Below are positions 1-64,000 of a stretch of DNA of 64,000 nt, piece by piece; within the stretch, counting starts at the first letter, position 1; each line of letters opens with the position of its first letter. Source of the DNA: Neorhizobium tomejilense. GTDB lineage: Bacteria > Pseudomonadota > Alphaproteobacteria > Rhizobiales > Rhizobiaceae. The translations under genes and the position numbers were made by a program. Where the stretch lies: NCBI GenBank assembly GCA_002968845.1, contig PVBG01000001.1:434001-498000 (forward strand). Reading direction: 5' to 3'. The notes under the pieces are model-generated. The model worked only from the letters and a program-made list of their open reading frames with translations. It made no database searches and had not been told where the DNA came from.

Positions 1-534
1 AATATCGAGGGATATCCGAGCGAGGATTTCTTGGCGCTCTGCGAAGCGACCCAGCCGGAGCAGGTGACGCTGGTGCCGGACGATCCGACCCAGGCGACCT
101 CCGACCATGGGTTCGATTTCCGTGCCACGCACGAGATGCTGAAGCCGATCGTGGCGCGGCTCAAGAAGGGCGGCATGCGGGTGTCGCTGTTTGCCGATGG
201 CGACGGCGATGTCGGGGCGGTGAAGCTCGCAAGGGCGACGGGCGCCGACCGTATCGAACTCTATACCGGGCCCTATGGCGGCTGTTTTGACAATCCGGAG
301 CGCGGCGCCGAACTGCTTGAAAAACTCGGGCGGACGGCGGATGCGGCGCTTGCCGAAGGGCTCGGCGTCAATGGCGGCCACGACCTGACCGTCCCCAACT
401 TGCCGGCATTGGTGAAGCGCATCCCGAAGCTCGCTGAGGTGTCGATTGGGCACGGGCTGACGGCGGATGCGCTCGAATACGGCATGGCGGAAACCGTGCG
501 CCGCTTTCGTCGCGCCTGCGGCCAGACGGTCTAG
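1..534 (+). CDS. pdxJ: Pyridoxine 5'-phosphate synthase (5' end cut by window edge)
   Basis: PdxJ condenses 3-amino-2-oxopropyl phosphate with 1-deoxy-D-xylulose 5-phosphate to make pyridoxine 5'-phosphate, the last ring-forming step of DXP-dependent vitamin B6 synthesis. The reading frame is open from base 1; the first codons read [10 protein letters not shown], followed by [29 protein letters not shown] and [10 protein letters not shown], all typical of PdxJ. About 177 C-terminal residues of the usual ~250 are present. Its TAG stop overlaps the TAG of the convergent MarR-GNAT gene in the palindrome CTAG. Identification is secure; only the start is missing. Confidence 0.95.
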
Positions 535-1478
535 TTCGACGACAGTTTTGCCTCGCAGAGCTCGAGCTCCCAGGTCTGGCCGTTGCATTGCGGCCCGAAC
601 AGGTTGTGCCTTTCCTCCGCGACGAGCTTGAAGCCGGCCGTCTGGTAGATGCGGATCGCGGCCGTCAGGCAATCGTTGGTCCAGAGCGACAGCGTCTTGT
701 AACCGGCGAGCGTCGAGAACTCGATGCATTGCTCGACCAGCGTCCGGCCGAGACCGAGGCCACGGGCGGCGGGATCGAGATAGAGGAGGCGCAGCTTGGC
801 TGTATCGCCGCCGCCGTCGGCCAGAACCACCGAACCGACACGTTTGCCGTCGCGTTCGGCGATCCAGCAGCGCTCGCGTTCGGGGTTGAAGTTGGCGATG
901 AACTTGCCGGCGACTTCGGCGACCAGTCCTTCGAACTTGTCGTTCCACCCGTATTCCCGCGCATAAGCGACCGCCTGGGTTTCGATGAGCCAGCCCATGT
1001 CGCCGATCCGGTGCGAACGGATGACGACCGGTGGGGAGGGGGCGGCCGATTGCGGATCGAGAATGGTTCGGATCGCCCGCATGGAGCCGATCAGCTTTTC
1101 ACGGCCCATCTCGTCCACGTCCCTCAGATCCTTGGCGATCTGCTGGCGGGAGCGTTCGCCGAGCGTCTCGTATTCGGCTTGTCCCTTATCGGTGACAACG
1201 AGGATCTGGCTACGTTTGTCCTCGGGATCCGGTTCGCTGTCGATGAAGCCCGCCTCGCGGAATTTCTTCAGCAGCCGGCTGAGATAGGCGGGATCGAGGC
1301 CGAGATCGCGGTTGAGTTCGGTTGCCGAAACCCGTTTGCGGGCGCCTATCTCGTAAAGGATGCGCGCCTCGGTCAGCGTGTAATCGGTATCGAGATAGCC
1401 CTTGGCGAGAACGCCGAGCTTGTTTGTGTAGAAACGGTTGAAGGCGCGGACGGCGTCGAGAACAGCAGGATCGGTCAT
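531..1478 (-). CDS. MarR-family regulator fused to a GNAT acetyltransferase
   Basis: This 315-residue protein has two parts. Residues 1-150 are a MarR winged-helix domain ([22 protein letters not shown] recognition helix region, then the wing with DPEDKRS). Residues ~165-310 are a GNAT N-acetyltransferase with the acetyl-CoA loop [13 protein letters not shown]. Such fusions are a known family; the acetylated substrate is unknown. I chose the ATG at 1478 because AGGAG lies 9 nt upstream; a TTG 11 codons earlier has no such site. A perfect 25-bp palindrome (1513-1537) lies just upstream, which suggests autorepression. The racemase gene ends directly beyond that palindrome, on the same strand. 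Confidence 0.9.
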
Positions 1479-1512
1479 CGGCAGGATCTCCTCTTCGAAG
1501 ATTCTGTCCAAT

Positions 1513-1537
1513 GTTTACTTGACTGAGTCAAGTAAAC
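1513..1537. promoter_or_regulatory. Perfect palindrome, candidate MarR operator
   Basis: Two 12-bp arms, GTTTACTTGACT and AGTCAAGTAAAC, are separated by a single G. The core TTGACT-N-AGTCAA looks like the ~20-bp palindromes bound by MarR dimers. It lies 35 bp before the ATG of the MarR-GNAT gene and begins right at the racemase stop codon, so it is best placed to control marR itself. Assignment is by position and symmetry only. Confidence 0.65.
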
Positions 1538-2254
1538 TTATGCTGCTGCCTGTTTTGCCGACGACTGGCCGAGTGCGAAATCGACGGCGGCCGTGGCGTG
1601 GATGGCGGTGGAATCGACGCCAGGGAGCGGCAGGCTGGAGGGGTCGAGGAGGAGGCAGATTTCCGTGCAGCCGAGGATGATGCTGTCGGCACCTTCTGCC
1701 TTCGCCTTTTCGATCATGGCGATGACCCGCGTGCGGGAGGTGTCGAGAACCGTGCCGGCACAGAGTTCGTTGAAGATGATGTCATGGATATCGGTGCGAT
1801 CGTCGGCGTCCGGCACCATGACATCGACGCCGAGCATCTTCATGCGCTCGATATAGAAACCGTGCTCCATCGTGTAGCGGGTGGCCAGCAGGAGCGGGCG
1901 GTTCAGCCCTTTCGACGTCAATGCCCTGGCGGTCTCATCGATGACATGGATGAGCGGCACGTCGATCGCAGCCTGTACGTCCGGCGCGACGATGTGCATG
2001 GTGTTGGTGCAGATCAGCACGCATTCGGCGCCGGCCGCCTTCAGCCCGCGGGCGCTCTTGGCAAGGTGCTCGGCCGCCAGATCCCAGCGGCCGGCCTTCT
2101 GCATGTCGACGATTTCGGCAAAATTGACGGAATGGAGCAGGAGATCGGCCGATGCAAAACCGCCGAGGCGTTCGCGCACCATCTCGTTGATCAGCCGATA
2201 ATACACGGCAGTACTTTCGAAACTCATCCCGCCAATCAAGCCGATCTTGCGCAT
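1538..2254 (-). CDS. Aspartate/glutamate racemase family protein
   Basis: Cofactor-independent racemase of the Asp/Glu/hydantoin family (RacX/YgeA-like, 238 aa). The two catalytic cysteines of the family are in place: Cys82 in ICTNTMH and Cys196 in LGCTEIC; the N-terminal IGLIGGMS loop also fits. The substrate cannot be read from sequence; broad-specificity amino-acid racemases of this type exist. The start at 2254 is chosen because GGAG lies 7 nt upstream and the protein then begins at the first strand MRKIGLIGG; in-frame starts further upstream would add a non-conserved tail. It lies upstream of the MarR-GNAT gene, with the palindrome at 1513-1537 between them. Confidence 0.85.
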   Translation of the reverse strand: MRKIGLIGGMSFESTAVYYRLINEMVRERLGGFASADLLLHSVNFAEIVDMQKAGRWDLAAEHLAKSARGLKAAGAECVLICTNTMHIVAPDVQAAIDVPLIHVIDETARALTSKGLNRPLLLATRYTMEHGFYIERMKMLGVDVMVPDADDRTDIHDIIFNELCAGTVLDTSRTRVIAMIEKAKAEGADSIILGCTEICLLLDPSSLPLPGVDSTAIHATAAVDFALGQSSAKQAAA

Positions 2255-2267
2255 TTTTTCTCCAAAC

Positions 2268-2293
2268 GAGATGGAATCTGGTAACTCCATCTC
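2268..2293. promoter_or_regulatory. Inverted repeat upstream of the racemase gene
   Basis: Arms GAGATGGA and TCCATCTC are perfectly inverted with a 10-nt spacer and lie 14-39 bp upstream of the racemase ATG. It could be an operator or an mRNA hairpin in the leader. No regulator is identified. Confidence 0.4.
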
Positions 2294-2332
2294 ATTATCG
2301 CGAAATTCGGAGAGCCGCAATCCGGCGAGATG

Positions 2333-3217
2333 CTAAGCGGCGAGGGCGGCCTTCTGGGTCTCGAAATAGGCGGCGAGCGTCTGCGGCTTCTGGCCGGTCA
2401 GCGTCTCATAGTCGCTGGTCACCTGTTCGAAATTGCCAGCACGGATATTGGCATCCGCCGAGACTAGCATATTCACGACGAAAGCAGGCAGGCCGGCGCC
2501 GGTAAGGCCCTGGGTCAGCTGCTCGTCGGTGACATCAACGACATCCAGCGGCTTGCCGGCAGCGGCGGATGCGCGGGCGGCGATTTCTGCGGCCGTCAGG
2601 GATTCCGAACCCGTGAGTGCGAGGGTGCGGCTGCCGGCCGGCGGATTGGCAAGGGCTGCGGCTGCGGCACGGGCGCAGTCGTCGCGGCTGATCGTGGTGA
2701 TCTTGCCCGTACCCACGGACGTGTACCATTTGCCGACCTGAAGATTGTGCGGCATGCTCATCAGATAATTGTCGTGGTACCAGGAATTGCGCAGGATCGT
2801 GTAGGCGACGCCGCTCGCCTTGATGGCCTCTTCAGTGCCGAGATGATCCGGCGCGAACGTGACCAGCGACTTGTCCGGGTTCGGCATGGACGTATAGACG
2901 ATGTGTTTGACGCCGGCCTTCTTGGCGGCGGAAACGGCGTTCCTGTGCTGCGTGATGCGCTTGCCGGGCGTTGCCAGTTCGTCGGTGGAGATGATCAGCA
3001 CGCGGTCGACGCCGGTGAATGCCTTCACGAGCCCGGCTTCGTCGTCGAAATCGGCCGTGCGGGTTTCCAGACCGCTGGCGGCAAAGTCGGCGAGCTTGTT
3101 CGGATCACGGCTGGCAGCGACGATGTCGGCGGCAGCGACCTTGGATGTCTCCGCTAGGTGACGCAGGACTGCGCGGCCCAGATGGCCGGCGGCGCCGGTG
3201 ACGAGAAGTTTGGTCAT
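2333..3217 (-). CDS. NAD(P)H-binding NmrA-like oxidoreductase, QorB/YtfG type
   Basis: A 294-residue SDR-atypical (NmrA-like) protein. Residues 1-20 carry the Rossmann motif GAAGHLGRAV. The overall pattern (ASRDPNKL, TSMPNPDKS, ILRNSWYHDNYL) is that of E. coli YtfG/QorB, an NADPH:quinone oxidoreductase. It is transcribed away from an HxlR-type regulator gene, the same arrangement as E. coli ytfG-ytfH, which supports redox- or quinone-stress control by that regulator. The actual substrate in this organism is inferred. Confidence 0.85.
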   Translation of the reverse strand: MTKLLVTGAAGHLGRAVLRHLAETSKVAAADIVAASRDPNKLADFAASGLETRTADFDDEAGLVKAFTGVDRVLIISTDELATPGKRITQHRNAVSAAKKAGVKHIVYTSMPNPDKSLVTFAPDHLGTEEAIKASGVAYTILRNSWYHDNYLMSMPHNLQVGKWYTSVGTGKITTISRDDCARAAAAALANPPAGSRTLALTGSESLTAAEIAARASAAAGKPLDVVDVTDEQLTQGLTGAGLPAFVVNMLVSADANIRAGNFEQVTSDYETLTGQKPQTLAAYFETQKAALAA

Positions 3218-3268
3218 GCGGTTTCTTTCCTGGCAATGGCCGGCCTGCAGGCGCGGCGAAGAACGTTG

Positions 3269-3292
3269 GTCTCAAAAAGAGACTAGCACTAG
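3269..3292. promoter_or_regulatory. Divergent promoter region with short repeats, possible HxlR operator
   Basis: Between the qorB-like gene and the HxlR gene there is an inverted repeat GTCTC-AAAAA-GAGAC (3269-3283) and next to it a direct repeat ACTAG-C-ACTAG (3282-3292). HxlR/YodB regulators bind such short symmetric sites in the shared promoter of the neighbouring reductase. Functional assignment is inference from position. Confidence 0.35.
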
Positions 3293-3363
3293 AATAAGAA
3301 TTGACTTCGATCTGTAAAGGAGGCAGTTTCGAGGGAGATCGTTACTTCAAGGGAACCAACTCC

Positions 3364-3774
3364 ATGGCCCTCAATGCAAGCCGCAAGCCGGTCCTGGACG
3401 GCAATGAATGCGATATGTCCGGCTGGGACATGGGTAACTGCCCGGTTCGGGACGTCCTCGACCGGATCGCCGGCAAATGGTCGACGCTGCTTCTCGGGGC
3501 CTTGGCGCGCCAGCCCTATCGCTTCGGCGAGCTTCGCCGGCTGGTGCCGGATATTTCGCAGCGGATGCTGACCCAGACGCTGCGCGACCTGCAGCGCGAC
3601 GGTTATATCGAACGCGAGGTGTTTCCCACCAAGCCGCCGAGCGTCGAATACCGGATGACCGATCTCGGCCGCTCGCTCTTCGAGCCGCTTTCCAAGGTGT
3701 TGCTATGGGCGGAAGCCAATCATCCGTCAGTCAAGGCCGCGCGCGTGAAATACGACGAGAGCGAACTGGCTTGA
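3364..3774 (+). CDS. HxlR-family transcriptional regulator
   Basis: A 136-residue single-domain winged-helix regulator of the HxlR/YodB/YtfH family. The signature Cys-Pro near the N-terminus (Cys26, NCPV), IAGKWSTLLL, and the helix RFGELRRLVPDISQRMLTQTLRDLQRDGYI are clear. The conserved Cys is a thiol-based redox or quinone sensor in YodB; the same role here is inferred. The ATG at 3364 is preferred (AGGGA 9 nt upstream) over an in-frame TTG at 3301 whose product would have an unconserved extension. It is divergent from the qorB-like gene it probably controls. Confidence 0.85.
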   Translation: MALNASRKPVLDGNECDMSGWDMGNCPVRDVLDRIAGKWSTLLLGALARQPYRFGELRRLVPDISQRMLTQTLRDLQRDGYIEREVFPTKPPSVEYRMTDLGRSLFEPLSKVLLWAEANHPSVKAARVKYDESELA

Positions 3775-4019
3775 TGTGAAACGGGTTCCGATATGGCAGC
3801 CCGACATTCCCCAATACTGCCCGGCAACGGCCAGACCTGACCGCGACCGTCCTCCCGGCATATCCCATATAACGGTCGCATCTGTTCCAACGGTTCGGTC
3901 AAGTTCCTGCGCTGGCGGTTGGGCCACCTTTTTTGTTGCGGCCAGACATAAGGCGTTTATCGCACTTCAATCATCTTGCTGTTATGAAGCGGCAAAATGC
4001 CTGAGAAGGAGAAACCCCT

Positions 4020-5381
4020 ATGAGCCGTTCCTGCCTTGCCGTCATCCTCGCCGCCGGCGACAGCACGCGCATGAAATCGTCGATGTCGAAAGTGTTGCAT
4101 CCGATCGCCGGCCGGCCGATGATTGCTCATGTCATGGCGGCGGTGGCATCGAGCGGCGTGACCGAGGCGGCTCTGGTGGTCGGCCGCGATGCGGACGGGG
4201 TTGCCAAGGCTGGCGCGGTCGAGGGTGTTACGGTCGAGGCCTTCCTGCAGACCGAGCGCCGCGGCACAGGCCATGCGGTCCTGGCGGCGAAACAAGCCAT
4301 CGCCCGGGGTTACGACGACATCTTGGTCGCCTATGGCGATGTCCCGCTGGTCACCTCGGCTCCCTTCGCCGAGGCGCGGGAAAAGCTGGCCGCTGGAGCC
4401 GATGTCGTGGTGATCGGTTTTCACACCGACAAGCCGACCGGCTATGGCCGGCTGCTGGTGGAAAACGGCGAGCTGATCGCCATCCGCGAGGAGAAGGATG
4501 CGACGGAGGACGAGCGCAAGGTCACCTGGTGCAATAGCGGGCTGATGGCAATCAACGGCCGCAAGGCGCTGTCGCTTCTGGAGGGCATCACCAATCAAAA
4601 CGCGAAGGGCGAATATTACCTGACCGATCTCGTCGAGATCGCCCGTGCCGCCGGCGGCAAGGTGGTGGCAGTCGATGCGCCGGAAACGGAAGTCGCCGGC
4701 TGCAACAACCGGGCCGAACTGGCCATGCTCGAAAAGCACTGGCAGGAACGCCGGCGCCATGAGTTGATGATCTCGGGCGTCAGCATGATCGCGCCGGAAA
4801 CCGTCTTCCTGTCTTATGATACGCAGATCGGCCAGGACGCGCTGATCGAGCCGAACGTCGTTTTCGGCCCGGGCGTCAGGATCGACAGCGGGGCGGTGAT
4901 CCACGCCTTTTCCCATATCGAGGGTGCGCATGTGAGCGGCGGCGCGACGGTCGGACCTTTCGCCCGGCTCCGCCCCGGTGCTGATCTTTCCACAGGTTCC
5001 AAGGTCGGCAATTTCTGCGAGGTCAAGAATGCCAGGATCGACGAAGGCGCCAAGGTCAACCACCTGACCTATATCGGCGATGCCTTTGTCGGCGCCCATG
5101 CCAATATCGGCGCCGGCACGATCACCTGCAACTACGACGGCGTCAACAAGCACGAGACGCGGATCGGCGCCAACGCCTTTGTCGGTTCGAATTCGTCGCT
5201 GGTCGCACCCGTCTCGATCGGCGACGGCGCCTATGTCGCCTCGGGAAGTGTCATCACCGACAATGTCCCGGCCGATGCGCTGGCGCTTGGCCGTGCCCGC
5301 CAGGAGGTGAAGCCGGAGCGCGCGAAAATCCTCCGGGAGCGTGCGCTCGCCCTCAAGGCCGCCCGCAAGGCGCAAAAGTAG
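4020..5381 (+). CDS. glmU: Bifunctional GlmU: GlcNAc-1-P uridyltransferase / GlcN-1-P acetyltransferase
   Basis: Makes UDP-N-acetylglucosamine for peptidoglycan and LPS. Residues 1-230 form the pyrophosphorylase domain ([20 protein letters not shown], with the nucleotide loop and catalytic Arg17). Residues ~250-453 form a left-handed beta-helix of hexapeptide repeats, ending in the acetyltransferase motif [13 protein letters not shown]. The length (453) is normal. AAGGAG sits 8 nt before the ATG. glmS follows 120 bp downstream, so two enzymes of the same pathway are next to each other. Confidence 0.98.
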
Positions 5382-5501
5382 CGCGGCTATTAACATTTGC
5401 GCGTTACTTTCCGACATCGAAAGTGACCGGCGGGCCGATTGCGCAAAACCAGCAATCGGCTAGGAGTTCGCGCGGGTTCCACGAAGCGGAGAGGGTCGTT
5501 C

Positions 5502-7328
5502 ATGTGCGGAATTGTCGGGATCGTCGGAAATTCGCCGGTGGCGGCGCGTCTGGTCGATGCGTTGCGAAGGCTCGAATACCGCGGTTATGATTCCGCCGGC
5601 GTGGCGACCATCCACGAGGGCCGCATGGATCGCCGCCGCGCCGAAGGAAAACTCTTCAATCTCGAAAAGCGGCTTGACGCCGAGCCGCTGCCCGGCACGA
5701 TCGGCATCGCCCACACCCGCTGGGCGACCCACGGCGTTCCGAACGAGACCAATGCCCATCCGCATTTCGTCGATGGGGTCGCCGTTGTCCACAACGGCAT
5801 CATCGAGAACTTCTCCGAGCTGAAGGACGAGCTGCTGGCCGAAGGAGCGGTCTTCGAAAGCCAGACCGACACGGAAGTCGTGGCACACCTGCTCGCCAAA
5901 TACACCCGCCAGGGCCTTGATCATCGCGCTGCCATGCTGGCGACGCTGAACCGCGTTGCCGGCGCCTATGCGCTGGTGGTGATGTTCGAGGACGACCCGG
6001 GCACGATCATGGCCGCCCGGTTCGGACCGCCGCTTGCGATCGGCCACGGCCGCGGCGAAATGTTCCTGGGGTCGGATGCGATCGCGCTGTCGCCGTTCAC
6101 CAATGAAATCACCTATCTGGTGGACGGCGACTGCGCCGTCATGACCCACAAGGGCGCCGAGATCATCGATTACGACGGCAAACCGGTGACGCGGCAGAGC
6201 CAGATTTCCCAGGCATCGGCCTTCATGGTCGACAAGGGCAACCACCGCCATTTCATGGAAAAGGAAATCTACGAGCAGCCGGAGATCATCTCCCATGCGC
6301 TCAGCCACTATATCGATTTCGCCGCCCATACGGTGAAGGCGAACGATACGGCGATCGACTTCGGCAAGGTCTCGGGCCTGGCGATCGCCGCCTGTGGCAC
6401 GGCCTATCTGTCCGGCCTGATCGGCAAATACTGGTTCGAGCGTTATGCGCGCCTGCCGGTCGAAATCGACGTCGCCTCGGAATTCCGCTACCGCGAACTG
6501 CCGCTGTCGCCGTCCCAGGCGGCGCTGTTCATTTCCCAGTCGGGCGAAACCGCCGATACGCTCGCGTCGCTGCGATACTGCAAGGACAACGGCCTCAAGA
6601 TCGGCGCGGTGGTCAACGTCAGGGAATCGACCATCGCCCGTGAATCGGACGCAATCTTCCCGATCCTTGCCGGCCCGGAAATCGGCGTTGCCTCCACCAA
6701 GGCCTTCACCTGCCAGCTTGCGGTACTCGCCGCTCTCGCGATCGGCGCAGGTCGCGCCCGCGGCACAGTGACGGCGGGCGACGAGAAGGCGATGGTAAAG
6801 CACCTCGCCGAAATGCCGCGGATCATGAGCCGGGTGCTGAACGACATCCAGCCGCAGATCGAGTCGCTGTCGCGCGAGCTGTCGCGCTTCAAGGACGTGC
6901 TTTATCTCGGCCGCGGCACCAGTTTTCCGCTTGCCATGGAAGGCGCGCTGAAGCTCAAGGAGATCTCCTACATCCATGCGGAAGGTTATGCCGCAGGCGA
7001 ACTGAAGCATGGCCCGATCGCGCTGATCGACGAGCATATGCCGGTGATCGTCATCGCGCCGCATGACCGCTTCTTCGAAAAGACCGTTTCCAACATGCAG
7101 GAAGTGGCGGCGCGCGGCGGCAAGATCATCTTCATCACCGACGAGAAGGGTGCCGCGGCGTCCAAGCTTCCCACCATGGCGACGATCGCGTTGCCGAATG
7201 TCGACGAGATCATCGCGCCGATGATCTTCTCGCTGCCGATCCAGCTTCTTGCCTATCATACGGCGGTGTTCATGGGGACCGATGTCGATCAGCCGCGCAA
7301 TCTGGCAAAATCCGTCACGGTGGAGTGA
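5502..7328 (+). CDS. glmS: Glutamine--fructose-6-phosphate aminotransferase
   Basis: Converts fructose-6-P and glutamine to glucosamine-6-P, the first committed step to UDP-GlcNAc. The start must be the ATG at 5502: it places the nucleophilic Cys right after Met (MCGIVGIVG), and GGAGAGGG lies ahead of it. Residues 1-~220 are the class-II glutaminase (HTRWATHG); then come two SIS sugar-isomerase domains (AACGTAYLSG, SQSGETADT, ASTKAFTCQ), ending KSVTVE. 608 residues is the family length. No glmS ribozyme is expected in this group and I saw none in the short 5' leader. Confidence 0.98.
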   Translation: MCGIVGIVGNSPVAARLVDALRRLEYRGYDSAGVATIHEGRMDRRRAEGKLFNLEKRLDAEPLPGTIGIAHTRWATHGVPNETNAHPHFVDGVAVVHNGIIENFSELKDELLAEGAVFESQTDTEVVAHLLAKYTRQGLDHRAAMLATLNRVAGAYALVVMFEDDPGTIMAARFGPPLAIGHGRGEMFLGSDAIALSPFTNEITYLVDGDCAVMTHKGAEIIDYDGKPVTRQSQISQASAFMVDKGNHRHFMEKEIYEQPEIISHALSHYIDFAAHTVKANDTAIDFGKVSGLAIAACGTAYLSGLIGKYWFERYARLPVEIDVASEFRYRELPLSPSQAALFISQSGETADTLASLRYCKDNGLKIGAVVNVRESTIARESDAIFPILAGPEIGVASTKAFTCQLAVLAALAIGAGRARGTVTAGDEKAMVKHLAEMPRIMSRVLNDIQPQIESLSRELSRFKDVLYLGRGTSFPLAMEGALKLKEISYIHAEGYAAGELKHGPIALIDEHMPVIVIAPHDRFFEKTVSNMQEVAARGGKIIFITDEKGAAASKLPTMATIALPNVDEIIAPMIFSLPIQLLAYHTAVFMGTDVDQPRNLAKSVTVE

Positions 7329-7419
7329 TATCCGCCGGCTTTTCCTTGCATCGCAACATTGCATCCGGCATTGTCGCATCAATGATTGCGGCAATGCTTA
7401 GGGTATGCAGGGAAACAGA

Positions 7420-8115
7420 ATGAGCGACAGTCCAGAGCGAATATCGCTGGCCGGCCGTCTCAGGAACAACTTCCTAACCGGCCTGATCATCTGCGCCCCG
7501 CTTGCCATCACCATCTGGCTCACCTTCACCTTCATCGACTGGGCGGATAGCTGGGTCACGCCCTATATTCCGCAGCGCTACGACCCCCAATATTACTTCA
7601 ACATCACCATTCCCGGCACCGGTCTGCTGATTGCGGTGGTGCTCATCACCATCATCGGCTTTCTCGGCAAGAACCTGATCGGCCGCTCGATCGTCAAGTT
7701 CGGCGAATCGATCCTGCACCGGATGCCGCTGATCCGCAGCATTTATAAGAGCATCAAACAGATCTTCGAGACGGTGCTGAAGGAACAGTCGACCTCCTTC
7801 AAGCGATGCGGGCTGATCGAGTTTCCGAGCCCGGGCATGTGGGCGCTGGTCTTCATTTCCGGCGACGCGCAGGGAGAGATCGCGGCGAAGCTCAATGTGG
7901 ACGGTGAGGAAATGGTCGGTGTCTTCCTGCCCCCGACCCCGGTCCCGACCGCCGGTTTCCTGATGTTCGTGCCGAAGAGCAAGATCATCATGCTCGACAT
8001 GACGCCGGAAGAAGGCGCCAAGCTGCTGATATCGGGCGGGCTGATCGCACCGGACTACAAGCCCGTCCCCGGCGCGCCGACCGCCGTCCTGCCGGCCCCG
8101 AAAATGCAGGCCTAG
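7420..8115 (+). CDS. DUF502 family membrane protein
   Basis: A 231-residue protein with two transmembrane segments (about residues 23-43, NFLTGLIICAPLAITIWL, and 68-88, TGLLIAVVLITIIGFLG) followed by a soluble domain with FLPPTPVPTAGFLMFVP, the hallmark of DUF502. The function is not established. The ATG at 7420 has AGGGA at good spacing; an ATG 15 nt earlier has a site too close to use. The gene converges on recG and their TAG stops share CTAG at 8112-8115. Confidence 0.88.
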   Translation: MSDSPERISLAGRLRNNFLTGLIICAPLAITIWLTFTFIDWADSWVTPYIPQRYDPQYYFNITIPGTGLLIAVVLITIIGFLGKNLIGRSIVKFGESILHRMPLIRSIYKSIKQIFETVLKEQSTSFKRCGLIEFPSPGMWALVFISGDAQGEIAAKLNVDGEEMVGVFLPPTPVPTAGFLMFVPKSKIIMLDMTPEEGAKLLISGGLIAPDYKPVPGAPTAVLPAPKMQA

Positions 8116-10217
8116 CCGGCTCTCAGGAACCGGATCGCCTCGTCGCGGCGGTGCAGATAAAGCAGCACGCGCATGTTCTGGCCCCGCTCGCTGGTGAGTT
8201 CCGGATCCCGCTCCAGGAGGTAGGCCGCATCCTTGCGGGCGATTTCCAGCAGATCCGCATGGGCTTCCAGGCTGGCGATCCGGAAACCGGGCGTTCCGGA
8301 CTGGCGGGTGCCGAGCAGTTCACCTTCGCCGCGCAGTTTCAGATCCTCCTCGGCGATCAGAAAACCGTCTTCGCTGTCGCGCAAGATCGAAAGCCGCGCC
8401 CGGCCGGTTTCACTGAGCGGCCCCTTGTAGAGCAGGATGCAGGTCGAAGCCTCGTCGCCGCGCCCGACACGGCCGCGCAACTGGTGCAGCTGGGCAAGCC
8501 CGAACCGCTCGGCATGTTCGATGACCATGATCGTCGCATCCGGCACGTCGACGCCGACTTCGACGACGGTGGTCGCGACCAACAGCCGGATTTCGCCGGT
8601 CTTGAAGGCGCCCATCACCGCGTCCTTGTCAGGTCCGCTCATGCGGCCGTGGATGAGGCCGACATCGCGGCCAAGCTCCTTGGTGAGCACCGCATACCGC
8701 TCCTCCGCCGACATCAGGTCGGAGGCATCCGATTCCTCGACAAGCGGGCAGATCCAATAGGCTTTTTTTCCTTCGCCGATCGCGCCGCGCAGCCGGGCGA
8801 CGATGTCGCCGATCCGTTCGGTGGGGATGGTGACGGTCTGGATCGGCTTGCGGCCAGCCGGTTTTTCGGTGAGCTTCGAGACGTCCATATCTCCGAACGC
8901 GGCGAGCACCAGCGTGCGGGGGATGGGCGTCGCAGTCATCACCAGCATATGCGGGGAAATTCCCTTGGCCGTCAGCCTAAGGCGCTGATGCACGCCGAAC
9001 CGATGCTGTTCGTCCACCACGGCGAGCATCAGATTGTGATAGTTGATCGCATCCTGGAAGAGCGCGTGGGTGCCGACGATGATCTGCGCTTCGCCAGACG
9101 CAATCCGCTCGATGATCTGGTCGCGCTCACGCCCCTTGGTGCGGCCGGTCAGCACCTCGACCGCGACGCCCGCAGCACCTGCGAGCTTGGAGATCGTCGA
9201 ATAATGCTGGCGGGCGAGGATTTCGGTTGGCGCCATCAGCACCGCCTGGCCGCCGGCCTCGACGGCCGCGGACATGGCGAGCAGCGCCACCAGCGTCTTG
9301 CCGGCCCCGACATCGCCCTGCAGCAGCCGTAGCATGCGGTCTTCGCCGGCCATGTCCTTGATGACATCTGCGACAGCCGACTTCTGGCTGGGTGTCAGCG
9401 AGAAGGGAAGGCCGGCGATGATCTTTGCGGCGAGATCGCCCTTGACGCGGATCGGCTGGCCCGGGACCTTGCGCACCCTCTGGCGCACCAGCGACAGGGA
9501 CACCTGGCCGGCGAGGAACTCGTCATAGGCGAGCCGCCGGCGGGCAGGGGCCTGCGGATCGATATCCGCCGCATCGCGCGGATCGTGCAGCCCGCGAAAG
9601 GCCTCCGCCACCGAAGGAAAACCCTGGCGCAAGGCCAGCGCCGCATCGGCCCATTCCGGCAGTTCCGGCATGCGGGCCACGGCACCGTCGATCGCCTTGC
9701 GCAGCACTTTCGGCGTCAGGCCGGCCGTCATCGGGTATACCGGTTCCACCAGTGGCAGATTTTCAGCCTCGGAGGATTTGACGATGAAATCCGGGTGCAC
9801 CATCGAGGGCCGGCCGTTGAACCAGTCCATCTTGCCGCTTACCATCACCATCTCGTCGATCGGCAGCGACTTTTCCAGCCAATTGCCTTTGGCCCGGAAG
9901 AAGGTGAGCGCCAGTTCGCCCGTATCGTCGTGCAGGAAGACGCGGTACGGCATGTTGGACTTGCCGGGCGGTGGCGGCTGATGGCGGTCGACCCGGCCTT
10001 CGATGGTGACAATGGCGCCCTGTGGCGAAAGCGCGATGCCCGGCCGGTTGCGCCGGTCGATCAGCGAGGAGGGAGCATGGAAGAGCAGATCCACGACGCG
10101 ACAATCGTCCGGGTCCTCGCGGCCGGTGACGCGGGCGATCAGTTCGGCAAGCTTCGGCCCGACACCGGCAAGCGAGGCGACGGGCGAGAACAGCGGATCG
10201 AGTATGGCGGGACGCAT
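8112..10217 (-). CDS. recG: ATP-dependent DNA helicase RecG
   Basis: RecG remodels stalled forks and branch-migrates Holliday junctions. Seen in order: N-terminal wedge/OB region (to ~residue 230), helicase motif I GDVGAGKT, motif II DEQHRFG, motif III TATPIPRTL, motif VI QLRGRVGRG, and a C-terminal RecG tail. The start at 10217 gives 701 residues beginning MRPAILDPLF, as expected of rhizobial RecG. Another ATG ten codons upstream is possible; neither has a clear ribosome-binding site. It is divergent from sdhE. Confidence 0.96.
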   Translation of the reverse strand: MRPAILDPLFSPVASLAGVGPKLAELIARVTGREDPDDCRVVDLLFHAPSSLIDRRNRPGIALSPQGAIVTIEGRVDRHQPPPPGKSNMPYRVFLHDDTGELALTFFRAKGNWLEKSLPIDEMVMVSGKMDWFNGRPSMVHPDFIVKSSEAENLPLVEPVYPMTAGLTPKVLRKAIDGAVARMPELPEWADAALALRQGFPSVAEAFRGLHDPRDAADIDPQAPARRRLAYDEFLAGQVSLSLVRQRVRKVPGQPIRVKGDLAAKIIAGLPFSLTPSQKSAVADVIKDMAGEDRMLRLLQGDVGAGKTLVALLAMSAAVEAGGQAVLMAPTEILARQHYSTISKLAGAAGVAVEVLTGRTKGRERDQIIERIASGEAQIIVGTHALFQDAINYHNLMLAVVDEQHRFGVHQRLRLTAKGISPHMLVMTATPIPRTLVLAAFGDMDVSKLTEKPAGRKPIQTVTIPTERIGDIVARLRGAIGEGKKAYWICPLVEESDASDLMSAEERYAVLTKELGRDVGLIHGRMSGPDKDAVMGAFKTGEIRLLVATTVVEVGVDVPDATIMVIEHAERFGLAQLHQLRGRVGRGDEASTCILLYKGPLSETGRARLSILRDSEDGFLIAEEDLKLRGEGELLGTRQSGTPGFRIASLEAHADLLEIARKDAAYLLERDPELTSERGQNMRVLLYLHRRDEAIRFLRAG

Positions 10218-10307
10218 GGCGCGCAAAATGCGATGGATTTTGCCCATTTGGCAAGGTGACGAGGGCGGAAAAGCGTCCTATATGAACGGCAAAACAAGGA
10301 CACGGCC

Positions 10308-10637
10308 ATGACAGGACTATCCCGCACCAGCGCGGATCTCGACCCGCGCCGCAGGCGCATCCTCTATCGCTGCTGGCATCGCGGCATCCGGGAAATGGAC
10401 CTGGTTCTCGGGAGTTTTGCGGAATCCGAGATCGGCAGGCTCGGAGAAGCCGAACTCGACGAATTCGAAGCGATCATGGGCGAGGACGACCACGACCTGC
10501 ATGCCTGGATCACCGGGGCTCAAACTTTGCCTGAGCACAGGAAGACGCCGCTTTTCGCGCGCGTCGCTGCCTATAACCCGGATTTCGATCCCGTCACCAA
10601 GGCTTCCCTGGAAGCAAGGCTCGGGCACAAGATATGA
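10308..10637 (+). CDS. sdhE: FAD assembly factor SdhE (succinate dehydrogenase assembly factor 2)
   Basis: A 109-residue SdhE/Sdh5 protein that assists covalent attachment of FAD to the flavoprotein subunit of succinate dehydrogenase. The family signature RGxxEMD is present in HRGIREMDLVLG (residues ~24-35). The downstream mfd start codon overlaps its stop as ATGA, so the two are translationally coupled; a recG-sdhE-mfd arrangement is common in Rhizobiales. Confidence 0.93.
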   Translation: MTGLSRTSADLDPRRRRILYRCWHRGIREMDLVLGSFAESEIGRLGEAELDEFEAIMGEDDHDLHAWITGAQTLPEHRKTPLFARVAAYNPDFDPVTKASLEARLGHKI

Positions 10638-13600
10638 ATTCTGGCCCGATGATTCCCGGATTCGACGCGAAGAAGATCGCCGCGGCGCAAACCCCGCTGA
10701 CCATAGGCAACGTGCCGCCGGGCATGGAGCCGCTGATCCTTGCCGAGCTCGCCCGCGCCGGCCAGGCGGTCGCCTATGTCATGTCGGACGGCCAGCGCAT
10801 GTTCGATCTGGAACAGATGCTGTCCTTCGTGGCGCCGGAAATCCCGGTCCTGACACTGCCTGCTTGGGACTGTCTTCCCTATGACCGCGTTTCCCCGAGC
10901 GCCGATGTCTCCGCCCGCAGACTGGCTGCCCTGTCCGGGCTGATCTCGCATGCCAAGAAGCCGCATGCGGCGATCGTGCTCGTTACCGTCAATGCAATGC
11001 TGCAGAAGATCGCTCCTGCCGAGATCATCGAAAGCCTCGCCTTCTCCGCCAGGCCGGGCAACCAGATCCGCATGGACGATATCGCGGCGCGGCTGGAGCG
11101 CAACGGCTTCGAGCGCGTCGCGACGGTCCGGGAAGTCGGCGAATTCGCCGTGCGCGGCGGCATTCTGGATGTCTTCGTGCCGGGTACGGAGGAGCCGGTA
11201 CGCCTCGATTTCTTCGGCGACACGCTGGAATCGATCCGATCGTTCGATCCCGCCAGCCAGCGCACCACCGGCCAGGCGCGCGCCCTCGACCTCAATCCGA
11301 TGAGCGAGGTAACGCTGACACCGGACACGATCAGCCGCTTCCGCAAGAACTACCTCTCTCTCTTCGGCGCTGCGACCCGTGACGACGCTCTCTATCAGGC
11401 AGTCTCCGAAGGCCGGCGTTACCCCGGCATGGAACACTGGCTGCCGCTGTTCTACGACGGTCTCGAAACCGCCTTCGATTACTTCAAGGGTTTCCGGATC
11501 GTGACCGACCACACGGCTCGCGAAGCGGCCGGCGAGCGTTCGAAACTGGTGCTCGATTATTACGAGGCACGGCGCGACAGCGGCACCCAGGGCAAGGGTG
11601 CGGCCGCCCAGGCGGCGCCCTACAAGCCGGTTTCGCCGGGTCAGCTCTACCTCGAAAGCAAAGCCTTTGCCGCAGCGCTCGACGCCGTCAACGCGGTGCG
11701 CCTGACGCCGTTCAACGAGATGGATGCAGAAGGTCGCCGGGTGGTGACTTTGGATGCGCATGCCGGTCCGCGCTGGGCGAAAAACCAGACGGAAGAGAAG
11801 GACCGCGACGAACGTGTCAACGTCTTCGACCTCGTCGTCAAGCATATCGCCGACAAGCGCGCCGAGGGCGCCAAGGTTCTTGTCACCGGCTGGTCCGCCG
11901 GCTCGCTCGACCGGCTGCTGCAGGTGCTCGACGAGCGCGGGCTGAAGCGCATCAACCAGATCGACAAGCTTGCCGATCTCGACAAGCTGGAAAAAGGCGA
12001 GGCGGCTTCCGCGGTCCTCAGCCTGGAGGCCGGTTTCGAGACGGGCAATATCGTCGTCATCGGCGAGCAGGACATTCTTGGCGACCGCATGGTCCGCCGC
12101 GGCAAGCGCCGCAAGCGCGGCGCCAATTTCCTGACAGAAGTCGCCGGCCTCGACGAAGGTTCTCTGGTCGTCCATGCGGAGCATGGCATCGGCAAATTCG
12201 TCGGCCTGGTGACGATCGAGGCCGCCGGCGCCCCGCGTGCCTGCCTCGAGCTCCACTATGCCGACCAGGCAAAACTCTTCCTGCCGGTCGAAAACATTGA
12301 TCTTCTGTCGCGCTATGGCTCGGATGCGGCGGAAGCCCAGCTCGACAGGCTCGGCGGCGGCGCCTGGCAGGCCCGCAAGGCGAAGCTCAAGAAACGCCTG
12401 CTCGACATGGCGGACGCGCTGATCCGCATTGCCGCCACCCGCATCACCCGCCGCGCGCCGGTTCTGACCACGCCGGAGGGACTCTACGACGAATTCGCCG
12501 CCCGCTTTCCCTACGATGAAACCGAGGACCAGGCGACGGCGATCGATTCCGTGCGCGACGATCTCGGCGCCGGCCGGCCGATGGACCGCCTCGTCTGCGG
12601 CGACGTCGGTTTCGGCAAGACGGAGGTGGCGCTGCGCGCTGCCTTCTTCGCGGCGATGAACGGCGCGCAGGTCGCGGTCGTCGTGCCGACCACGCTTCTC
12701 TCCCGCCAGCATTTCAAGACGTTTCGGGAGCGTTTTCGCGGTCTGCCGATCAAGGTCGAGCAGGCCTCGCGGCTGGTGCCCGCCAAGGAACTCGCCCAGA
12801 CCAAGAAGGACATTGCCGACGGCAAGGTCGATATCGTCGTTGGTACCCATGCGCTGCTTGGCGCCGGCATCCAGTTCGCCAATCTCGGCCTGCTGATCAT
12901 CGACGAGGAACAGCATTTCGGCGTCAAGCACAAGGAACGGCTGAAGGAGCTGAAGAGCGACGTGCATGTCCTGACGCTTTCGGCAACGCCTATCCCGCGC
13001 ACGCTGCAGCTCGCCATGACGGGTGTACGCGAACTGTCGCTGATCACCACGCCGCCGGTCGACCGCATGGCGGTCCGCACCTTCATCTCGCCCTTCGATC
13101 CGCTGGTCATCCGCGAGACGCTGATGCGCGAACATTATCGCGGCGGCCAGAGTTTCTACGTCTGCCCGCGGCTGGCGGACCTGCCGGAAATCCAGGCTTT
13201 CCTACAGTCGGACGTGCCGGAACTGAAGGTTGCGGTTGCCCATGGCCAGATGGCGGCAGGCGAGCTCGAAGACATCATGAATGCCTTCTACGACGGCAAA
13301 TACGATGTGCTTCTGTCGACCACGATCGTCGAATCCGGCCTCGACGTGCCGACCGCCAATACGCTGATCGTCCACCGCGCCGACATGTTCGGCCTGGCGC
13401 AGCTCTATCAGCTCCGCGGCCGTGTCGGCCGTTCGAAGGTGCGCGCCTTCGCCCTCTTCACGCTACCGGTCAACAAGCAGCTGACGACCACCGCCGAGCG
13501 ACGCCTGAAAGTGCTGCAATCGCTCGACACGCTCGGCGCCGGTTTCCAGCTCGCCAGCCACGACCTCGACATCCGCGGCGCCGGCAATCTCTTGGGCGAG

Positions 13601-14155
13601 GAACAGTCAGGCCATATCAAGGAAGTCGGCTTCGAGCTCTACCAGCAGATGTTGGAGGAAGCCGTGGCGGAGGTGAAGGGCGACGACGAGATCACCGATA
13701 CCGGCTGGTCACCGCAGATTTCCGTCGGCATCACGGTGATGATCCCGGAAAGCTACGTGCCCGACCTGCATCTGCGCATGGGCCTCTACCGCCGTCTCGG
13801 CGAAGTCACGGACCTGTCCGAGATCGATGGTTTCGGCGCGGAAATGGTCGATCGTTTCGGCCCGATGCCGGTCGAGGTGCAGAACCTGTTGAAGGTGGTC
13901 TACATCAAGTCTCTGTGCCGCAAGGCCAATGTCGAGAAGCTCGATGCCGGCCCGAAGGGCATCGTCGTCACCTTCCGCGACAAACAGTTCCCGAACCCCG
14001 CCAATCTTGTCGGTTATATCGCCAAGCAGGGGACGCTCGCCAAGATCCGCCCAGACCACAGCGTCTTCCTTACCCGTGATCTGCCGTCTCCCGAAAAGCG
14101 GCTGACAGCCGCCGCCCAGGTGATGACCCAGTTCGCCGAGTTGGCCAAATCGTGA
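10634..14155 (+). CDS. mfd: Transcription-repair coupling factor Mfd
   Basis: Mfd removes RNA polymerase stalled at lesions and recruits UvrA. In order: UvrB-homology region (residues ~25-350), RNA-polymerase-interaction (CarD-like) domain with EHGIGKFVGL around 515-590, helicase motifs GDVGFGKTEVALRA, DEEQHFGVKHKE, SATPIPRTLQLAMTG and QLRGRVGRS, and the C-terminal TRCF domain. 1173 residues is normal. The start overlaps the sdhE stop (ATGA). uvrA, its partner in the repair pathway, is also in this window at 24.6 kb. Confidence 0.98.
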   Translation: MNSGPMIPGFDAKKIAAAQTPLTIGNVPPGMEPLILAELARAGQAVAYVMSDGQRMFDLEQMLSFVAPEIPVLTLPAWDCLPYDRVSPSADVSARRLAALSGLISHAKKPHAAIVLVTVNAMLQKIAPAEIIESLAFSARPGNQIRMDDIAARLERNGFERVATVREVGEFAVRGGILDVFVPGTEEPVRLDFFGDTLESIRSFDPASQRTTGQARALDLNPMSEVTLTPDTISRFRKNYLSLFGAATRDDALYQAVSEGRRYPGMEHWLPLFYDGLETAFDYFKGFRIVTDHTAREAAGERSKLVLDYYEARRDSGTQGKGAAAQAAPYKPVSPGQLYLESKAFAAALDAVNAVRLTPFNEMDAEGRRVVTLDAHAGPRWAKNQTEEKDRDERVNVFDLVVKHIADKRAEGAKVLVTGWSAGSLDRLLQVLDERGLKRINQIDKLADLDKLEKGEAASAVLSLEAGFETGNIVVIGEQDILGDRMVRRGKRRKRGANFLTEVAGLDEGSLVVHAEHGIGKFVGLVTIEAAGAPRACLELHYADQAKLFLPVENIDLLSRYGSDAAEAQLDRLGGGAWQARKAKLKKRLLDMADALIRIAATRITRRAPVLTTPEGLYDEFAARFPYDETEDQATAIDSVRDDLGAGRPMDRLVCGDVGFGKTEVALRAAFFAAMNGAQVAVVVPTTLLSRQHFKTFRERFRGLPIKVEQASRLVPAKELAQTKKDIADGKVDIVVGTHALLGAGIQFANLGLLIIDEEQHFGVKHKERLKELKSDVHVLTLSATPIPRTLQLAMTGVRELSLITTPPVDRMAVRTFISPFDPLVIRETLMREHYRGGQSFYVCPRLADLPEIQAFLQSDVPELKVAVAHGQMAAGELEDIMNAFYDGKYDVLLSTTIVESGLDVPTANTLIVHRADMFGLAQLYQLRGRVGRSKVRAFALFTLPVNKQLTTTAERRLKVLQSLDTLGAGFQLASHDLDIRGAGNLLGEEQSGHIKEVGFELYQQMLEEAVAEVKGDDEITDTGWSPQISVGITVMIPESYVPDLHLRMGLYRRLGEVTDLSEIDGFGAEMVDRFGPMPVEVQNLLKVVYIKSLCRKANVEKLDAGPKGIVVTFRDKQFPNPANLVGYIAKQGTLAKIRPDHSVFLTRDLPSPEKRLTAAAQVMTQFAELAKS

Positions 14156-15094
14156 CTATGTGTCGGATTTATTGTCGGGGACGGTGACGACGGCGGCTTG
14201 CTGATACGTCGCGACGGACGCGGGCAGGCGCACGTCGCGTGCCCGCTCGCGGGCGAGCGTCAGGAGGCCGGAGCCGATGATCAGCACGATGCCGATCAGC
14301 ATCGGCAGGTCGACCCTGTCGCCGAAGACGAGATAGCCGAACAGGATGGCCCAGAGCATCTGGCTGTATTGGGTCGGCCCGATCACCGCGGCGGGCGCAT
14401 AGTTGGCGGCATACATCAGCCAGACGGTGGCCAGTGCCGCCAGCAGGCCGTATCCGGCAAGCATGACCCATTGCGGAAGGGTCGGCCAGTGGAAGTCCGG
14501 GATCATCAGGATGCCGAGGATGACGAGAACGCCAAGGACGCCGGCGCCGTAGAGCGAGATGTGCTTCTCGGACGGCCCGACGGCGCGATAGACGATGATC
14601 GAGATCGCCCCGGAAATTCCGGCAAAAACCGCGCCGACATGCCCGATCGAAAGCTCGCGGAAACCGGGGCGCAATATGACCAGAACGCCGACGAAGCCGA
14701 TGATCACGGCGCTCCAGCGCCGGATTCCGACCGTCTCCTTGAGGAACAGCACCGACATGATCGTTACGAAGGACGGCAGCAGGAAGATCAGCGCGAAGGC
14801 TTCCGCCATCGACAGGTAGGTGAAGGCCGCAACACTGCCGATCGTCCCGACAGCCGCGGAGAAGAAGCGCAGGACCCAGAGCGGCCGGTTGGTGCTTCGC
14901 ACCACGTCGAGCCAGCTGTCGCCTGGTTTCATGAGATAGGGAAAACCGGCGAGCATGAAGACGGCGCCGAAAAAGCCCATTTCATAGGGCGTCAGCGCGC
15001 CCTCGATCATCTTGACGCTGGCATCGCTCCAGGAATAGGCGGCAAACGAGGCGAAGGCGAGAAGAACGCCCTTCAAGGTCTGGTCGGTACGCAC
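14156..15094 (-). CDS. DMT-superfamily EamA transporter
   Basis: A 312-residue inner-membrane protein with about ten hydrophobic segments arranged as two EamA halves (residues ~10-140 and ~155-285), as in drug/metabolite exporters such as RhaT/YdcZ relatives. The substrate cannot be told. The start is GTG at 15094. The stop lies directly against the mfd stop (convergent, no gap). The DsbA-like gene lies 15 bp upstream on the same strand, so the two are likely co-transcribed. Confidence 0.85.
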   Translation of the reverse strand: MRTDQTLKGVLLAFASFAAYSWSDASVKMIEGALTPYEMGFFGAVFMLAGFPYLMKPGDSWLDVVRSTNRPLWVLRFFSAAVGTIGSVAAFTYLSMAEAFALIFLLPSFVTIMSVLFLKETVGIRRWSAVIIGFVGVLVILRPGFRELSIGHVGAVFAGISGAISIIVYRAVGPSEKHISLYGAGVLGVLVILGILMIPDFHWPTLPQWVMLAGYGLLAALATVWLMYAANYAPAAVIGPTQYSQMLWAILFGYLVFGDRVDLPMLIGIVLIIGSGLLTLARERARDVRLPASVATYQQAAVVTVPDNKSDT

Positions 15095-15109
15095 GCGGTC
15101 GGTCCGTTC

Positions 15110-15781
15110 TCAGATCATGCCCTTGCGGGCTTCCGCCTTCAGCTTGGCGATTTCTCGCAGCGCATTGGCAAGCACATCCGGCGTCTGCGCTCCGCTGACC
15201 GCGTATTGTCCGTCGATGATGAAGAACGGTACGCCGGTCACGCCCATCTTCTGGGCCGCCTCGATCTCCCCGAGAACGGTGTCCTTGTCGGCGTCGCTTG
15301 CCAGAAGGTTCTCGATGACCTTGTGGTCCAGGCCCGATTGTTCGGCGATATCGGCCAGCACGGCGTGATCGCCGACATTGCGGCCTTCCTCGAAATTCGC
15401 CTTGAACAGGGCGGTCGCAACCTTGTCCTGGATTTGGCGATCTTCGACGATCGCCCAATGCAGCAGGCGATGCGCATCGAGCGTGTTGGGGCCGATCTTG
15501 ATCGCCTCGAAATTGTATTTGATGCCGACTTCTTCGCCGAGTTTCTTCAGCATGGCGTGGGCGCGTTCGACGGCATCCTTGCCGCCGAGCTTGGCGGCAA
15601 GGTCGGCCTGATGGTCGACGCCCTCGGGCGGATGGTCCGGATTGAGCCGATAAGGGCGCCAGTTGATATCCACGCCGATCTCGTCCTGCACTTCGGCGAC
15701 CGCCAGTTCCATCCGCGCTTTGCCGAGGTAACACCAGGGGCAGACGATATCCGAAACGATGTCGATGGTTACGCGCTCCAT
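15110..15781 (-). CDS. DsbA-family (FrnE-like) thiol oxidoreductase
   Basis: A 223-residue thioredoxin-fold protein with the inserted helical domain of the DsbA/FrnE group. The redox motif CPWC is at residues ~14-17 (SDIVCPWCYLGK) and the cis-Pro loop is GVTGVPFFII near residue 170. No signal peptide is seen, so it acts in the cytoplasm, unlike classical DsbA. The ATG at 15781 has AAAGGA 7 nt upstream. The exporter gene follows 15 bp downstream. The exact substrate is unknown. Confidence 0.88.
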   Translation of the reverse strand: MERVTIDIVSDIVCPWCYLGKARMELAVAEVQDEIGVDINWRPYRLNPDHPPEGVDHQADLAAKLGGKDAVERAHAMLKKLGEEVGIKYNFEAIKIGPNTLDAHRLLHWAIVEDRQIQDKVATALFKANFEEGRNVGDHAVLADIAEQSGLDHKVIENLLASDADKDTVLGEIEAAQKMGVTGVPFFIIDGQYAVSGAQTPDVLANALREIAKLKAEARKGMI

Positions 15782-15818
15782 GGCGGCGTCCTTTCTTCGG
15801 TAACCGGAAGAGACCGGA

Positions 15819-17633
15819 TTATTGCGCCCGCTTATCCCACCAGGTGTTGAGCTGGTAGCCATAGAGCGGGAGCTTTTCCGGATAACCGATATGCTTGCGA
15901 CGCGCCACCCACTGATCGGGGATATGATAGAGCGGAACGAGATAGTGACCGGAAATCAGAATCCGGTCGTAAGCCCGCACCGCAGCCTCGAAATCCTCCT
16001 TGCTGCGAACGGTCAGCATGGCCTCGATCAGCTTGTCGAGATCGGGATCCGCAGTGCCGGCAAAATTGAAGCTGCCGTCGCGATTGCGGGAATCCGATCC
16101 CCAGCGCCCGGCCTGTTCGATGCCGGGCGATAGGGACGCGGGATAGGATTTCACGATCATGTCATAGTCGAAATTGCCGGAGCGGGCCTGGTACTGGGCA
16201 TCGTCGACGGTGCGGATCGACATGTCGACGCCGATCATTTTCAGCGTCCGCTGATAGGCGATCGCGAGCTTTTCCTGGTCCTGGGTCTGGGTCATGACCT
16301 CGAAGGTCAACGGCCTGCCCGAAGCGTCCGTCATCCTGCCGTTCTTGATCGCATAACCGCCCTTCCTGAGAAGATCGACCGCATCGCGCAAAACCTTGCG
16401 ATCCGCACCGGAAGCGTCGGTCTTCGGCAGATGATAACTGCCGTCGAGCACCGCCGGCTCGATCCTGCCCTTGATGGCTCCGAGGATCTTGAGCTCCCGT
16501 TCATCCGCCGGCTTGCCGAGCGAGGAGAAGGGCGAGTTCTGCCAGAAGCTTTCCGTGCGGGTATAGGCGCCCTCGAAGAGGTTCTTGTTGGCCCATTCGA
16601 AATCGAAGGCGAGCGACAGGCCGGCGCGCACGTTCACGTCGGCGAAGAGCGCTCTTCTCGTATTGAACACGAAACCGAGCATGCCGGTCGGCAGCTGCGG
16701 CTTGAACGCATCCTTGATCACGTCGCCGTTCTGGACCGCCGGGAAATCATAGGCCCGCGCCCAATGTGTCGGGCTGCCATCGGGATAGATGTCGATCGCG
16801 CCCTTTTTGAAGGCCTCGAACAACGTGTTGTCCTGCAGGAAATATTCGACACTGATCTGGTCGTAATTGTCGAACCCCACCTTGGCCGGAATATCCTTGC
16901 CCCAGTAACCCGGATCCCGTTCGTAGACGATGCGTTCTCCGGGCGAAATGGATTTGATCCCGTAAGGACCGGAGCCGACCGGCGGCTTCAGCGTCGACTG
17001 ATCGAAGGTGGCCGGATCGGTCGCGTGTTTCGGCAGGATCGGGGTGCCGGTGGCGAGAATCAGGGGAAATTCACGGTCGGCCTTTTCGTTGAAGGTCAAA
17101 CGGACGCCGTGCTCGCCGACCTTCTCCATTTTCGCGACGGGCGCCAATCGGGACGAGAACGGAATGCGGGCCTTGTCGCGCAACAGTTCGAACGAAAAGA
17201 TCACATCATCCGGGGTAACCGGTTGGCCATCCGACCATTTTGCCTTTGGATTGAGATTGAACTGGATGAAGGTCCGGTCGTCATTCCATTCGACGCTCTC
17301 GGCCAGCAGACCATAGAGCGTGAACGGCTCGTCGCTGGAACGGGTCATCAGCGATTCGAAGATAAGATTGCCGAAAGCCGGGTCCCAGATGCCGCGCGCC
17401 GAGGTGCGCATGCTTTTCAGGATGAACGGATTGAGGCTGTCGAACGTGCCGACGACGCCATAGGTTACACGCCCGCCCTTCTTCACGTCCGGGTTCACGT
17501 AAGGGAAATGTTTGTAGTCGGGGCCGAGCGCCGGACTGCCGTGCATGGCTATCCCGTGCACCGGTTCGGCAAGGGCCGGGGTGCCGATGAGAAGCGCGGC
17601 GATGAGGGGAAGAAAGCGTCGCATGGAACCCAT
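15819..17633 (-). CDS. Periplasmic peptide-type solute-binding protein (SBP family 5)
   Basis: ABC-importer binding protein of the oligopeptide/YejA class (COG4166-like, ~604 aa). An N-terminal signal peptide (MRRFLPLIAALLIGTPALA) precedes the mature motif HGIAMHGSPALGPDYKHFPYVNPDVKKGGRVTYG, typical of rhizobial YejA relatives; DPGYWGKDIP and the C-terminal WVARRKHIGYPEK also fit. Permease and ATPase genes are not adjacent in this window, so it is an orphan here. The start is taken at 17633 with GAGG 11 nt upstream; 17624 is equally possible. Confidence 0.88.
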   Translation of the reverse strand: MGSMRRFLPLIAALLIGTPALAEPVHGIAMHGSPALGPDYKHFPYVNPDVKKGGRVTYGVVGTFDSLNPFILKSMRTSARGIWDPAFGNLIFESLMTRSSDEPFTLYGLLAESVEWNDDRTFIQFNLNPKAKWSDGQPVTPDDVIFSFELLRDKARIPFSSRLAPVAKMEKVGEHGVRLTFNEKADREFPLILATGTPILPKHATDPATFDQSTLKPPVGSGPYGIKSISPGERIVYERDPGYWGKDIPAKVGFDNYDQISVEYFLQDNTLFEAFKKGAIDIYPDGSPTHWARAYDFPAVQNGDVIKDAFKPQLPTGMLGFVFNTRRALFADVNVRAGLSLAFDFEWANKNLFEGAYTRTESFWQNSPFSSLGKPADERELKILGAIKGRIEPAVLDGSYHLPKTDASGADRKVLRDAVDLLRKGGYAIKNGRMTDASGRPLTFEVMTQTQDQEKLAIAYQRTLKMIGVDMSIRTVDDAQYQARSGNFDYDMIVKSYPASLSPGIEQAGRWGSDSRNRDGSFNFAGTADPDLDKLIEAMLTVRSKEDFEAAVRAYDRILISGHYLVPLYHIPDQWVARRKHIGYPEKLPLYGYQLNTWWDKRAQ

Positions 17634-17909
17634 GGCGGTGAAATCCTCGCTGATTCGCCTGCAAAATAGCGCATGCCATGAGGCCAACCAACCGCCGCGA
17701 TATGCAAAAGAGTGATCGCCGACGTTAACTCCTTGTCAAAAAATACGAAAGAGGGACTGGATATCGATGTCCGCCCGATGTAACAGGTTGGCCACACGGG
17801 CGGGTCATTCAATTGCCTCATTTGACCGACAGGTCACAGGCAGTAGGACACCCCGAGGGAGTTGACGGCGTCTGCCGTACCCAGCGGATTTCAGGAGACG
17901 GATCTCGTT

Positions 17910-18557
17910 ATGATGCTTAAGGCAACCCAAGTTCTGCGGACGGCGATGTCCGCTCTCGCTCTTTCGGCCGGCGCAGCAGCGCTGCCGGTCGCAGCCCTTG
18001 CACAGGATGCTCCGGCCGCGGCCGCTCCTGGTGCACCGCCGCTCGGCTGGTTCAAGACCTGCACCAAGCAGGACGACAGCGATCTCTGCGTCGTGCAGAA
18101 CATCATTGCCGCCCAGAACGGCCAGCTCATCACCGCCGTCGGCCTGATCACGGTGGAAGGCAAGGTCAACCGCAAGATCATGCAGGTTTCGGTCCCGACC
18201 GCGCGGCTCGTGCCGCCCGGCATCGTCATGCAGATCGACGGCGGCAAGGGCCAGAAGCTCGATTACATCGTTTGCCTTCCGGACAAGTGCACCGCCGAAG
18301 TGCCGCTGACCGACGCCATGATCGCTAGCCTCAAGAAGGGCGGCGAGGTGGTCTTCACGTCGATCAACTTCCGCCGCGCTCCGAACCCGATCAAGGTTCC
18401 GCTCACCGGCTTCACCGGCGTATTCGACGGTCCGGCCATGCCGCAGGAACAGATCGCTCAAAGCCAGCGCAGCCTCGAAGAAGGCATGCAGCGCAAGGCG
18501 GAAGAGACCCGCAAGAAGCTGGAAGACGCCCAGAACTCTGCAAAGCAGGGTCAGTAA
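17910..18557 (+). CDS. Invasion-associated locus B (IalB) family protein
   Basis: A 215-residue exported protein. A signal peptide (LRTAMSALALSAGAAALPVAALAQ) is followed by the IalB fold with GWFKTCTKQDDSDLCVV, the two-cysteine strand CLPDKCTAEVPL, and a charged C-terminal helix (residues ~185-215). IalB in Bartonella aids erythrocyte invasion; in free-living and plant-associated Rhizobiales the role is unknown and periplasmic. AGGAGA lies 11 nt upstream of the ATG. A strong terminator follows at 18582. Confidence 0.88.
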   Translation: MMLKATQVLRTAMSALALSAGAAALPVAALAQDAPAAAAPGAPPLGWFKTCTKQDDSDLCVVQNIIAAQNGQLITAVGLITVEGKVNRKIMQVSVPTARLVPPGIVMQIDGGKGQKLDYIVCLPDKCTAEVPLTDAMIASLKKGGEVVFTSINFRRAPNPIKVPLTGFTGVFDGPAMPQEQIAQSQRSLEEGMQRKAEETRKKLEDAQNSAKQGQ

Positions 18558-18581
18558 GTTCCAGTCGGAACCAAACAGCTT

Positions 18582-18608
18582 AAAGCCCGGCCAAGCGCCG
18601 GGCTTTCT
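18582..18608 (+). terminator. Rho-independent terminator after the ialB-like gene
   Basis: A perfect 10-bp stem AAAGCCCGGC / GCCGGGCTTT with loop CAAGC lies 25 bp after the stop codon. The A-rich 5' flank and T-run make it usable mainly on the plus strand. Confidence 0.88.
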
Positions 18609-18670
18609 GATTCCGGACATAAAAAAGCGCGGCAGAATGCCGACGCCTTTCCGGGTCTTGCGAATTCGGG

Positions 18671-19000
18671 TTAGTGGGCCAGTATGATCTTGGGCTTCAA
18701 CTGACCGGATGGGCCGCGATCGAAGATCTGGTAGACCTGCGGATTGCGCAGCGGGGCATCGTTTTCGTCGTGTTCCAGGTTCTGCTCCGAGACATAGGCG
18801 ACATACTCCGTCTCGTCATTCTCCGCGAGGAGATGATAGAAGGGCTGGTCCTTGTTCGGCCGGATTTCCGCGGGAATGGAATTCCACCATTCTTCCGTAT
18901 TTGCGAATTCCGGATCCACATCGAACACGACGCCCCGGAACGGAAAGACCTTGTGGCGGACCACTTCTCCGATGGTAAATTTAGCGTGGCGTTGTTTCAT
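18671..19000 (-). CDS. hspQ: HspQ heat-shock / hemimethylated-DNA-binding protein
   Basis: A 109-residue HspQ (YccV) protein. The core FTIGEVVRHKVFPFRGVVFDVDPEF ... PFYHLLAENDETEYVAYVSEQNL is diagnostic. In E. coli HspQ is a specificity-enhancing factor for Lon protease and was first seen binding hemimethylated oriC. It is monocistronic here; an intergenic stretch without recognisable genes precedes it. Confidence 0.93.
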   Translation of the reverse strand: MKQRHAKFTIGEVVRHKVFPFRGVVFDVDPEFANTEEWWNSIPAEIRPNKDQPFYHLLAENDETEYVAYVSEQNLEHDENDAPLRNPQVYQIFDRGPSGQLKPKIILAH

Positions 19001-19094
19001 GGTGCGATGTCCTTTCGCATCCTAATGTGGGAATAAAATTCTCCGACATCAAGAGATTAATGCAGACCGGCCCGCTTCGTTCCACGGGATAGAC

Positions 19095-20018
19095 TTAAGA
19101 CTTAGTCAGCCTCCGCGGCCGGGTCGTCGCCAGAACTATGCCGCCGAGCACCAGAACGATGCCGACCGCGTGATATCTTTCAAAAGTCTCGCCGAGGAAT
19201 ATCACCGCCATGACGATAGAGACCGGCGGCATCATGTAAAGCGTCACTCCCGCCGTCGCCGGGCCAAATATCCTCACCGTATGCTGAAAGCAGTAGAACG
19301 CTGCAAGCGAGGCAAACAGGATGATGCCGGCAATCTTCGACCAGGCTGAAAACGTCCTCGGCAGCAGTCCGCCATGGAAGAATTCCCAGAGCGCCGGGGG
19401 CAGCAGGAGGAGCGACCCGGAAAAGCCGATCAGCGCGAACAGCGTGAATGGCCGGATCGCCTGGGCCGCCGGGCGGCGCAGCAGGAGCGAATAGACCGCA
19501 AAGGAGATCGCCGCCACGAGCATGCCGAGATCGCCGACATTGAAATTCATGTGCGCCAGAGCGCCGAGATCGCCCCGCAGTACGATCGCCGCCACGCCGG
19601 CGAATGCGACCGCCATGCCCAGAAGCTCGCGGCCGCCGATCCGGCGGCCGGAAAACTGCCATTCGAAAACGATGATGAACAGCGATGAGGTCGTGTAGAT
19701 CAGCGTCGCGTTCGATGCCGTCGTCAGCGTCAGCGCCCAATAAACGAAGCCGCCGCTGATGCCGATGCTCAGGAAACCCAGCCACAGCCAGAGCCAGGTA
19801 TGCCGGCGCACAAAGGTCCAGGCAGCCGCCCAGTCGAGATACAGCAGCGGCATGATGATCAGCGTTGCTCCGGCCCAGCGGATGAAGGCGGTGATGAACG
19901 GCCCGATCTCGCCGATCACGCCGCGCCCGAAGATCAGGTTGCTGGAAAAGAACACGGGCACGAGCGCGAAGATCACCCAATCGATCGGGCGCGGCTGTGG
20001 AGAGTTGGGGGAGGTCAT
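19095..20018 (-). CDS. EamA-family exporter
   Basis: A 307-residue membrane protein with ten hydrophobic segments forming two EamA repeats (residues ~15-145, ~160-295), a drug/metabolite transporter of unknown substrate. It differs clearly from the EamA protein at 14.2 kb. The ATG at 20018 is chosen because the protein then begins just before the first membrane segment (WVIFALVPVFFSSNLIFGRG); no good ribosome-binding site is visible. It is downstream of glnA but separated from it by a terminator. Confidence 0.85.
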   Translation of the reverse strand: MTSPNSPQPRPIDWVIFALVPVFFSSNLIFGRGVIGEIGPFITAFIRWAGATLIIMPLLYLDWAAAWTFVRRHTWLWLWLGFLSIGISGGFVYWALTLTTASNATLIYTTSSLFIIVFEWQFSGRRIGGRELLGMAVAFAGVAAIVLRGDLGALAHMNFNVGDLGMLVAAISFAVYSLLLRRPAAQAIRPFTLFALIGFSGSLLLLPPALWEFFHGGLLPRTFSAWSKIAGIILFASLAAFYCFQHTVRIFGPATAGVTLYMMPPVSIVMAVIFLGETFERYHAVGIVLVLGGIVLATTRPRRLTKS

Positions 20019-20060
20019 CGGCACACCGGCAATGGAGGCGCAAGCCGCAAGGCTCGGCGA

Positions 20061-20093
20061 AAATGGAAAACGGCGGGCTTGCGGCCCGCCGTT
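20061..20093 (-). terminator. Rho-independent terminator of glnA
   Basis: On the minus strand a 10-bp stem AACGGCGGGC / GCCCGCCGTT with a 5-nt loop is followed by TTTTCCATTT. It lies about 40 bp after the glnA stop and isolates the downstream exporter gene. Confidence 0.88.
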
Positions 20094-20131
20094 CTCAACG
20101 CAGCCAAGCGCGGAGATCGCGCCCAGTCGGA

Positions 20132-21541
20132 TCAGGCCGAGTAGTACATGTCGAACTCGACCGGATGCGGCGTCATTTCGAAGCGCATGACTTCCACCAT
20201 CTTGAGCTCGATATAGGCGTCGATCTGGTCGTCGTCGAAGACGCCGCCGGCGGTCAGGAACTTGCGGTCTCGATCGAGGTTTTCGAGGGCTTCGCGCAGG
20301 GAGCCGCAGACGGTCGGGATCTTCTTCAGTTCCTTCGGCGGCAGGTCGTAGAGATCCTTGTCCATGGCCTTGCCGGGATGGATCTTGTTCTTGATGCCGT
20401 CGAGGCCGGCCATCAGCATGGCGGCAAAGGCAAGATAGGGGTTTGCCAGCGGATCCGGAAAGCGGACTTCGACGCGCTTCGACTTCGGGCCTGTGCCGAA
20501 CGGAATGCGGCACGAAGCCGAGCGGTTGCGAGCCGAGTAAGCGAGCAGAACCGGCGCTTCATAACCCGGGACGAGACGCTTGTAGGAATTCGTCGTCGGG
20601 TTGGTGAAGGCGTTGATCGCCTTGGCATGTTTGATGATGCCGCCGATATAGAAGAGGCAGCTCTCGGAAAGGCCGGCATATTCGTCGCCGGCGAAAGTCG
20701 GCTTGCCGTCCTTCCAGATCGACTGGTGCACGTGCATGCCCGAGCCGTTGTCGCCGAAGATCGGCTTCGGCATGAAGGTCGCGGTCTTGCCATAGGCATT
20801 GGCGACCTGGTGCACGACATACTTGTAGATCTGGATCTTGTCGGCGTTGCGCACCAGCGTGTCGAACTTGACGCCGAGCTCGTGCTGGGCGGAAGCCACT
20901 TCGTGGTGATGCTTTTCGACGACCACGCCCATTTCGGCGAGCACGGTCAGCATTTCGGAGCGCATGTCCTGCAGGCTGTCGACCGGCGGAACCGGGAAGT
21001 AGCCGCCCTTGACGCGGGGGCGGTGGCCAAGGTTGCCGGTCTCGTAGTCCGTGTCGTCGTTCGACGGCAGTTCGGACGAGTCGAGCTTGAAGCCCGTGTT
21101 GTAAGGGTCGGCCTTGTACTTGACGTCGTCGAACACGAAGAATTCCGGCTCGGGGCCGACAAATACCGTATCGCCGATGCCCGATGCCTTGAGATAGGCT
21201 TCGGCCTTCTTGGCGGTGCCGCGCGGATCGCGGTTATAGGCTTCGCCGGAAATCGGATCGAGGATGTCGCAGAAGATGACCATGGTCGACTGGGCGAAGA
21301 ACGGATCCATGTGGACCGTCGCCGGGTCGGGCATCAGCACCATGTCCGACTCGTTGATGGCCTTCCAGCCGCCGATCGAGGAACCGTCGAACATGACGCC
21401 ATCGGCGAACATGTCCTCATCGACGCAGACGACGTCCATGGTGACATGCTGCAGCTTGCCCTTGGGGTCGGTAAAGCGCAGGTCCACGAACTTGACGTCG
21501 TTTTCCTTGATTTGTTTCATGATTTCGCTTGCGCTCGTCAT
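20132..21541 (-). CDS. glnA: Glutamine synthetase type I
   Basis: GSI makes glutamine from glutamate, ammonia and ATP; it is a dodecamer controlled by adenylylation. 469 residues. Visible: the beta-grasp N-domain ([17 protein letters not shown]), metal-site strands EPEFFVFD and [27 protein letters not shown], and the adenylylation loop DKDLYDLPP with the target Tyr near residue 398. glnB lies immediately upstream on the same strand, the normal rhizobial glnBA operon. AGGAGG precedes the ATG. Confidence 0.98.
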
Positions 21542-21609
21542 ATGGCCTCCTCGATGTACGATGACGATGAAACCCCGGCCTTTGGCCCTAGGGCGTTTAT
21601 TGGGGGCGT

Positions 21610-22291
<682 letters not shown>

Positions 22292-23773
22292 ATGGATGCT
22301 TCGCTTGTCTCATTGCTTCTGACACCCGACGAGATGGCAGCGGCGGACGCCGCCTCTGCCCGATCCGGCATTCCGTCATTCGATCTGTTGGAGCGGGCAG
22401 GGCAGGCGGTTGCGGCGGCCGCACTCCGGCAATTTCCCGGCGCCTTGCGTTTTGTCGCGCTCTGCGGCCCCGGAAACAATGGCGGCGACGGATATGTGGC
22501 GGCCCGCGTGCTTGGCCAAGCCGGGGCTCCTGTTCGCGTCCACCATCTCGGCGACCCGCAGAAGCTGAAGGGAGATGCCAGGCAGGCGCGCGAGCTCTGC
22601 GACCTGCCGTCTGAACCGCTCCAAGCCTACCGGCCGATGGCGGGCGACGTGGTGATCGATGCGCTGTTCGGCGCCGGCCTGACGCGTGACGTGCCCGACA
22701 TTGTCGCGGATGTGATCCGCCGGGTCGGCGAGGCGCGGATACCGGTTATCGCCGTCGACCTGCCTTCCGGTCTCTGCGGAAGGCGTGGCGTACCGCTCGG
22801 CGCCGCCTTTCAGGTCGTCCATACGGTCACCTTCATGACCCGAAAGCCGGGCCACCTGCTGCTGCCGGGAAGGTCACTTTGCGGTGACGTCGAGGTTTTC
22901 GATATCGGCATTCCGGCCCGCATCATCCGTGAGGTTGCGGGCGAGACGAGGGAAAACGGACCGGAATTGTGGCGCGGTCTGTTGGCCGAGCCGGGACGCG
23001 AAACCCATAAATACCGCCGCGGACATCTGGCCGTATTTTCCGGCGAGGCTGGCAAGACGGGTGCGGCTCGGCTTTCTGCGACCGCAGGCCTGAAGGCCGG
23101 GGCAGGGCTGGTGACGGTCGGTTCGCCGAGCACTGCCATGCCGGTCAACGCAGCCTCGCTGACTGCGATCATGCTGCATCCGGTCGATACGGTGAAAGAT
23201 CTGGAAAACTGGCTCGGTTCGGCAAAACTCGCCGCTTTTGTGCTCGGACCGGGCTTCGGCATCGGCAAGAAAACAAGACAATTCGCGCTGGCGCTGAAGG
23301 ATCGCCCGCTGGTGCTCGATGCAGACGGCATTACTTCCTTCAAGGAAAAGCCTTCGGACCTGTTCGATGCCTTTGCCGGCGAGGAGACCCGTCTGGTGCT
23401 GACGCCGCACGAGGGCGAATTCGCCCGCCTGTTTCCCGACATCGCCGCGGATGACAACCTGAGCAAGGTGGAAAAGGCGGTGAAGGCCTCGACCCGAGCC
23501 CACGCTGCCATTATCTACAAGGGCGCCGATACGGTGATCGCCAGCCCCGATGGACGCGCCTATATCAATACCAACGGACCGCCGTGGCTCGCGACTGCCG
23601 GTTCCGGCGACGTTCTGGCCGGCGTGATTGGCGCATTGCTCGCCCAAGGCATGCCCGCCTTCGAGGCAGCCGCAGCAGGCGTCTATCTGCATGGCGAAGC
23701 CGGCAAGCGGGCGGGCAGGGGCATGACGGCCGAAGATCTCGCCGTCCATGCCGGCATCGGCCTGGATCCCTAG
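22292..23773 (+). CDS. nnr: Bifunctional NAD(P)H-hydrate epimerase / ADP-dependent dehydratase
   Basis: Repairs damaged NADHX/NADPHX. Residues 1-~215 are the YjeF_N epimerase (ALCGPGNNGGDGYVAARVLG, VIDALFGAGL, VDLPSGL). Residues ~225-490 are the ribokinase-like dehydratase (FSGEAGKTGAARL, LTPHEGEFARLFP, TAGSGDVLAGVIGALLAQG). The fused form is common; 493 residues is normal. It converges on the DUF72 gene, sharing CTAG for both stops. Confidence 0.95.
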   Translation: MDASLVSLLLTPDEMAAADAASARSGIPSFDLLERAGQAVAAAALRQFPGALRFVALCGPGNNGGDGYVAARVLGQAGAPVRVHHLGDPQKLKGDARQARELCDLPSEPLQAYRPMAGDVVIDALFGAGLTRDVPDIVADVIRRVGEARIPVIAVDLPSGLCGRRGVPLGAAFQVVHTVTFMTRKPGHLLLPGRSLCGDVEVFDIGIPARIIREVAGETRENGPELWRGLLAEPGRETHKYRRGHLAVFSGEAGKTGAARLSATAGLKAGAGLVTVGSPSTAMPVNAASLTAIMLHPVDTVKDLENWLGSAKLAAFVLGPGFGIGKKTRQFALALKDRPLVLDADGITSFKEKPSDLFDAFAGEETRLVLTPHEGEFARLFPDIAADDNLSKVEKAVKASTRAHAAIIYKGADTVIASPDGRAYINTNGPPWLATAGSGDVLAGVIGALLAQGMPAFEAAAAGVYLHGEAGKRAGRGMTAEDLAVHAGIGLDP

Positions 23774-24582
23774 CTTCGGCTTTCCAGGAGTTCGCGCATC
23801 GCCATCGCGCCATAGGGCGCGTTCACCTTGCCCTCGTGGATGAAGAAGGCGAAGACGTCGCGCGGCTCCTTCTTCGGCTTGTGTTTGTCATCGACCAGCG
23901 GCAGGTCGTCCGGCACGCCGCCCTCGGCCCAGGTTTCCAGCCTTTTCGCCCAGGCTTTCATATCCTCTTCTGCATAACAGGTCTTGATGTCGTCCGACCC
24001 CTTCTGCAGGCGCGCGTAGACGAAATCCGCCGTGACATCCGCGATCATCGGATAGTCGAAATGGTCGGCGCAGACGGGCGCGATGTTGTATTTCGAAAGC
24101 AGCGCGATGAATTCCGGCACCTTGAACGTGTCGTTGCGGACCTCGACCACATGGGTCAGATTCAGCCCGTCCAGCTTGTTCGGCAGCAGTTTCAGGAAGG
24201 CTTCGAAATCATCCGCTTCGAACTTCTTGGTCGGCGCGAACTGCCAGAGCAACGGCCCGAGATGGTCGCCAAGCTCGGTCAGGCCCTGGGTCAGGAACTT
24301 CTCAATCGATTCTCCCGCTTCGGCCAGGACCTTGCGGTTGGTGGTGAAGCGGCTCGCCTTCAGCGAAAAGATGAAGCCGTCCGGTACTTCCGATGCCCAT
24401 TTGGCGAAGGTCTCCGGCTTTTGCGACCCGTAATAGGTGCCGTTGACCTCGATGACCTTCAGTTTGCTGGCCGCATATTCGAGCTGTTTCTTTTTCGCGA
24501 GTTTTTCAGGATAGAACGTGCCTTCCCACGGCTCGAAGGTCCAGCCGCCGATACCCGTGCGAATTGTGCCGGCTTTGGTCAT
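23770..24582 (-). CDS. DUF72 family protein (YecE-like)
   Basis: A 270-residue TIM-barrel-like DUF72 protein. IRTGIGGWTFEPWEGTFYP at the N-terminus, VNGTYYGSQKPETFAKWA, FSLKASRFTTN and VCADHFDY are family motifs. The biochemical function is not known. uvrA lies 24 bp downstream on the minus strand side, transcribed in the same direction and ending just before... its stop at 24607, so the two are separate units. Confidence 0.85.
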   Translation of the reverse strand: MTKAGTIRTGIGGWTFEPWEGTFYPEKLAKKKQLEYAASKLKVIEVNGTYYGSQKPETFAKWASEVPDGFIFSLKASRFTTNRKVLAEAGESIEKFLTQGLTELGDHLGPLLWQFAPTKKFEADDFEAFLKLLPNKLDGLNLTHVVEVRNDTFKVPEFIALLSKYNIAPVCADHFDYPMIADVTADFVYARLQKGSDDIKTCYAEEDMKAWAKRLETWAEGGVPDDLPLVDDKHKPKKEPRDVFAFFIHEGKVNAPYGAMAMRELLESRS

Positions 24583-24606
24583 GAATTGCCTCCCTTGTGC
24601 GGAAGT

Positions 24607-27528
24607 TCACTCCGCCGCTTCCACTTTCTTCATCGGCCGCCGCTCCAGCAGTTCCTTCAGGAAGTGGCCTGTATAGGACCGCTTTTCCTTGACGATCTGC
24701 TCGGGCGTGCCTGCCGCGATCACTTCGCCACCGCCGGTGCCGCCTTCCGGGCCGATATCGATGATCCAGTCCGCGGTCTTGATGACCTCGAGATTGTGCT
24801 CGATGACCACCACCGAATTGCCCTGGTTCACCAGTTCCTGCAGCATTTCCAGAAGCTTGGCGACGTCATGGAAATGCAGGCCGGTCGTAGGCTCGTCGAG
24901 GATATAAAGCGTGCGCCCCGTCGAACGTTTCGACAATTCCTTGGCTAACTTGACGCGCTGCGCCTCGCCACCCGAAAGCGTATTGGCCTGCTGGCCCACC
25001 TTGATATAGCCGAGGCCGACATCGAAAAGCGATTGCAGCTTGTCGCGCACCGCCGGCACTGCCGAGAAGAACTCGACGCCTTCCTCGACTGTCATGTCGA
25101 GCACGTCGGCGATCGACTTGCCCTTGAAGGTGACGTCGAGCGTCTCGCGATTGTAGCGCTTGCCGTGGCAGACGTCGCAGGTGACGTAGACGTCCGGCAG
25201 GAAGTGCATCTCGATCTTGATGACGCCGTCGCCCTGGCAGGCTTCGCAGCGGCCGCCCTTGACGTTGAACGAGAAACGGCCCGGCTGGTAGCCGCGGGCC
25301 TTTGCCTCCGGCAGGCCGGCGAACCAGTCGCGGATCGGCGTGAAGGCGCCGGTATAGGTGGCGGGGTTTGAACGCGGCGTCCGGCCGATCGGGGACTGGT
25401 CGATATCGATCACCTTGTCGATATGTTCAAAACCGTCGATCCTGTCGTGCTCGGCCGGGATTTCGCGGGCGCCCATGACGCGGCGCGCGGCGGATTTGTA
25501 AAGCGTCTCGATCAGGAAGGTCGACTTGCCGCCTCCGGACACACCTGTCACAGCGGTAAACACGCCGAGCGGGATGGCGGCGGTGACATTTTTCAGGTTG
25601 TTGCCGCGGGCGCCAAAAACCTTGATTTCCTTGCCCTTCTTGGGCTTGCGGCGCTCCGCCGGTACCGGCACGCCGAGATCGCCCGACAGATATTTGCCGG
25701 TCAGCGATTTCGGATTGGCCATCACCTCGCTGGGCGTGCCTTCGGCCACCACCTGTCCGCCATGAATGCCGGCCGCAGGGCCTATATCGACCACGTAGTC
25801 GGCACTCATGATCGCGTCTTCGTCATGCTCGACGACAATCACCGTATTGCCGATATCGCGCAGGTGTTTCAGCGTGTCGAGCAAGCGGGCATTGTCGCGC
25901 TGGTGCAGGCCGATCGACGGCTCATCGAGCACGTAGAGCACGCCGGTCAGGCCGGAGCCGATCTGCGAGGCAAGCCGGATGCGCTGGCTTTCGCCGCCGG
26001 ACAATGTGCCGGAATTGCGCGACAGGCTGAGATAGTCGAGGCCGACATCGTTCAAGAACCGCAGACGTTCGCGGATCTCTTTCAGAATGCGGACCGCGAT
26101 CTCGTTCTGCTTGGCGTTCAGCTGCTCCGGCAGCACCTCGAACCAGTCGCGCGCGATCCGGATCGACATCTCGGTGACCTGGCCGATATGCAGCTTGTTG
26201 ATCTTGACCGCCAGCGCTTCGGGTTTGAGGCGATAGCCGTTGCAGGCCGGGCAGGGGGCCGCCGACATGTATCGTTCGATCTCTTCGCGCGCCCAGGCGG
26301 AATCTGTTTCCTTCCAGCGGCGTTCGAGGTTCGGCACGATGCCTTCGAAATTCTTGACCGTCTTGTAGGAGCGGGCACCGTCGGCATAGTGGAATTCGAT
26401 CTTTTCCTCGGTGCCCTCCAGGATCGCCTTCTGCGCCTCTGCAGAAAGCTCGTTCCAGCGGCTGGACAGCTTGAAGCTGAAAACCTTGCCGAGCGCTTCG
26501 AGCGTCTGGTTATAATAGGGAGACGTGGATTTCGCCCACGGCGCAATCGCGCCGTCGCGCAGCGTCCGGGCAGGCTCCGGCACGATCAGCGCTTCGTCCA
26601 CCTTCTGCTGCGAGCCGAGCCCGTCGCAGGTGGGGCAGGCGCCAAAAGGATTGTTGAACGAAAACAGCCGCGGCTCGATTTCCGAAATCGTGAATCCGGA
26701 AACGGGGCAGGCGAACTTTTCAGAAAACAGCACCCGTTCGTGCGTTTCGTTGAGGGATTTGTTCGCGGATCCGCCGGCCGAAGTCTCTTCCGGCGGCAGC
26801 GGCTTGTCGGCGAACTCGGCGACCGCCAACCCGTCTGCCAGTTTCAGCGAGGTTTCAAGGCTGTCCGCCAGGCGCGCGGCAATATCGGAACGGACCACGA
26901 GCCGGTCCACGACGATATCGATATCGTGCTTGTATTTCTTGTCGAGCGCCGGAACGTCGGCGATCTCGTAAAACTGGCCGTCGACCTTGACGCGCTGGAA
27001 CCCCTTTTTCATCAGGTCGGCGAGTTCTTTTTTATACTCGCCTTTGCGCCCGCGGATCATCGGCGCCAGAATATAAAGACGCGTGCCTTCCTCGAATGCG
27101 AGGATGCGGTCGACCATCTGGCTGACCGTCTGGCTTTCGATCGGCAGGCCGGTCGCCGGCGAATAGGGCACCCCGACGCGCGCAAAAAGCAGGCGCATAT
27201 AGTCGTAGATTTCGGTGACCGTGCCGACCGTCGAGCGAGGGTTGCGCGACGTCGTCTTCTGCTCGATCGAGATTGCCGGAGAAAGTCCGTCGATCTGGTC
27301 GACATCCGGCTTCTGCATCATTTCCAGAAACTGGCGCGCATAGGCCGAAAGACTTTCGACATAACGCCGCTGGCCTTCCGCGTAGATCGTGTCGAAGGCG
27401 AGCGAAGACTTGCCCGAACCGGACAGGCCGGTCATGACGATCAGCGAATTGCGGGGCAAATCGAGATCGATGCCCTTCAAATTATGCTCGCGCGCACCAC
27501 GTATGGAAATGCTCTTCAGTTCGCTCAT
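24607..27528 (-). CDS. uvrA: Excinuclease ABC subunit A
   Basis: UvrA is the lesion-recognition ATPase of nucleotide excision repair. The first Walker [10 protein letters not shown] is at residues 34-42. Two zinc-finger regions are present ([32 protein letters not shown] and CEACQGDG...[10 protein letters not shown]), as are two ABC signatures ([31 protein letters not shown]). With the ATG at 27528 the protein has 973 residues, the size usual in rhizobia. A GAAC-N7-GAAC SOS box lies 122-136 bp upstream, so LexA control is likely. Confidence 0.98.
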
Positions 27529-27649
27529 CTTCATGCTCTCGGGAGGATCGAAGGCCCTTATGTAGTGATTGATCCACGACTGTCGAGACGAAACTGCTGC
27601 CATGCAACGCCGTTCCCGAGTCGGTTGACAACACTATAGGAATAAAATA

Positions 27650-27664
27650 GAACAAATAAAGAAC
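27650..27664. promoter_or_regulatory. LexA (SOS) box between uvrA and ssb
   Basis: GAAC-AAATAAA-GAAC matches the alphaproteobacterial LexA site GTTC-N7-GTTC on the opposite strand exactly. It lies in the shared upstream region of divergent uvrA and ssb and could repress both. The surroundings are A+T rich, as expected of a promoter. Confidence 0.82.
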
Positions 27665-27775
27665 AAATTTGCCTGTGGATTAAAGATCGCAAAAACCCAA
27701 TGGCTGGCCCCGATGGGCTAGAGTGCCGCGATTGATTTTTGGTGCCGTTACCGGGCGGCAGATGAGGTGATGAAT

Positions 27776-28339
27776 ATGGCTGGTAGTGTGAACAAGGTAA
27801 TCCTGGTGGGGAATGTGGGGGCTGATCCTGAAATCCGCCGGACGCAGGACGGCCGGCCGATCGCCAACCTTCGCATCGCCACGTCCGAAACCTGGCGCGA
27901 TCGCAACAATGGCGAACGCCGCGAGAAGACCGAATGGCATACTGTCGTCGTCTTCAACGAAGGTCTCTGCAAGGTCGTCGAGCAATACGTGAAGAAGGGC
28001 GCCAAGCTCTATATCGAAGGCGCGCTGCAGACCCGCAAGTGGCAGGACCAGACCGGCAACGACCGCTATTCGACGGAAATCGTGCTTCAGGGCTTCAACT
28101 CGACGCTGACCATGCTGGATGGCCGCGGCGAGGGCGGCGGTGACCGTGCTGGTTTCGGCGGTGGCGGCGGCGGCGGCAATCGTGTCGGCAGCGATTTCGG
28201 CGGCAATGATTTTGGCGGCGGTGACGATTACGAGCGTCGGCCCGCTGCGGGCGGCGCGAGCCGCGGCGCTCCGTCCTCCGGCGGTCAGCCGGCCGGCGGC
28301 AATTTCTCGCGCGATCTCGACGACGACATCCCGTTCTGA
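27776..28339 (+). CDS. ssb: Single-stranded DNA-binding protein
   Basis: 187-residue SSB. Residues 1-~110 form the OB fold (MAGSVNKVILVGNVGADPEIRRTQ, EWHTVVVFNE, LYIEGALQTRKWQDQTG). A Gly-rich linker and the acidic C-terminal tip DLDDDIPF follow; the tip binds partner proteins. The ATG at 27776 with AGGTG 6 nt upstream is preferred over GTG 27767 and ATG 27770. It is divergent from uvrA with an SOS box between them. SSB would also coat the ssDNA of the microvirus during replication (inference). Confidence 0.97.
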   Translation: MAGSVNKVILVGNVGADPEIRRTQDGRPIANLRIATSETWRDRNNGERREKTEWHTVVVFNEGLCKVVEQYVKKGAKLYIEGALQTRKWQDQTGNDRYSTEIVLQGFNSTLTMLDGRGEGGGDRAGFGGGGGGGNRVGSDFGGNDFGGGDDYERRPAAGGASRGAPSSGGQPAGGNFSRDLDDDIPF

Positions 28340-28388
28340 TCGATCGGTCGGCATCGATTTATAAAACGGCAGCTGCCTGAATTATCGA

Positions 28389-29540
28389 TCAGGCGGCTGC
28401 CTTGTCGGCGAGCATCGCGACCAGGACGTCCGATTGCGAGAGAATGCCGACCAGCTTGTTGTTCTCGCGGGTTACCGGCAGGTAGTGCAGCCCCTCCTCG
28501 GCGAAGATGACGATAGCGTCTGCGATCGGCGTGGCCGGGCCAACCGTCCTGACAGGCGCTGTCATGATGTCCTTGACCGTGTCGTTCGGTGCGCTGGCCC
28601 CCGACAGGACGAGGCGCACACGCTGGGCAAAACCGATTTTCGGCCGGCCTCTCGTCCAGTTCGCCTTGTCGAGAAAATCTGTCTGGGTGACGATGCCAAC
28701 CACTTCCGCCCTGTCGTTGGTAACCGGTAGGGCCTTGAAATGGTGGGCGCGCATCAGGTCGTGCGCCTCCTTCAGCGTATTGTCGGGTGCGACCGCCACC
28801 ACATCGCGCGACATGATGCTGGCGCAATCGAGATGGCCGGCGCGCCGGCGATAGGAGCGCAATTCCGTCCGCCGCAGGATGGTTTCGAGGTCGTCGCGGT
28901 CGATATCCAGGAATTCGTCGTATTCTTTCAGGACATCGTCGAGGTCGGCGGAGGTAAAGCCGATCCGCTGGATCGAGGCGGGATCGGTCGTGCCGTGATC
29001 GGCCGCCGTCGGCTTGGCCGCGTGCGGGTATCGACGTCCCGTCAGATTGTTGAAGGCCAGCGCGAGCAGCAGCAGGGCCAGCGAGTTGCCGGCGACGGGC
29101 CAGATCACGAAACCATATCCGAGTTGGTGGATGGCCGGCCCACCCAGCACCGCGGTCAACGCGATCGCCCCGCTCGGGGGATGCAGGCACCGAAGCGTCA
29201 TCATCGCGGCGATGGCAACGGCGATTGCCACCGCCGAGGCCAGGAAGGGGTCGGGTATCAAAAGCGCGGCGGTCACGCCGACAAGAGCGGCGACGATATT
29301 GCCGCCAAGGATCGACCACGGCTGGGCAAGCGGGCTGGAAGGCACCGCAAACAACAGCACGGCCGAAGCCCCCATGGGGGCGACCAGCGCCGGAAGCGTT
29401 GCATCTGCCTTCAAAGCCAGGCTTCCCAGCAGTCCCGTCACCAGAATGCCCACGAGCGCGCCAAGTGCGGCACGCAATCGTTCCTTGGGGCTGACGGGGG
29501 TGGCTTCCGGCAGGAGCCGGCGCAACATGCGGCGCATCAT
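28389..29540 (-). CDS. HPP-family membrane protein with C-terminal CBS pair
   Basis: A 383-residue protein. Residues ~20-170 are an HPP transmembrane domain with four or five spans and the name-giving motif LHPPSGAIALTA. Residues ~235-380 are two CBS repeats (IMSRDVVAVAPDNTLKEAHDLM, IMTAPVRTVGPATPIADAIVIF) that usually bind adenosyl ligands. HPP proteins have been linked to nitrite transport in plastids and cyanobacteria; a comparable role here is only a possibility. AAGG lies 5 nt before the ATG. Confidence 0.88.
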   Translation of the reverse strand: MMRRMLRRLLPEATPVSPKERLRAALGALVGILVTGLLGSLALKADATLPALVAPMGASAVLLFAVPSSPLAQPWSILGGNIVAALVGVTAALLIPDPFLASAVAIAVAIAAMMTLRCLHPPSGAIALTAVLGGPAIHQLGYGFVIWPVAGNSLALLLLALAFNNLTGRRYPHAAKPTAADHGTTDPASIQRIGFTSADLDDVLKEYDEFLDIDRDDLETILRRTELRSYRRRAGHLDCASIMSRDVVAVAPDNTLKEAHDLMRAHHFKALPVTNDRAEVVGIVTQTDFLDKANWTRGRPKIGFAQRVRLVLSGASAPNDTVKDIMTAPVRTVGPATPIADAIVIFAEEGLHYLPVTRENNKLVGILSQSDVLVAMLADKAAA

Positions 29541-29642
29541 GGAGACCTTCGAGTGAGGTGAGATGAATCGCGTTTTAGCAGAAAATTCCGCTCTGTCGCC
29601 CAGGTCTTACCTAACGCTGGGTCCTACGCGAAGGGTGCGGGC

Positions 29643-30272
29643 CTAAAGATTGAAGGCCGAGCGCACCCCGTCGACGACGAACTGAACGGAGAGCGCCGCC
29701 AGGATCACGCCGAGCAGACGGGTGAGGATCGCCCTTCCGGTGACCCCGAGGAAACGGTCGAGCCGTTCGGCGACCAGAAGCGTTGCGTAGACGAGCAGCA
29801 TGATCAGCGCGATGACGCCGATGAAAAGCGCCCGATCGAGAACGCCGGGCAGGGTGCCGGAAAGCAGGACGGTAGCCGAGATCGCGCCCGGTCCGGCAAT
29901 CAGCGGCAGCGCCAGCGGAAACACCGCAATATTGTGGATGTGGTCGATGGTGATCGCCGCCTGGGATGTCTTCTCCTTTCGCTCCTGGCGTTTCTCGAAC
30001 ACCATTTCGAACGAGATCCAGAAAAGCAGCAGGCCGCCGGCGATGCGGAAGGCACCGATCGAAATGCCGAGCAGCCCGAGCACGCTCGAACCGAACAGCG
30101 CGAAGACGGCGAGGATGCCGAAGGCGATCAGCGATCCCCGGAAGGCGACCTGGCGGCGCTGGAGGGCGGTCATGCCGACGGTCAGGCCCAGAAAGACCGG
30201 CGCCAGACCGGGCGGGTCGAGTGTCACGAGCATCGTGGTCAGCGCATTGACCAGCATATCGGGGGTCGCCAT
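29643..30272 (-). CDS. MarC (UPF0056) family integral membrane protein
   Basis: A 209-residue protein with six predicted membrane segments, of the MarC/YchE family. LDPPGLAPVFLGLT near the N-terminus and ALPLIAGPGAISATVLLSG in the middle are conserved family sequences. The function is not established; the early link to multiple antibiotic resistance was not confirmed. Monocistronic, with a GAGAGG site before the ATG. Confidence 0.88.
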   Translation of the reverse strand: MATPDMLVNALTTMLVTLDPPGLAPVFLGLTVGMTALQRRQVAFRGSLIAFGILAVFALFGSSVLGLLGISIGAFRIAGGLLLFWISFEMVFEKRQERKEKTSQAAITIDHIHNIAVFPLALPLIAGPGAISATVLLSGTLPGVLDRALFIGVIALIMLLVYATLLVAERLDRFLGVTGRAILTRLLGVILAALSVQFVVDGVRSAFNL

Positions 30273-30499
30273 ATCCTCTCCCTGTCAGGCTGCAATCCTT
30301 GCAGTCGCATGCGAAGATTGTTAGGACAGGCCGGCAGCGAAAGAAAGCCCACCCCGTCAGCGTCGCGGCATGTTTCGACCTTGTTCAAAAGCCGTGTTAA
30401 AGCCGCAAAAGCTGTTCAAAACCATTGTGGAAATTGGCGCTCGGAACCGCTTTCCGCTATAAAAAAGAAACTGATTCCGAACAGAGATCGTGATCCGAT

Positions 30500-33316
<2,817 letters not shown>

Positions 33317-33347
33317 GCCGCACCTCAATCAAAAAACGCCCAAAATA

Positions 33348-33379
33348 AAAAGCCGGAGGATGAAAATCCTCCGGCTTTT
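33348..33379. terminator. Strong terminator after gyrA, possibly bidirectional
   Basis: A perfect 14-bp stem AAAAGCCGGAGGAT / ATCCTCCGGCTTTT is closed by a GAAA tetraloop. A-run and T-run on either side allow it to end transcription of gyrA and also of the small minus-strand genes at 33.5-34.0 kb. Confidence 0.93.
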
Positions 33380-33454
33380 GTTTGAACCGCTTGCGACGGG
33401 AAAGTCTGCGTGAATGCGGTTCGCTACTGTCAAATCGTCAAATCGGGCAATCCG

Positions 33455-33598
33455 TCAGAACACGCTGTGGCGGCGCGAGAAATCCCTGAAATCCTTCATG
33501 TCGGCACGTTCGCGCCGGAGCTCGGAAATCGTTGAGGCCACGGAAGCCACGAACATGATGCTGATCAAACCTGCAAGTACTGTCAACGTCACGAACAT
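33455..33598 (-). CDS. Small single-span membrane protein, 47 aa
   Basis: The ATG at 33598 has AAGGA 5 nt upstream. The product begins with a hydrophobic helix (FVTLTVLAGLISIMFVASVA, residues 2-21) and continues with a charged amphipathic tail (ELRRERADMKDFRDFSRRH). It lies 29 bp behind a 51-aa membrane protein gene on the same strand and was probably made from the same mRNA. No family is recognised. Protein-like composition, start site and operon position support it; it is easily missed by annotation because of its size. Confidence 0.6.
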   Translation of the reverse strand: MFVTLTVLAGLISIMFVASVASTISELRRERADMKDFRDFSRRHSVF

Positions 33599-33627
33599 GG
33601 GGTTCCTTTCTCGTCCGTGTATCCGCC

Positions 33628-33783
33628 TCAGTAGTACGAGAGATCGCTATAACGGCCCGTTACTTGCGGATAATTGAGATCTGCCAATTGGGATTTATCT
33701 TGATAAAGGGTTACCGTTGCCGTCAGCATCACCGCAATCATGGCCGTCCAGACCAGGTTGATCATGGTGATCTTGTCCAGCAT
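33628..33783 (-). CDS. Small single-span membrane protein, 51 aa
   Basis: The ATG at 33783 (AGGAA 7 nt upstream) gives a 51-residue protein with one membrane helix (residues ~7-24, INLVWTAMIAVMLTATVTLY) and a polar Tyr-rich tail ending YSDLSYY. An in-frame ATG ten codons earlier is less likely. A 39-bp palindromic element (33892-33930) lies about 109 bp upstream. The second small gene follows after 29 bp. No known family. Confidence 0.6.
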   Translation of the reverse strand: MLDKITMINLVWTAMIAVMLTATVTLYQDKSQLADLNYPQVTGRYSDLSYY

Positions 33784-33891
33784 GATCGTTTTCCTTCTCG
33801 CGATCATCGCCATCTGTCCTTCTTGTTAGCCTGAACGCGCATCGCGCAAACAGGTTCCACCGCATTTTGAGAGATACTTAACCGTGTGGCT

Positions 33892-33930
33892 CTGAAGCGA
33901 CCTTGAATGCTCTGTTCATCTGGCGTTCAG
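33892..33930. promoter_or_regulatory. 39-bp quadruple half-site element, copy A
   Basis: Four half-sites at exactly 11-bp steps: CTGAAG, TTGAAT, GTTCAT, GTTCAG, i.e. two TGAA units facing two TTCA units, the whole being symmetric. It lies upstream of the 51-aa/47-aa gene pair. The 11-bp step is what winged-helix response regulators of the OmpR/PhoB type use. Copy B at 34103-34141 agrees at most positions. The regulator is unknown. Confidence 0.6.
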
Positions 33931-33945
33931 AATTCGAAGTCTCTT

Positions 33946-34032
33946 TCAGGCTTCTTCCGGTCCGAAGGCGACTACGAAAGCCTCCAATGCAAAAGCGAGA
34001 ACCACGGCTCCCATCACCATCAAAGCCAGCAT
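33946..34032 (-). CDS. Very small hydrophobic protein, 28 aa
   Basis: From the ATG at 34032 (GGGAG 12 nt upstream) 28 codons encode a single hydrophobic helix (MLALMVMGAVVLAFALEAF) with an acidic end (GPEEA). A longer form of 49 residues starting at 34095 is open, but that start would lie only 8 bp from the 39-bp element, inside the likely leader. The element copy B is ~70 bp upstream of the chosen start. No family is recognised. Confidence 0.5.
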   Translation of the reverse strand: MLALMVMGAVVLAFALEAFVVAFGPEEA

Positions 34033-34102
34033 TTGTCGTCGTTTCTCCCGAGATACGCACGGGTCTTTCGCCCGCCACGATCGCCATAAGACCATGGCGC
34101 CG

Positions 34103-34141
34103 CTGAAACGCCCTTGAACGGGCCATTCATCTTTCGTTCAG
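34103..34141. promoter_or_regulatory. 39-bp quadruple half-site element, copy B
   Basis: Half-sites CTGAAA, TTGAAC, ATTCAT and GTTCAG at 11-bp steps, the same symmetric layout as copy A. Identical to copy A in the outer CTGAA and GTTCAG-AATT blocks and in CCTTGAA and TTCATCT. It precedes the 28-aa membrane protein gene and is also 80 bp upstream of the divergent coaD start. Confidence 0.6.
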
Positions 34142-34221
34142 AATTGGGAGATGCTTGCGGTTGGGCGGCTTCCGTGACAAAAGGCGCGTGAAATTTCGCT
34201 GAAACAGTTCCGGACCTCGGC

Positions 34222-34716
34222 ATGACCACCGCTTTTTATCCCGGTTCTTTCGATCCGATGACCCACGGACATCTGGACGTGCTCGTCCAGGCGCTGAATG
34301 TCGCGGACAAGGTGATCGTCGCGATCGGCATTCATCCGGGCAAGGTGCCGATGTTCACCTTCGAGGAGCGGGCCGAACTCATCAGCGCCTCGCTTGCCGA
34401 AGCGTTGCCGGGCAAAGCCAGCCACGTATCGGTGGTTTCCTTCGACAAGCTGGTGGTCGATGCCGCCCGCGCCAACGGCGCCGGCCTATTGATCCGCGGC
34501 CTGCGCGACGGCACCGATCTCGACTACGAAATGCAGATGGCAGGCATGAACCGGCAGATGGCGCCGGATATCCAGACCGTCTTCCTGCCTGCAGGCACTG
34601 CGTCGCGGCCCATTACGGCCACATTAGTCCGGCAGATCGCGGCGATGGGCGGCGACGTCAGCGCTTTCGTGCCTGCCGCGGTCCTGAAGGCCCTGAACAA
34701 CAAGCTGAAACGCTGA
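34222..34716 (+). CDS. coaD: Phosphopantetheine adenylyltransferase
   Basis: Transfers AMP from ATP to 4'-phosphopantetheine, the penultimate step of coenzyme A synthesis. The nucleotidyltransferase motif with HxGH is at the start ([19 protein letters not shown], His16/His19 region), and [22 protein letters not shown] is the substrate loop. 164 residues is normal. Two cyclophilin genes and queA-tgt follow in the same direction, as in other rhizobia. Confidence 0.97.
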
Positions 34717-34743
34717 TCGTTTCCGAAACCCGGAGATCTTTCC

Positions 34744-35316
34744 ATGAAACTGCTTCGTCTTGCCGTCGCCGGCGCTTTCGCCCTCGCCTCCATGGTTCTG
34801 CCGGCTGTTGCCGCGCCGGATGATTTCCTGACCATCGAGCTGAAGGATGGCCCCGTGCTGATCCAGCTGATGCCGGAAGTTGCGCCGAAACATGTGGCGC
34901 AGATGAAGGCGCTCGCCACCAAGGGCGAATACGACAACGTCGTCTTCCATCGGGTCATCAACGGCTTCATGGCCCAGACGGGCGACGTAGAGTTCGGCAA
35001 GCAGGGGGGCAAGAGCTTCAACCCGGCTCGCGCCGGGATGGGCGGCTCGGAAATGCCGGATATTCCGGCCGAATTCTCGAAAGTGCCGTTCGAGCGCGGT
35101 ATCGTCGGCATGGCGCGGTCGCAGGATCCGAATTCCGCGAACTCGCAATTCTTCATCATGTTCACCAAATACCCGAGCCTGGACGGCCAGTATACCGCCG
35201 TTGGCAAGGTCGTGTCCGGCATGGAACTGGTCGACAAGATCAAGCGCGGCCAGGGTAGCAATGGCGAGGTCACCAATCCCGACAAGATGATCAAGGTCAC
35301 CGTCGGTAAGAAGTAG
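34744..35316 (+). CDS. Periplasmic cyclophilin-type peptidyl-prolyl isomerase
   Basis: A 190-residue cyclophilin with a cleavable signal peptide (residues 1-~23, ending AVAAP). The catalytic core has FHRVINGFMAQTGD (Arg of the active site), GMARSQDPNSANSQFFIMF and the closing loop. The signal peptide places it in the periplasm, where it would assist folding of envelope proteins. GGAGAT precedes the ATG. A paralogue without a signal peptide follows directly, evidently a tandem duplication. Confidence 0.93.
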   Translation: MKLLRLAVAGAFALASMVLPAVAAPDDFLTIELKDGPVLIQLMPEVAPKHVAQMKALATKGEYDNVVFHRVINGFMAQTGDVEFGKQGGKSFNPARAGMGGSEMPDIPAEFSKVPFERGIVGMARSQDPNSANSQFFIMFTKYPSLDGQYTAVGKVVSGMELVDKIKRGQGSNGEVTNPDKMIKVTVGKK

Positions 35317-35386
35317 GCCGCAGGAATTAAACGAAGGGCGCCCCTGTCGCAGACGACGATCGGGTGCCGAATTAAGGAGAAAGCAT

Positions 35387-35896
35387 ATGGCCGAGATCAA
35401 AGATCCGGAAAACACCCTCATCATGGAAACCACCAAGGGCAAGGTCGTCATCTCGCTTCTGCCCGACCTGGCGCCGGGCCACGTCGCCCGCGTCAAGGAG
35501 CTTGCCCGCGAGAACGCCTATGACGGCGTGGTTTTCCATCGCGTCATTCCCGATTTCATGGCCCAGACAGGCGACGTGAAATTCGGCAAGCAGGGTTCCG
35601 AGAGCTTCAACCCGGCCCGCGCCGGCATGGGTGGCTCGGAAAAGCCGGACCTCAAGGCTGAATTCTCCGCCGTCCCGCATGTCCGCGGCACCTGCTCCAT
35701 GGCCCGTTCGCAGAGCCCGAACTCGGCCAACTCGCAGTTCTTCATCTGCTTCACCGACGCCCCGTGGCTGAACAAGCAGTACACTGTGTGGGGCCAGGTC
35801 ATCGAAGGCATGGACTTCATCGACCAGATCAAGAAGGGCGAGCCGGTCAAGGATCCGGACTCGATCGTTTCGGTGCGCGTCGCCGCCGACGTCTGA
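35387..35896 (+). CDS. ppiB: Cytoplasmic cyclophilin-type peptidyl-prolyl isomerase
   Basis: A 169-residue cyclophilin with no signal peptide. Motifs FHRVIPDFMAQTGD, SMARSQSPNSANSQFFICFTD and LNKQYTVWGQVIEGM form the active site. Strong AAGGAG 6-7 nt ahead of the ATG. It is about half identical by eye to the preceding periplasmic cyclophilin; the pair covers cytoplasm and periplasm. A terminator separates it from queA. Confidence 0.94.
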   Translation: MAEIKDPENTLIMETTKGKVVISLLPDLAPGHVARVKELARENAYDGVVFHRVIPDFMAQTGDVKFGKQGSESFNPARAGMGGSEKPDLKAEFSAVPHVRGTCSMARSQSPNSANSQFFICFTDAPWLNKQYTVWGQVIEGMDFIDQIKKGEPVKDPDSIVSVRVAADV

Positions 35897-35913
35897 TCTC
35901 GACGGAACGAATG

Positions 35914-35952
35914 GCCCGCTCCGTCTGTCGGCGGGGCGGGCTTCGCTTTTTT
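35914..35952 (+). terminator. Rho-independent terminator after ppiB
   Basis: GCCCGCTCCG pairs with CGGGGCGGGC (one G-U), loop of 8 nt, followed after a short TTCGC by seven T residues. It lies 18 bp behind the ppiB stop and just before the queA start at 35963. Confidence 0.8.
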
Positions 35953-35962
35953 TGGAAAATCC

Positions 35963-37060
35963 ATGCGCGTCGATCTCTTCGACTTCGATCTCCCGGAAAA
36001 AAATATAGCGCTGAGGCCCGCGAGCCCGCGTGACAGCGCCCGGTTGCTCGTCGTGCGGCCAGAGGGAGAATCAGCGGGCCAGCCGGTGCTTGCCGATCAC
36101 CGCGTGTCCGATCTGCCGGGTTTCCTGAAACCGGGCGACGCGCTGGTCTTCAACGACACCAAGGTCATACCGGCGCAGTTGGAAGGCATCCGCCACCGCG
36201 AAGGAGCGGGTGGCCAGCAGGTCTCCGCGACGCTGCATATGCGCGTTGCGCCCGATCGCTGGAAGGCCTTCGCCAAACCTGGAAAACGCATCAAGATCGG
36301 CGACCGGCTCGAATTCGGCCATGGCGGCAATGCCTGCCTGATCGGTTCGCTTGCCGCAACCGTGGAAGACAAGGGCGAGGGCGGCGAAGTCACCCTGCGC
36401 TTCGATCTTTCCGGCCCGGCGCTCGACGAGGCGATCATGGCGGTCGGGCACATTCCGCTGCCGCCCTATATCGCCGCCAAGCGCCCGGAAGACGCACAGG
36501 ACCAAAAGGACTACCAGACCATCTACGCTCGCGAGGAAGGTGCCGTCGCGGCGCCGACGGCGGGCCTGCATTTCACGCCGGAGCTTTTCTCGAACCTCGC
36601 TGCTGCCGGCATCGAACGGCATTTCGTGACGCTGCATGTCGGGGCAGGGACCTTCCTGCCGGTCAAGGCGGACGACACGGCCGAGCACAAGATGCACCAG
36701 GAGATCGGCCATGTCAGCGCCGAGACCGCCGCGCGGCTGAATGCGGTGAAACGCGCCGGTGGGCGCATCGTCTGCGTCGGCACCACCTCTTTGCGCCTGA
36801 TCGAGAGCGCCGTTGCCGATGACGGCACGGTAAAACCCTGGAGCGGGGCGACCGGCATATTCATCACGCCGGGCTACCGCTTCAAGGCGGTCGATATGCT
36901 GATGACCAATTTCCACCTGCCGCGATCGACGCTGTTCATGCTGGTTTCGGCCTTCTGCGGGCTGGAGACGATGCGCGCGGCCTATTCCCACGCGATCGAA
37001 ACCGGCTACCGCTTTTACTCCTATGGCGATTCCAGCCTTCTTTTCCGGGACAACCGATGA
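35963..37060 (+). CDS. queA: S-adenosylmethionine:tRNA ribosyltransferase-isomerase
   Basis: QueA adds the epoxycyclopentanediol ring from SAM to preQ1 in tRNA, forming epoxyqueuosine. 365 residues; motifs [74 protein letters not shown] and [17 protein letters not shown] are all typical. tgt follows with an ATGA overlap, so the two queuosine enzymes are translationally coupled. Confidence 0.97.
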
Positions 37061-38187
37061 CCGAGACTTTCCAGTTCAATCTCAAGGCCACCGATGGCGG
37101 CGCGCGGCTTGGCGAAATCACCATGCCGCGCGGCACGATCCGCACCCCGGCCTTCATGCCGGTCGGCACGGTCGGAACCGTCAAGGCCATGTATCTCGAC
37201 CAGGTGCGCGATACCGGTGCCGATATCATTCTCGGCAATACCTATCACCTGATGCTGCGCCCGGGTGCGGAGCGCGTCGCCCGGCTTGGCGGCCTGCATG
37301 AGCTGATCCGCTGGAAACATCCGATCCTCACCGATAGCGGCGGGTTCCAGGTCATGTCGCTATCGGGCCTTCGCAAGCTCGACGAGAAGGGCGTGACGTT
37401 CAAGAGCCATGTGGACGGCAGCCTGCACCACATGTCGCCGGAGCGCTCGATCGAAATCCAGGGCCTGCTCGGCTCCGACATCCAGATGCAGCTCGACGAA
37501 TGCGTGGCGCTGCCCGCCGAGCCGAAGGAGATCGAACGGGCGATGGAACTGTCGCTGCGCTGGGCTGAGCGTTGCCGCGTCGCTTTCGGCGATCAGCCGG
37601 GCAAGGCGATGTTCGGCATCGTCCAGGGCGGCGACCAGCCCGAGCTTCGCGTCCGCTCAGCCGAAGGCCTGAAACAGCTCGATCTGAAGGGTTATGCGGT
37701 CGGTGGGCTTGCCGTCGGCGAGCCGCAGGACGTCATGCTGAAGATGCTCGAAACCACGCTTCCGGTTCTGCCGTTCGAAAAGCCGCGTTACCTGATGGGC
37801 GTCGGCACACCGGACGACATGCTGAAATCGGTGGCGCGGGGCATCGACATGTTCGATTGCGTGATGCCGACCCGTTCGGGCCGCCATGGGCTTGCCTTCA
37901 CCCGGCGCGGCAAGGTCAATATCCGCAACGCCCGCCATGCGGAGGACATGCGGCCGCTGGACGAGGAATCGAACTGCCCGGCCGCCCGCGATTATTCCCG
38001 CGCCTATCTGCACCATCTGGTGCGCGCCGATGAGGCGCTTGGCGGCATGCTGCTCTCGTGGAACAACCTGAACTACTATCAGGATCTGATGAAGGGCATC
38101 CGCCAGGCGATCGCCGAGGGGCGGTTCGCCGATTTCTACGCCGAAACCCAGGAAATGTGGGCGAAGGGCGATATCGATCCGGTCTGA
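37057..38187 (+). CDS. tgt: Queuine/preQ1 tRNA-ribosyltransferase
   Basis: Tgt swaps guanine-34 for preQ1 in tRNAs with GUN anticodons. 376 residues. Catalytic parts: [27 protein letters not shown] and [13 protein letters not shown] (nucleophilic Asp). The bacterial four-residue zinc site is expected near CP...H in the C-terminal part. The start overlaps the queA stop (ATGA). Pathway partner of queA. Confidence 0.97.
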
Positions 38188-38196
38188 TCGACGCTG

Positions 38197-38622
38197 TCAG
38201 ATACCCTGGCTGGCGGTGTTGCGGATCATCCGCACGCCGTTGACCTTGTAGGATCCATCGTCCATCAGCCGCATTTCGTAGATGGCCGTCCAGTCCTTGC
38301 CTTCCCGGGCGCTGATCATCACTTCCTGCAGCACCACTTCGCCGCCGCCGATCATCTTCGAGCGGCCGAAGGCGTAGTTGCCGGCGTGATAGACGGGCTC
38401 GTAGGTTTTCCGCACCATATCCAGGAAGCGGTCCTTGTTGGGATAGAGGCTGCGGATCCCGGGTGAGGCGAAGGAATAGGCCTTTTCGGCGTCATCCTGC
38501 ATGAGCGCGGCGATCTGGCTGGAGATCACCGCCTGGGCGTTGGCGACGGGATCCTCGGCTTTGACGGCGGTGAAGGAACAGAGAGCGAAACACAGAACGA
38601 CTGCAAGATATCGAACCAGCAT
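38197..38622 (-). CDS. DUF4864 family secreted protein
   Basis: A 141-residue protein. From the ATG at 38622 (GGAG 8 nt upstream) a signal peptide (LVRYLAVVLCFALCSFTAVKA) is followed by a small alpha+beta domain of the DUF4864 type (QAVISSQIAALMQDDAEKAYSFASPGIRSLYP). This is a nuclear-transport-factor-2-like fold of unknown role, probably periplasmic. A much longer in-frame extension upstream exists but has no protein-like sequence. It converges on tgt. Confidence 0.78.
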   Translation of the reverse strand: MLVRYLAVVLCFALCSFTAVKAEDPVANAQAVISSQIAALMQDDAEKAYSFASPGIRSLYPNKDRFLDMVRKTYEPVYHAGNYAFGRSKMIGGGEVVLQEVMISAREGKDWTAIYEMRLMDDGSYKVNGVRMIRNTASQGI

Positions 38623-38907
38623 CGGGCTTTCTCCAGGGGCGAGCACCAGAAGGCTAGCGCCTTTGGGCGCAAGGAGAAGATGGCGCCTGCGAGTTTTTTG
38701 CGCAACGCCTTTCTTGAAGGCAAACGAATCCGAAATGATTACAGAATGATGACGCGTTGAAGTGGCCGCTGCCGTTATCCGCACGTTTTCGTGATATTCC
38801 GGCCATCGGAGGTGCAGGGCAGGGTCCCGTTATCGCGGCTTGTCGGTATCGGCCGACGCTGTCAGGAATGCGGCGGGAATATTGATTCGCCCGGACATGC
38901 TATTTCG

Positions 38908-40062
38908 ATGAAAAACCTTTTACCGCCGGCCCTGCTTTATTTCAGCAACGCCATCCTGTTCATTTCGCTGTTCACCCGGTTGCCGGCTATCCAGGCGTCG
39001 CTCGGTATCGACAAGGCCGGCCTCGGTCTGGCGCTGCTGAGCGCCCCTGTCGGTACCTTTCTCGCTTTGCCGCTTGCAGGACGTATCAACGACCGCTTCA
39101 CGCCGCGGCTGACGGCACTCGTCACTCTGCCGATCTGCGCTATGCTCACGCCCGCGCTGACCGTCTTTCCGGTCGTGGGATTTGTAATCTGTTTCTTTCT
39201 CTTCGGTTTCTTCCGCACGATTTTCGACGTGGCTGCCAACATGATTTCCGCCGGCATAGAACAGCGGACCGGCCGGAAGGTGCTGTCCCGCAGCCACGGT
39301 TTCTGGTCGGTCGGCCTGCTGGCCGGCTCCCTCTGTTCCGGCTTCCTGGCGGAAAAGGCGGTGACGCCCTTCGTGCAGCAGACCATGGCCGCCGGCTTCG
39401 TAATCGCTGCCTGCCTGCTGGTGTTCTGGATCACCCCCAGGGAGGCGTCTCCGCAGACGCGGCCGGACCGCAAGCGCGGGGCATACGTGCTTCCGGACAG
39501 GATGATCGTGCTGATCTGCGTCATGGTTTTCGGCCTCTGCATCGTCGAGGGCGCAGTCTACGACTGGGGTATCTTTTTTCTGCGCGAACAGCTGAAGGCG
39601 GATCCGGCAATTGCCGGCGTGCTTTACGCCGCCTTCACCGTCGGCATGGGGCTGACGCGGCTTTCCGGCGACATGCTGCGGGACAGTTTCGGATCCATGG
39701 TGCTGGTGCGTGCCTCGGCCGTTTCCGTCGCTCTTGGAATTGTCCTTCTCGTGGCGACGCCGAGCCTTACGCTTTCCGGTCTTGCGCTTTTCCTGATAGG
39801 CTGCGGCGTGGCGCTCGCCTACCCGCTGGCGGTCTCGACGACGATCGAGCTTGGCAAGGGTCAGCCCTCGGAAAACCTTGCGGCGCTGGGGCTGACGCTG
39901 ATGTTGTCGACGATCGGCGTGCCGCCGCTGCTCGGCTTCATTGCCGAACATGTCGATCTCGTCGCAACCTTCCTGGTGCTGCTGCCTTGCGTCCTGGTCA
40001 GCTTCCTGATGGCGCCCGTCGCCGAGGGCCGCCGCCCGTCATGGCCGCGCCGGCGCCGCTAG
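38908..40062 (+). CDS. Major facilitator superfamily transporter
   Basis: A 384-residue membrane protein with about twelve hydrophobic helices and an MFS-type loop after helix 2 (GRINDRFTPRLTAL). The central polar loop (TPREASPQTRPDRKRG) divides two six-helix halves. It resembles the YbjJ-like/fucose-permease-like clade; the substrate is unknown. The ATG at 38908 begins right at the first helix; the ribosome-binding site is weak. Confidence 0.83.
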   Translation: MKNLLPPALLYFSNAILFISLFTRLPAIQASLGIDKAGLGLALLSAPVGTFLALPLAGRINDRFTPRLTALVTLPICAMLTPALTVFPVVGFVICFFLFGFFRTIFDVAANMISAGIEQRTGRKVLSRSHGFWSVGLLAGSLCSGFLAEKAVTPFVQQTMAAGFVIAACLLVFWITPREASPQTRPDRKRGAYVLPDRMIVLICVMVFGLCIVEGAVYDWGIFFLREQLKADPAIAGVLYAAFTVGMGLTRLSGDMLRDSFGSMVLVRASAVSVALGIVLLVATPSLTLSGLALFLIGCGVALAYPLAVSTTIELGKGQPSENLAALGLTLMLSTIGVPPLLGFIAEHVDLVATFLVLLPCVLVSFLMAPVAEGRRPSWPRRRR

Positions 40063-40167
40063 CCGGCTAAACTGCCCTGTGGGAAAATCCGGCAAGGGTA
40101 TGGCCTGCCCATAATTGGCCACAAGAGTCGGTGAGGGGTTGAGACCGCTGGCCTTAGCCGTTAGACA

Positions 40168-40785
40168 ATGAAACCGGATTTGCCGAAAACAGGTGACACT
40201 GTGATCGACCCTTATGAGATGCTTGGTGTTTCGCGCGAGGCGGATGGCGTAGCCATCAAGTCCGCCTATCGCAAACGCGCGAAAACGGTTCACCCGGATG
40301 CCGGCGGCGACGTCGATGCATTCGGGAAACTGACCGTGTCTTATGAACTGCTCTCCGATCCGGTACGCCGAAAAGTCTACGACGATACGGGTTACGACCC
40401 GGAACTCGCCGACACGAAGGATCTCCAGGGGCTGGTGATTCTCGAAACGCTGGTCAACGAGATCATTCTCGACGAGCGCGAGCCGGGAAGTTTCGATCCG
40501 GTCGCCGCCATACGGCGCAAGCTGACCGACAAGATCGTCAATGCCCGCTTCCATATCCTGGAGATGGAGCGCCACCGCGCCCGCATCCGCAACCACATCG
40601 ACCGTATCGGCCGCAAGCCCGAGACGGACGTGCTGGGCCGCATGCTGAAATCCCGATGTGAAGCGATCAACGACGCGATCGGCAGGGCCGAGACCGAGAT
40701 CGAGAATATCGAGCAGGCCTACGGCATGCTGGACGGGTATTCCTACGAGGTCGAGGTGATCGAGATCAAGACCGCCGCCGAGTGA
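40168..40785 (+). CDS. J-domain protein
   Basis: A 205-residue protein with an N-terminal J domain (residues ~14-72: DPYEMLGVSREADGVAIKSAYRKRAKTVHPDAGG) including the HPD tripeptide that stimulates DnaK. The remainder (residues ~80-205) is mostly helical and charged, with no zinc fingers or G/F region. It is therefore a small specialised co-chaperone (type III) rather than DnaJ itself. The client is unknown. Confidence 0.88.
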   Translation: MKPDLPKTGDTVIDPYEMLGVSREADGVAIKSAYRKRAKTVHPDAGGDVDAFGKLTVSYELLSDPVRRKVYDDTGYDPELADTKDLQGLVILETLVNEIILDEREPGSFDPVAAIRRKLTDKIVNARFHILEMERHRARIRNHIDRIGRKPETDVLGRMLKSRCEAINDAIGRAETEIENIEQAYGMLDGYSYEVEVIEIKTAAE

Positions 40786-40861
40786 GGACCGCGGCACGTC
40801 TCTTGACACCGAACTCAGCTTCAAGACATAGCTTCAGCCTATTCAATTCAAAGGGTTTTCG

Positions 40862-41341
40862 ATGGCATTGACCATACGGGAGGGTGTTCGCGGGGATGCC
40901 GCGGCGCTGCTCGGTTTCATCCGCGAGCTGGCGATCTACGAAAAGGCCGAGCGCGAGGTCGCGGCCACCGTCGAGACGATCGAAAGCTCCATTTTCGGCG
41001 AGACGTCGGTGACCAGGGCGCTGGTCTGCGAGCAGGACGGCGTGCCTGTCGGCATGGCGATCTGGTTCTTCAGCTATTCGACCTGGCAGGCAAGAAACGG
41101 GCTTTATCTCGAAGACCTGTATGTGACGCCGGCAGCGCGCGGGCTCGGCGCCGGAAAGGCGATGCTGAAGCGGCTGGCGCAGATCGCCATCGAGAACGAT
41201 TGCGGCCGGTTCGAGTGGAGCGTGCTCGACTGGAACGAACCGGCGATCCGGGTCTACGAGGCGATCGGCGCAGAGCCGATGAACGAGTGGATCCGCTATC
41301 GGCTTTCGGGCGAGACGCTGAAGAGCTTTGCCGAGGGCTGA
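40862..41341 (+). CDS. GNAT acetyltransferase, spermidine/spermine acetyltransferase-like
   Basis: A 159-residue GNAT enzyme. The acetyl-CoA motif is YVTPAARGLGAGKAML (residues ~83-98). IREGVRGDAAALLGFIRELAIYEKAE and WFFSYSTWQARNGLYLEDLYV resemble the eukaryote-like SSAT/diamine acetyltransferase group, and WSVLDWNEPAIRVYEAIGAEP is its C-terminal signature. Polyamine acetylation is likely but the substrate is not proven. Confidence 0.87.
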   Translation: MALTIREGVRGDAAALLGFIRELAIYEKAEREVAATVETIESSIFGETSVTRALVCEQDGVPVGMAIWFFSYSTWQARNGLYLEDLYVTPAARGLGAGKAMLKRLAQIAIENDCGRFEWSVLDWNEPAIRVYEAIGAEPMNEWIRYRLSGETLKSFAEG

Positions 41342-41441
41342 AGGGGCAGGCGAGGTTGACGCCTTGCGGTGCCGGTCGGAGGTGATAGCAGGTCTGGCCA
41401 CTGATTAGATGCCGATCGATGGTCGTGGGTGATTCCGATTC

Positions 41442-41633
41442 TCAATCTCCCATTGACCATGCGATCATGGGGTGTTCTCTCGCCGCGTTATTAGGCTTGT
41501 CGTAGTCTAGGCCGTAGAACACTGCTTCCGTTAGAGGAACCTCGCGTATGACAGTCTCATCGAAAAGGAGATCATCGTATGTGGATTCCAATCGCGTTAC
41601 TGCAGACGCATAGGTGTCGGCGAAGACTGTCAA
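41442..41633 (-). CDS. Possible small hypothetical protein, 63 aa
   Basis: An open frame from TTG 41633, bounded upstream by an in-frame stop, encodes a mildly acidic 63-residue protein without recognisable motifs. No clear ribosome-binding site. It follows the 103-aa membrane protein gene on the same strand. It may be a remnant; treat as doubtful. Confidence 0.25.
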   Translation of the reverse strand: MTVFADTYASAVTRLESTYDDLLFDETVIREVPLTEAVFYGLDYDKPNNAAREHPMIAWSMGD

Positions 41634-41685
41634 TGGGGGTGGGCACGGTCACCGTTGGAAAATCTCATTTTTGCCACGTAAAGCT

Positions 41686-41997
41686 TCACTTCTTCAACTC
41701 CTGAGTTTGGTTCACCTCGGGAGTCGGGGCGAAATACTCCAGACCTTGAAAGGTCGCAGCCGCGATCGTGGCTATCGCGACCAGGATACCAATCCCGCGC
41801 TCAAACCAGCCCAGCTTCCGCACTATCTGCAGTCTCTGTCCGTCCCAGTAGAGGTTGTTACGGAGGTCAACACCGAGGAGGCTTACGCCATTGATGGAGA
41901 TGGAGCTGACGTCCGAGGGCCAACTCTTCGGCGTCTTAGTATTGGTGAATTTGAACCGCCTCACGCGGTCCCAGTCGATCTGTTCAATCTGATCCAT
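41686..41997 (-). CDS. Hypothetical protein with one membrane helix, 103 aa
   Basis: The ATG at 41997 has GAGGA 6 nt upstream. A polar N-terminal half (MDQIEQIDWDRVRRFKFTN) is followed by one hydrophobic helix (GIGILVAIATIAAATFQGLEYF, residues ~66-87) and a short Lys-ending tail. No family is recognised. Base composition of this patch is less GC-rich than the core genes and it is close to a tRNA gene, suggesting acquired DNA. Confidence 0.55.
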   Translation of the reverse strand: MDQIEQIDWDRVRRFKFTNTKTPKSWPSDVSSISINGVSLLGVDLRNNLYWDGQRLQIVRKLGWFERGIGILVAIATIAAATFQGLEYFAPTPEVNQTQELKK

Positions 41998-42322
41998 GAC
42001 AAATCCTCTACGCTCTTCGCGAGAGTGACAGATCGACTACCGGGTGCAACCAGGTGATGTTCGTGGAAATGGATGCGTCCACAGAATTGCGCTGAGATCC
42101 GTACCATTAACAGAAACAGCTAGCGTAGGCAGGGCTTTGATCCGTAGCGGTGAGTTACAATGGGAAGAAAGTTTTTTGGCGGCTTTGAAGCCGCCTCTCG
42201 AGATCGATCTGCCCTGCGATGCCTATACGGTTGCAGCATTATTGCAGAAAATGTTGACGTTGTTGAGATTGCAAGGTTTCGGCGCTCAGTCAACGAATTT
42301 GGCAAGCGCCCTCAAAGGTTAG
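41998..42322. other. Intergenic stretch between hypothetical gene and tRNA-Ser
   Basis: About 325 bp. It contains an open frame on the plus strand from a GTG at 42044 that runs to the tRNA 3' edge, but it has no good ribosome-binding site and no recognisable sequence. I see no insertion-sequence ends and no repeat of the tRNA end. Probably non-coding or decayed. Confidence 0.4.
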
Positions 42323-42412
42323 TGGCGGAAGAGGTGGGATTCGAACCCACGGTACGGTTTCCCGCACGCCGGTTTTCAAGACCGGTTCCTTAAACCACTC
42401 GGACACTCTTCC
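42323..42412 (-). tRNA. tRNA-Ser (anticodon UGA)
   Basis: The minus strand begins GGAAGAGTG and ends CTCTTCC-G-CCA, so the acceptor stem is complete and CCA is encoded. The anticodon arm CCGGTCTTGAAAACCGG exposes TGA, decoding UCA. A long variable arm (GTGCGGGAAACCGTAC) and GTTCGAATCCC T-arm confirm a class II serine tRNA. 90 nt. Confidence 0.96.
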
Positions 42413-42504
42413 CTGCGCGCTGGCTTTACAACGGTGGCAGGTCCAGCGTCAACCGGAGCTCGGCATCCTATCATCTTTATCGCATTGCGAATCCCCACGC
42501 CTCG

Positions 42505-43224
42505 TCACCGTGGCTCCACGGACAGGCTGAGGTAGGTCGGGTCGAATTCAGCCACGTCCTTCAGTCTTTCCCAGTCGAGAATGGTGATCGTGTGGTTGGA
42601 CCAGGAGATCAGGCGTTCCCGCCTAAGCGTCTGGATGACGCGGTTCATGTGGACAAGCGACAATCCCAGCACGTCGGCCATCTCGCCCTGCGAGAGCGGG
42701 AGGTGAAAGGTCCAGCCGTTGGTGCGGCGGACCACGTCCAGCCGGACATAGAGTTCGCAAAGAATGTGGGCGAGGTGCGAGACTTTGGAGCGCCGCCCCA
42801 TGGCGACGATCCAGGCGCGGTGGATGGAGCCGTGGATCAGCGTATCGAGCCACAACATCCGGGTCAGGTGCGGGTTCTGTTCCGTCACCTGCTTCAGGTC
42901 CGCATGGTCGCAAAGGCTGACATGGCATGGGGAAAGCGCGATCACGCCGTGATCCATGGTTTTCAGCAGGAAGGCATGCAGGTCTACGAAATCGCCGGCG
43001 ACGTGGATCGCCGTAATCTGCCGCGAGCCTTCCGCCGTCAGTTTGTATCGGGCAGCGAACCCGTCGACGAGCAGGCTGCTGTAGCCGGGCCTCGATCCCT
43101 CGACCACCAGGTCCTCTCCAGCCAGAAAGCGCCTTTCACGGCCAACGATACGCCTGAGGATGTCGCGCTCTTCATCGGTGAGAAGGTCATGCTGTTCCAG
43201 ATTAAGAAGTAAGGAGTCGATCAC
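42505..43224 (-). CDS. Crp/Fnr-family transcriptional regulator
   Basis: A 239-residue regulator: a cyclic-nucleotide-binding-like jelly roll (residues ~20-145, FLAGEDLVVEGSRPGYSSLLVDGFAARYK, HVAGDFVDLHAFLL) and a C-terminal helix-turn-helix (LSQGEMADVLGLSLVHMNRVIQTLRRERLI). It lacks the cysteine cluster of FNR and the cAMP pocket signature, so the signal is unknown. Many such regulators occur in Rhizobiales and respond to stress. Divergent from the DUF6894 gene. Confidence 0.88.
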   Translation of the reverse strand: MIDSLLLNLEQHDLLTDEERDILRRIVGRERRFLAGEDLVVEGSRPGYSSLLVDGFAARYKLTAEGSRQITAIHVAGDFVDLHAFLLKTMDHGVIALSPCHVSLCDHADLKQVTEQNPHLTRMLWLDTLIHGSIHRAWIVAMGRRSKVSHLAHILCELYVRLDVVRRTNGWTFHLPLSQGEMADVLGLSLVHMNRVIQTLRRERLISWSNHTITILDWERLKDVAEFDPTYLSLSVEPR

Positions 43225-43367
43225 GGTTATCCTCGGCGGGTGTCAATATCCAGGGAAAGAACGGATGAGGAGGCCATATAGATCCCTCGGACACACTGAC
43301 CATTGGGCGGGAACAAATGCCCGCGAAGGAAATTCGGTCGATAAATACTCAAGGCAGCGAGCAAGGC

Positions 43368-43616
43368 ATGGCGCGATATTTCTTCGATTTGATCAATGGC
43401 GACGGGCCTGTGCGTGACAATGAGGGTCAGGAAATATCGACCCGCGAAGAGATCAGCCGGGAGGTGAGCCGGATATTGGCGGACATCGCCCGCGAGGAAT
43501 TTCCCGAGCGGGGGAAGGGCTCGATCTCCATCGAGGTGCGCAACGAGTCTGGACAGTCGGTATTTACCGGCCAGCTGTCGTTCCAGACACAATGGCATGA
43601 TGATCCGGAACTATGA
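43368..43616 (+). CDS. DUF6894 small protein
   Basis: An 82-residue protein beginning MARYFFDLINGDGPVRDNEGQE, the hallmark of the short DUF6894 proteins that are abundant in rhizobia and methylobacteria; function unknown. The ATG at 43368 is chosen by family alignment; an upstream in-frame extension is unconserved. It is divergent from the Crp/Fnr regulator gene, which may control it. Confidence 0.75.
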   Translation: MARYFFDLINGDGPVRDNEGQEISTREEISREVSRILADIAREEFPERGKGSISIEVRNESGQSVFTGQLSFQTQWHDDPEL

Positions 43617-43669
43617 CTGTGCAATACCTGGATTCCTGCGAAGTTAATCTTGGCTGCGAGTAATCGTCG

Positions 43670-43685
43670 TTAGTGCATTATTAAC
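43670..43685 (+). promoter_or_regulatory. Candidate CtrA box upstream of rlpA
   Basis: TTAG-TGCATTA-TTAAC fits the CtrA consensus TTAA-N7-TTAAC with one mismatch. It lies ~190 bp before the rlpA start in an A+T-rich intergenic region of 247 bp that holds no gene. CtrA is the master cell-cycle regulator in Alphaproteobacteria and commonly controls division genes. The match alone is weak evidence. Confidence 0.4.
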
Positions 43686-43863
43686 CATATCAAATAGAAT
43701 TTTATCTTTTCCCCTATTTTCGTTCGCATTTTTGCCGCGATGCTAGCAAAAGTTCGCCTCCATTGTGTCCGTCGGCATAGGGGTATGTCCCGGACCGGTT
43801 CAATGGCTGTGAAAGGCGGTGCGATCGCGAGGATCGTTCGCAGCCTGATGCAGTGAAGGCGGC

Positions 43864-44925
43864 ATGGGACGGATGAGTTTGGGTGTGAGTGGCGGCAAGC
43901 TTTCGCTGGGTGCGAAATGGCTCGGGATAACGATGGTCTGCGCGGGGATGGCATCCTGCGCTACGACAGAGGCACCGAAGTCGAAACCCCGCAGCAAAGA
44001 GTATTTTTCCGAAAAGGAATATGGCGTCAAGGCGAGCCCGCGCGTGGTCGGCGACGGACGACCGGTGCCGAAGGGTGGCGGCCGGTTCATGGTCGGCCAG
44101 CCTTATGAAGTGAAGGGCCAGACCTACGTTCCGAAGGAAGATCCGAACTATAACCGGAGCGGTCTTGCCTCCTGGTATGGGTCCGCCTTCCACGGCCGCC
44201 TGACCGCCAATGGCGAAGTCTATGACAGCGACCACCTGTCGGCCGCCCATCCGACGTTTCCGCTGCCGAGTTATGCCCGGGTAACCAATATCGACAACGG
44301 CACCTCGGTCATCGTCCGGGTCAACGACCGCGGCCCCTATCATCCGGGCCGCATCATCGACGTTTCCGACAAGACGGCCGAGATGCTGGATATGAAGCGG
44401 ATCGGCACCGCCAAGGTCAATGTGCAGTATGTCGGCCGCGCCCGCATGGACGGCAAGGACATGCCGTTCCTGATGGCCTCCTACATCCGCAAGGGCGATC
44501 GCCTGCCGTCGATCCGGCCTGAAGGCCAGATCGCAACCGGCGTCATGGTTGCGTCGAACCAGACGCTGGGCGACCAGCTCCAGAGCTACGGCTCGGCCAT
44601 GCCGCGTCCGACCGCGCTGGCAGGCCGCACGCCGAGCGGCCCGGCGCCGGCAGCTTCCTCGCCCCAGGCTTTCGAGGCATTCGAGAATTTTTCGACATTG
44701 CCGCAGGTCGGTCCGCACCCGATCGAGCGGCCGGTTGCCGGGGTTTCTCCCGCGCAGAACCGGCAGGTCGCCTCTTCCTACCCCGTCGAGGCTCAGGCGC
44801 GGCCACCGCAGGGCCGGAACCTGGAAACCGCCTATTCATCCGCTCCGCAGGCAAAAGCCCCGCAGGTCGTGTTCGGCAACATGGTGCTGGAAGGTCCCAA
44901 GGCCGCTCAAAAGCCCGTGCGCTAG
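43864..44925 (+). CDS. rlpA: RlpA-family septal lipoprotein / lytic transglycosylase
   Basis: A 353-residue lipoprotein. The lipobox GMASC puts the lipidated Cys at ~residue 33. The double-psi beta-barrel domain (residues ~95-195) has GLASWYGSAFHGRLTANGEVYD, ARVTNIDNGTSVIVRVNDRGPYHPGRIIDVS; these include the catalytic Asp/His of RlpA transglycosylases that cleave naked glycan strands at the septum. The C-terminal half is low-complexity and lacks a recognisable SPOR domain. It heads the rlpA-dac-tmk-holB-metG-tatD cluster. Confidence 0.9.
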   Translation: MGRMSLGVSGGKLSLGAKWLGITMVCAGMASCATTEAPKSKPRSKEYFSEKEYGVKASPRVVGDGRPVPKGGGRFMVGQPYEVKGQTYVPKEDPNYNRSGLASWYGSAFHGRLTANGEVYDSDHLSAAHPTFPLPSYARVTNIDNGTSVIVRVNDRGPYHPGRIIDVSDKTAEMLDMKRIGTAKVNVQYVGRARMDGKDMPFLMASYIRKGDRLPSIRPEGQIATGVMVASNQTLGDQLQSYGSAMPRPTALAGRTPSGPAPAASSPQAFEAFENFSTLPQVGPHPIERPVAGVSPAQNRQVASSYPVEAQARPPQGRNLETAYSSAPQAKAPQVVFGNMVLEGPKAAQKPVR

Positions 44926-44992
44926 TTCATGGGCGATTGCAGGGTGCAATCGCCACTGCTAGGCATGGGGAAGGACGGTTCGTGGGGTGATC

Positions 44993-46171
44993 ATGCGGCG
45001 CCTGCTGATTCTGCTTTGCCTAGTATTGCTGCAAGTATTCCTGCAAACCGGCGCGCCTTCGGGAGCCGTCAACGCGCAGGAACCACCGCCCGCCTTCGTG
45101 ACCAAGGCGAAGCAGGTCTATATGGTCGAGGCGAAGACCGGCACGGTGCTGCTCGCCTCCAACGAAAACCAGGGCTTCCCGCCGGCCTCGCTCGCCAAGC
45201 TGATGACCATGGAAGTGGTTTTCAGTGCGCTGAAGCGGGGCGAGATCAGCCGTGAGACCGTCTTCCCCGTTTCCGAATTTGCCTGGCGCACCGGCGGGGC
45301 GCCCTCGGGCACCACGACCATGTTCGCGGCGCTGAAATCCCAGATCCGTGTCGAAGACCTCATCAGGGGCGTCGTCGTCCAGAACGGCAACGATGCCTGC
45401 ATCGTGCTGGCGGAAGGTATTTCCCGTTCAGAAGCCGAATTTGCATCCCGGATGACGGCGCGCGCCAAGGATCTCGGGCTCGGTCGTTCCGTCTTCGGCA
45501 ATTCCACCGGCCTGCCGGATACGGAGAGCCGCACGACTGCCCGCGACCTCGTCGAGCTCTCTCGTCATATCTTTCGCGAATATCCGGAATTCTATCCGAT
45601 CTACGCCCAGCCGGATTTTACCTGGAACAAGATCTTCCAGCGCAACAAGAACCCGCTTTTTTCGCTCAATATCGGCGTCGATGGCCTTGGGGCCGGTTTT
45701 GCCGAAGGTTCGGGTTACGCGCTGGTGGCGTCGGTAGCACGCAACGGCACGCGGCTCTTCCTCGCCATGGGCGGGCTTGCGAGCGACAAGGAACGGCTGG
45801 AAGAGGCGAGAAGGGTGCTCGAATGGGGACTGTCTTCGTTCGAGACCAAGGTCCTGTTCAAGCAGGGCGAGGTGATCGGCCAGGCGAGCGTCTATGGCGG
45901 CACGTCGAGCCATGTCGATCTCGTCGCCCGGGAACCGGTCGATATCTACCTGCCGGCCAACAATCCCGACCGCCTTTCCGGGCGAATCGTCTATCGCTGG
46001 CCGCTCAGGGCTCCGGTGACCGAAGGCCAGGATGTCGGCGTGCTGAGGATTTCTTCGGGCGACCGGGTGGTGCGGGAAGTGCCGCTGGTGACGGCCAAGC
46101 CGATCGAAACCGGTAGCCTCGTCAGCCAGGCGACGGACGCGCTGCTCGAACTGATGTTCTTCTGGCTTTGA
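44993..46171 (+). CDS. D-alanyl-D-alanine carboxypeptidase family protein (altered KTG motif)
   Basis: A 392-residue penicillin-binding protein of the DacA/DacF family with a signal peptide (RRLLILLCLVLLQVFLQTGAPSGAVNAQ). The active Ser is in S66-L-A-K69 (PASLAKLMTMEVVF). The second motif is N131-G-N133 rather than S-G-N. The third motif, normally K-T-G, reads G233-A-G (VDGLGAGFAEGSGY). The rest of the PBP5-like C-domain (residues ~275-350) is present. Because Lys and Thr of KTG are missing, carboxypeptidase activity is doubtful even though the nucleophile is intact. Start at ATG 44993; GTG 44987 is possible. Confidence 0.9.
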   Translation: MRRLLILLCLVLLQVFLQTGAPSGAVNAQEPPPAFVTKAKQVYMVEAKTGTVLLASNENQGFPPASLAKLMTMEVVFSALKRGEISRETVFPVSEFAWRTGGAPSGTTTMFAALKSQIRVEDLIRGVVVQNGNDACIVLAEGISRSEAEFASRMTARAKDLGLGRSVFGNSTGLPDTESRTTARDLVELSRHIFREYPEFYPIYAQPDFTWNKIFQRNKNPLFSLNIGVDGLGAGFAEGSGYALVASVARNGTRLFLAMGGLASDKERLEEARRVLEWGLSSFETKVLFKQGEVIGQASVYGGTSSHVDLVAREPVDIYLPANNPDRLSGRIVYRWPLRAPVTEGQDVGVLRISSGDRVVREVPLVTAKPIETGSLVSQATDALLELMFFWL

Positions 46172-46241
46172 CAACACAATGTTTCGCAGCGCACCCATAT
46201 GCGTTATAAGCTGAAGCATAAAATTGAGTGCGGAAAGACGC

Positions 46242-46922
46242 GTGGCAGAACATTCCGGATTGTTCGTAACTTTCGAAGGCGGCGAGGGGGCTGGCAAATC
46301 CACCCAGATTCGCCGGCTCGCAGACCAGCTGCGCCGCCGTGGCCATGATGTGCTGATGACCCGCGAGCCTGGCGGCTCGCCGGGGGCGGAAGCCGTGCGC
46401 CACGTTCTGCTCTCCGGGGCCGCGGAAGAGTTCGGCGTGCGGATGGAGGCGATCCTGTTTGCCGCCGCCCGTAACGACCACGTCGAAGAAGTGATCCGGC
46501 CGGCGCTCGAAAGCGGCGCCGTCGTGCTCTGCGACAGGTTCATCGATTCCTCACGCGTCTACCAGGGCGTCACCGGCAACCTGGAGCCCGATTACATCGA
46601 GGCGCTGCAGCGGGTGGCGATCAACGGTGTGGTGCCGGATTGCACGCTGATCCTCGATCTGCCGGCTGAGGTCGGGCTGAAACGCGCCCGCAAGCGCGGC
46701 GCCGACAGCGCGCCCGATCGTTTTGAGCGGGAGGAGATCGAAACCCACGAAAAACGCCGCGAGGCTTATCTCGAAATCGCCGAGGCGGAACCGGAACGCT
46801 GCTATGTGGTCGATGCCGAGCGCTCCGAAGACGAGATCGCCGACGAGATTTTCGCGATTGTCGAGCCGCTGGTGCGCGAACTGAGCTTTACCCAGAAAAG
46901 CAGCGCGGAATCGGTCGGATGA
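46242..46922 (+). CDS. tmk: Thymidylate kinase
   Basis: Phosphorylates dTMP to dTDP. The P-loop is [12 protein letters not shown] near the N-terminus; [17 protein letters not shown] is the DR(Y/F/H) motif, and the LID region is [15 protein letters not shown]. The GTG at 46242 (GGAA 6 nt upstream) gives 226 residues; a TTG at 46224 lacks a binding site. holB follows with an ATGA overlap, as in many bacteria where tmk and holB are coupled. Confidence 0.96.
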
Positions 46923-47947
46923 GCGAGGAAACCGCCGGCATTCTGGAAGGCGCCGTGCCGCCGGCGCGCAATCCGCATCTCTATGGGCATCAGGCCGCCG
47001 AGGAATTTCTGGCGCGCAGCTACCGCTCGGGGAAGGGGCACCACGCGATCCTGATCGAGGGGCCGGAGGGGATCGGCAAGGCGACGCTCGCTTTCCGCTT
47101 TGCCAACCACGTGCTTTCGCATCCCGATCCCGCGACTGCGCCCGATCGTCTCGCCGATCCCGATCTCAATTCGTCCGTCAGCCGCCAGATCGCGTCCGGG
47201 GCCTCGCATAACCTCCTGCATCTGGCCCGGCCGGTGGAAGAGAAGACCGGCAAGACGAAAACCGCGATTACGGTGGACGAGGTGCGCAGGGCCGGGCATT
47301 TCTTCTCGCAGACGTCAGGCACCGGCAACTGGCGGATCGTCATCATCGATCCGGCCGACGATCTCAACCGCAATGCGGCGAACGCCATCCTGAAGATCCT
47401 CGAGGAACCGCCGCGCCGTGCGCTGTTCCTGGTCCTCTCGCATGCACCCGGAAAACTGCTGCCGACGATCCGCTCGCGATGCCAGTCGCTGAGGCTGTCG
47501 CCGCTCGGTGACCGGGATCTTGCGAAGGCGCTCGCAGGCCTGGGTACGCCGCTTGACGGCGGCAAAACCCAGGAGATGGTGCTGGCCAAGTCCAAGGGCA
47601 GCGTTTCCCAGGCGCTGAAACTCCTGAACTACGGCGGCACCGAGATCATCTCCGCCTTCGAGGAGGTGGTCGCGGCCGACGGTCCGACGGCCCGCAAGGC
47701 GATGCACCGGCTGGCGGATGTGCTGTCCGGCAAGGACAGCGAAGTGATCTTCGGCTTTTTCCTGGAGCACCTGAGCGATCACCTGATCGCCAAGGCGCGC
47801 AACGCGGCCCTTGCCGGCGATCTTCCGACTGCCGACCGGCAGGCGAAACTGGTCAGCGACATGACCGAGAAGATCACCATCGCGCAGGCTTATAATCTCG
47901 ACCGCAAGCAGACGATCCTGTCGATCCTCGATGCCGCGCGGCGCTGA
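46919..47947 (+). CDS. holB: DNA polymerase III subunit delta'
   Basis: Clamp-loader subunit, 342 residues. [25 protein letters not shown] resembles the P-loop; [52 protein letters not shown] and [11 protein letters not shown] (with the SRC motif) are diagnostic of delta'. The start overlaps the tmk stop (ATGA). metG follows about 100 bp downstream. Confidence 0.95.
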
Positions 47948-48051
47948 TCGAAGGGCAGGGGCGGGAACCGCATAAGGAACTTTGTGTTTCGCATCAGCGA
48001 AACATGCGCTAAGAGCGGCATGATCCAAATCCAAGTGCCCGAGTGCCCCTG

Positions 48052-49605
48052 ATGTCCGACAAGACGCCCTATTACATCACCACTGCGATTTCCTACCCGA
48101 ACGGCAAGCCGCATATCGGCCATGCCTATGAGCTGATCGCGACGGATGCCATGGCGCGGTTCCAGCGCCTGGACGGCAAGGATGTTTTCTTCCTGACCGG
48201 CACGGACGAACACGGCCAGAAGATGCAGCAGACGGCGCGCGCCGAAGGCATTGCGCCGGAAGCGCTTGCCGAGCGCAACTCCGGTGAGTTCCGGGCAATG
48301 GGCAAGCTGCTCAACGCGTCCAACGACGATTTCATCCGCACCACCGAGCAGCGTCACCACGAGGCCTCCAGGAACATCTGGAATCGCATGGCCGACAATG
48401 GCGACATCTACAAGGACACCTATGCCGGCTGGTATTCGGTGCGCGACGAAGCGTTTTATGCCGAGGACGAAACGTCGGTCCGCGATGGCGTCCGCTACGG
48501 GCCGCAGGGAACGCCGGTGGAGTGGGTTGAGGAGTCCAGCTACTTCTTCAAGCTCTCCGAATACGGCGAAAAGCTGCTGAAGCACTACGAGGAAAACCCG
48601 GATTTCATTGGCCCCAACGAGCGCCGCAACGAGGTGATCTCCTTCGTGAAATCCGGCCTGCGGGACCTTTCGGTATCGCGCACGACCTTTGACTGGGGTA
48701 TCAAGGTACCGAACGATCCGGCCCATGTCATGTATGTCTGGGTCGATGCGCTGACCAATTACATCACCGCGACCGGCTATATGGAAGACCCGAACGGCCC
48801 GCGCGCCAAATATTGGCCGGCGGACGTGCATATCATCGGCAAGGACATCATCCGCTTCCATGCGGTCTACTGGCCGGCCTTCCTGATGTCGGCGAAGCTG
48901 CCGCTGCCGAAGCGCGTCTTCGCCCACGGCTTCGTGCTGAATGCCGGCGAGAAAATGTCGAAGTCGGTCGGCAATGTCGTCGATCCGTTCGAGCTTCTGG
49001 AGAAGTTCGGGCTCGACTACGTGCGCTATTATCTTTGCCGTGAGATTTCCTTCGGCCAGGACGGCAATTGCAACGACCAGCTGATCGCCACCCGGGTCAA
49101 TGCGGATCTGGCCAACGGCATCGGCAACCTTGCCAGCCGCTCGCTGTCGATGATCGTCAAGAATTGCGACGGCCATGTTCCGGAGCCGGGCGAGCTCACC
49201 GACGCCGACAAGGAACTGCTTGCGGCGGCCGACGGCCTGATCGCCATCTGCCGCGAGGAGATGGACAAGCAGCTGATCAACCGCGCTCTTGCGGCGATCA
49301 TCGGTATCGTTTCCGAGACGGACCGTTATTTCGCGGCGCAGGCGCCGTGGGTGCTGAAAAAGACAGATACGGCCCGCATGGGCACGGTGCTCTACGTGAC
49401 GGCGGAGGTCGTGCGCCAGATCGCCATTCTGCTGCAGCCGTTCATGCCGGATTCGTCGGCCAAGCTGCTCGATCTCGTGGCTTCTCCGGCCGATAAGCGG
49501 GATTTTGCGGCGCTCGGCGAAGCTGGTCGCCTGAAGCCCGGTACGCCGCTCGAAGCCCCGACGCCGGTCTTTCCGCGTTATGTGGCGCCGGAAGCGAGCG
49601 CATAA
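48052..49605 (+). CDS. metG: Methionyl-tRNA synthetase
   Basis: Class I synthetase, 517 residues. HIGH motif in [23 protein letters not shown] in [20 protein letters not shown]; anticodon-binding helices in the C-terminal third ([34 protein letters not shown]). No zinc-knuckle insertion and no C-terminal dimerisation (EMAP-like) domain, the short MetRS2-type form usual in Alphaproteobacteria. ATG 48052 is preferred to GTG 48043. tatD follows after 10 bp. Confidence 0.97.
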
Positions 49606-49615
49606 GGCCTTATCC

Positions 49616-50398
49616 ATGCTGATCGATACTCATTGCCACCTGGATTTTGCCGATTTCGCCGAGGAGCGCGACGCAATCGTGTCGCGCGCCCACGAGGCCG
49701 GCGTCGGCCAGATGGTGACGATCTCGACGCGGGTTCGAAAACTTGACGGGCTGCTGGCACTGACCGAGCGGTATCCGTCGGTCTTCTGCTCGGTCGGCAC
49801 GCATCCGAACAACGCCGGCGAGGAACTGGACATTGAGACCGAAGACCTGGTGCGGCTTGCCAATGCGCATGAGAAGATCGTCGCGATCGGCGAGGCCGGG
49901 CTGGACTATTTCTACGACACGCAGACGCCGGCCGACCAGAAGACCGGGCTGATCCGCCATATCGCGGCCGCCCGGGAAACCGGTCTGCCGCTGATCATCC
50001 ACAGCCGCAGCGCCGACGAGGACATGGCCGAGATCCTGACGGCGGAAAGCGGGAAGGGGGCCTTCCCTTTCATCCTGCATTGTTTCTCGTCGGGCGCCGA
50101 CCTTGCCCGCATCGGCGTGGAACTCGGTGGTTACGTATCCTTCTCCGGCATCCTGACATTCCCGAAATCGGAAGACCTGCGCACGATCGCCAGAACCGTG
50201 CCGCTCGACCGGTTGCTGGTCGAGACGGATGCGCCTTATCTGGCGCCGAAGCGCTGGCGCGGCAAGCGTAACGAACCTTCCTATGTGGTGAATACGGCCG
50301 AGGTGCTCGCCGAATGCATGGGCGTCAGCTACGAGGAAATCGCTGAGGTTACCACGGAGAACGCGTTCCGCATTTTCTCCAAGATGCCGAGGCTCTGA
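49616..50398 (+). CDS. tatD: TatD-family metal-dependent hydrolase
   Basis: A 260-residue TIM-barrel hydrolase (YcfH/TatD family, 3'-5' DNase-type in characterised members). Metal ligands: MLIDTHCHLDF (HxH), GEAGLDYFYD (Glu), LIIHSR (His), LHCFS (His) and VETDAPYLAP (Asp). The start is the ATG at 49616, 10 bp behind metG. The MBL hydrolase follows after 3 bp; the metG-tatD-MBL order is common in Rhizobiales. Confidence 0.93.
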   Translation: MLIDTHCHLDFADFAEERDAIVSRAHEAGVGQMVTISTRVRKLDGLLALTERYPSVFCSVGTHPNNAGEELDIETEDLVRLANAHEKIVAIGEAGLDYFYDTQTPADQKTGLIRHIAAARETGLPLIIHSRSADEDMAEILTAESGKGAFPFILHCFSSGADLARIGVELGGYVSFSGILTFPKSEDLRTIARTVPLDRLLVETDAPYLAPKRWRGKRNEPSYVVNTAEVLAECMGVSYEEIAEVTTENAFRIFSKMPRL

Positions 50399-50401
50399 CC
50401 T

Positions 50402-51223
50402 GTGGCGAGGTATCGGCGACGCTTCACCATTCTTGGCTGCTCGTCGTCGCCGGGCGTGCCGCGGCTGAATGGCGACTGGGGCGTCTGCGATCCGAACAAC
50501 CCTAGGAACCGCCGCACCCGTGCCGCCTTCATGGTGGAGCAGATCGCGCCCGATGGCGGCAGCACCGTGGTGGTCATCGACACCGGTCCTGACTTTCGCG
50601 AGCAGATGATCTCCGCCAACGTACAGCGGGTCGATGCGGTTCTCTACACCCACGCCCATGCGGATCATCTGCACGGCATCGACGACCTGCGCGGTTATTT
50701 CATCCTGCAGCACCATCGCATCCCGATCTACGCCGATCCGGTCACCATGGACCGGATCCGCCAGGGGTTCGGTTATTGCCTGGAAACGCCGCCGGGCGGC
50801 AATTATCCGCCGATCGTCCGGCCGTTCCTGATCGAGACCATGGACGAGCCGATCGTCGTGGACGGGCCGGGCGGACCGATCCGTTTCCTGCCGCATCTGC
50901 AGGTGCATGGCGACATCCATTCGCTGGGTTTCAGGATCGGCGACGTGGCCTATTGCAGCGATGTCAGCGACTTTCCGCCTGAAAGCGTGGCGAAGCTCGG
51001 CGGGCTCGACGTGCTGATCATCGATACGCTGCAGTACCGATATCACCCGAGCCATCTGTCGCTCGAACAGGCGCTTGAATGGATCGCGAAATTTGCGCCG
51101 AAACACGCGATCCTGACGCATATGCATCTTCCGCTCGACTACGACACCGTGATGGCGCAGACGCCGCAGCATGTCGAACCAGCCTATGACGGTCTCGCGT
51201 TCGAGGTTGTCCTCGATCTCTGA
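50402..51223 (+). CDS. MBL-fold metallo-hydrolase, PhnP-like
   Basis: A 273-residue metallo-beta-lactamase-fold phosphodiesterase-like protein. Metal motif THAHADHLHG (HxHxDH), then CSDVSDFP and a C-terminal ILTHMHLPLDYD. It resembles PhnP (cyclic phosphate phosphodiesterase) but without phn genes nearby, so its substrate is open. Starts at GTG 50402. It is the last host gene before the dif site and prophage, 70 bp downstream. Confidence 0.88.
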   Translation: MARYRRRFTILGCSSSPGVPRLNGDWGVCDPNNPRNRRTRAAFMVEQIAPDGGSTVVVIDTGPDFREQMISANVQRVDAVLYTHAHADHLHGIDDLRGYFILQHHRIPIYADPVTMDRIRQGFGYCLETPPGGNYPPIVRPFLIETMDEPIVVDGPGGPIRFLPHLQVHGDIHSLGFRIGDVAYCSDVSDFPPESVAKLGGLDVLIIDTLQYRYHPSHLSLEQALEWIAKFAPKHAILTHMHLPLDYDTVMAQTPQHVEPAYDGLAFEVVLDL

Positions 51224-51293
51224 TCGATGGCAGAATAATAGTGGAGTGGAGTGGCCACAAATCCCGGTTTTCCAGGCCTGGGTGCGTATCGGA

Positions 51294-51321
51294 TAGTTCC
51301 ATAATCTATCTTATGCGATAC
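51294..51321 (-). other. dif: Chromosomal dif site (XerC/XerD recombination site), left prophage boundary
   Basis: Read on the minus strand: XerC arm GTATCGCATAA, centre GATAGA, XerD arm TTATGGAACTA. This agrees with the proteobacterial dif pattern (CGCATAA - 6 bp - TTATG). The XerD arm lies on the host side and the XerC arm on the virus side, so the site is regenerated by integration. FtsK-orienting GGGNAGGG motifs in the preceding 50 kb point to it. Confidence 0.88.
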
Positions 51322-51366
51322 TAAAAGCACAGATAGGGAACATGGCCCAATTTTACACGCTACGCG

Positions 51367-51394
51367 GGAAAATTCGACGCAATGATTTGCGTCG
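51367..51394 (-). terminator. Terminator at the end of the phage transcription unit
   Basis: An 8-bp stem CGACGCAA / TTGCGTCG with loop of 4 (51375-51394) is followed on the minus strand by AATTTT. It lies behind the last phage ORF and before the attachment site. A second copy is at 57794-57821. Confidence 0.6.
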
Positions 51395-51469
51395 ATATCT
51401 TTGCTTGAACTGATTTGCGGTTTTACACAAGGTGCCAAACCGGTACACCAACTCTTTTTTTTGAACCTT

Positions 51470-51958
51470 TCAGGTTCTACGGCCACACCACGGCACATAT
51501 GGCCGTGAGGAGCCATTACCGCGATTGTCTTTTGGCCTTTCTTTACACGTTGGGTTGTCGCGCAACTGGGTTGACCTTACGGGCTCCTTTACGTGTTTCT
51601 CGGCCTTGTTTTGATCTTGGCTCAGAGAGCCGTAATCGCTAGCGCGGACCTGATTTGGCCGCGATGGCGTTTTGCTGATGGCCTGACGGGCGGCGGCGTG
51701 AGCGTCATTGAGACGCTTGACGCCTTCCATTCGGGCCGCCCTTAGTTGCAAGCCGACCTGCTCCATACGGAGTACTCGCTTATACGCGAGCGGGTCGTCT
51801 AGTTCTCGGGCCAGACCTCCGGCCACTCCCAATCTTGGGCCTCGATCCACTCGCTGTGCAATTGGGTCGATAGTGATCCGGGTGCTTGTTCGCTTATTCG
51901 TTTCAGAACGCTCTCCACGCTGGGTAGGTCTGGATTTCTCGGTTTTTCGCTTCGCCAT
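51470..51958 (-). CDS. Basic phage protein overlapping the end of rep, 162 aa (copy 1)
   Basis: Starts at ATG 51958 with AAGGA 8 nt upstream, inside the rep gene, and overlaps its last 160 bp in another frame. The product is rich in Arg, Lys and Gln (MAKRKTEKSRPTQRGERSE at the N-terminus) with a predicted helix in the middle (residues ~50-95) and no membrane segment. A nucleic-acid-binding role is plausible by charge only. The good ribosome-binding site and identity in both copies support it; a shorter product is possible. No family recognised. Confidence 0.5.
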   Translation of the reverse strand: MAKRKTEKSRPTQRGERSETNKRTSTRITIDPIAQRVDRGPRLGVAGGLARELDDPLAYKRVLRMEQVGLQLRAARMEGVKRLNDAHAAARQAISKTPSRPNQVRASDYGSLSQDQNKAEKHVKEPVRSTQLRDNPTCKERPKDNRGNGSSRPYVPWCGRRT

Positions 51959-53004
51959 GCCCTCGTTCCTTTATGGTCGGGGTAGTACCAGAGGGACCCC
52001 CCTTCCCTGAGTTTGACCGTGGGCACGATTGCCCAACGGTCCATTTCGATGTCGCCATCGGAGTATCCGAATGGCGGGTTCATCGGCCATCGTTTCTCAG
52101 GCCGAATGATTTCGGCGTCCTGCTCGCGCAGCCACCGTTGACCGCCGACATAGGTGTAATTTCCACCTTCCTTGCGGGTCTTGCGGTCAAGATATTCATC
52201 GAGGAATTCGCTCGACGGGAAAAACCCGCCTACTTGCTCCTCCCATTTGTCAATGAATGCTTGGCAGAAGATTTCCTTCAGCTTCCCACGAAGCATGAAG
52301 TTGATAATGTTGCCGTTCTTCCGCCTTGCTTGCGCCGGGAACGTATAGAACGGGTCTTGCGGCGCTATGCGCGCATCAACGAACTTCTGCGCTCGCTGGA
52401 CAAAGTATTCTGCGCCTATCGGCGGCAGCTTTGACATAGCGAGCTTTGATTGTGCATGCGGATCATCAACGTCTTTGTTGATGTACTTGCATGCGTACGC
52501 GATTGAACCCTTTTCGTACCCGTTTTTGATCGGGACCCACCAAGAGAAGCCATGCTTCCAACAGGGTTCGTTAAATCGCGTTGCCCACTCGATCGGAACC
52601 TCTACCGGCACGTCGCGAAGCGAACGATGCCACGAGTTCCCGCCGTGATCCCACGTCGAGATGGGTAACGTGTTCTGCCAGAACACTATGCCGTGCCAGT
52701 GCGCCCTACCCTTTTCCGAACCATGTTCGCCGGTTACGAGGTACCGGACGGGATAGCCGCGTTTTCGCAGTTGCTTGAAATACTTTTGCACGTCTGAGTA
52801 AGTCAGGATTGCCGCCCTGGCGTGGCTTTCATTCCCGTCCTCGTCCCTTCCGTAGGTCAGGTCGATTGCGGTACTTGCAACACTGGTCTTACTTTCGGCA
52901 ATGCACCGGCCCACCCATTCGTCGATACGGTTGGACCTGCATTGCCCGCATTTTCGACACGCGACCAATGATCCATCGGCCAGTTTGTTTTTCTCGTTAC
53001 ACAT
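51799..53004 (-). CDS. Microvirus replication initiation protein VP4 (HUH endonuclease), copy 1
   Basis: Nicks the double-stranded form at the origin and starts rolling-circle replication. 401 residues. Near the N-terminus CRKCGQCRSNRIDEWVGRC is the cysteine signature of gokushovirus-type VP4. The metal motif is His102-Trp-His104 in GRAHWHGIVFW. The catalytic tyrosine motif is Y170-ACK-Y174-INK, with two tyrosines four apart as in phiX174 protein A. GAGG lies 8 nt before the ATG. Copy 2 differs at Pro182 (Ala) and Asp217 (Glu). An unusual hairpin-rich region precedes the gene. Confidence 0.93.
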   Translation of the reverse strand: MCNEKNKLADGSLVACRKCGQCRSNRIDEWVGRCIAESKTSVASTAIDLTYGRDEDGNESHARAAILTYSDVQKYFKQLRKRGYPVRYLVTGEHGSEKGRAHWHGIVFWQNTLPISTWDHGGNSWHRSLRDVPVEVPIEWATRFNEPCWKHGFSWWVPIKNGYEKGSIAYACKYINKDVDDPHAQSKLAMSKLPPIGAEYFVQRAQKFVDARIAPQDPFYTFPAQARRKNGNIINFMLRGKLKEIFCQAFIDKWEEQVGGFFPSSEFLDEYLDRKTRKEGGNYTYVGGQRWLREQDAEIIRPEKRWPMNPPFGYSDGDIEMDRWAIVPTVKLREGGSLWYYPDHKGTRAWRSEKPRNPDLPSVESVLKRISEQAPGSLSTQLHSEWIEAQDWEWPEVWPEN

Positions 53005-53217
53005 CGTTTTTGCCTCTTTTCTTGGTCGGTGTCAGTAAATGCACAGTTCGACAAGGGAGAACACACGCACGCGCATACGTATAGGTGAGACTATAGTATG
53101 CGCGTGCTTTAGCATCGGCCAATTCACTTGAATTGGCCGTTGCTTTTGCTTGGGATGCGGGAGGTGACGTTTCGGGAGCCGAACCGTCTACGGTTAATCG
53201 CCCTAGGAGGACCTAGG
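53005..53217. other. Hairpin-rich intergenic region upstream of rep, candidate replication origin
   Basis: Three inverted repeats: GCACGCGCATAC / GTATGCGCGTGC (53067-53107, stem extended by TATAG/CTATA with one bulge and loop of 6); CGGCCAATTCA / TGAATTGGCCG with a 2-nt loop (53116-53139); and CCTAGG repeated around a 4-nt spacer (53202-53217). HUH-replicated ssDNA genomes nick at or near such hairpins. The same DNA must also hold the rep promoter and possibly the terminator of the upstream cistron. The nick site itself is not identified. Confidence 0.5.
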
Positions 53218-53428
53218 AACGCCGTAGGGGTGCGGGGGGCGGCGCTACGCCCCCCTTTGGTTCGCTACGCTCCACGGTCCCGGAGACACGTTCGGCGGGC
53301 CCAATGAGAATGTAGTATTCAGACGGCTCATATGCATAAACCGCCTTCTCATAATCGGCCTCGCCTTCACACAGGAACTCGTCGACGAGAGCCCATGTCT
53401 CCAGATCCATGATGAGAACCTTGATCAT
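53213..53428 (-). CDS. Small acidic phage protein, 71 aa (copy 1)
   Basis: Starts at ATG 53428 with GGAG 8 nt upstream; the start overlaps the peptidase stop as ATGA. N-terminal half is acidic (MIKVLIMDLETWALVDEF, EGEADYEKAVYAYEPSEYY); C-terminal part is Pro/Arg-rich and spans a GC-rich hairpin. Function unknown. Coupled translation with the peptidase supports it as a real gene. Confidence 0.65.
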   Translation of the reverse strand: MIKVLIMDLETWALVDEFLCEGEADYEKAVYAYEPSEYYILIGPAERVSGTVERSEPKGGVAPPPAPLRRS

Positions 53429-54060
53429 TCAGGCGGCTCCATATCTTTCCAGCCTGTAAGCTCGAAGTGTGCGGGGTCATAGAGACCCTTGAACTTCGCG
53501 CCCCATGTGATTTTGACGTCCATTGAATTCGCCACCTCTTGACCGAGGTGGCCGATGATATCCCACGCATGTGGGATCACAGGCCGATCCATATAGCCGA
53601 GAGTACCGTGGATCAGGTCCACGGCGGCAAAGCGATGAGGCCAAAGCCCATCGCTAGGATCGTCCCGGCTATCGCCCTGGACGTATTCCGCCGCCTGATC
53701 CGCATGGGTGCGGACGATGCAGAGCGGGAAAAGAGGAATGCCGAGACTGGCAGCCCTTTTTACCATCTTGTCGGAAAACTCCAAGATAGACGGATGAGCG
53801 CCGACGCGGTTGGCCCGCGTCTGCTGCTGTTGATATTTCGGCGTCTTGAGGAAGCCGGGGTTCCGCATGGCCTCAAGGGCCATGGGAAACGCCTTTGCTG
53901 GATCGCTGTTGCGGTAATCCATGGCGGGCTTAGGATTGCCCGCCAGTTCCGCCCGAAGCTGACTGATCAGGTTCCTGATCGTCTGCTGGTGGAACGCTGG
54001 TGCCCTCCGTTCCTGCGCTTGCTGTTGCAGTGCCAGAAGCGCTCGGAGCCGGAGTGACAT
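53425..54060 (-). CDS. M15-type zinc peptidase (candidate endolysin), copy 1
   Basis: A 211-residue protein. Residues ~85-205 form a D-Ala-D-Ala carboxypeptidase/endopeptidase M15 domain. Zinc ligands are inferred as His142 (LWPHRFAAVDL), Asp148 and His198 (YDPAHFEL); the His-to-Asp spacing is one residue shorter than usual. The ~80-residue N-terminal part is Gln/Arg-rich and separate. No signal peptide, so it would need a holin to reach the peptidoglycan. The start ATG 54060 has GGAGG 12 nt upstream and overlaps the 219-aa gene by 131 bp; a start at 53922 without overlap is possible. Confidence 0.87.
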   Translation of the reverse strand: MSLRLRALLALQQQAQERRAPAFHQQTIRNLISQLRAELAGNPKPAMDYRNSDPAKAFPMALEAMRNPGFLKTPKYQQQQTRANRVGAHPSILEFSDKMVKRAASLGIPLFPLCIVRTHADQAAEYVQGDSRDDPSDGLWPHRFAAVDLIHGTLGYMDRPVIPHAWDIIGHLGQEVANSMDVKITWGAKFKGLYDPAHFELTGWKDMEPPE

Positions 54061-54589
54061 TGTTCTTCATAGCCTCCATCATCGCGATGAACTGCGCTCT
54101 GTCGGCTTCCATCTGCTGTTGCAACATCAGTGAGTTGTGACGAGCGGCCCGCTCGATTTCGAGGATACGCGGATCGCGTTCCTCACGCTCGTACATACGC
54201 GCGAACGACACCGGATCAACACTCTCGATGTTGAACGCCGTATTGTCGTAGGTGTCGAGCCAGATACCCCCGCCCATGAGGCGGAGGCAGAAGGACCCCC
54301 GGTAATAGAACTCGATCTGTTCCAGACCGGGTTCAACGTGCGCGAGGAAGCGCACGAATTCCGGTCCTTCATGATGAGCGGTAACCCGACCTGGCTGATA
54401 CTGCCCGTTCTCGTCATAGGACGGATACTGGTACTCGACCGGCACGATATACATGTTGACCGGCTTCTCAGCCAGAATGCGCATCTTGATAAGACGCGCC
54501 TGATCCTCGTTCCCCTGCGGGTGAGCGAATGTCGCGTCTTCCAGTTCGCCAAGCTCAACGAACGCTTGGATCATACCCAACTTTTGCAT
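53930..54589 (-). CDS. Phage protein of unknown function, 219 aa (copy 1)
   Basis: Starts at ATG 54589 with AGGAA 7 nt upstream. An ordered domain occupies residues ~30-130 (MYIVPVEYQYPSYDENGQ, EQIEFYYRGSFCLRLMGGG), a helix at ~140-175 (LEIERAARHNSLMLQQQMEADRAQF), then a disordered Ser/Gly/Pro tail. Position between capsid and peptidase and the helix-plus-tail design would suit an internal scaffolding protein (VP3), but I do not recognise the family. Its 3' end overlaps the peptidase gene. Confidence 0.65.
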   Translation of the reverse strand: MQKLGMIQAFVELGELEDATFAHPQGNEDQARLIKMRILAEKPVNMYIVPVEYQYPSYDENGQYQPGRVTAHHEGPEFVRFLAHVEPGLEQIEFYYRGSFCLRLMGGGIWLDTYDNTAFNIESVDPVSFARMYEREERDPRILEIERAARHNSLMLQQQMEADRAQFIAMMEAMKNNVTPAPSASGTATASAGTEGTSVPPADDQEPDQSASGGTGGQS

Positions 54590-54625
54590 CGCACTTTCCT
54601 TTAGAAGGGTGCGACGCCATGGTCG

Positions 54626-54715
54626 CTACCCGTGATTGAGAAAATCCGCATACAGGAACATAAACAGCACAACTGATATGACCACGTACGCGGTAATTCG
54701 AACTACCTTAGCCAT
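54626..54715 (-). CDS. Small membrane peptide, 29 aa (copy 1)
   Basis: ATG 54715 has a strong GGAGG with 5-nt spacing. The product is one membrane helix (ITAYVVISVVLFMFLYADF) flanked by a basic N-terminus (MAKVVR). The ribosome-binding site lies in the 3' arm of a hairpin (54722-54757), so translation may be controlled by that fold. Candidate lysis or membrane-acting peptide by analogy with small phage proteins; no homology claimed. It sits directly behind the capsid gene. Confidence 0.65.
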   Translation of the reverse strand: MAKVVRITAYVVISVVLFMFLYADFLNHG

Positions 54716-54721
54716 TAGGCC

Positions 54722-54757
54722 CTCCGGTTAGGTTGCAACTTGCAACCCATACCGGAG
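54722..54757 (-). promoter_or_regulatory. Hairpin masking the start of the 29-aa gene
   Basis: Nested inverted repeats: outer CTCCGGT / ACCGGAG and inner GGTTGCAA / TTGCAACC. The 3' arm contains the GGAGG of the next gene. An 11-codon open frame starts at ATG 54750 inside the hairpin and stops at TAATG, sharing a base with the 29-aa start. May act as an attenuator or translational switch, or as a weak terminator; there is no T-run. Confidence 0.6.
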
Positions 54758-54770
54758 AGCCCGTTTCGCG

Positions 54771-56459
54771 TCAAACGCCCTTCGGAATACGGGTCTGATC
54801 GACCTTCGCCATCACCTCCGTATAGGCGTTATCGTTCTCGAGAAGGCGTTCACCGAACACGGTGTTGCCCTCGATAATCGCCGCGCCCTGTAGCTCGACC
54901 TCACCCACGTCTTGGTTCGTGACCACGAACGGGAGCGTGTTGAAGGTCTCGGCAATCATGAAGTCAGGGCCGAGCGATGGGTTAGCCACCTCGACAACCC
55001 AGAAGTGCTGACGCTCTTCGTTGAAGGTGTTGTCAGGTGCCGGCTTGAACCACTTGCCGCCAATACGTGTATTGGAGTGCTGCCATTTGTGGTTCAGCGG
55101 GTAGTACCCGAACAGGCCACCGGGAACGGAATGCGACGTATCGATTTCGCCATTGCTCATGCGCTCGACCTTCTGAGGGTCGAGATCGTCGCGCATCGCG
55201 TTCGGCAGCTTGTCGGGATCCGTGATGAACAACAGCGGATCGCGTCCGCGTTCAAACAACTGTTCCGGCAGGATTTCCGCCGTCACCATGACAATGCCGC
55301 CCGTAGGGCAGCGCGGCAGAACGATATTCAGGTCGCAAAGCGCCGAGCCGTTAACAACGGCATCGGTCAGGTTTGCGCCATCGGTTGCCCACCGCTTTTC
55401 GATGCCGAAGACTTCCGTCTTGTCGGCAATCTTGATCGGCTGTTGCCACATCTTGTCGGGAACGCTGACGCCCTGCATCAGCAGGTCGATAATCCAGCTT
55501 TCCGGCAGTCCTTCGAACTGCGCTTTCAGCTGCGCGTACCACTGCGTTCGCTTGGCAAGTTCGATATTGGCGAGCGAAATCTTGACACCGGCCGTCGCCA
55601 TGTCCGCGAAGATTTTCGGGCGATACACGCCCCCGACGTTTTCGAGATCGAGCCTGACGCCCGTGGTCGATGCGTCATTACCGCCTCCTGTAAGGTTGGC
55701 GATGTTCGCGTAGCTACCGGCAAGCCCGCCACTTTCCTTGACGGCTACCGGACCGGCTGCGTCGCGGGTATTACCGGTCATGCCGATACCCCGAACAGTA
55801 ATGTTCGGATTGGTGAAGGTCAGATCGACTGACCCTTCCATGGCGAGATCGTCCCAGTCGGGAACGACATACTTGTACTGCTGATGCTGCCAGAAGGCAG
55901 GAGCCAGCGTCGTGGCGGTCATGAGCCGCTTCTTCGCGGCCCACAGGGTTTCGGACCGGTTTTTCATCCGGAAATTCTGGATGAGATTGTACGCCTCGAT
56001 ATAGCACGTGTTGATCACGTCCGTCGGCGCCGCATGGAAGCCCATATATTTGTGGATCGGGATAGACCCGACCGCACCGGCCACCATGCTTTCGAAGAAC
56101 GGCGTAACCGGAACGCCGTTGGCGTTCGCCTTCTTCATATACGAACGGTCGAATTCGTCCCGTCCGCCGTCGAAACGCTCGAACGCGAGGAACGGGACGA
56201 ACCATGCCTGGAACCGGCACTGAATGCCGTTCTTGATGACCTCGGCGGTTTCCATCAGGTCCACTTTGCAGTGGAGCATAGAGTTGCGAAGCGTGTCTTC
56301 ACGCAGCAACGGAAACGCCGTGATCGGCACCACCTTGCCCGCAGGCATGGAGGTGGCAACGACCTGATTGATCTGGCGCACAGAGCGCGGGATCATGATG
56401 GGCGTTGTGTTCGTGCGCGAAATGTCGCGAATTTCATTCGCTGTAAGCTGTCTGGTCAC
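54771..56459 (-). CDS. Microvirus major capsid protein VP1 (copy 1)
   Basis: Forms the T=1 icosahedral shell. 562 residues with the N-terminus MTRQLTANEIRDISRTNTT and the beta-strand pattern of the microvirus F/VP1 jelly roll; large insertions around residues 200-300 are the variable surface region seen in this family. Starts with GTG 56459, overlapping the J-like stop as GTGA; AAGGG lies 8 nt upstream. Highly expressed position behind VP2. Identical in copy 2. Confidence 0.93.
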   Translation of the reverse strand: MTRQLTANEIRDISRTNTTPIMIPRSVRQINQVVATSMPAGKVVPITAFPLLREDTLRNSMLHCKVDLMETAEVIKNGIQCRFQAWFVPFLAFERFDGGRDEFDRSYMKKANANGVPVTPFFESMVAGAVGSIPIHKYMGFHAAPTDVINTCYIEAYNLIQNFRMKNRSETLWAAKKRLMTATTLAPAFWQHQQYKYVVPDWDDLAMEGSVDLTFTNPNITVRGIGMTGNTRDAAGPVAVKESGGLAGSYANIANLTGGGNDASTTGVRLDLENVGGVYRPKIFADMATAGVKISLANIELAKRTQWYAQLKAQFEGLPESWIIDLLMQGVSVPDKMWQQPIKIADKTEVFGIEKRWATDGANLTDAVVNGSALCDLNIVLPRCPTGGIVMVTAEILPEQLFERGRDPLLFITDPDKLPNAMRDDLDPQKVERMSNGEIDTSHSVPGGLFGYYPLNHKWQHSNTRIGGKWFKPAPDNTFNEERQHFWVVEVANPSLGPDFMIAETFNTLPFVVTNQDVGEVELQGAAIIEGNTVFGERLLENDNAYTEVMAKVDQTRIPKGV

Positions 56460-56581
56460 TTACGTTTCCCTTTCTTGCCTCTAAGCGCGAACCACATTTT
56501 TGTGGCCGCTCGTTTGATGTTTTCAGCGCGACGTTCACAGCCGTCGCATTTCACGGGAGCTTTGGGGGTTGGCTTCACCAT
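56456..56581 (-). CDS. Small basic protein, J/VP8-like (copy 1)
   Basis: 41 residues from ATG 56581, which shares a base with the VP2 stop (TGATG), to a stop inside the capsid start. The composition is strongly basic, ending FALRGKKGKRK, and contains CDGC. Small basic proteins in this genome position (phiX174 J, gokushovirus VP8) bind the packaged ssDNA and the inner capsid. Assignment is from size, charge and place; sequence similarity is not established. A longer in-frame version would overlap VP2. Confidence 0.6.
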   Translation of the reverse strand: MVKPTPKAPVKCDGCERRAENIKRAATKMWFALRGKKGKRK

Positions 56582-57399
56582 CAGAAGCGCACCCCCGAAC
56601 GAGTACGCGCGCCGCCTCCCGGCGGAGCCGGATAGGCGCGTCCGTTGCGCATGAGACCGCGCGGCATGCGCGGCTTGTTCCACCAATCCGAAATACTCCT
56701 TCGGATCATGTGGCCCATCTGATCGGGTCCGACCGGAAGCCCGCGCTTTTCAAACCATCTGTCGATGTTGTGCTGCATATCGCGTGGCGCGACATACCAG
56801 AACGCCGGGCTAAGCAGATCATCCCCCAACCGGTCCTCAATATCGGACGCGTTAGGGGTATTCGGGTCGGGCTCCGCACCTTTCGGATACGGGTTAGTGA
56901 CGGACGGCTTTTTGCCTTCGTCGTATCCCATATCCGATTTGAACGCCCCCGGGACGCTAGCCGTCTGCTTATGAGACGTAGCGCCGAGGCGTGGGACAAG
57001 CTGCCGGCTTACCTTCGTCCCCGTATAGGTCCGAGGTTGAAACAGCCCACCTGGGGCATTCGCCGCCCGGTCACTGATCTGCATAGACAGCAGCGCAGTG
57101 TCCGGTTCCCGCTTTTTGGCTAAAATCGGGTCCAGCTTGTCGCCCAACGCTTGGCCGAGAACCCCGCCGAAATTCGACAGGGCCTCCGGCAACTGAGACA
57201 CCGTTGGGGCGGTCGTCGTGGTGAACCCCGCCGACCCGCCGTTTCGCAATGCGGTCAGGGGATTAAACCCTGCCGCACGCGCGTCCGCCACCATTTCCCC
57301 GTAGTTAATACGGGTCGTGGTCTCCTGCTTTTTCTCCTTCTTCTTACCGAAGAGACCGAGCAGGCCGCTGACGCCCGCGCCGATGATTTGACCCCACAT
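56581..57399 (-). CDS. Microvirus DNA pilot protein VP2 (copy 1)
   Basis: 272 residues. The N-terminal glycine-rich hydrophobic segment (MWGQIIGAGVSGLLGLFGKKK) is followed by the diagnostic VP2 sequence MVADARAAGFNPLTALRNGG. In related viruses VP2/H forms a tube that takes the DNA across the envelope. The ATG at 57399 shares a base with the holin-like stop (TGATG). The C-terminus is Arg/Gly-rich. Identical in copy 2. Confidence 0.93.
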   Translation of the reverse strand: MWGQIIGAGVSGLLGLFGKKKEKKQETTTRINYGEMVADARAAGFNPLTALRNGGSAGFTTTTAPTVSQLPEALSNFGGVLGQALGDKLDPILAKKREPDTALLSMQISDRAANAPGGLFQPRTYTGTKVSRQLVPRLGATSHKQTASVPGAFKSDMGYDEGKKPSVTNPYPKGAEPDPNTPNASDIEDRLGDDLLSPAFWYVAPRDMQHNIDRWFEKRGLPVGPDQMGHMIRRSISDWWNKPRMPRGLMRNGRAYPAPPGGGARTRSGVRF

Positions 57400-57683
57400 C
57401 AGCGTGACGGCTCATAGAACGCCGCGTCGGCACTGCCCTTGCCCAGAAGGTCAAGCGCCTGCCTCATCCCGGCGTTTTCGGCCTTGCGATTGCTACGCCA
57501 TGCAAGGCCGAGATCGAACGCCAGACCGAATACAACGCCGATTGCTGTAAGCAATTGGTCGATGCTATCGGCTGGCAGTCCCTTCGATGCCAAGTATACC
57601 GCAAGTGCGGTACCTGCCCTTCGAAGAAGAGGGGAGACCACAAGCATAATAAGCTTGCGGTCTATAATGCCTTTTAACGTCAT
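57399..57683 (-). CDS. Holin-like membrane protein, Pam3-gp28 type (copy 1)
   Basis: 94 residues. ATG 57683 has GGAGGTG 4-6 nt upstream. A hydrophobic segment with AGTALAVYLASKGLP, then TAIGVVFGLAFDLGLAWRSNRKAENAG, resembles Pam3-gp28-family phage holins in layout: helix, short Asp-containing turn (DSIDQ), helix, basic tail. It would release or activate the M15 peptidase. Function is inferred. It is the first gene of the structural cistron, only 48 bp from the attachment site. Confidence 0.7.
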   Translation of the reverse strand: MTLKGIIDRKLIMLVVSPLLRRAGTALAVYLASKGLPADSIDQLLTAIGVVFGLAFDLGLAWRSNRKAENAGMRQALDLLGKGSADAAFYEPSR

Positions 57684-57720
57684 GCGGCACCTCCGTTTTA
57701 CGGTGCGCTCGCGTTAAAGT

Positions 57721-57748
57721 TGGTTCCAGTCTCTATCTTATGCGATAC
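57721..57748 (-). other. Internal attachment site between prophage copies (attP-like dif)
   Basis: Minus strand: XerC arm GTATCGCATAA and centre GATAGA are identical to the site at 51294-51321; the XerD arm is GACTGGAACCA, agreeing with the host arm at 7 of 11 positions. This is what the circular viral genome must carry. It lies exactly 6,427 bp from the first site. Confidence 0.88.
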
Positions 57749-57896
57749 TAAAAGCACAGATAGGGAACATGGCCCAATTTTACACGCTACGCGGGAAAAT
57801 TCGACGCAATGATTTGCGTCGATATCTTTGCTTGAACTGATTTGCGGTTTTACACAAGGTGCCAAACCGGTACACCAACTCTTTTTTTTGAACCTT

Positions 57897-58385
57897 TCAG
57901 GTTCTACGGCCACACCACGGCACATATGGCCGTGAGGAGCCATTACCGCGATTGTCTTTTGGCCTTTCTTTACACGTTGGGTTGTCGCGCAACTGGGTTG
58001 ACCTTACGGGCTCCTTTACGTGTTTCTCGGCCTTGTTTTGATCTTGGCTCAGAGAGCCGTAATCGCTAGCGCGGACCTGATTTGGCCGCGATGGCGTTTT
58101 GCTGATGGCCTGACGGGCGGCGGCGTGAGCGTCATTGAGACGCTTGACGCCTTCCATTCGGGCCGCCCTTAGTTGCAAGCCGACCTGCTCCATACGGAGT
58201 ACTCGCTTATACGCGAGCGGGTCGTCTAGTTCTCGGGCCAGACCTCCGGCCACTCCCAATCTTGGGCCTCGATCCACTCGCTGTGCAATTGGGTCGATAG
58301 TGATCCGGGTGCTTGTTCGCTTATTCGTTTCAGAACGCTCTCCACGCTGGGTAGGTCTGGATTTCTCGGTTTTTCGCTTCGCCAT
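57897..58385 (-). CDS. Basic phage protein overlapping the end of rep, 162 aa (copy 2)
   Basis: Identical to the copy 1 protein at 51470-51958, with the same ribosome-binding site and overlap with rep. Here the frame ends well inside phage DNA and the downstream neighbour is the internal attachment site instead of host DNA. Confidence 0.5.
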   Translation of the reverse strand: MAKRKTEKSRPTQRGERSETNKRTSTRITIDPIAQRVDRGPRLGVAGGLARELDDPLAYKRVLRMEQVGLQLRAARMEGVKRLNDAHAAARQAISKTPSRPNQVRASDYGSLSQDQNKAEKHVKEPVRSTQLRDNPTCKERPKDNRGNGSSRPYVPWCGRRT

Positions 58386-59431
58386 GCCCTCGTTCCTTTA
58401 TGGTCGGGGTAGTACCAGAGGGACCCCCCTTCCCTGAGTTTGACCGTGGGCACGATTGCCCAACGGTCCATTTCGATGTCGCCATCGGAGTATCCGAATG
58501 GCGGGTTCATCGGCCATCGTTTCTCAGGCCGAATGATTTCGGCGTCCTGCTCGCGCAGCCACCGTTGACCGCCGACATAGGTGTAATTTCCACCTTCCTT
58601 GCGGGTCTTGCGGTCAAGATATTCATCGAGGAATTCGCTCGACGGGAAAAACCCGCCTACTTGCTCCTCCCATTTGTCAATGAATGCTTGGCAGAAGATT
58701 TCCTTCAGCTTCCCACGAAGCATGAAGTTGATAATGTTGCCGTTCTTCCGCCTTGCTTGCGCCGGGAACGTATAGAACGGTTCTTGCGGCGCTATGCGCG
58801 CATCAACGAACTTCTGCGCTCGCTGGACAAAGTATTCTGCGCCTATCGGCGGCAGCTTTGACATAGCGAGCTTTGATTGTGCATGCGCATCATCAACGTC
58901 TTTGTTGATGTACTTGCATGCGTACGCGATTGAACCCTTTTCGTACCCGTTTTTGATCGGGACCCACCAAGAGAAGCCATGCTTCCAACAGGGTTCGTTA
59001 AATCGCGTTGCCCACTCGATCGGAACCTCTACCGGCACGTCGCGAAGCGAACGATGCCACGAGTTCCCGCCGTGATCCCACGTCGAGATGGGTAACGTGT
59101 TCTGCCAGAACACTATGCCGTGCCAGTGCGCCCTACCCTTTTCCGAACCATGTTCGCCGGTTACGAGGTACCGGACGGGATAGCCGCGTTTTCGCAGTTG
59201 CTTGAAATACTTTTGCACGTCTGAGTAAGTCAGGATTGCCGCCCTGGCGTGGCTTTCATTCCCGTCCTCGTCCCTTCCGTAGGTCAGGTCGATTGCGGTA
59301 CTTGCAACACTGGTCTTACTTTCGGCAATGCACCGGCCCACCCATTCGTCGATACGGTTGGACCTGCATTGCCCGCATTTTCGACACGCGACCAATGATC
59401 CATCGGCCAGTTTGTTTTTCTCGTTACACAT
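58226..59431 (-). CDS. Microvirus replication initiation protein VP4 (HUH endonuclease), copy 2
   Basis: 401 residues, differing from copy 1 only at residue 182 (Ala for Pro) and residue 217 (Glu for Asp). Residue 182 is eight positions after the second motif tyrosine (Tyr174). HUH and tyrosine motifs are intact in both copies, so both should be active unless one substitution impairs folding. Confidence 0.93.
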   Translation of the reverse strand: MCNEKNKLADGSLVACRKCGQCRSNRIDEWVGRCIAESKTSVASTAIDLTYGRDEDGNESHARAAILTYSDVQKYFKQLRKRGYPVRYLVTGEHGSEKGRAHWHGIVFWQNTLPISTWDHGGNSWHRSLRDVPVEVPIEWATRFNEPCWKHGFSWWVPIKNGYEKGSIAYACKYINKDVDDAHAQSKLAMSKLPPIGAEYFVQRAQKFVDARIAPQEPFYTFPAQARRKNGNIINFMLRGKLKEIFCQAFIDKWEEQVGGFFPSSEFLDEYLDRKTRKEGGNYTYVGGQRWLREQDAEIIRPEKRWPMNPPFGYSDGDIEMDRWAIVPTVKLREGGSLWYYPDHKGTRAWRSEKPRNPDLPSVESVLKRISEQAPGSLSTQLHSEWIEAQDWEWPEVWPEN

Positions 59432-59644
59432 CGTTTTTGCCTCTTTTCTTGGTCGGTGTCAGTAAATGCACAGTTCGACAAGGGAGAACACACGCACGCG
59501 CATACGTATAGGTGAGACTATAGTATGCGCGTGCTTTAGCATCGGCCAATTCACTTGAATTGGCCGTTGCTTTTGCTTGGGATGCGGGAGGTGACGTTTC
59601 GGGAGCCGAACCGTCTACGGTTAATCGCCCTAGGAGGACCTAGG
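59432..59644. other. Hairpin-rich region upstream of rep, candidate origin (copy 2)
   Basis: Same three hairpins as copy 1, at 59494-59534, 59543-59566 and 59629-59644. Two complete origins in tandem would let one Rep protein release a unit-length circle from the array by rolling-circle replication, without recombination. Confidence 0.5.
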
Positions 59645-59855
59645 AACGCCGTAGGGGTGCGGGGGGCGGCGCTACGCCCCCCTTTGGTTCGCTACGCTCC
59701 ACGGTCCCGGAGACACGTTCGGCGGGCCCAATGAGAATGTAGTATTCAGACGGCTCATATGCATAAACCGCCTTCTCATAATCGGCCTCGCCTTCACACA
59801 GGAACTCGTCGACGAGAGCCCATGTCTCCAGATCCATGATGAGAACCTTGATCAT
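59640..59855 (-). CDS. Small acidic phage protein, 71 aa (copy 2)
   Basis: Identical to the copy 1 protein at 53213-53428, including the ATGA overlap with the peptidase stop. Function unknown. Confidence 0.65.
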   Translation of the reverse strand: MIKVLIMDLETWALVDEFLCEGEADYEKAVYAYEPSEYYILIGPAERVSGTVERSEPKGGVAPPPAPLRRS

Positions 59856-60487
59856 TCAGGCGGCTCCATATCTTTCCAGCCTGTAAGCTCGAAGTGTGCG
59901 GGGTCATAGAGACCCTTGAACTTCGCGCCCCATGTGATTTTGACGTCCATTGAATTCGCCACCTCTTGACCGAGGTGGCCGATGATATCCCACGCATGTG
60001 GGATCACAGGCCGATCCATATAGCCGAGAGTACCGTGGATCAGGTCCACGGCGGCAAAGCGATGAGGCCAAAGCCCATCGCTAGGATCGTCCCGGCTATC
60101 GCCCTGGACGTATTCCGCCGCCTGATCCGCATGGGTGCGGACGATGCAGAGCGGGAAAAGAGGAATGCCGAGACTGGCAGCCCTTTTTACCATCTTGTCG
60201 GAAAACTCCAAGATAGACGGATGAGCGCCGACGCGGTTGGCCCGCGTCTGCTGCTGTTGATATTTCGGCGTCTTGAGGAAGCCGGGGTTCCGCATGGCCT
60301 CAAGGGCCATGGGAAACGCCTTTGCTGGATCGCTGTTGCGGTAATCCATGGCGGGCTTAGGATTGCCCGCCAGTTCCGCCCGAAGCTGACTGATCAGGTT
60401 CCTGATCGTCTGCTGGTGGAACGCTGGTGCCCTCCGTTCCTGCGCTTGCTGTTGCAGTGCCAGAAGCGCTCGGAGCCGGAGTGACAT
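59852..60487 (-). CDS. M15-type zinc peptidase (candidate endolysin), copy 2
   Basis: Identical to the copy 1 peptidase (His142, Asp148, His198). The start at 60487 overlaps the end of the 219-aa gene by 131 bp as in copy 1. Confidence 0.87.
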   Translation of the reverse strand: MSLRLRALLALQQQAQERRAPAFHQQTIRNLISQLRAELAGNPKPAMDYRNSDPAKAFPMALEAMRNPGFLKTPKYQQQQTRANRVGAHPSILEFSDKMVKRAASLGIPLFPLCIVRTHADQAAEYVQGDSRDDPSDGLWPHRFAAVDLIHGTLGYMDRPVIPHAWDIIGHLGQEVANSMDVKITWGAKFKGLYDPAHFELTGWKDMEPPE

Positions 60488-61016
60488 TGTTCTTCATAGC
60501 CTCCATCATCGCGATGAACTGCGCTCTGTCGGCTTCCATCTGCTGTTGCAACATCAGTGAGTTGTGACGAGCGGCCCGCTCGATTTCGAGGATACGCGGA
60601 TCGCGTTCCTCACGCTCGTACATACGCGCGAACGACACCGGATCAACACTCTCGATGTTGAACGCCGTATTGTCGTAGGTGTCGAGCCAGATACCCCCGC
60701 CCATGAGGCGGAGGCAGAAGGACCCCCGGTAATAGAACTCGATCTGTTCCAGACCGGGTTCAACGTGCGCGAGGAAGCGCACGAATTCCGGTCCTTCATG
60801 ATGAGCGGTAACCCGACCTGGCTGATACTGCCCGTTCTCGTCATAGGACGGATACTGGTACTCGACCGGCACGATATACATGTTGACCGGCTTCTCAGCC
60901 AGAATGCGCATCTTGATAAGACGCGCCTGATCCTCGTTCCCCTGCGGGTGAGCGAATGTCGCGTCTTCCAGTTCGCCAAGCTCAACGAACGCTTGGATCA
61001 TACCCAACTTTTGCAT
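60357..61016 (-). CDS. Phage protein of unknown function, 219 aa (copy 2)
   Basis: Identical to the protein at 53930-54589; possible scaffolding protein by position and helix-plus-disordered-tail design. Confidence 0.65.
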   Translation of the reverse strand: MQKLGMIQAFVELGELEDATFAHPQGNEDQARLIKMRILAEKPVNMYIVPVEYQYPSYDENGQYQPGRVTAHHEGPEFVRFLAHVEPGLEQIEFYYRGSFCLRLMGGGIWLDTYDNTAFNIESVDPVSFARMYEREERDPRILEIERAARHNSLMLQQQMEADRAQFIAMMEAMKNNVTPAPSASGTATASAGTEGTSVPPADDQEPDQSASGGTGGQS

Positions 61017-61052
61017 CGCACTTTCCTTTAGAAGGGTGCGACGCCATGGTCG

Positions 61053-61142
61053 CTACCCGTGATTGAGAAAATCCGCATACAGGAACATAAACAGCACAAC
61101 TGATATGACCACGTACGCGGTAATTCGAACTACCTTAGCCAT
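61053..61142 (-). CDS. Small membrane peptide, 29 aa (copy 2)
   Basis: Identical to the copy 1 peptide at 54626-54715, with the same strong GGAGG and the masking hairpin at 61149-61184. Confidence 0.65.
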   Translation of the reverse strand: MAKVVRITAYVVISVVLFMFLYADFLNHG

Positions 61143-61197
61143 TAGGCCCTCCGGTTAGGTTGCAACTTGCAACCCATACCGGAGAGCCCGTTTCGCG

Positions 61198-62886
61198 TCA
61201 AACGCCCTTCGGAATACGGGTCTGATCGACCTTCGCCATCACCTCCGTATAGGCGTTATCGTTCTCGAGAAGGCGTTCACCGAACACGGTGTTGCCCTCG
61301 ATAATCGCCGCGCCCTGTAGCTCGACCTCACCCACGTCTTGGTTCGTGACCACGAACGGGAGCGTGTTGAAGGTCTCGGCAATCATGAAGTCAGGGCCGA
61401 GCGATGGGTTAGCCACCTCGACAACCCAGAAGTGCTGACGCTCTTCGTTGAAGGTGTTGTCAGGTGCCGGCTTGAACCACTTGCCGCCAATACGTGTATT
61501 GGAGTGCTGCCATTTGTGGTTCAGCGGGTAGTACCCGAACAGGCCACCGGGAACGGAATGCGACGTATCGATTTCGCCATTGCTCATGCGCTCGACCTTC
61601 TGAGGGTCGAGATCGTCGCGCATCGCGTTCGGCAGCTTGTCGGGATCCGTGATGAACAACAGCGGATCGCGTCCGCGTTCAAACAACTGTTCCGGCAGGA
61701 TTTCCGCCGTCACCATGACAATGCCGCCCGTAGGGCAGCGCGGCAGAACGATATTCAGGTCGCAAAGCGCCGAGCCGTTAACAACGGCATCGGTCAGGTT
61801 TGCGCCATCGGTTGCCCACCGCTTTTCGATGCCGAAGACTTCCGTCTTGTCGGCAATCTTGATCGGCTGTTGCCACATCTTGTCGGGAACGCTGACGCCC
61901 TGCATCAGCAGGTCGATAATCCAGCTTTCCGGCAGTCCTTCGAACTGCGCTTTCAGCTGCGCGTACCACTGCGTTCGCTTGGCAAGTTCGATATTGGCGA
62001 GCGAAATCTTGACACCGGCCGTCGCCATGTCCGCGAAGATTTTCGGGCGATACACGCCCCCGACGTTTTCGAGATCGAGCCTGACGCCCGTGGTCGATGC
62101 GTCATTACCGCCTCCTGTAAGGTTGGCGATGTTCGCGTAGCTACCGGCAAGCCCGCCACTTTCCTTGACGGCTACCGGACCGGCTGCGTCGCGGGTATTA
62201 CCGGTCATGCCGATACCCCGAACAGTAATGTTCGGATTGGTGAAGGTCAGATCGACTGACCCTTCCATGGCGAGATCGTCCCAGTCGGGAACGACATACT
62301 TGTACTGCTGATGCTGCCAGAAGGCAGGAGCCAGCGTCGTGGCGGTCATGAGCCGCTTCTTCGCGGCCCACAGGGTTTCGGACCGGTTTTTCATCCGGAA
62401 ATTCTGGATGAGATTGTACGCCTCGATATAGCACGTGTTGATCACGTCCGTCGGCGCCGCATGGAAGCCCATATATTTGTGGATCGGGATAGACCCGACC
62501 GCACCGGCCACCATGCTTTCGAAGAACGGCGTAACCGGAACGCCGTTGGCGTTCGCCTTCTTCATATACGAACGGTCGAATTCGTCCCGTCCGCCGTCGA
62601 AACGCTCGAACGCGAGGAACGGGACGAACCATGCCTGGAACCGGCACTGAATGCCGTTCTTGATGACCTCGGCGGTTTCCATCAGGTCCACTTTGCAGTG
62701 GAGCATAGAGTTGCGAAGCGTGTCTTCACGCAGCAACGGAAACGCCGTGATCGGCACCACCTTGCCCGCAGGCATGGAGGTGGCAACGACCTGATTGATC
62801 TGGCGCACAGAGCGCGGGATCATGATGGGCGTTGTGTTCGTGCGCGAAATGTCGCGAATTTCATTCGCTGTAAGCTGTCTGGTCAC
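61198..62886 (-). CDS. Microvirus major capsid protein VP1 (copy 2)
   Basis: Identical to the copy 1 capsid protein (562 aa, GTG start). Full identity of the surface-loop region shows that the two copies have not diversified in host-range-related parts. Confidence 0.93.
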   Translation of the reverse strand: MTRQLTANEIRDISRTNTTPIMIPRSVRQINQVVATSMPAGKVVPITAFPLLREDTLRNSMLHCKVDLMETAEVIKNGIQCRFQAWFVPFLAFERFDGGRDEFDRSYMKKANANGVPVTPFFESMVAGAVGSIPIHKYMGFHAAPTDVINTCYIEAYNLIQNFRMKNRSETLWAAKKRLMTATTLAPAFWQHQQYKYVVPDWDDLAMEGSVDLTFTNPNITVRGIGMTGNTRDAAGPVAVKESGGLAGSYANIANLTGGGNDASTTGVRLDLENVGGVYRPKIFADMATAGVKISLANIELAKRTQWYAQLKAQFEGLPESWIIDLLMQGVSVPDKMWQQPIKIADKTEVFGIEKRWATDGANLTDAVVNGSALCDLNIVLPRCPTGGIVMVTAEILPEQLFERGRDPLLFITDPDKLPNAMRDDLDPQKVERMSNGEIDTSHSVPGGLFGYYPLNHKWQHSNTRIGGKWFKPAPDNTFNEERQHFWVVEVANPSLGPDFMIAETFNTLPFVVTNQDVGEVELQGAAIIEGNTVFGERLLENDNAYTEVMAKVDQTRIPKGV

Positions 62887-63008
62887 TTACGTTTCCCTTT
62901 CTTGCCTCTAAGCGCGAACCACATTTTTGTGGCCGCTCGTTTGATGTTTTCAGCGCGACGTTCACAGCCGTCGCATTTCACGGGAGCTTTGGGGGTTGGC
63001 TTCACCAT
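62883..63008 (-). CDS. Small basic protein, J/VP8-like (copy 2)
   Basis: Identical to the copy 1 protein at 56456-56581 (41 aa), with the same one-base and four-base overlaps with its neighbours. Confidence 0.6.
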   Translation of the reverse strand: MVKPTPKAPVKCDGCERRAENIKRAATKMWFALRGKKGKRK

Positions 63009-63826
63009 CAGAAGCGCACCCCCGAACGAGTACGCGCGCCGCCTCCCGGCGGAGCCGGATAGGCGCGTCCGTTGCGCATGAGACCGCGCGGCATGCGCGG
63101 CTTGTTCCACCAATCCGAAATACTCCTTCGGATCATGTGGCCCATCTGATCGGGTCCGACCGGAAGCCCGCGCTTTTCAAACCATCTGTCGATGTTGTGC
63201 TGCATATCGCGTGGCGCGACATACCAGAACGCCGGGCTAAGCAGATCATCCCCCAACCGGTCCTCAATATCGGACGCGTTAGGGGTATTCGGGTCGGGCT
63301 CCGCACCTTTCGGATACGGGTTAGTGACGGACGGCTTTTTGCCTTCGTCGTATCCCATATCCGATTTGAACGCCCCCGGGACGCTAGCCGTCTGCTTATG
63401 AGACGTAGCGCCGAGGCGTGGGACAAGCTGCCGGCTTACCTTCGTCCCCGTATAGGTCCGAGGTTGAAACAGCCCACCTGGGGCATTCGCCGCCCGGTCA
63501 CTGATCTGCATAGACAGCAGCGCAGTGTCCGGTTCCCGCTTTTTGGCTAAAATCGGGTCCAGCTTGTCGCCCAACGCTTGGCCGAGAACCCCGCCGAAAT
63601 TCGACAGGGCCTCCGGCAACTGAGACACCGTTGGGGCGGTCGTCGTGGTGAACCCCGCCGACCCGCCGTTTCGCAATGCGGTCAGGGGATTAAACCCTGC
63701 CGCACGCGCGTCCGCCACCATTTCCCCGTAGTTAATACGGGTCGTGGTCTCCTGCTTTTTCTCCTTCTTCTTACCGAAGAGACCGAGCAGGCCGCTGACG
63801 CCCGCGCCGATGATTTGACCCCACAT
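63008..63826 (-). CDS. Microvirus DNA pilot protein VP2 (copy 2)
   Basis: Identical to the copy 1 VP2 (272 aa) with the diagnostic AAGFNPLTALRNGG segment. Confidence 0.93.
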   Translation of the reverse strand: MWGQIIGAGVSGLLGLFGKKKEKKQETTTRINYGEMVADARAAGFNPLTALRNGGSAGFTTTTAPTVSQLPEALSNFGGVLGQALGDKLDPILAKKREPDTALLSMQISDRAANAPGGLFQPRTYTGTKVSRQLVPRLGATSHKQTASVPGAFKSDMGYDEGKKPSVTNPYPKGAEPDPNTPNASDIEDRLGDDLLSPAFWYVAPRDMQHNIDRWFEKRGLPVGPDQMGHMIRRSISDWWNKPRMPRGLMRNGRAYPAPPGGGARTRSGVRF

Positions 63827-64000
63827 CAGCGTGACGGCTCATAGAACGCCGCGTCGGCACTGCCCTTGCCCAGAAGGTCAAGCGCCTGCCTCATCCCGGC
63901 GTTTTCGGCCTTGCGATTGCTACGCCATGCAAGGCCGAGATCGAACGCCAGACCGAATACAACGCCGATTGCTGTAAGCAATTGGTCGATGCTATCGGCT
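63826..64000 (-). CDS. Holin-like membrane protein (copy 2, 5' end outside window)
   Basis: The C-terminal 57 or so codons of the holin-like gene of copy 1 recur here; the start would be at about 64110. The gene is cut only by the end of the window. Confidence 0.68.
   Translation of the reverse strand, partial: ADSIDQLLTAIGVVFGLAFDLGLAWRSNRKAENAGMRQALDLLGKGSADAAFYEPSR

What the first reader, a model, noticed from the sequence alone, without database searches (positions are those of the whole stretch)
51305..64000. Two head-to-tail copies of a complete microvirus genome in a rhizobial chromosome
The sequence shows a 6,427-bp unit repeated in direct tandem. It encodes capsid protein, VP2 pilot protein and HUH Rep, the hallmark set of Microviridae, and has no integrase. 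Microvirus prophages are known in Bacteroidetes and enterobacteria, and free microviruses of Alphaproteobacteria have been described. A tandem lysogen in Rhizobiaceae is unusual. A tandem array would let Rep release unit circles by replication from one origin to the next, as well as by Xer excision.
Basis: partly seen in the sequence, partly recalled or inferred. Interest (0 to 1): 0.93.

Follow-up and report, generated by a model that had tools for sequence, protein, structure and literature searches.

The report
Microvirus prophage pair at chromosome terminus
A small single-stranded-DNA phage sits in the dif site at the end-point of a Rhizobium-type chromosome, where host enzymes likely inserted it, and the assembly shows two head-to-tail copies that may be a true tandem or one inserted copy plus a free circle, because the genome was likely put together from short reads that cannot tell the two apart.

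Summary
The repeat is real in the sequence: two direct copies of a 6,427-base unit, 99.9% identical, ending about 170 bases past the window. Each copy holds a microvirus gene set of the Rhizobium chaparrovirus type; no integrase was found. The array lies in the chromosomal dif site: GC skew and GGGNAGGG polarity flip there, and relatives show the site empty. The phage site matches dif in the XerC arm (10 of 11) and spacer (6 of 6) but is degenerate in the XerD arm, the layout of TLCphi of Vibrio. In 13 of 14 prophages with a pair of sites the two spacers are identical, although nine spacers occur on chromosomes, chromids and plasmids. The physical tandem is not proven: the assembly broke at a 1.2-kb tuf repeat with a 127-base shared end and holds one LSU rRNA gene, so it looks like a short-read assembly that cannot separate a dimer from one insert plus a circle. 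None of 13 microvirus prophages seen in closed replicons was doubled. Two missense differences in rep show two lasting variants, which favours two stable copies; I call it about even. Dif-integrated microviruses are known, also in Alphaproteobacteria; a tandem would be the new part.

The parts
51295..51322 (-). left junction: complete dif (phage XerC arm, spacer AGATAG, host XerD arm)
   Evidence: 27 of 28 match to the inferred host dif; pattern and empty sites in relatives
57722..57749 (-). middle junction: phage attachment site, degenerate XerD arm
51306..57732 (-). microvirus unit, copy 1 (6,427 bases, core to core)
57733..64000 (-). microvirus unit, copy 2; runs to 64,159 on the contig, right junction at 64,149-64,176 lies outside the window
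51470..51958 (-). 162-aa ORF overlapping the 3' end of rep, conserved in relatives (copy 2: 57,897-58,385)
51799..53004 (-). HUH replication initiator, copy 1
   Evidence: PF23343 5.7e-14 and phrog_942 2.1e-31; HWH and YACKY motifs
58226..59431 (-). HUH replication initiator, copy 2, two missense differences from copy 1
53005..53230 (-). conserved stretch upstream of rep: origin or promoter candidate, not told apart
   Evidence: alignment with six relatives
53213..53428 (-). 71-aa ORF, function unknown (copy 2: 59,640-59,855)
   Evidence: no family
53425..54060 (-). endolysin-like protein, M15-type (copy 2: 59,852-60,487)
   Evidence: phrog_465 2.1e-07; Pfam M15 hit 0.021, under its cut-off; relatives annotated endolysin or M15
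53930..54589 (-). 219-aa protein, conserved in relatives (copy 2: 60,357-61,016)
   Evidence: no family
54771..56459 (-). major capsid protein, copy 1
   Evidence: 80.3% to Tbat2_43 and 73.8% to RHph_TM24 capsids; phrog_514 3.2e-07; profile matches solved Ebor capsid 9FFG, 3.9e-11
61198..62886 (-). major capsid protein, copy 2
56456..56686 (-). 76-aa ORF (TTG start), C-terminal part conserved (copy 2: 62,883-63,113)
56581..57399 (-). VP2, pilot-protein-like (copy 2: 63,008-63,826)
   Evidence: weak pilot-protein profiles 0.0042 and above; 61.9% over 1-153 to Tbat2_88 pilot protein
57399..57683 (-). holin-like protein (copy 2 ends at 64,110, past the window)
   Evidence: Pfam PF23987 0.0021, under its cut-off; conserved in relatives
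50402..51223 (+). host metallo-hydrolase gene left of dif
   Evidence: lies beside dif in 26 of 30 relatives' loci

Best explanation
This is a microvirus prophage of the Rhizobium chaparrovirus lineage in the chromosomal dif site, likely inserted by host XerC/XerD, and its head-to-tail second copy is best read as, though not proven to be, a later insertion into the dif that the first one restored. Shown: the phage site shares 10 of 11 XerC-arm bases and the whole spacer with dif and differs in the XerD arm, and the left junction is again a complete dif. Inferred: insertion works as for TLCphi (dsDNA circle, XerD-first, reversible); a later phage can use the restored dif, so copies line up head to tail and the right-hand copy would be the older; circles come out by Xer recombination between neighbouring sites, and in a dimer Rep could also nick one origin and stop at the next. 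Not settled: whether the second copy is adjacent (about even odds) or a free circle in the sequenced culture.
For: Three junctions sharing a 13-base core in the pattern that Xer insertion predicts. Dif identity: core within 3 mismatches in 42 of 57 genus genomes, exact in 20, reversed control none; host gene beside it in 26 of 30 loci and empty sites; GC skew positive in 13 of 15 windows to the left and negative in 8 of 8 from the array on, GGGNAGGG 25:1 against 1:13. Two strong XerC-model matches in the genome. Pairs of dif-like sites round 14 of 17 prophage loci, spacer identical in 13 of 14. Two sequence variants of rep in the assembly.
Against: For the tandem: the assembly looks short-read, and 0 of 13 microvirus prophages on closed or single-contig replicons are doubled. 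For the Xer model: both XerC-model matches are under that model's cut-off; 2 of 17 loci show one site or none; most free relatives scanned (12 of 14) show no motif above random sequence. No activity was tested.
Confidence: 0.6

Rival explanations
1. One integrated prophage plus a circular, excised or replicating phage genome in the sequenced culture; the assembler joined the loop into two copies.
For: Short-read signs: 127-base shared contig end at tuf, one LSU rRNA gene on a 6,452-base contig. Circular phage DNA was found in almost all surviving colonies with gokushovirus EC6098 (PMC7062461, passages). 0 of 13 prophages on closed replicons doubled.
Against: The two copies differ at two sites in rep; a circle excised from the insert would normally have its parent's sequence. 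EC6098 carriage gave superinfection immunity, which makes a second, different phage in the same clone less likely.
Confidence: 0.4
2. Pure assembly or polishing error: one integrated copy only, written twice.
For: Short-read assembly of a kind that broke at a 1.2-kb repeat.
Against: The middle junction differs from both host junctions and two rep variants exist; a lone copy offers no template for either.
Confidence: 0.07

Closest known systems
Rhizobium chaparroviruses (RHph_TM24 group, PMC9512667, passages)
   Same: Gene order and proteins: capsid 73.8%, Rep 53%, M15-type 59%, VP2 42%, holin-like 46%; dif-like motif in the rep-holin gap in the same direction
   Different: TM24 is known as a plaque-forming isolate; its motif has another spacer (ATCTGT); no insertion shown
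Enterogokushovirus EC6098 (PMC7062461, passages)
   Same: Microvirus without integrase that inserts at dif by XerC/XerD; downstream site variable in spacer and XerD arm
   Different: Other microvirus group, about 4.4 kb, no tandem mentioned; 6 of 6 related E. coli prophages single
Ebor of Rhodobacter capsulatus (PMC11980548, passages)
   Same: Temperate microvirus of an alphaproteobacterium flanked by dif motifs; its capsid structure matches our capsid profile
   Different: Inserted in a RuBisCO operon, not at the terminus; distant capsid
TLCphi and CTXphi of Vibrio cholerae (review PMC4246890, passages)
   Same: attP layout as TLCphi; tandem arrays at dif as CTXphi
   Different: Filamentous phage or satellite, no icosahedral capsid; CTXphi site is a folded pair of inverted sites, not seen here

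Membership tests
Microviridae | single jelly-roll major capsid protein of the family | tested here: met
   73.8-80.3% to annotated microvirus capsids; phrog_514; profile to solved Ebor capsid. Pfam Phage_F did not ring, but rang in no control either
Microviridae | HUH replication initiator | tested here: met
   PF23343, phrog_942; HWH and YxxKY motifs in both copies
Microviridae | pilot protein VP2 | tested here: met
   weak profile hits, firm match to annotated pilot protein of Tbat2_88
Microviridae | circular ssDNA genome in an icosahedral particle | not testable with these tools
   needs particles
Element exploiting Xer recombination, TLCphi class | XerC arm and spacer of attP as in dif, XerD arm degenerate | tested here: met
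   1 of 11, 0 of 6 and 4 of 11 mismatches between the two outer sites; middle site
Element exploiting Xer recombination, TLCphi class | XerD-first, reversible exchange | not testable with these tools
   inferred from layout only
Element exploiting Xer recombination, VGJphi class | no spacer homology on the XerD side | tested here: not met
   spacer identical, 6 of 6
Element exploiting Xer recombination, CTXphi class | two inverted dif-like sites in attP | tested here: not met
   only same-direction sites near the window's junctions at the scan threshold
Tandem prophage array at dif | two or more copies adjacent in the chromosome | tested here: inconclusive
   present in the assembly; assembly looks short-read

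The most novel reading that the evidence does not exclude
A microvirus that lives as a tandem array at dif: each insertion rebuilds dif and so invites the next copy, and the array lets Rep peel off unit circles from origin to origin without excision, the CTXphi strategy reached by an icosahedral phage; across relatives the attP spacer is matched to one replicon's dif and so chooses chromosome, chromid or conjugative plasmid as home.
Probability: 0.25. Interest if true: 0.7.

Novelty: new member of a known kind. Interest (0 to 1): 0.45.

Why it matters
Microviruses were long taken as mainly lytic. This locus and its relatives indicate that a lineage with plaque-forming rhizobial isolates inserts at dif, with identical spacers in 13 of 14 site pairs, on chromosomes and plasmids alike. 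If the tandem holds, a second ssDNA phage group would share the array strategy known from CTXphi. It also shows a general trap: in short-read genomes a tandem prophage and a prophage plus circle look alike.

Tried and rejected
Pfam Phage_F search of the genome: no hit, but none in the controls either, so uninformative. VGJphi-type and CTXphi-type sites were considered and not met. Origin motif: a conserved stretch upstream of rep was found, but nothing tells origin from promoter. Contigs that begin at dif in other genomes of the genus were first suspected to be hidden phage arrays; by eye the ends look like insertion-sequence ends, so this was dropped; not tested against an IS library. Dif-like motif in free relatives: clear for TM24 (0 of 30 random sequences of the same dinucleotide make-up reach it), near-clear for Tortoise microvirus 47 (1 of 30); 12 of 14 scanned were not above random, the three chicoviruses among them. 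Host sites with TM24's exact spacer exist but are rare: 3 of 394 family genomes, by my reading of 17 genomes with a match at up to one mismatch. A 73-residue capsid fragment at a contig end (G163, L021) gave no dif-like site at the first scan's threshold and was left out of the 17 loci. L017, L076 (one site) and L082 (none) are in the 17 loci but not in the 14 pairs.

Full report
What is there. Bases 51,296-57,749 and 57,723-64,176 (window numbering continued on the same contig) are direct copies with period 6,427. The contig goes on into host sequence on both sides, so the assembled array is two units. No other copy was found in the 6.56-Mb, 72-contig genome. On the minus strand each unit reads: holin-like protein, VP2, a 76-aa ORF, capsid, a 219-aa protein, endolysin-like protein, a 71-aa ORF, Rep and a 162-aa protein. 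Rep passes its Pfam cut-off; capsid and endolysin match PHROGs; the pilot and holin calls are weak by profile but all of these are conserved, in order, in annotated microviruses. The nearest phages in the phage collection are four Flyfo microviruses from bat faeces (capsid 74.5-80.3%) and chaparrovirus RHph_TM24 (73.8%).

Where it sits. The three junctions share 13 bases, TCGCATAAGATAG on the minus strand. The left junction reads as a full dif, the middle one as pure phage site, the right one as host XerC arm plus phage XerD arm. The 23-base dif core is present within three mismatches in 42 of 57 genus genomes and exactly in 20; the reversed control gave none in any. The left-flank metallo-hydrolase gene lies beside dif in 26 of the 30 loci returned, and in L051 and L052 the window's right flank follows directly: an empty site. 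In 10-kb steps GC skew is positive in 13 of 15 windows to the left and negative in 8 of 8 from the array to the contig end; GGGNAGGG goes from 25:1 over 151 kb on the left to 1:13 over 73 kb on the right, the pattern described for dif (PMC13342612, passages). Two strong matches to the XerC model lie on another contig, both under that model's cut-off; I take them as XerC and XerD (inference).

How insertion likely works. In the classes reviewed in PMC4246890 (passages), VGJphi lacks spacer homology on the XerD side, CTXphi folds two inverted sites in single strand, and TLCphi has the XerC arm and spacer of dif with a degenerate XerD arm. Between the window's two outer sites there are 1 of 11, 0 of 6 and 4 of 11 mismatches in XerC arm, spacer and XerD arm: the TLC layout. 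Since the left junction is a complete dif again, a second circle could enter there. That XerD acts first, and that excision occurs, is inferred.

Relatives. Seventeen prophage loci were examined, this one included: 14 carry a pair of dif-like sites, one (L017) is a contig cut at both sites, one (L076) shows one site, one (L082) none. In 13 of the 14 pairs the two spacers are identical while nine spacer strings occur. Six of the loci lie on plasmid or chromid records, three of them conjugative Agrobacterium plasmids. The site points one way relative to the capsid gene in the window, CSW-27, BG4 and L017, the closer relatives, and the other way in 11 pairs of more distant ones; the single site of the distant L076 breaks that rule. 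Free phage TM24 carries a strong dif-like motif in its rep-holin gap, in the same direction as here.

Is the tandem real? Contigs C33 and C41 share exactly 127 bases at one end of C41 and 113 at the other, both in tuf, so a repeat of about 1.2 kb broke the assembly. The genome shows one LSU rRNA gene, on a 6,452-base contig. This is how a short-read, k=127 assembly looks (inference; no record of the method was seen). Such data cannot bridge the 5.3 kb of identical sequence between the rep differences and the unit's end, so dimer and insert-plus-circle are equal to the assembler, and which variant lies beside which flank is unsure too. Against a tandem: 7 of 7 relatives on closed or single-contig replicons are single, and so are the 6 of 5,426 complete E. 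coli genomes that match one gokushovirus capsid gene. For it: the copies differ at two sites 107 bases apart, both missense in Rep. At one site copy 1 has D, as 12 of 16 aligned relatives do, and copy 2 has E, as none does; the other site (P against A) is variable, P in 4 and A in 3 of 16, with P in the nearest relative Tbat2_88. So one change is clearly derived in copy 2, the other cannot be polarised. An excised circle would normally carry its parent's sequence. I call adjacency about even.

What is known. Dif-integrated microviruses are in print: Bacteroidetes proviruses (PMC3091885, passages), EC6098 with XerC/XerD tests (PMC7062461, passages), Ebor in Rhodobacter (PMC11980548, passages), and prophages in or near Rhizobiaceae (PMC9512667 and PMC9239249, passages). 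The word tandem has no occurrence in PMC3091885, PMC7062461, PMC9512667 or PMC9239249. Three searches for tandem or Xer-linked microvirus prophages (listings of 20 of 24, 20 of 66 and 20 of 42 papers) showed me no title that describes one; one listed paper holding both words (PMC13236601) was not opened. Earlier papers on alphaproteobacterial microviruses cited in these were not read.

Verdict. A well-supported new member of a known kind, at a clearly placed dif, with an unproven but testable tandem.

Noticed in passing
L047, L054, L061, L065, L071 (dif loci of other genus genomes): Contigs of several drafts begin just outside the XerC arm of dif, with ends that look by eye like insertion sequences. 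Elements of the IS1202 family are known to target dif, and two of R. etli are listed in that family (PMC10132070, abstract and one passage).
   Followed up: partly
G000:C16:37714-37729 (L027): A second dif-like palindrome in the window's genome with another spacer (AGTACT by my reading), perhaps the Xer site of a second replicon.
   Followed up: no
L078, L079, L081: Related microvirus prophages lie at dif-like sites of conjugative Agrobacterium plasmids, so they could travel with the plasmid.
   Followed up: partly
L029:1816-1843: Plaque-forming chaparrovirus RHph_TM24 carries a dif-like site in its rep-holin gap, which suggests that it can insert too.
   Followed up: partly
   Followed up: no
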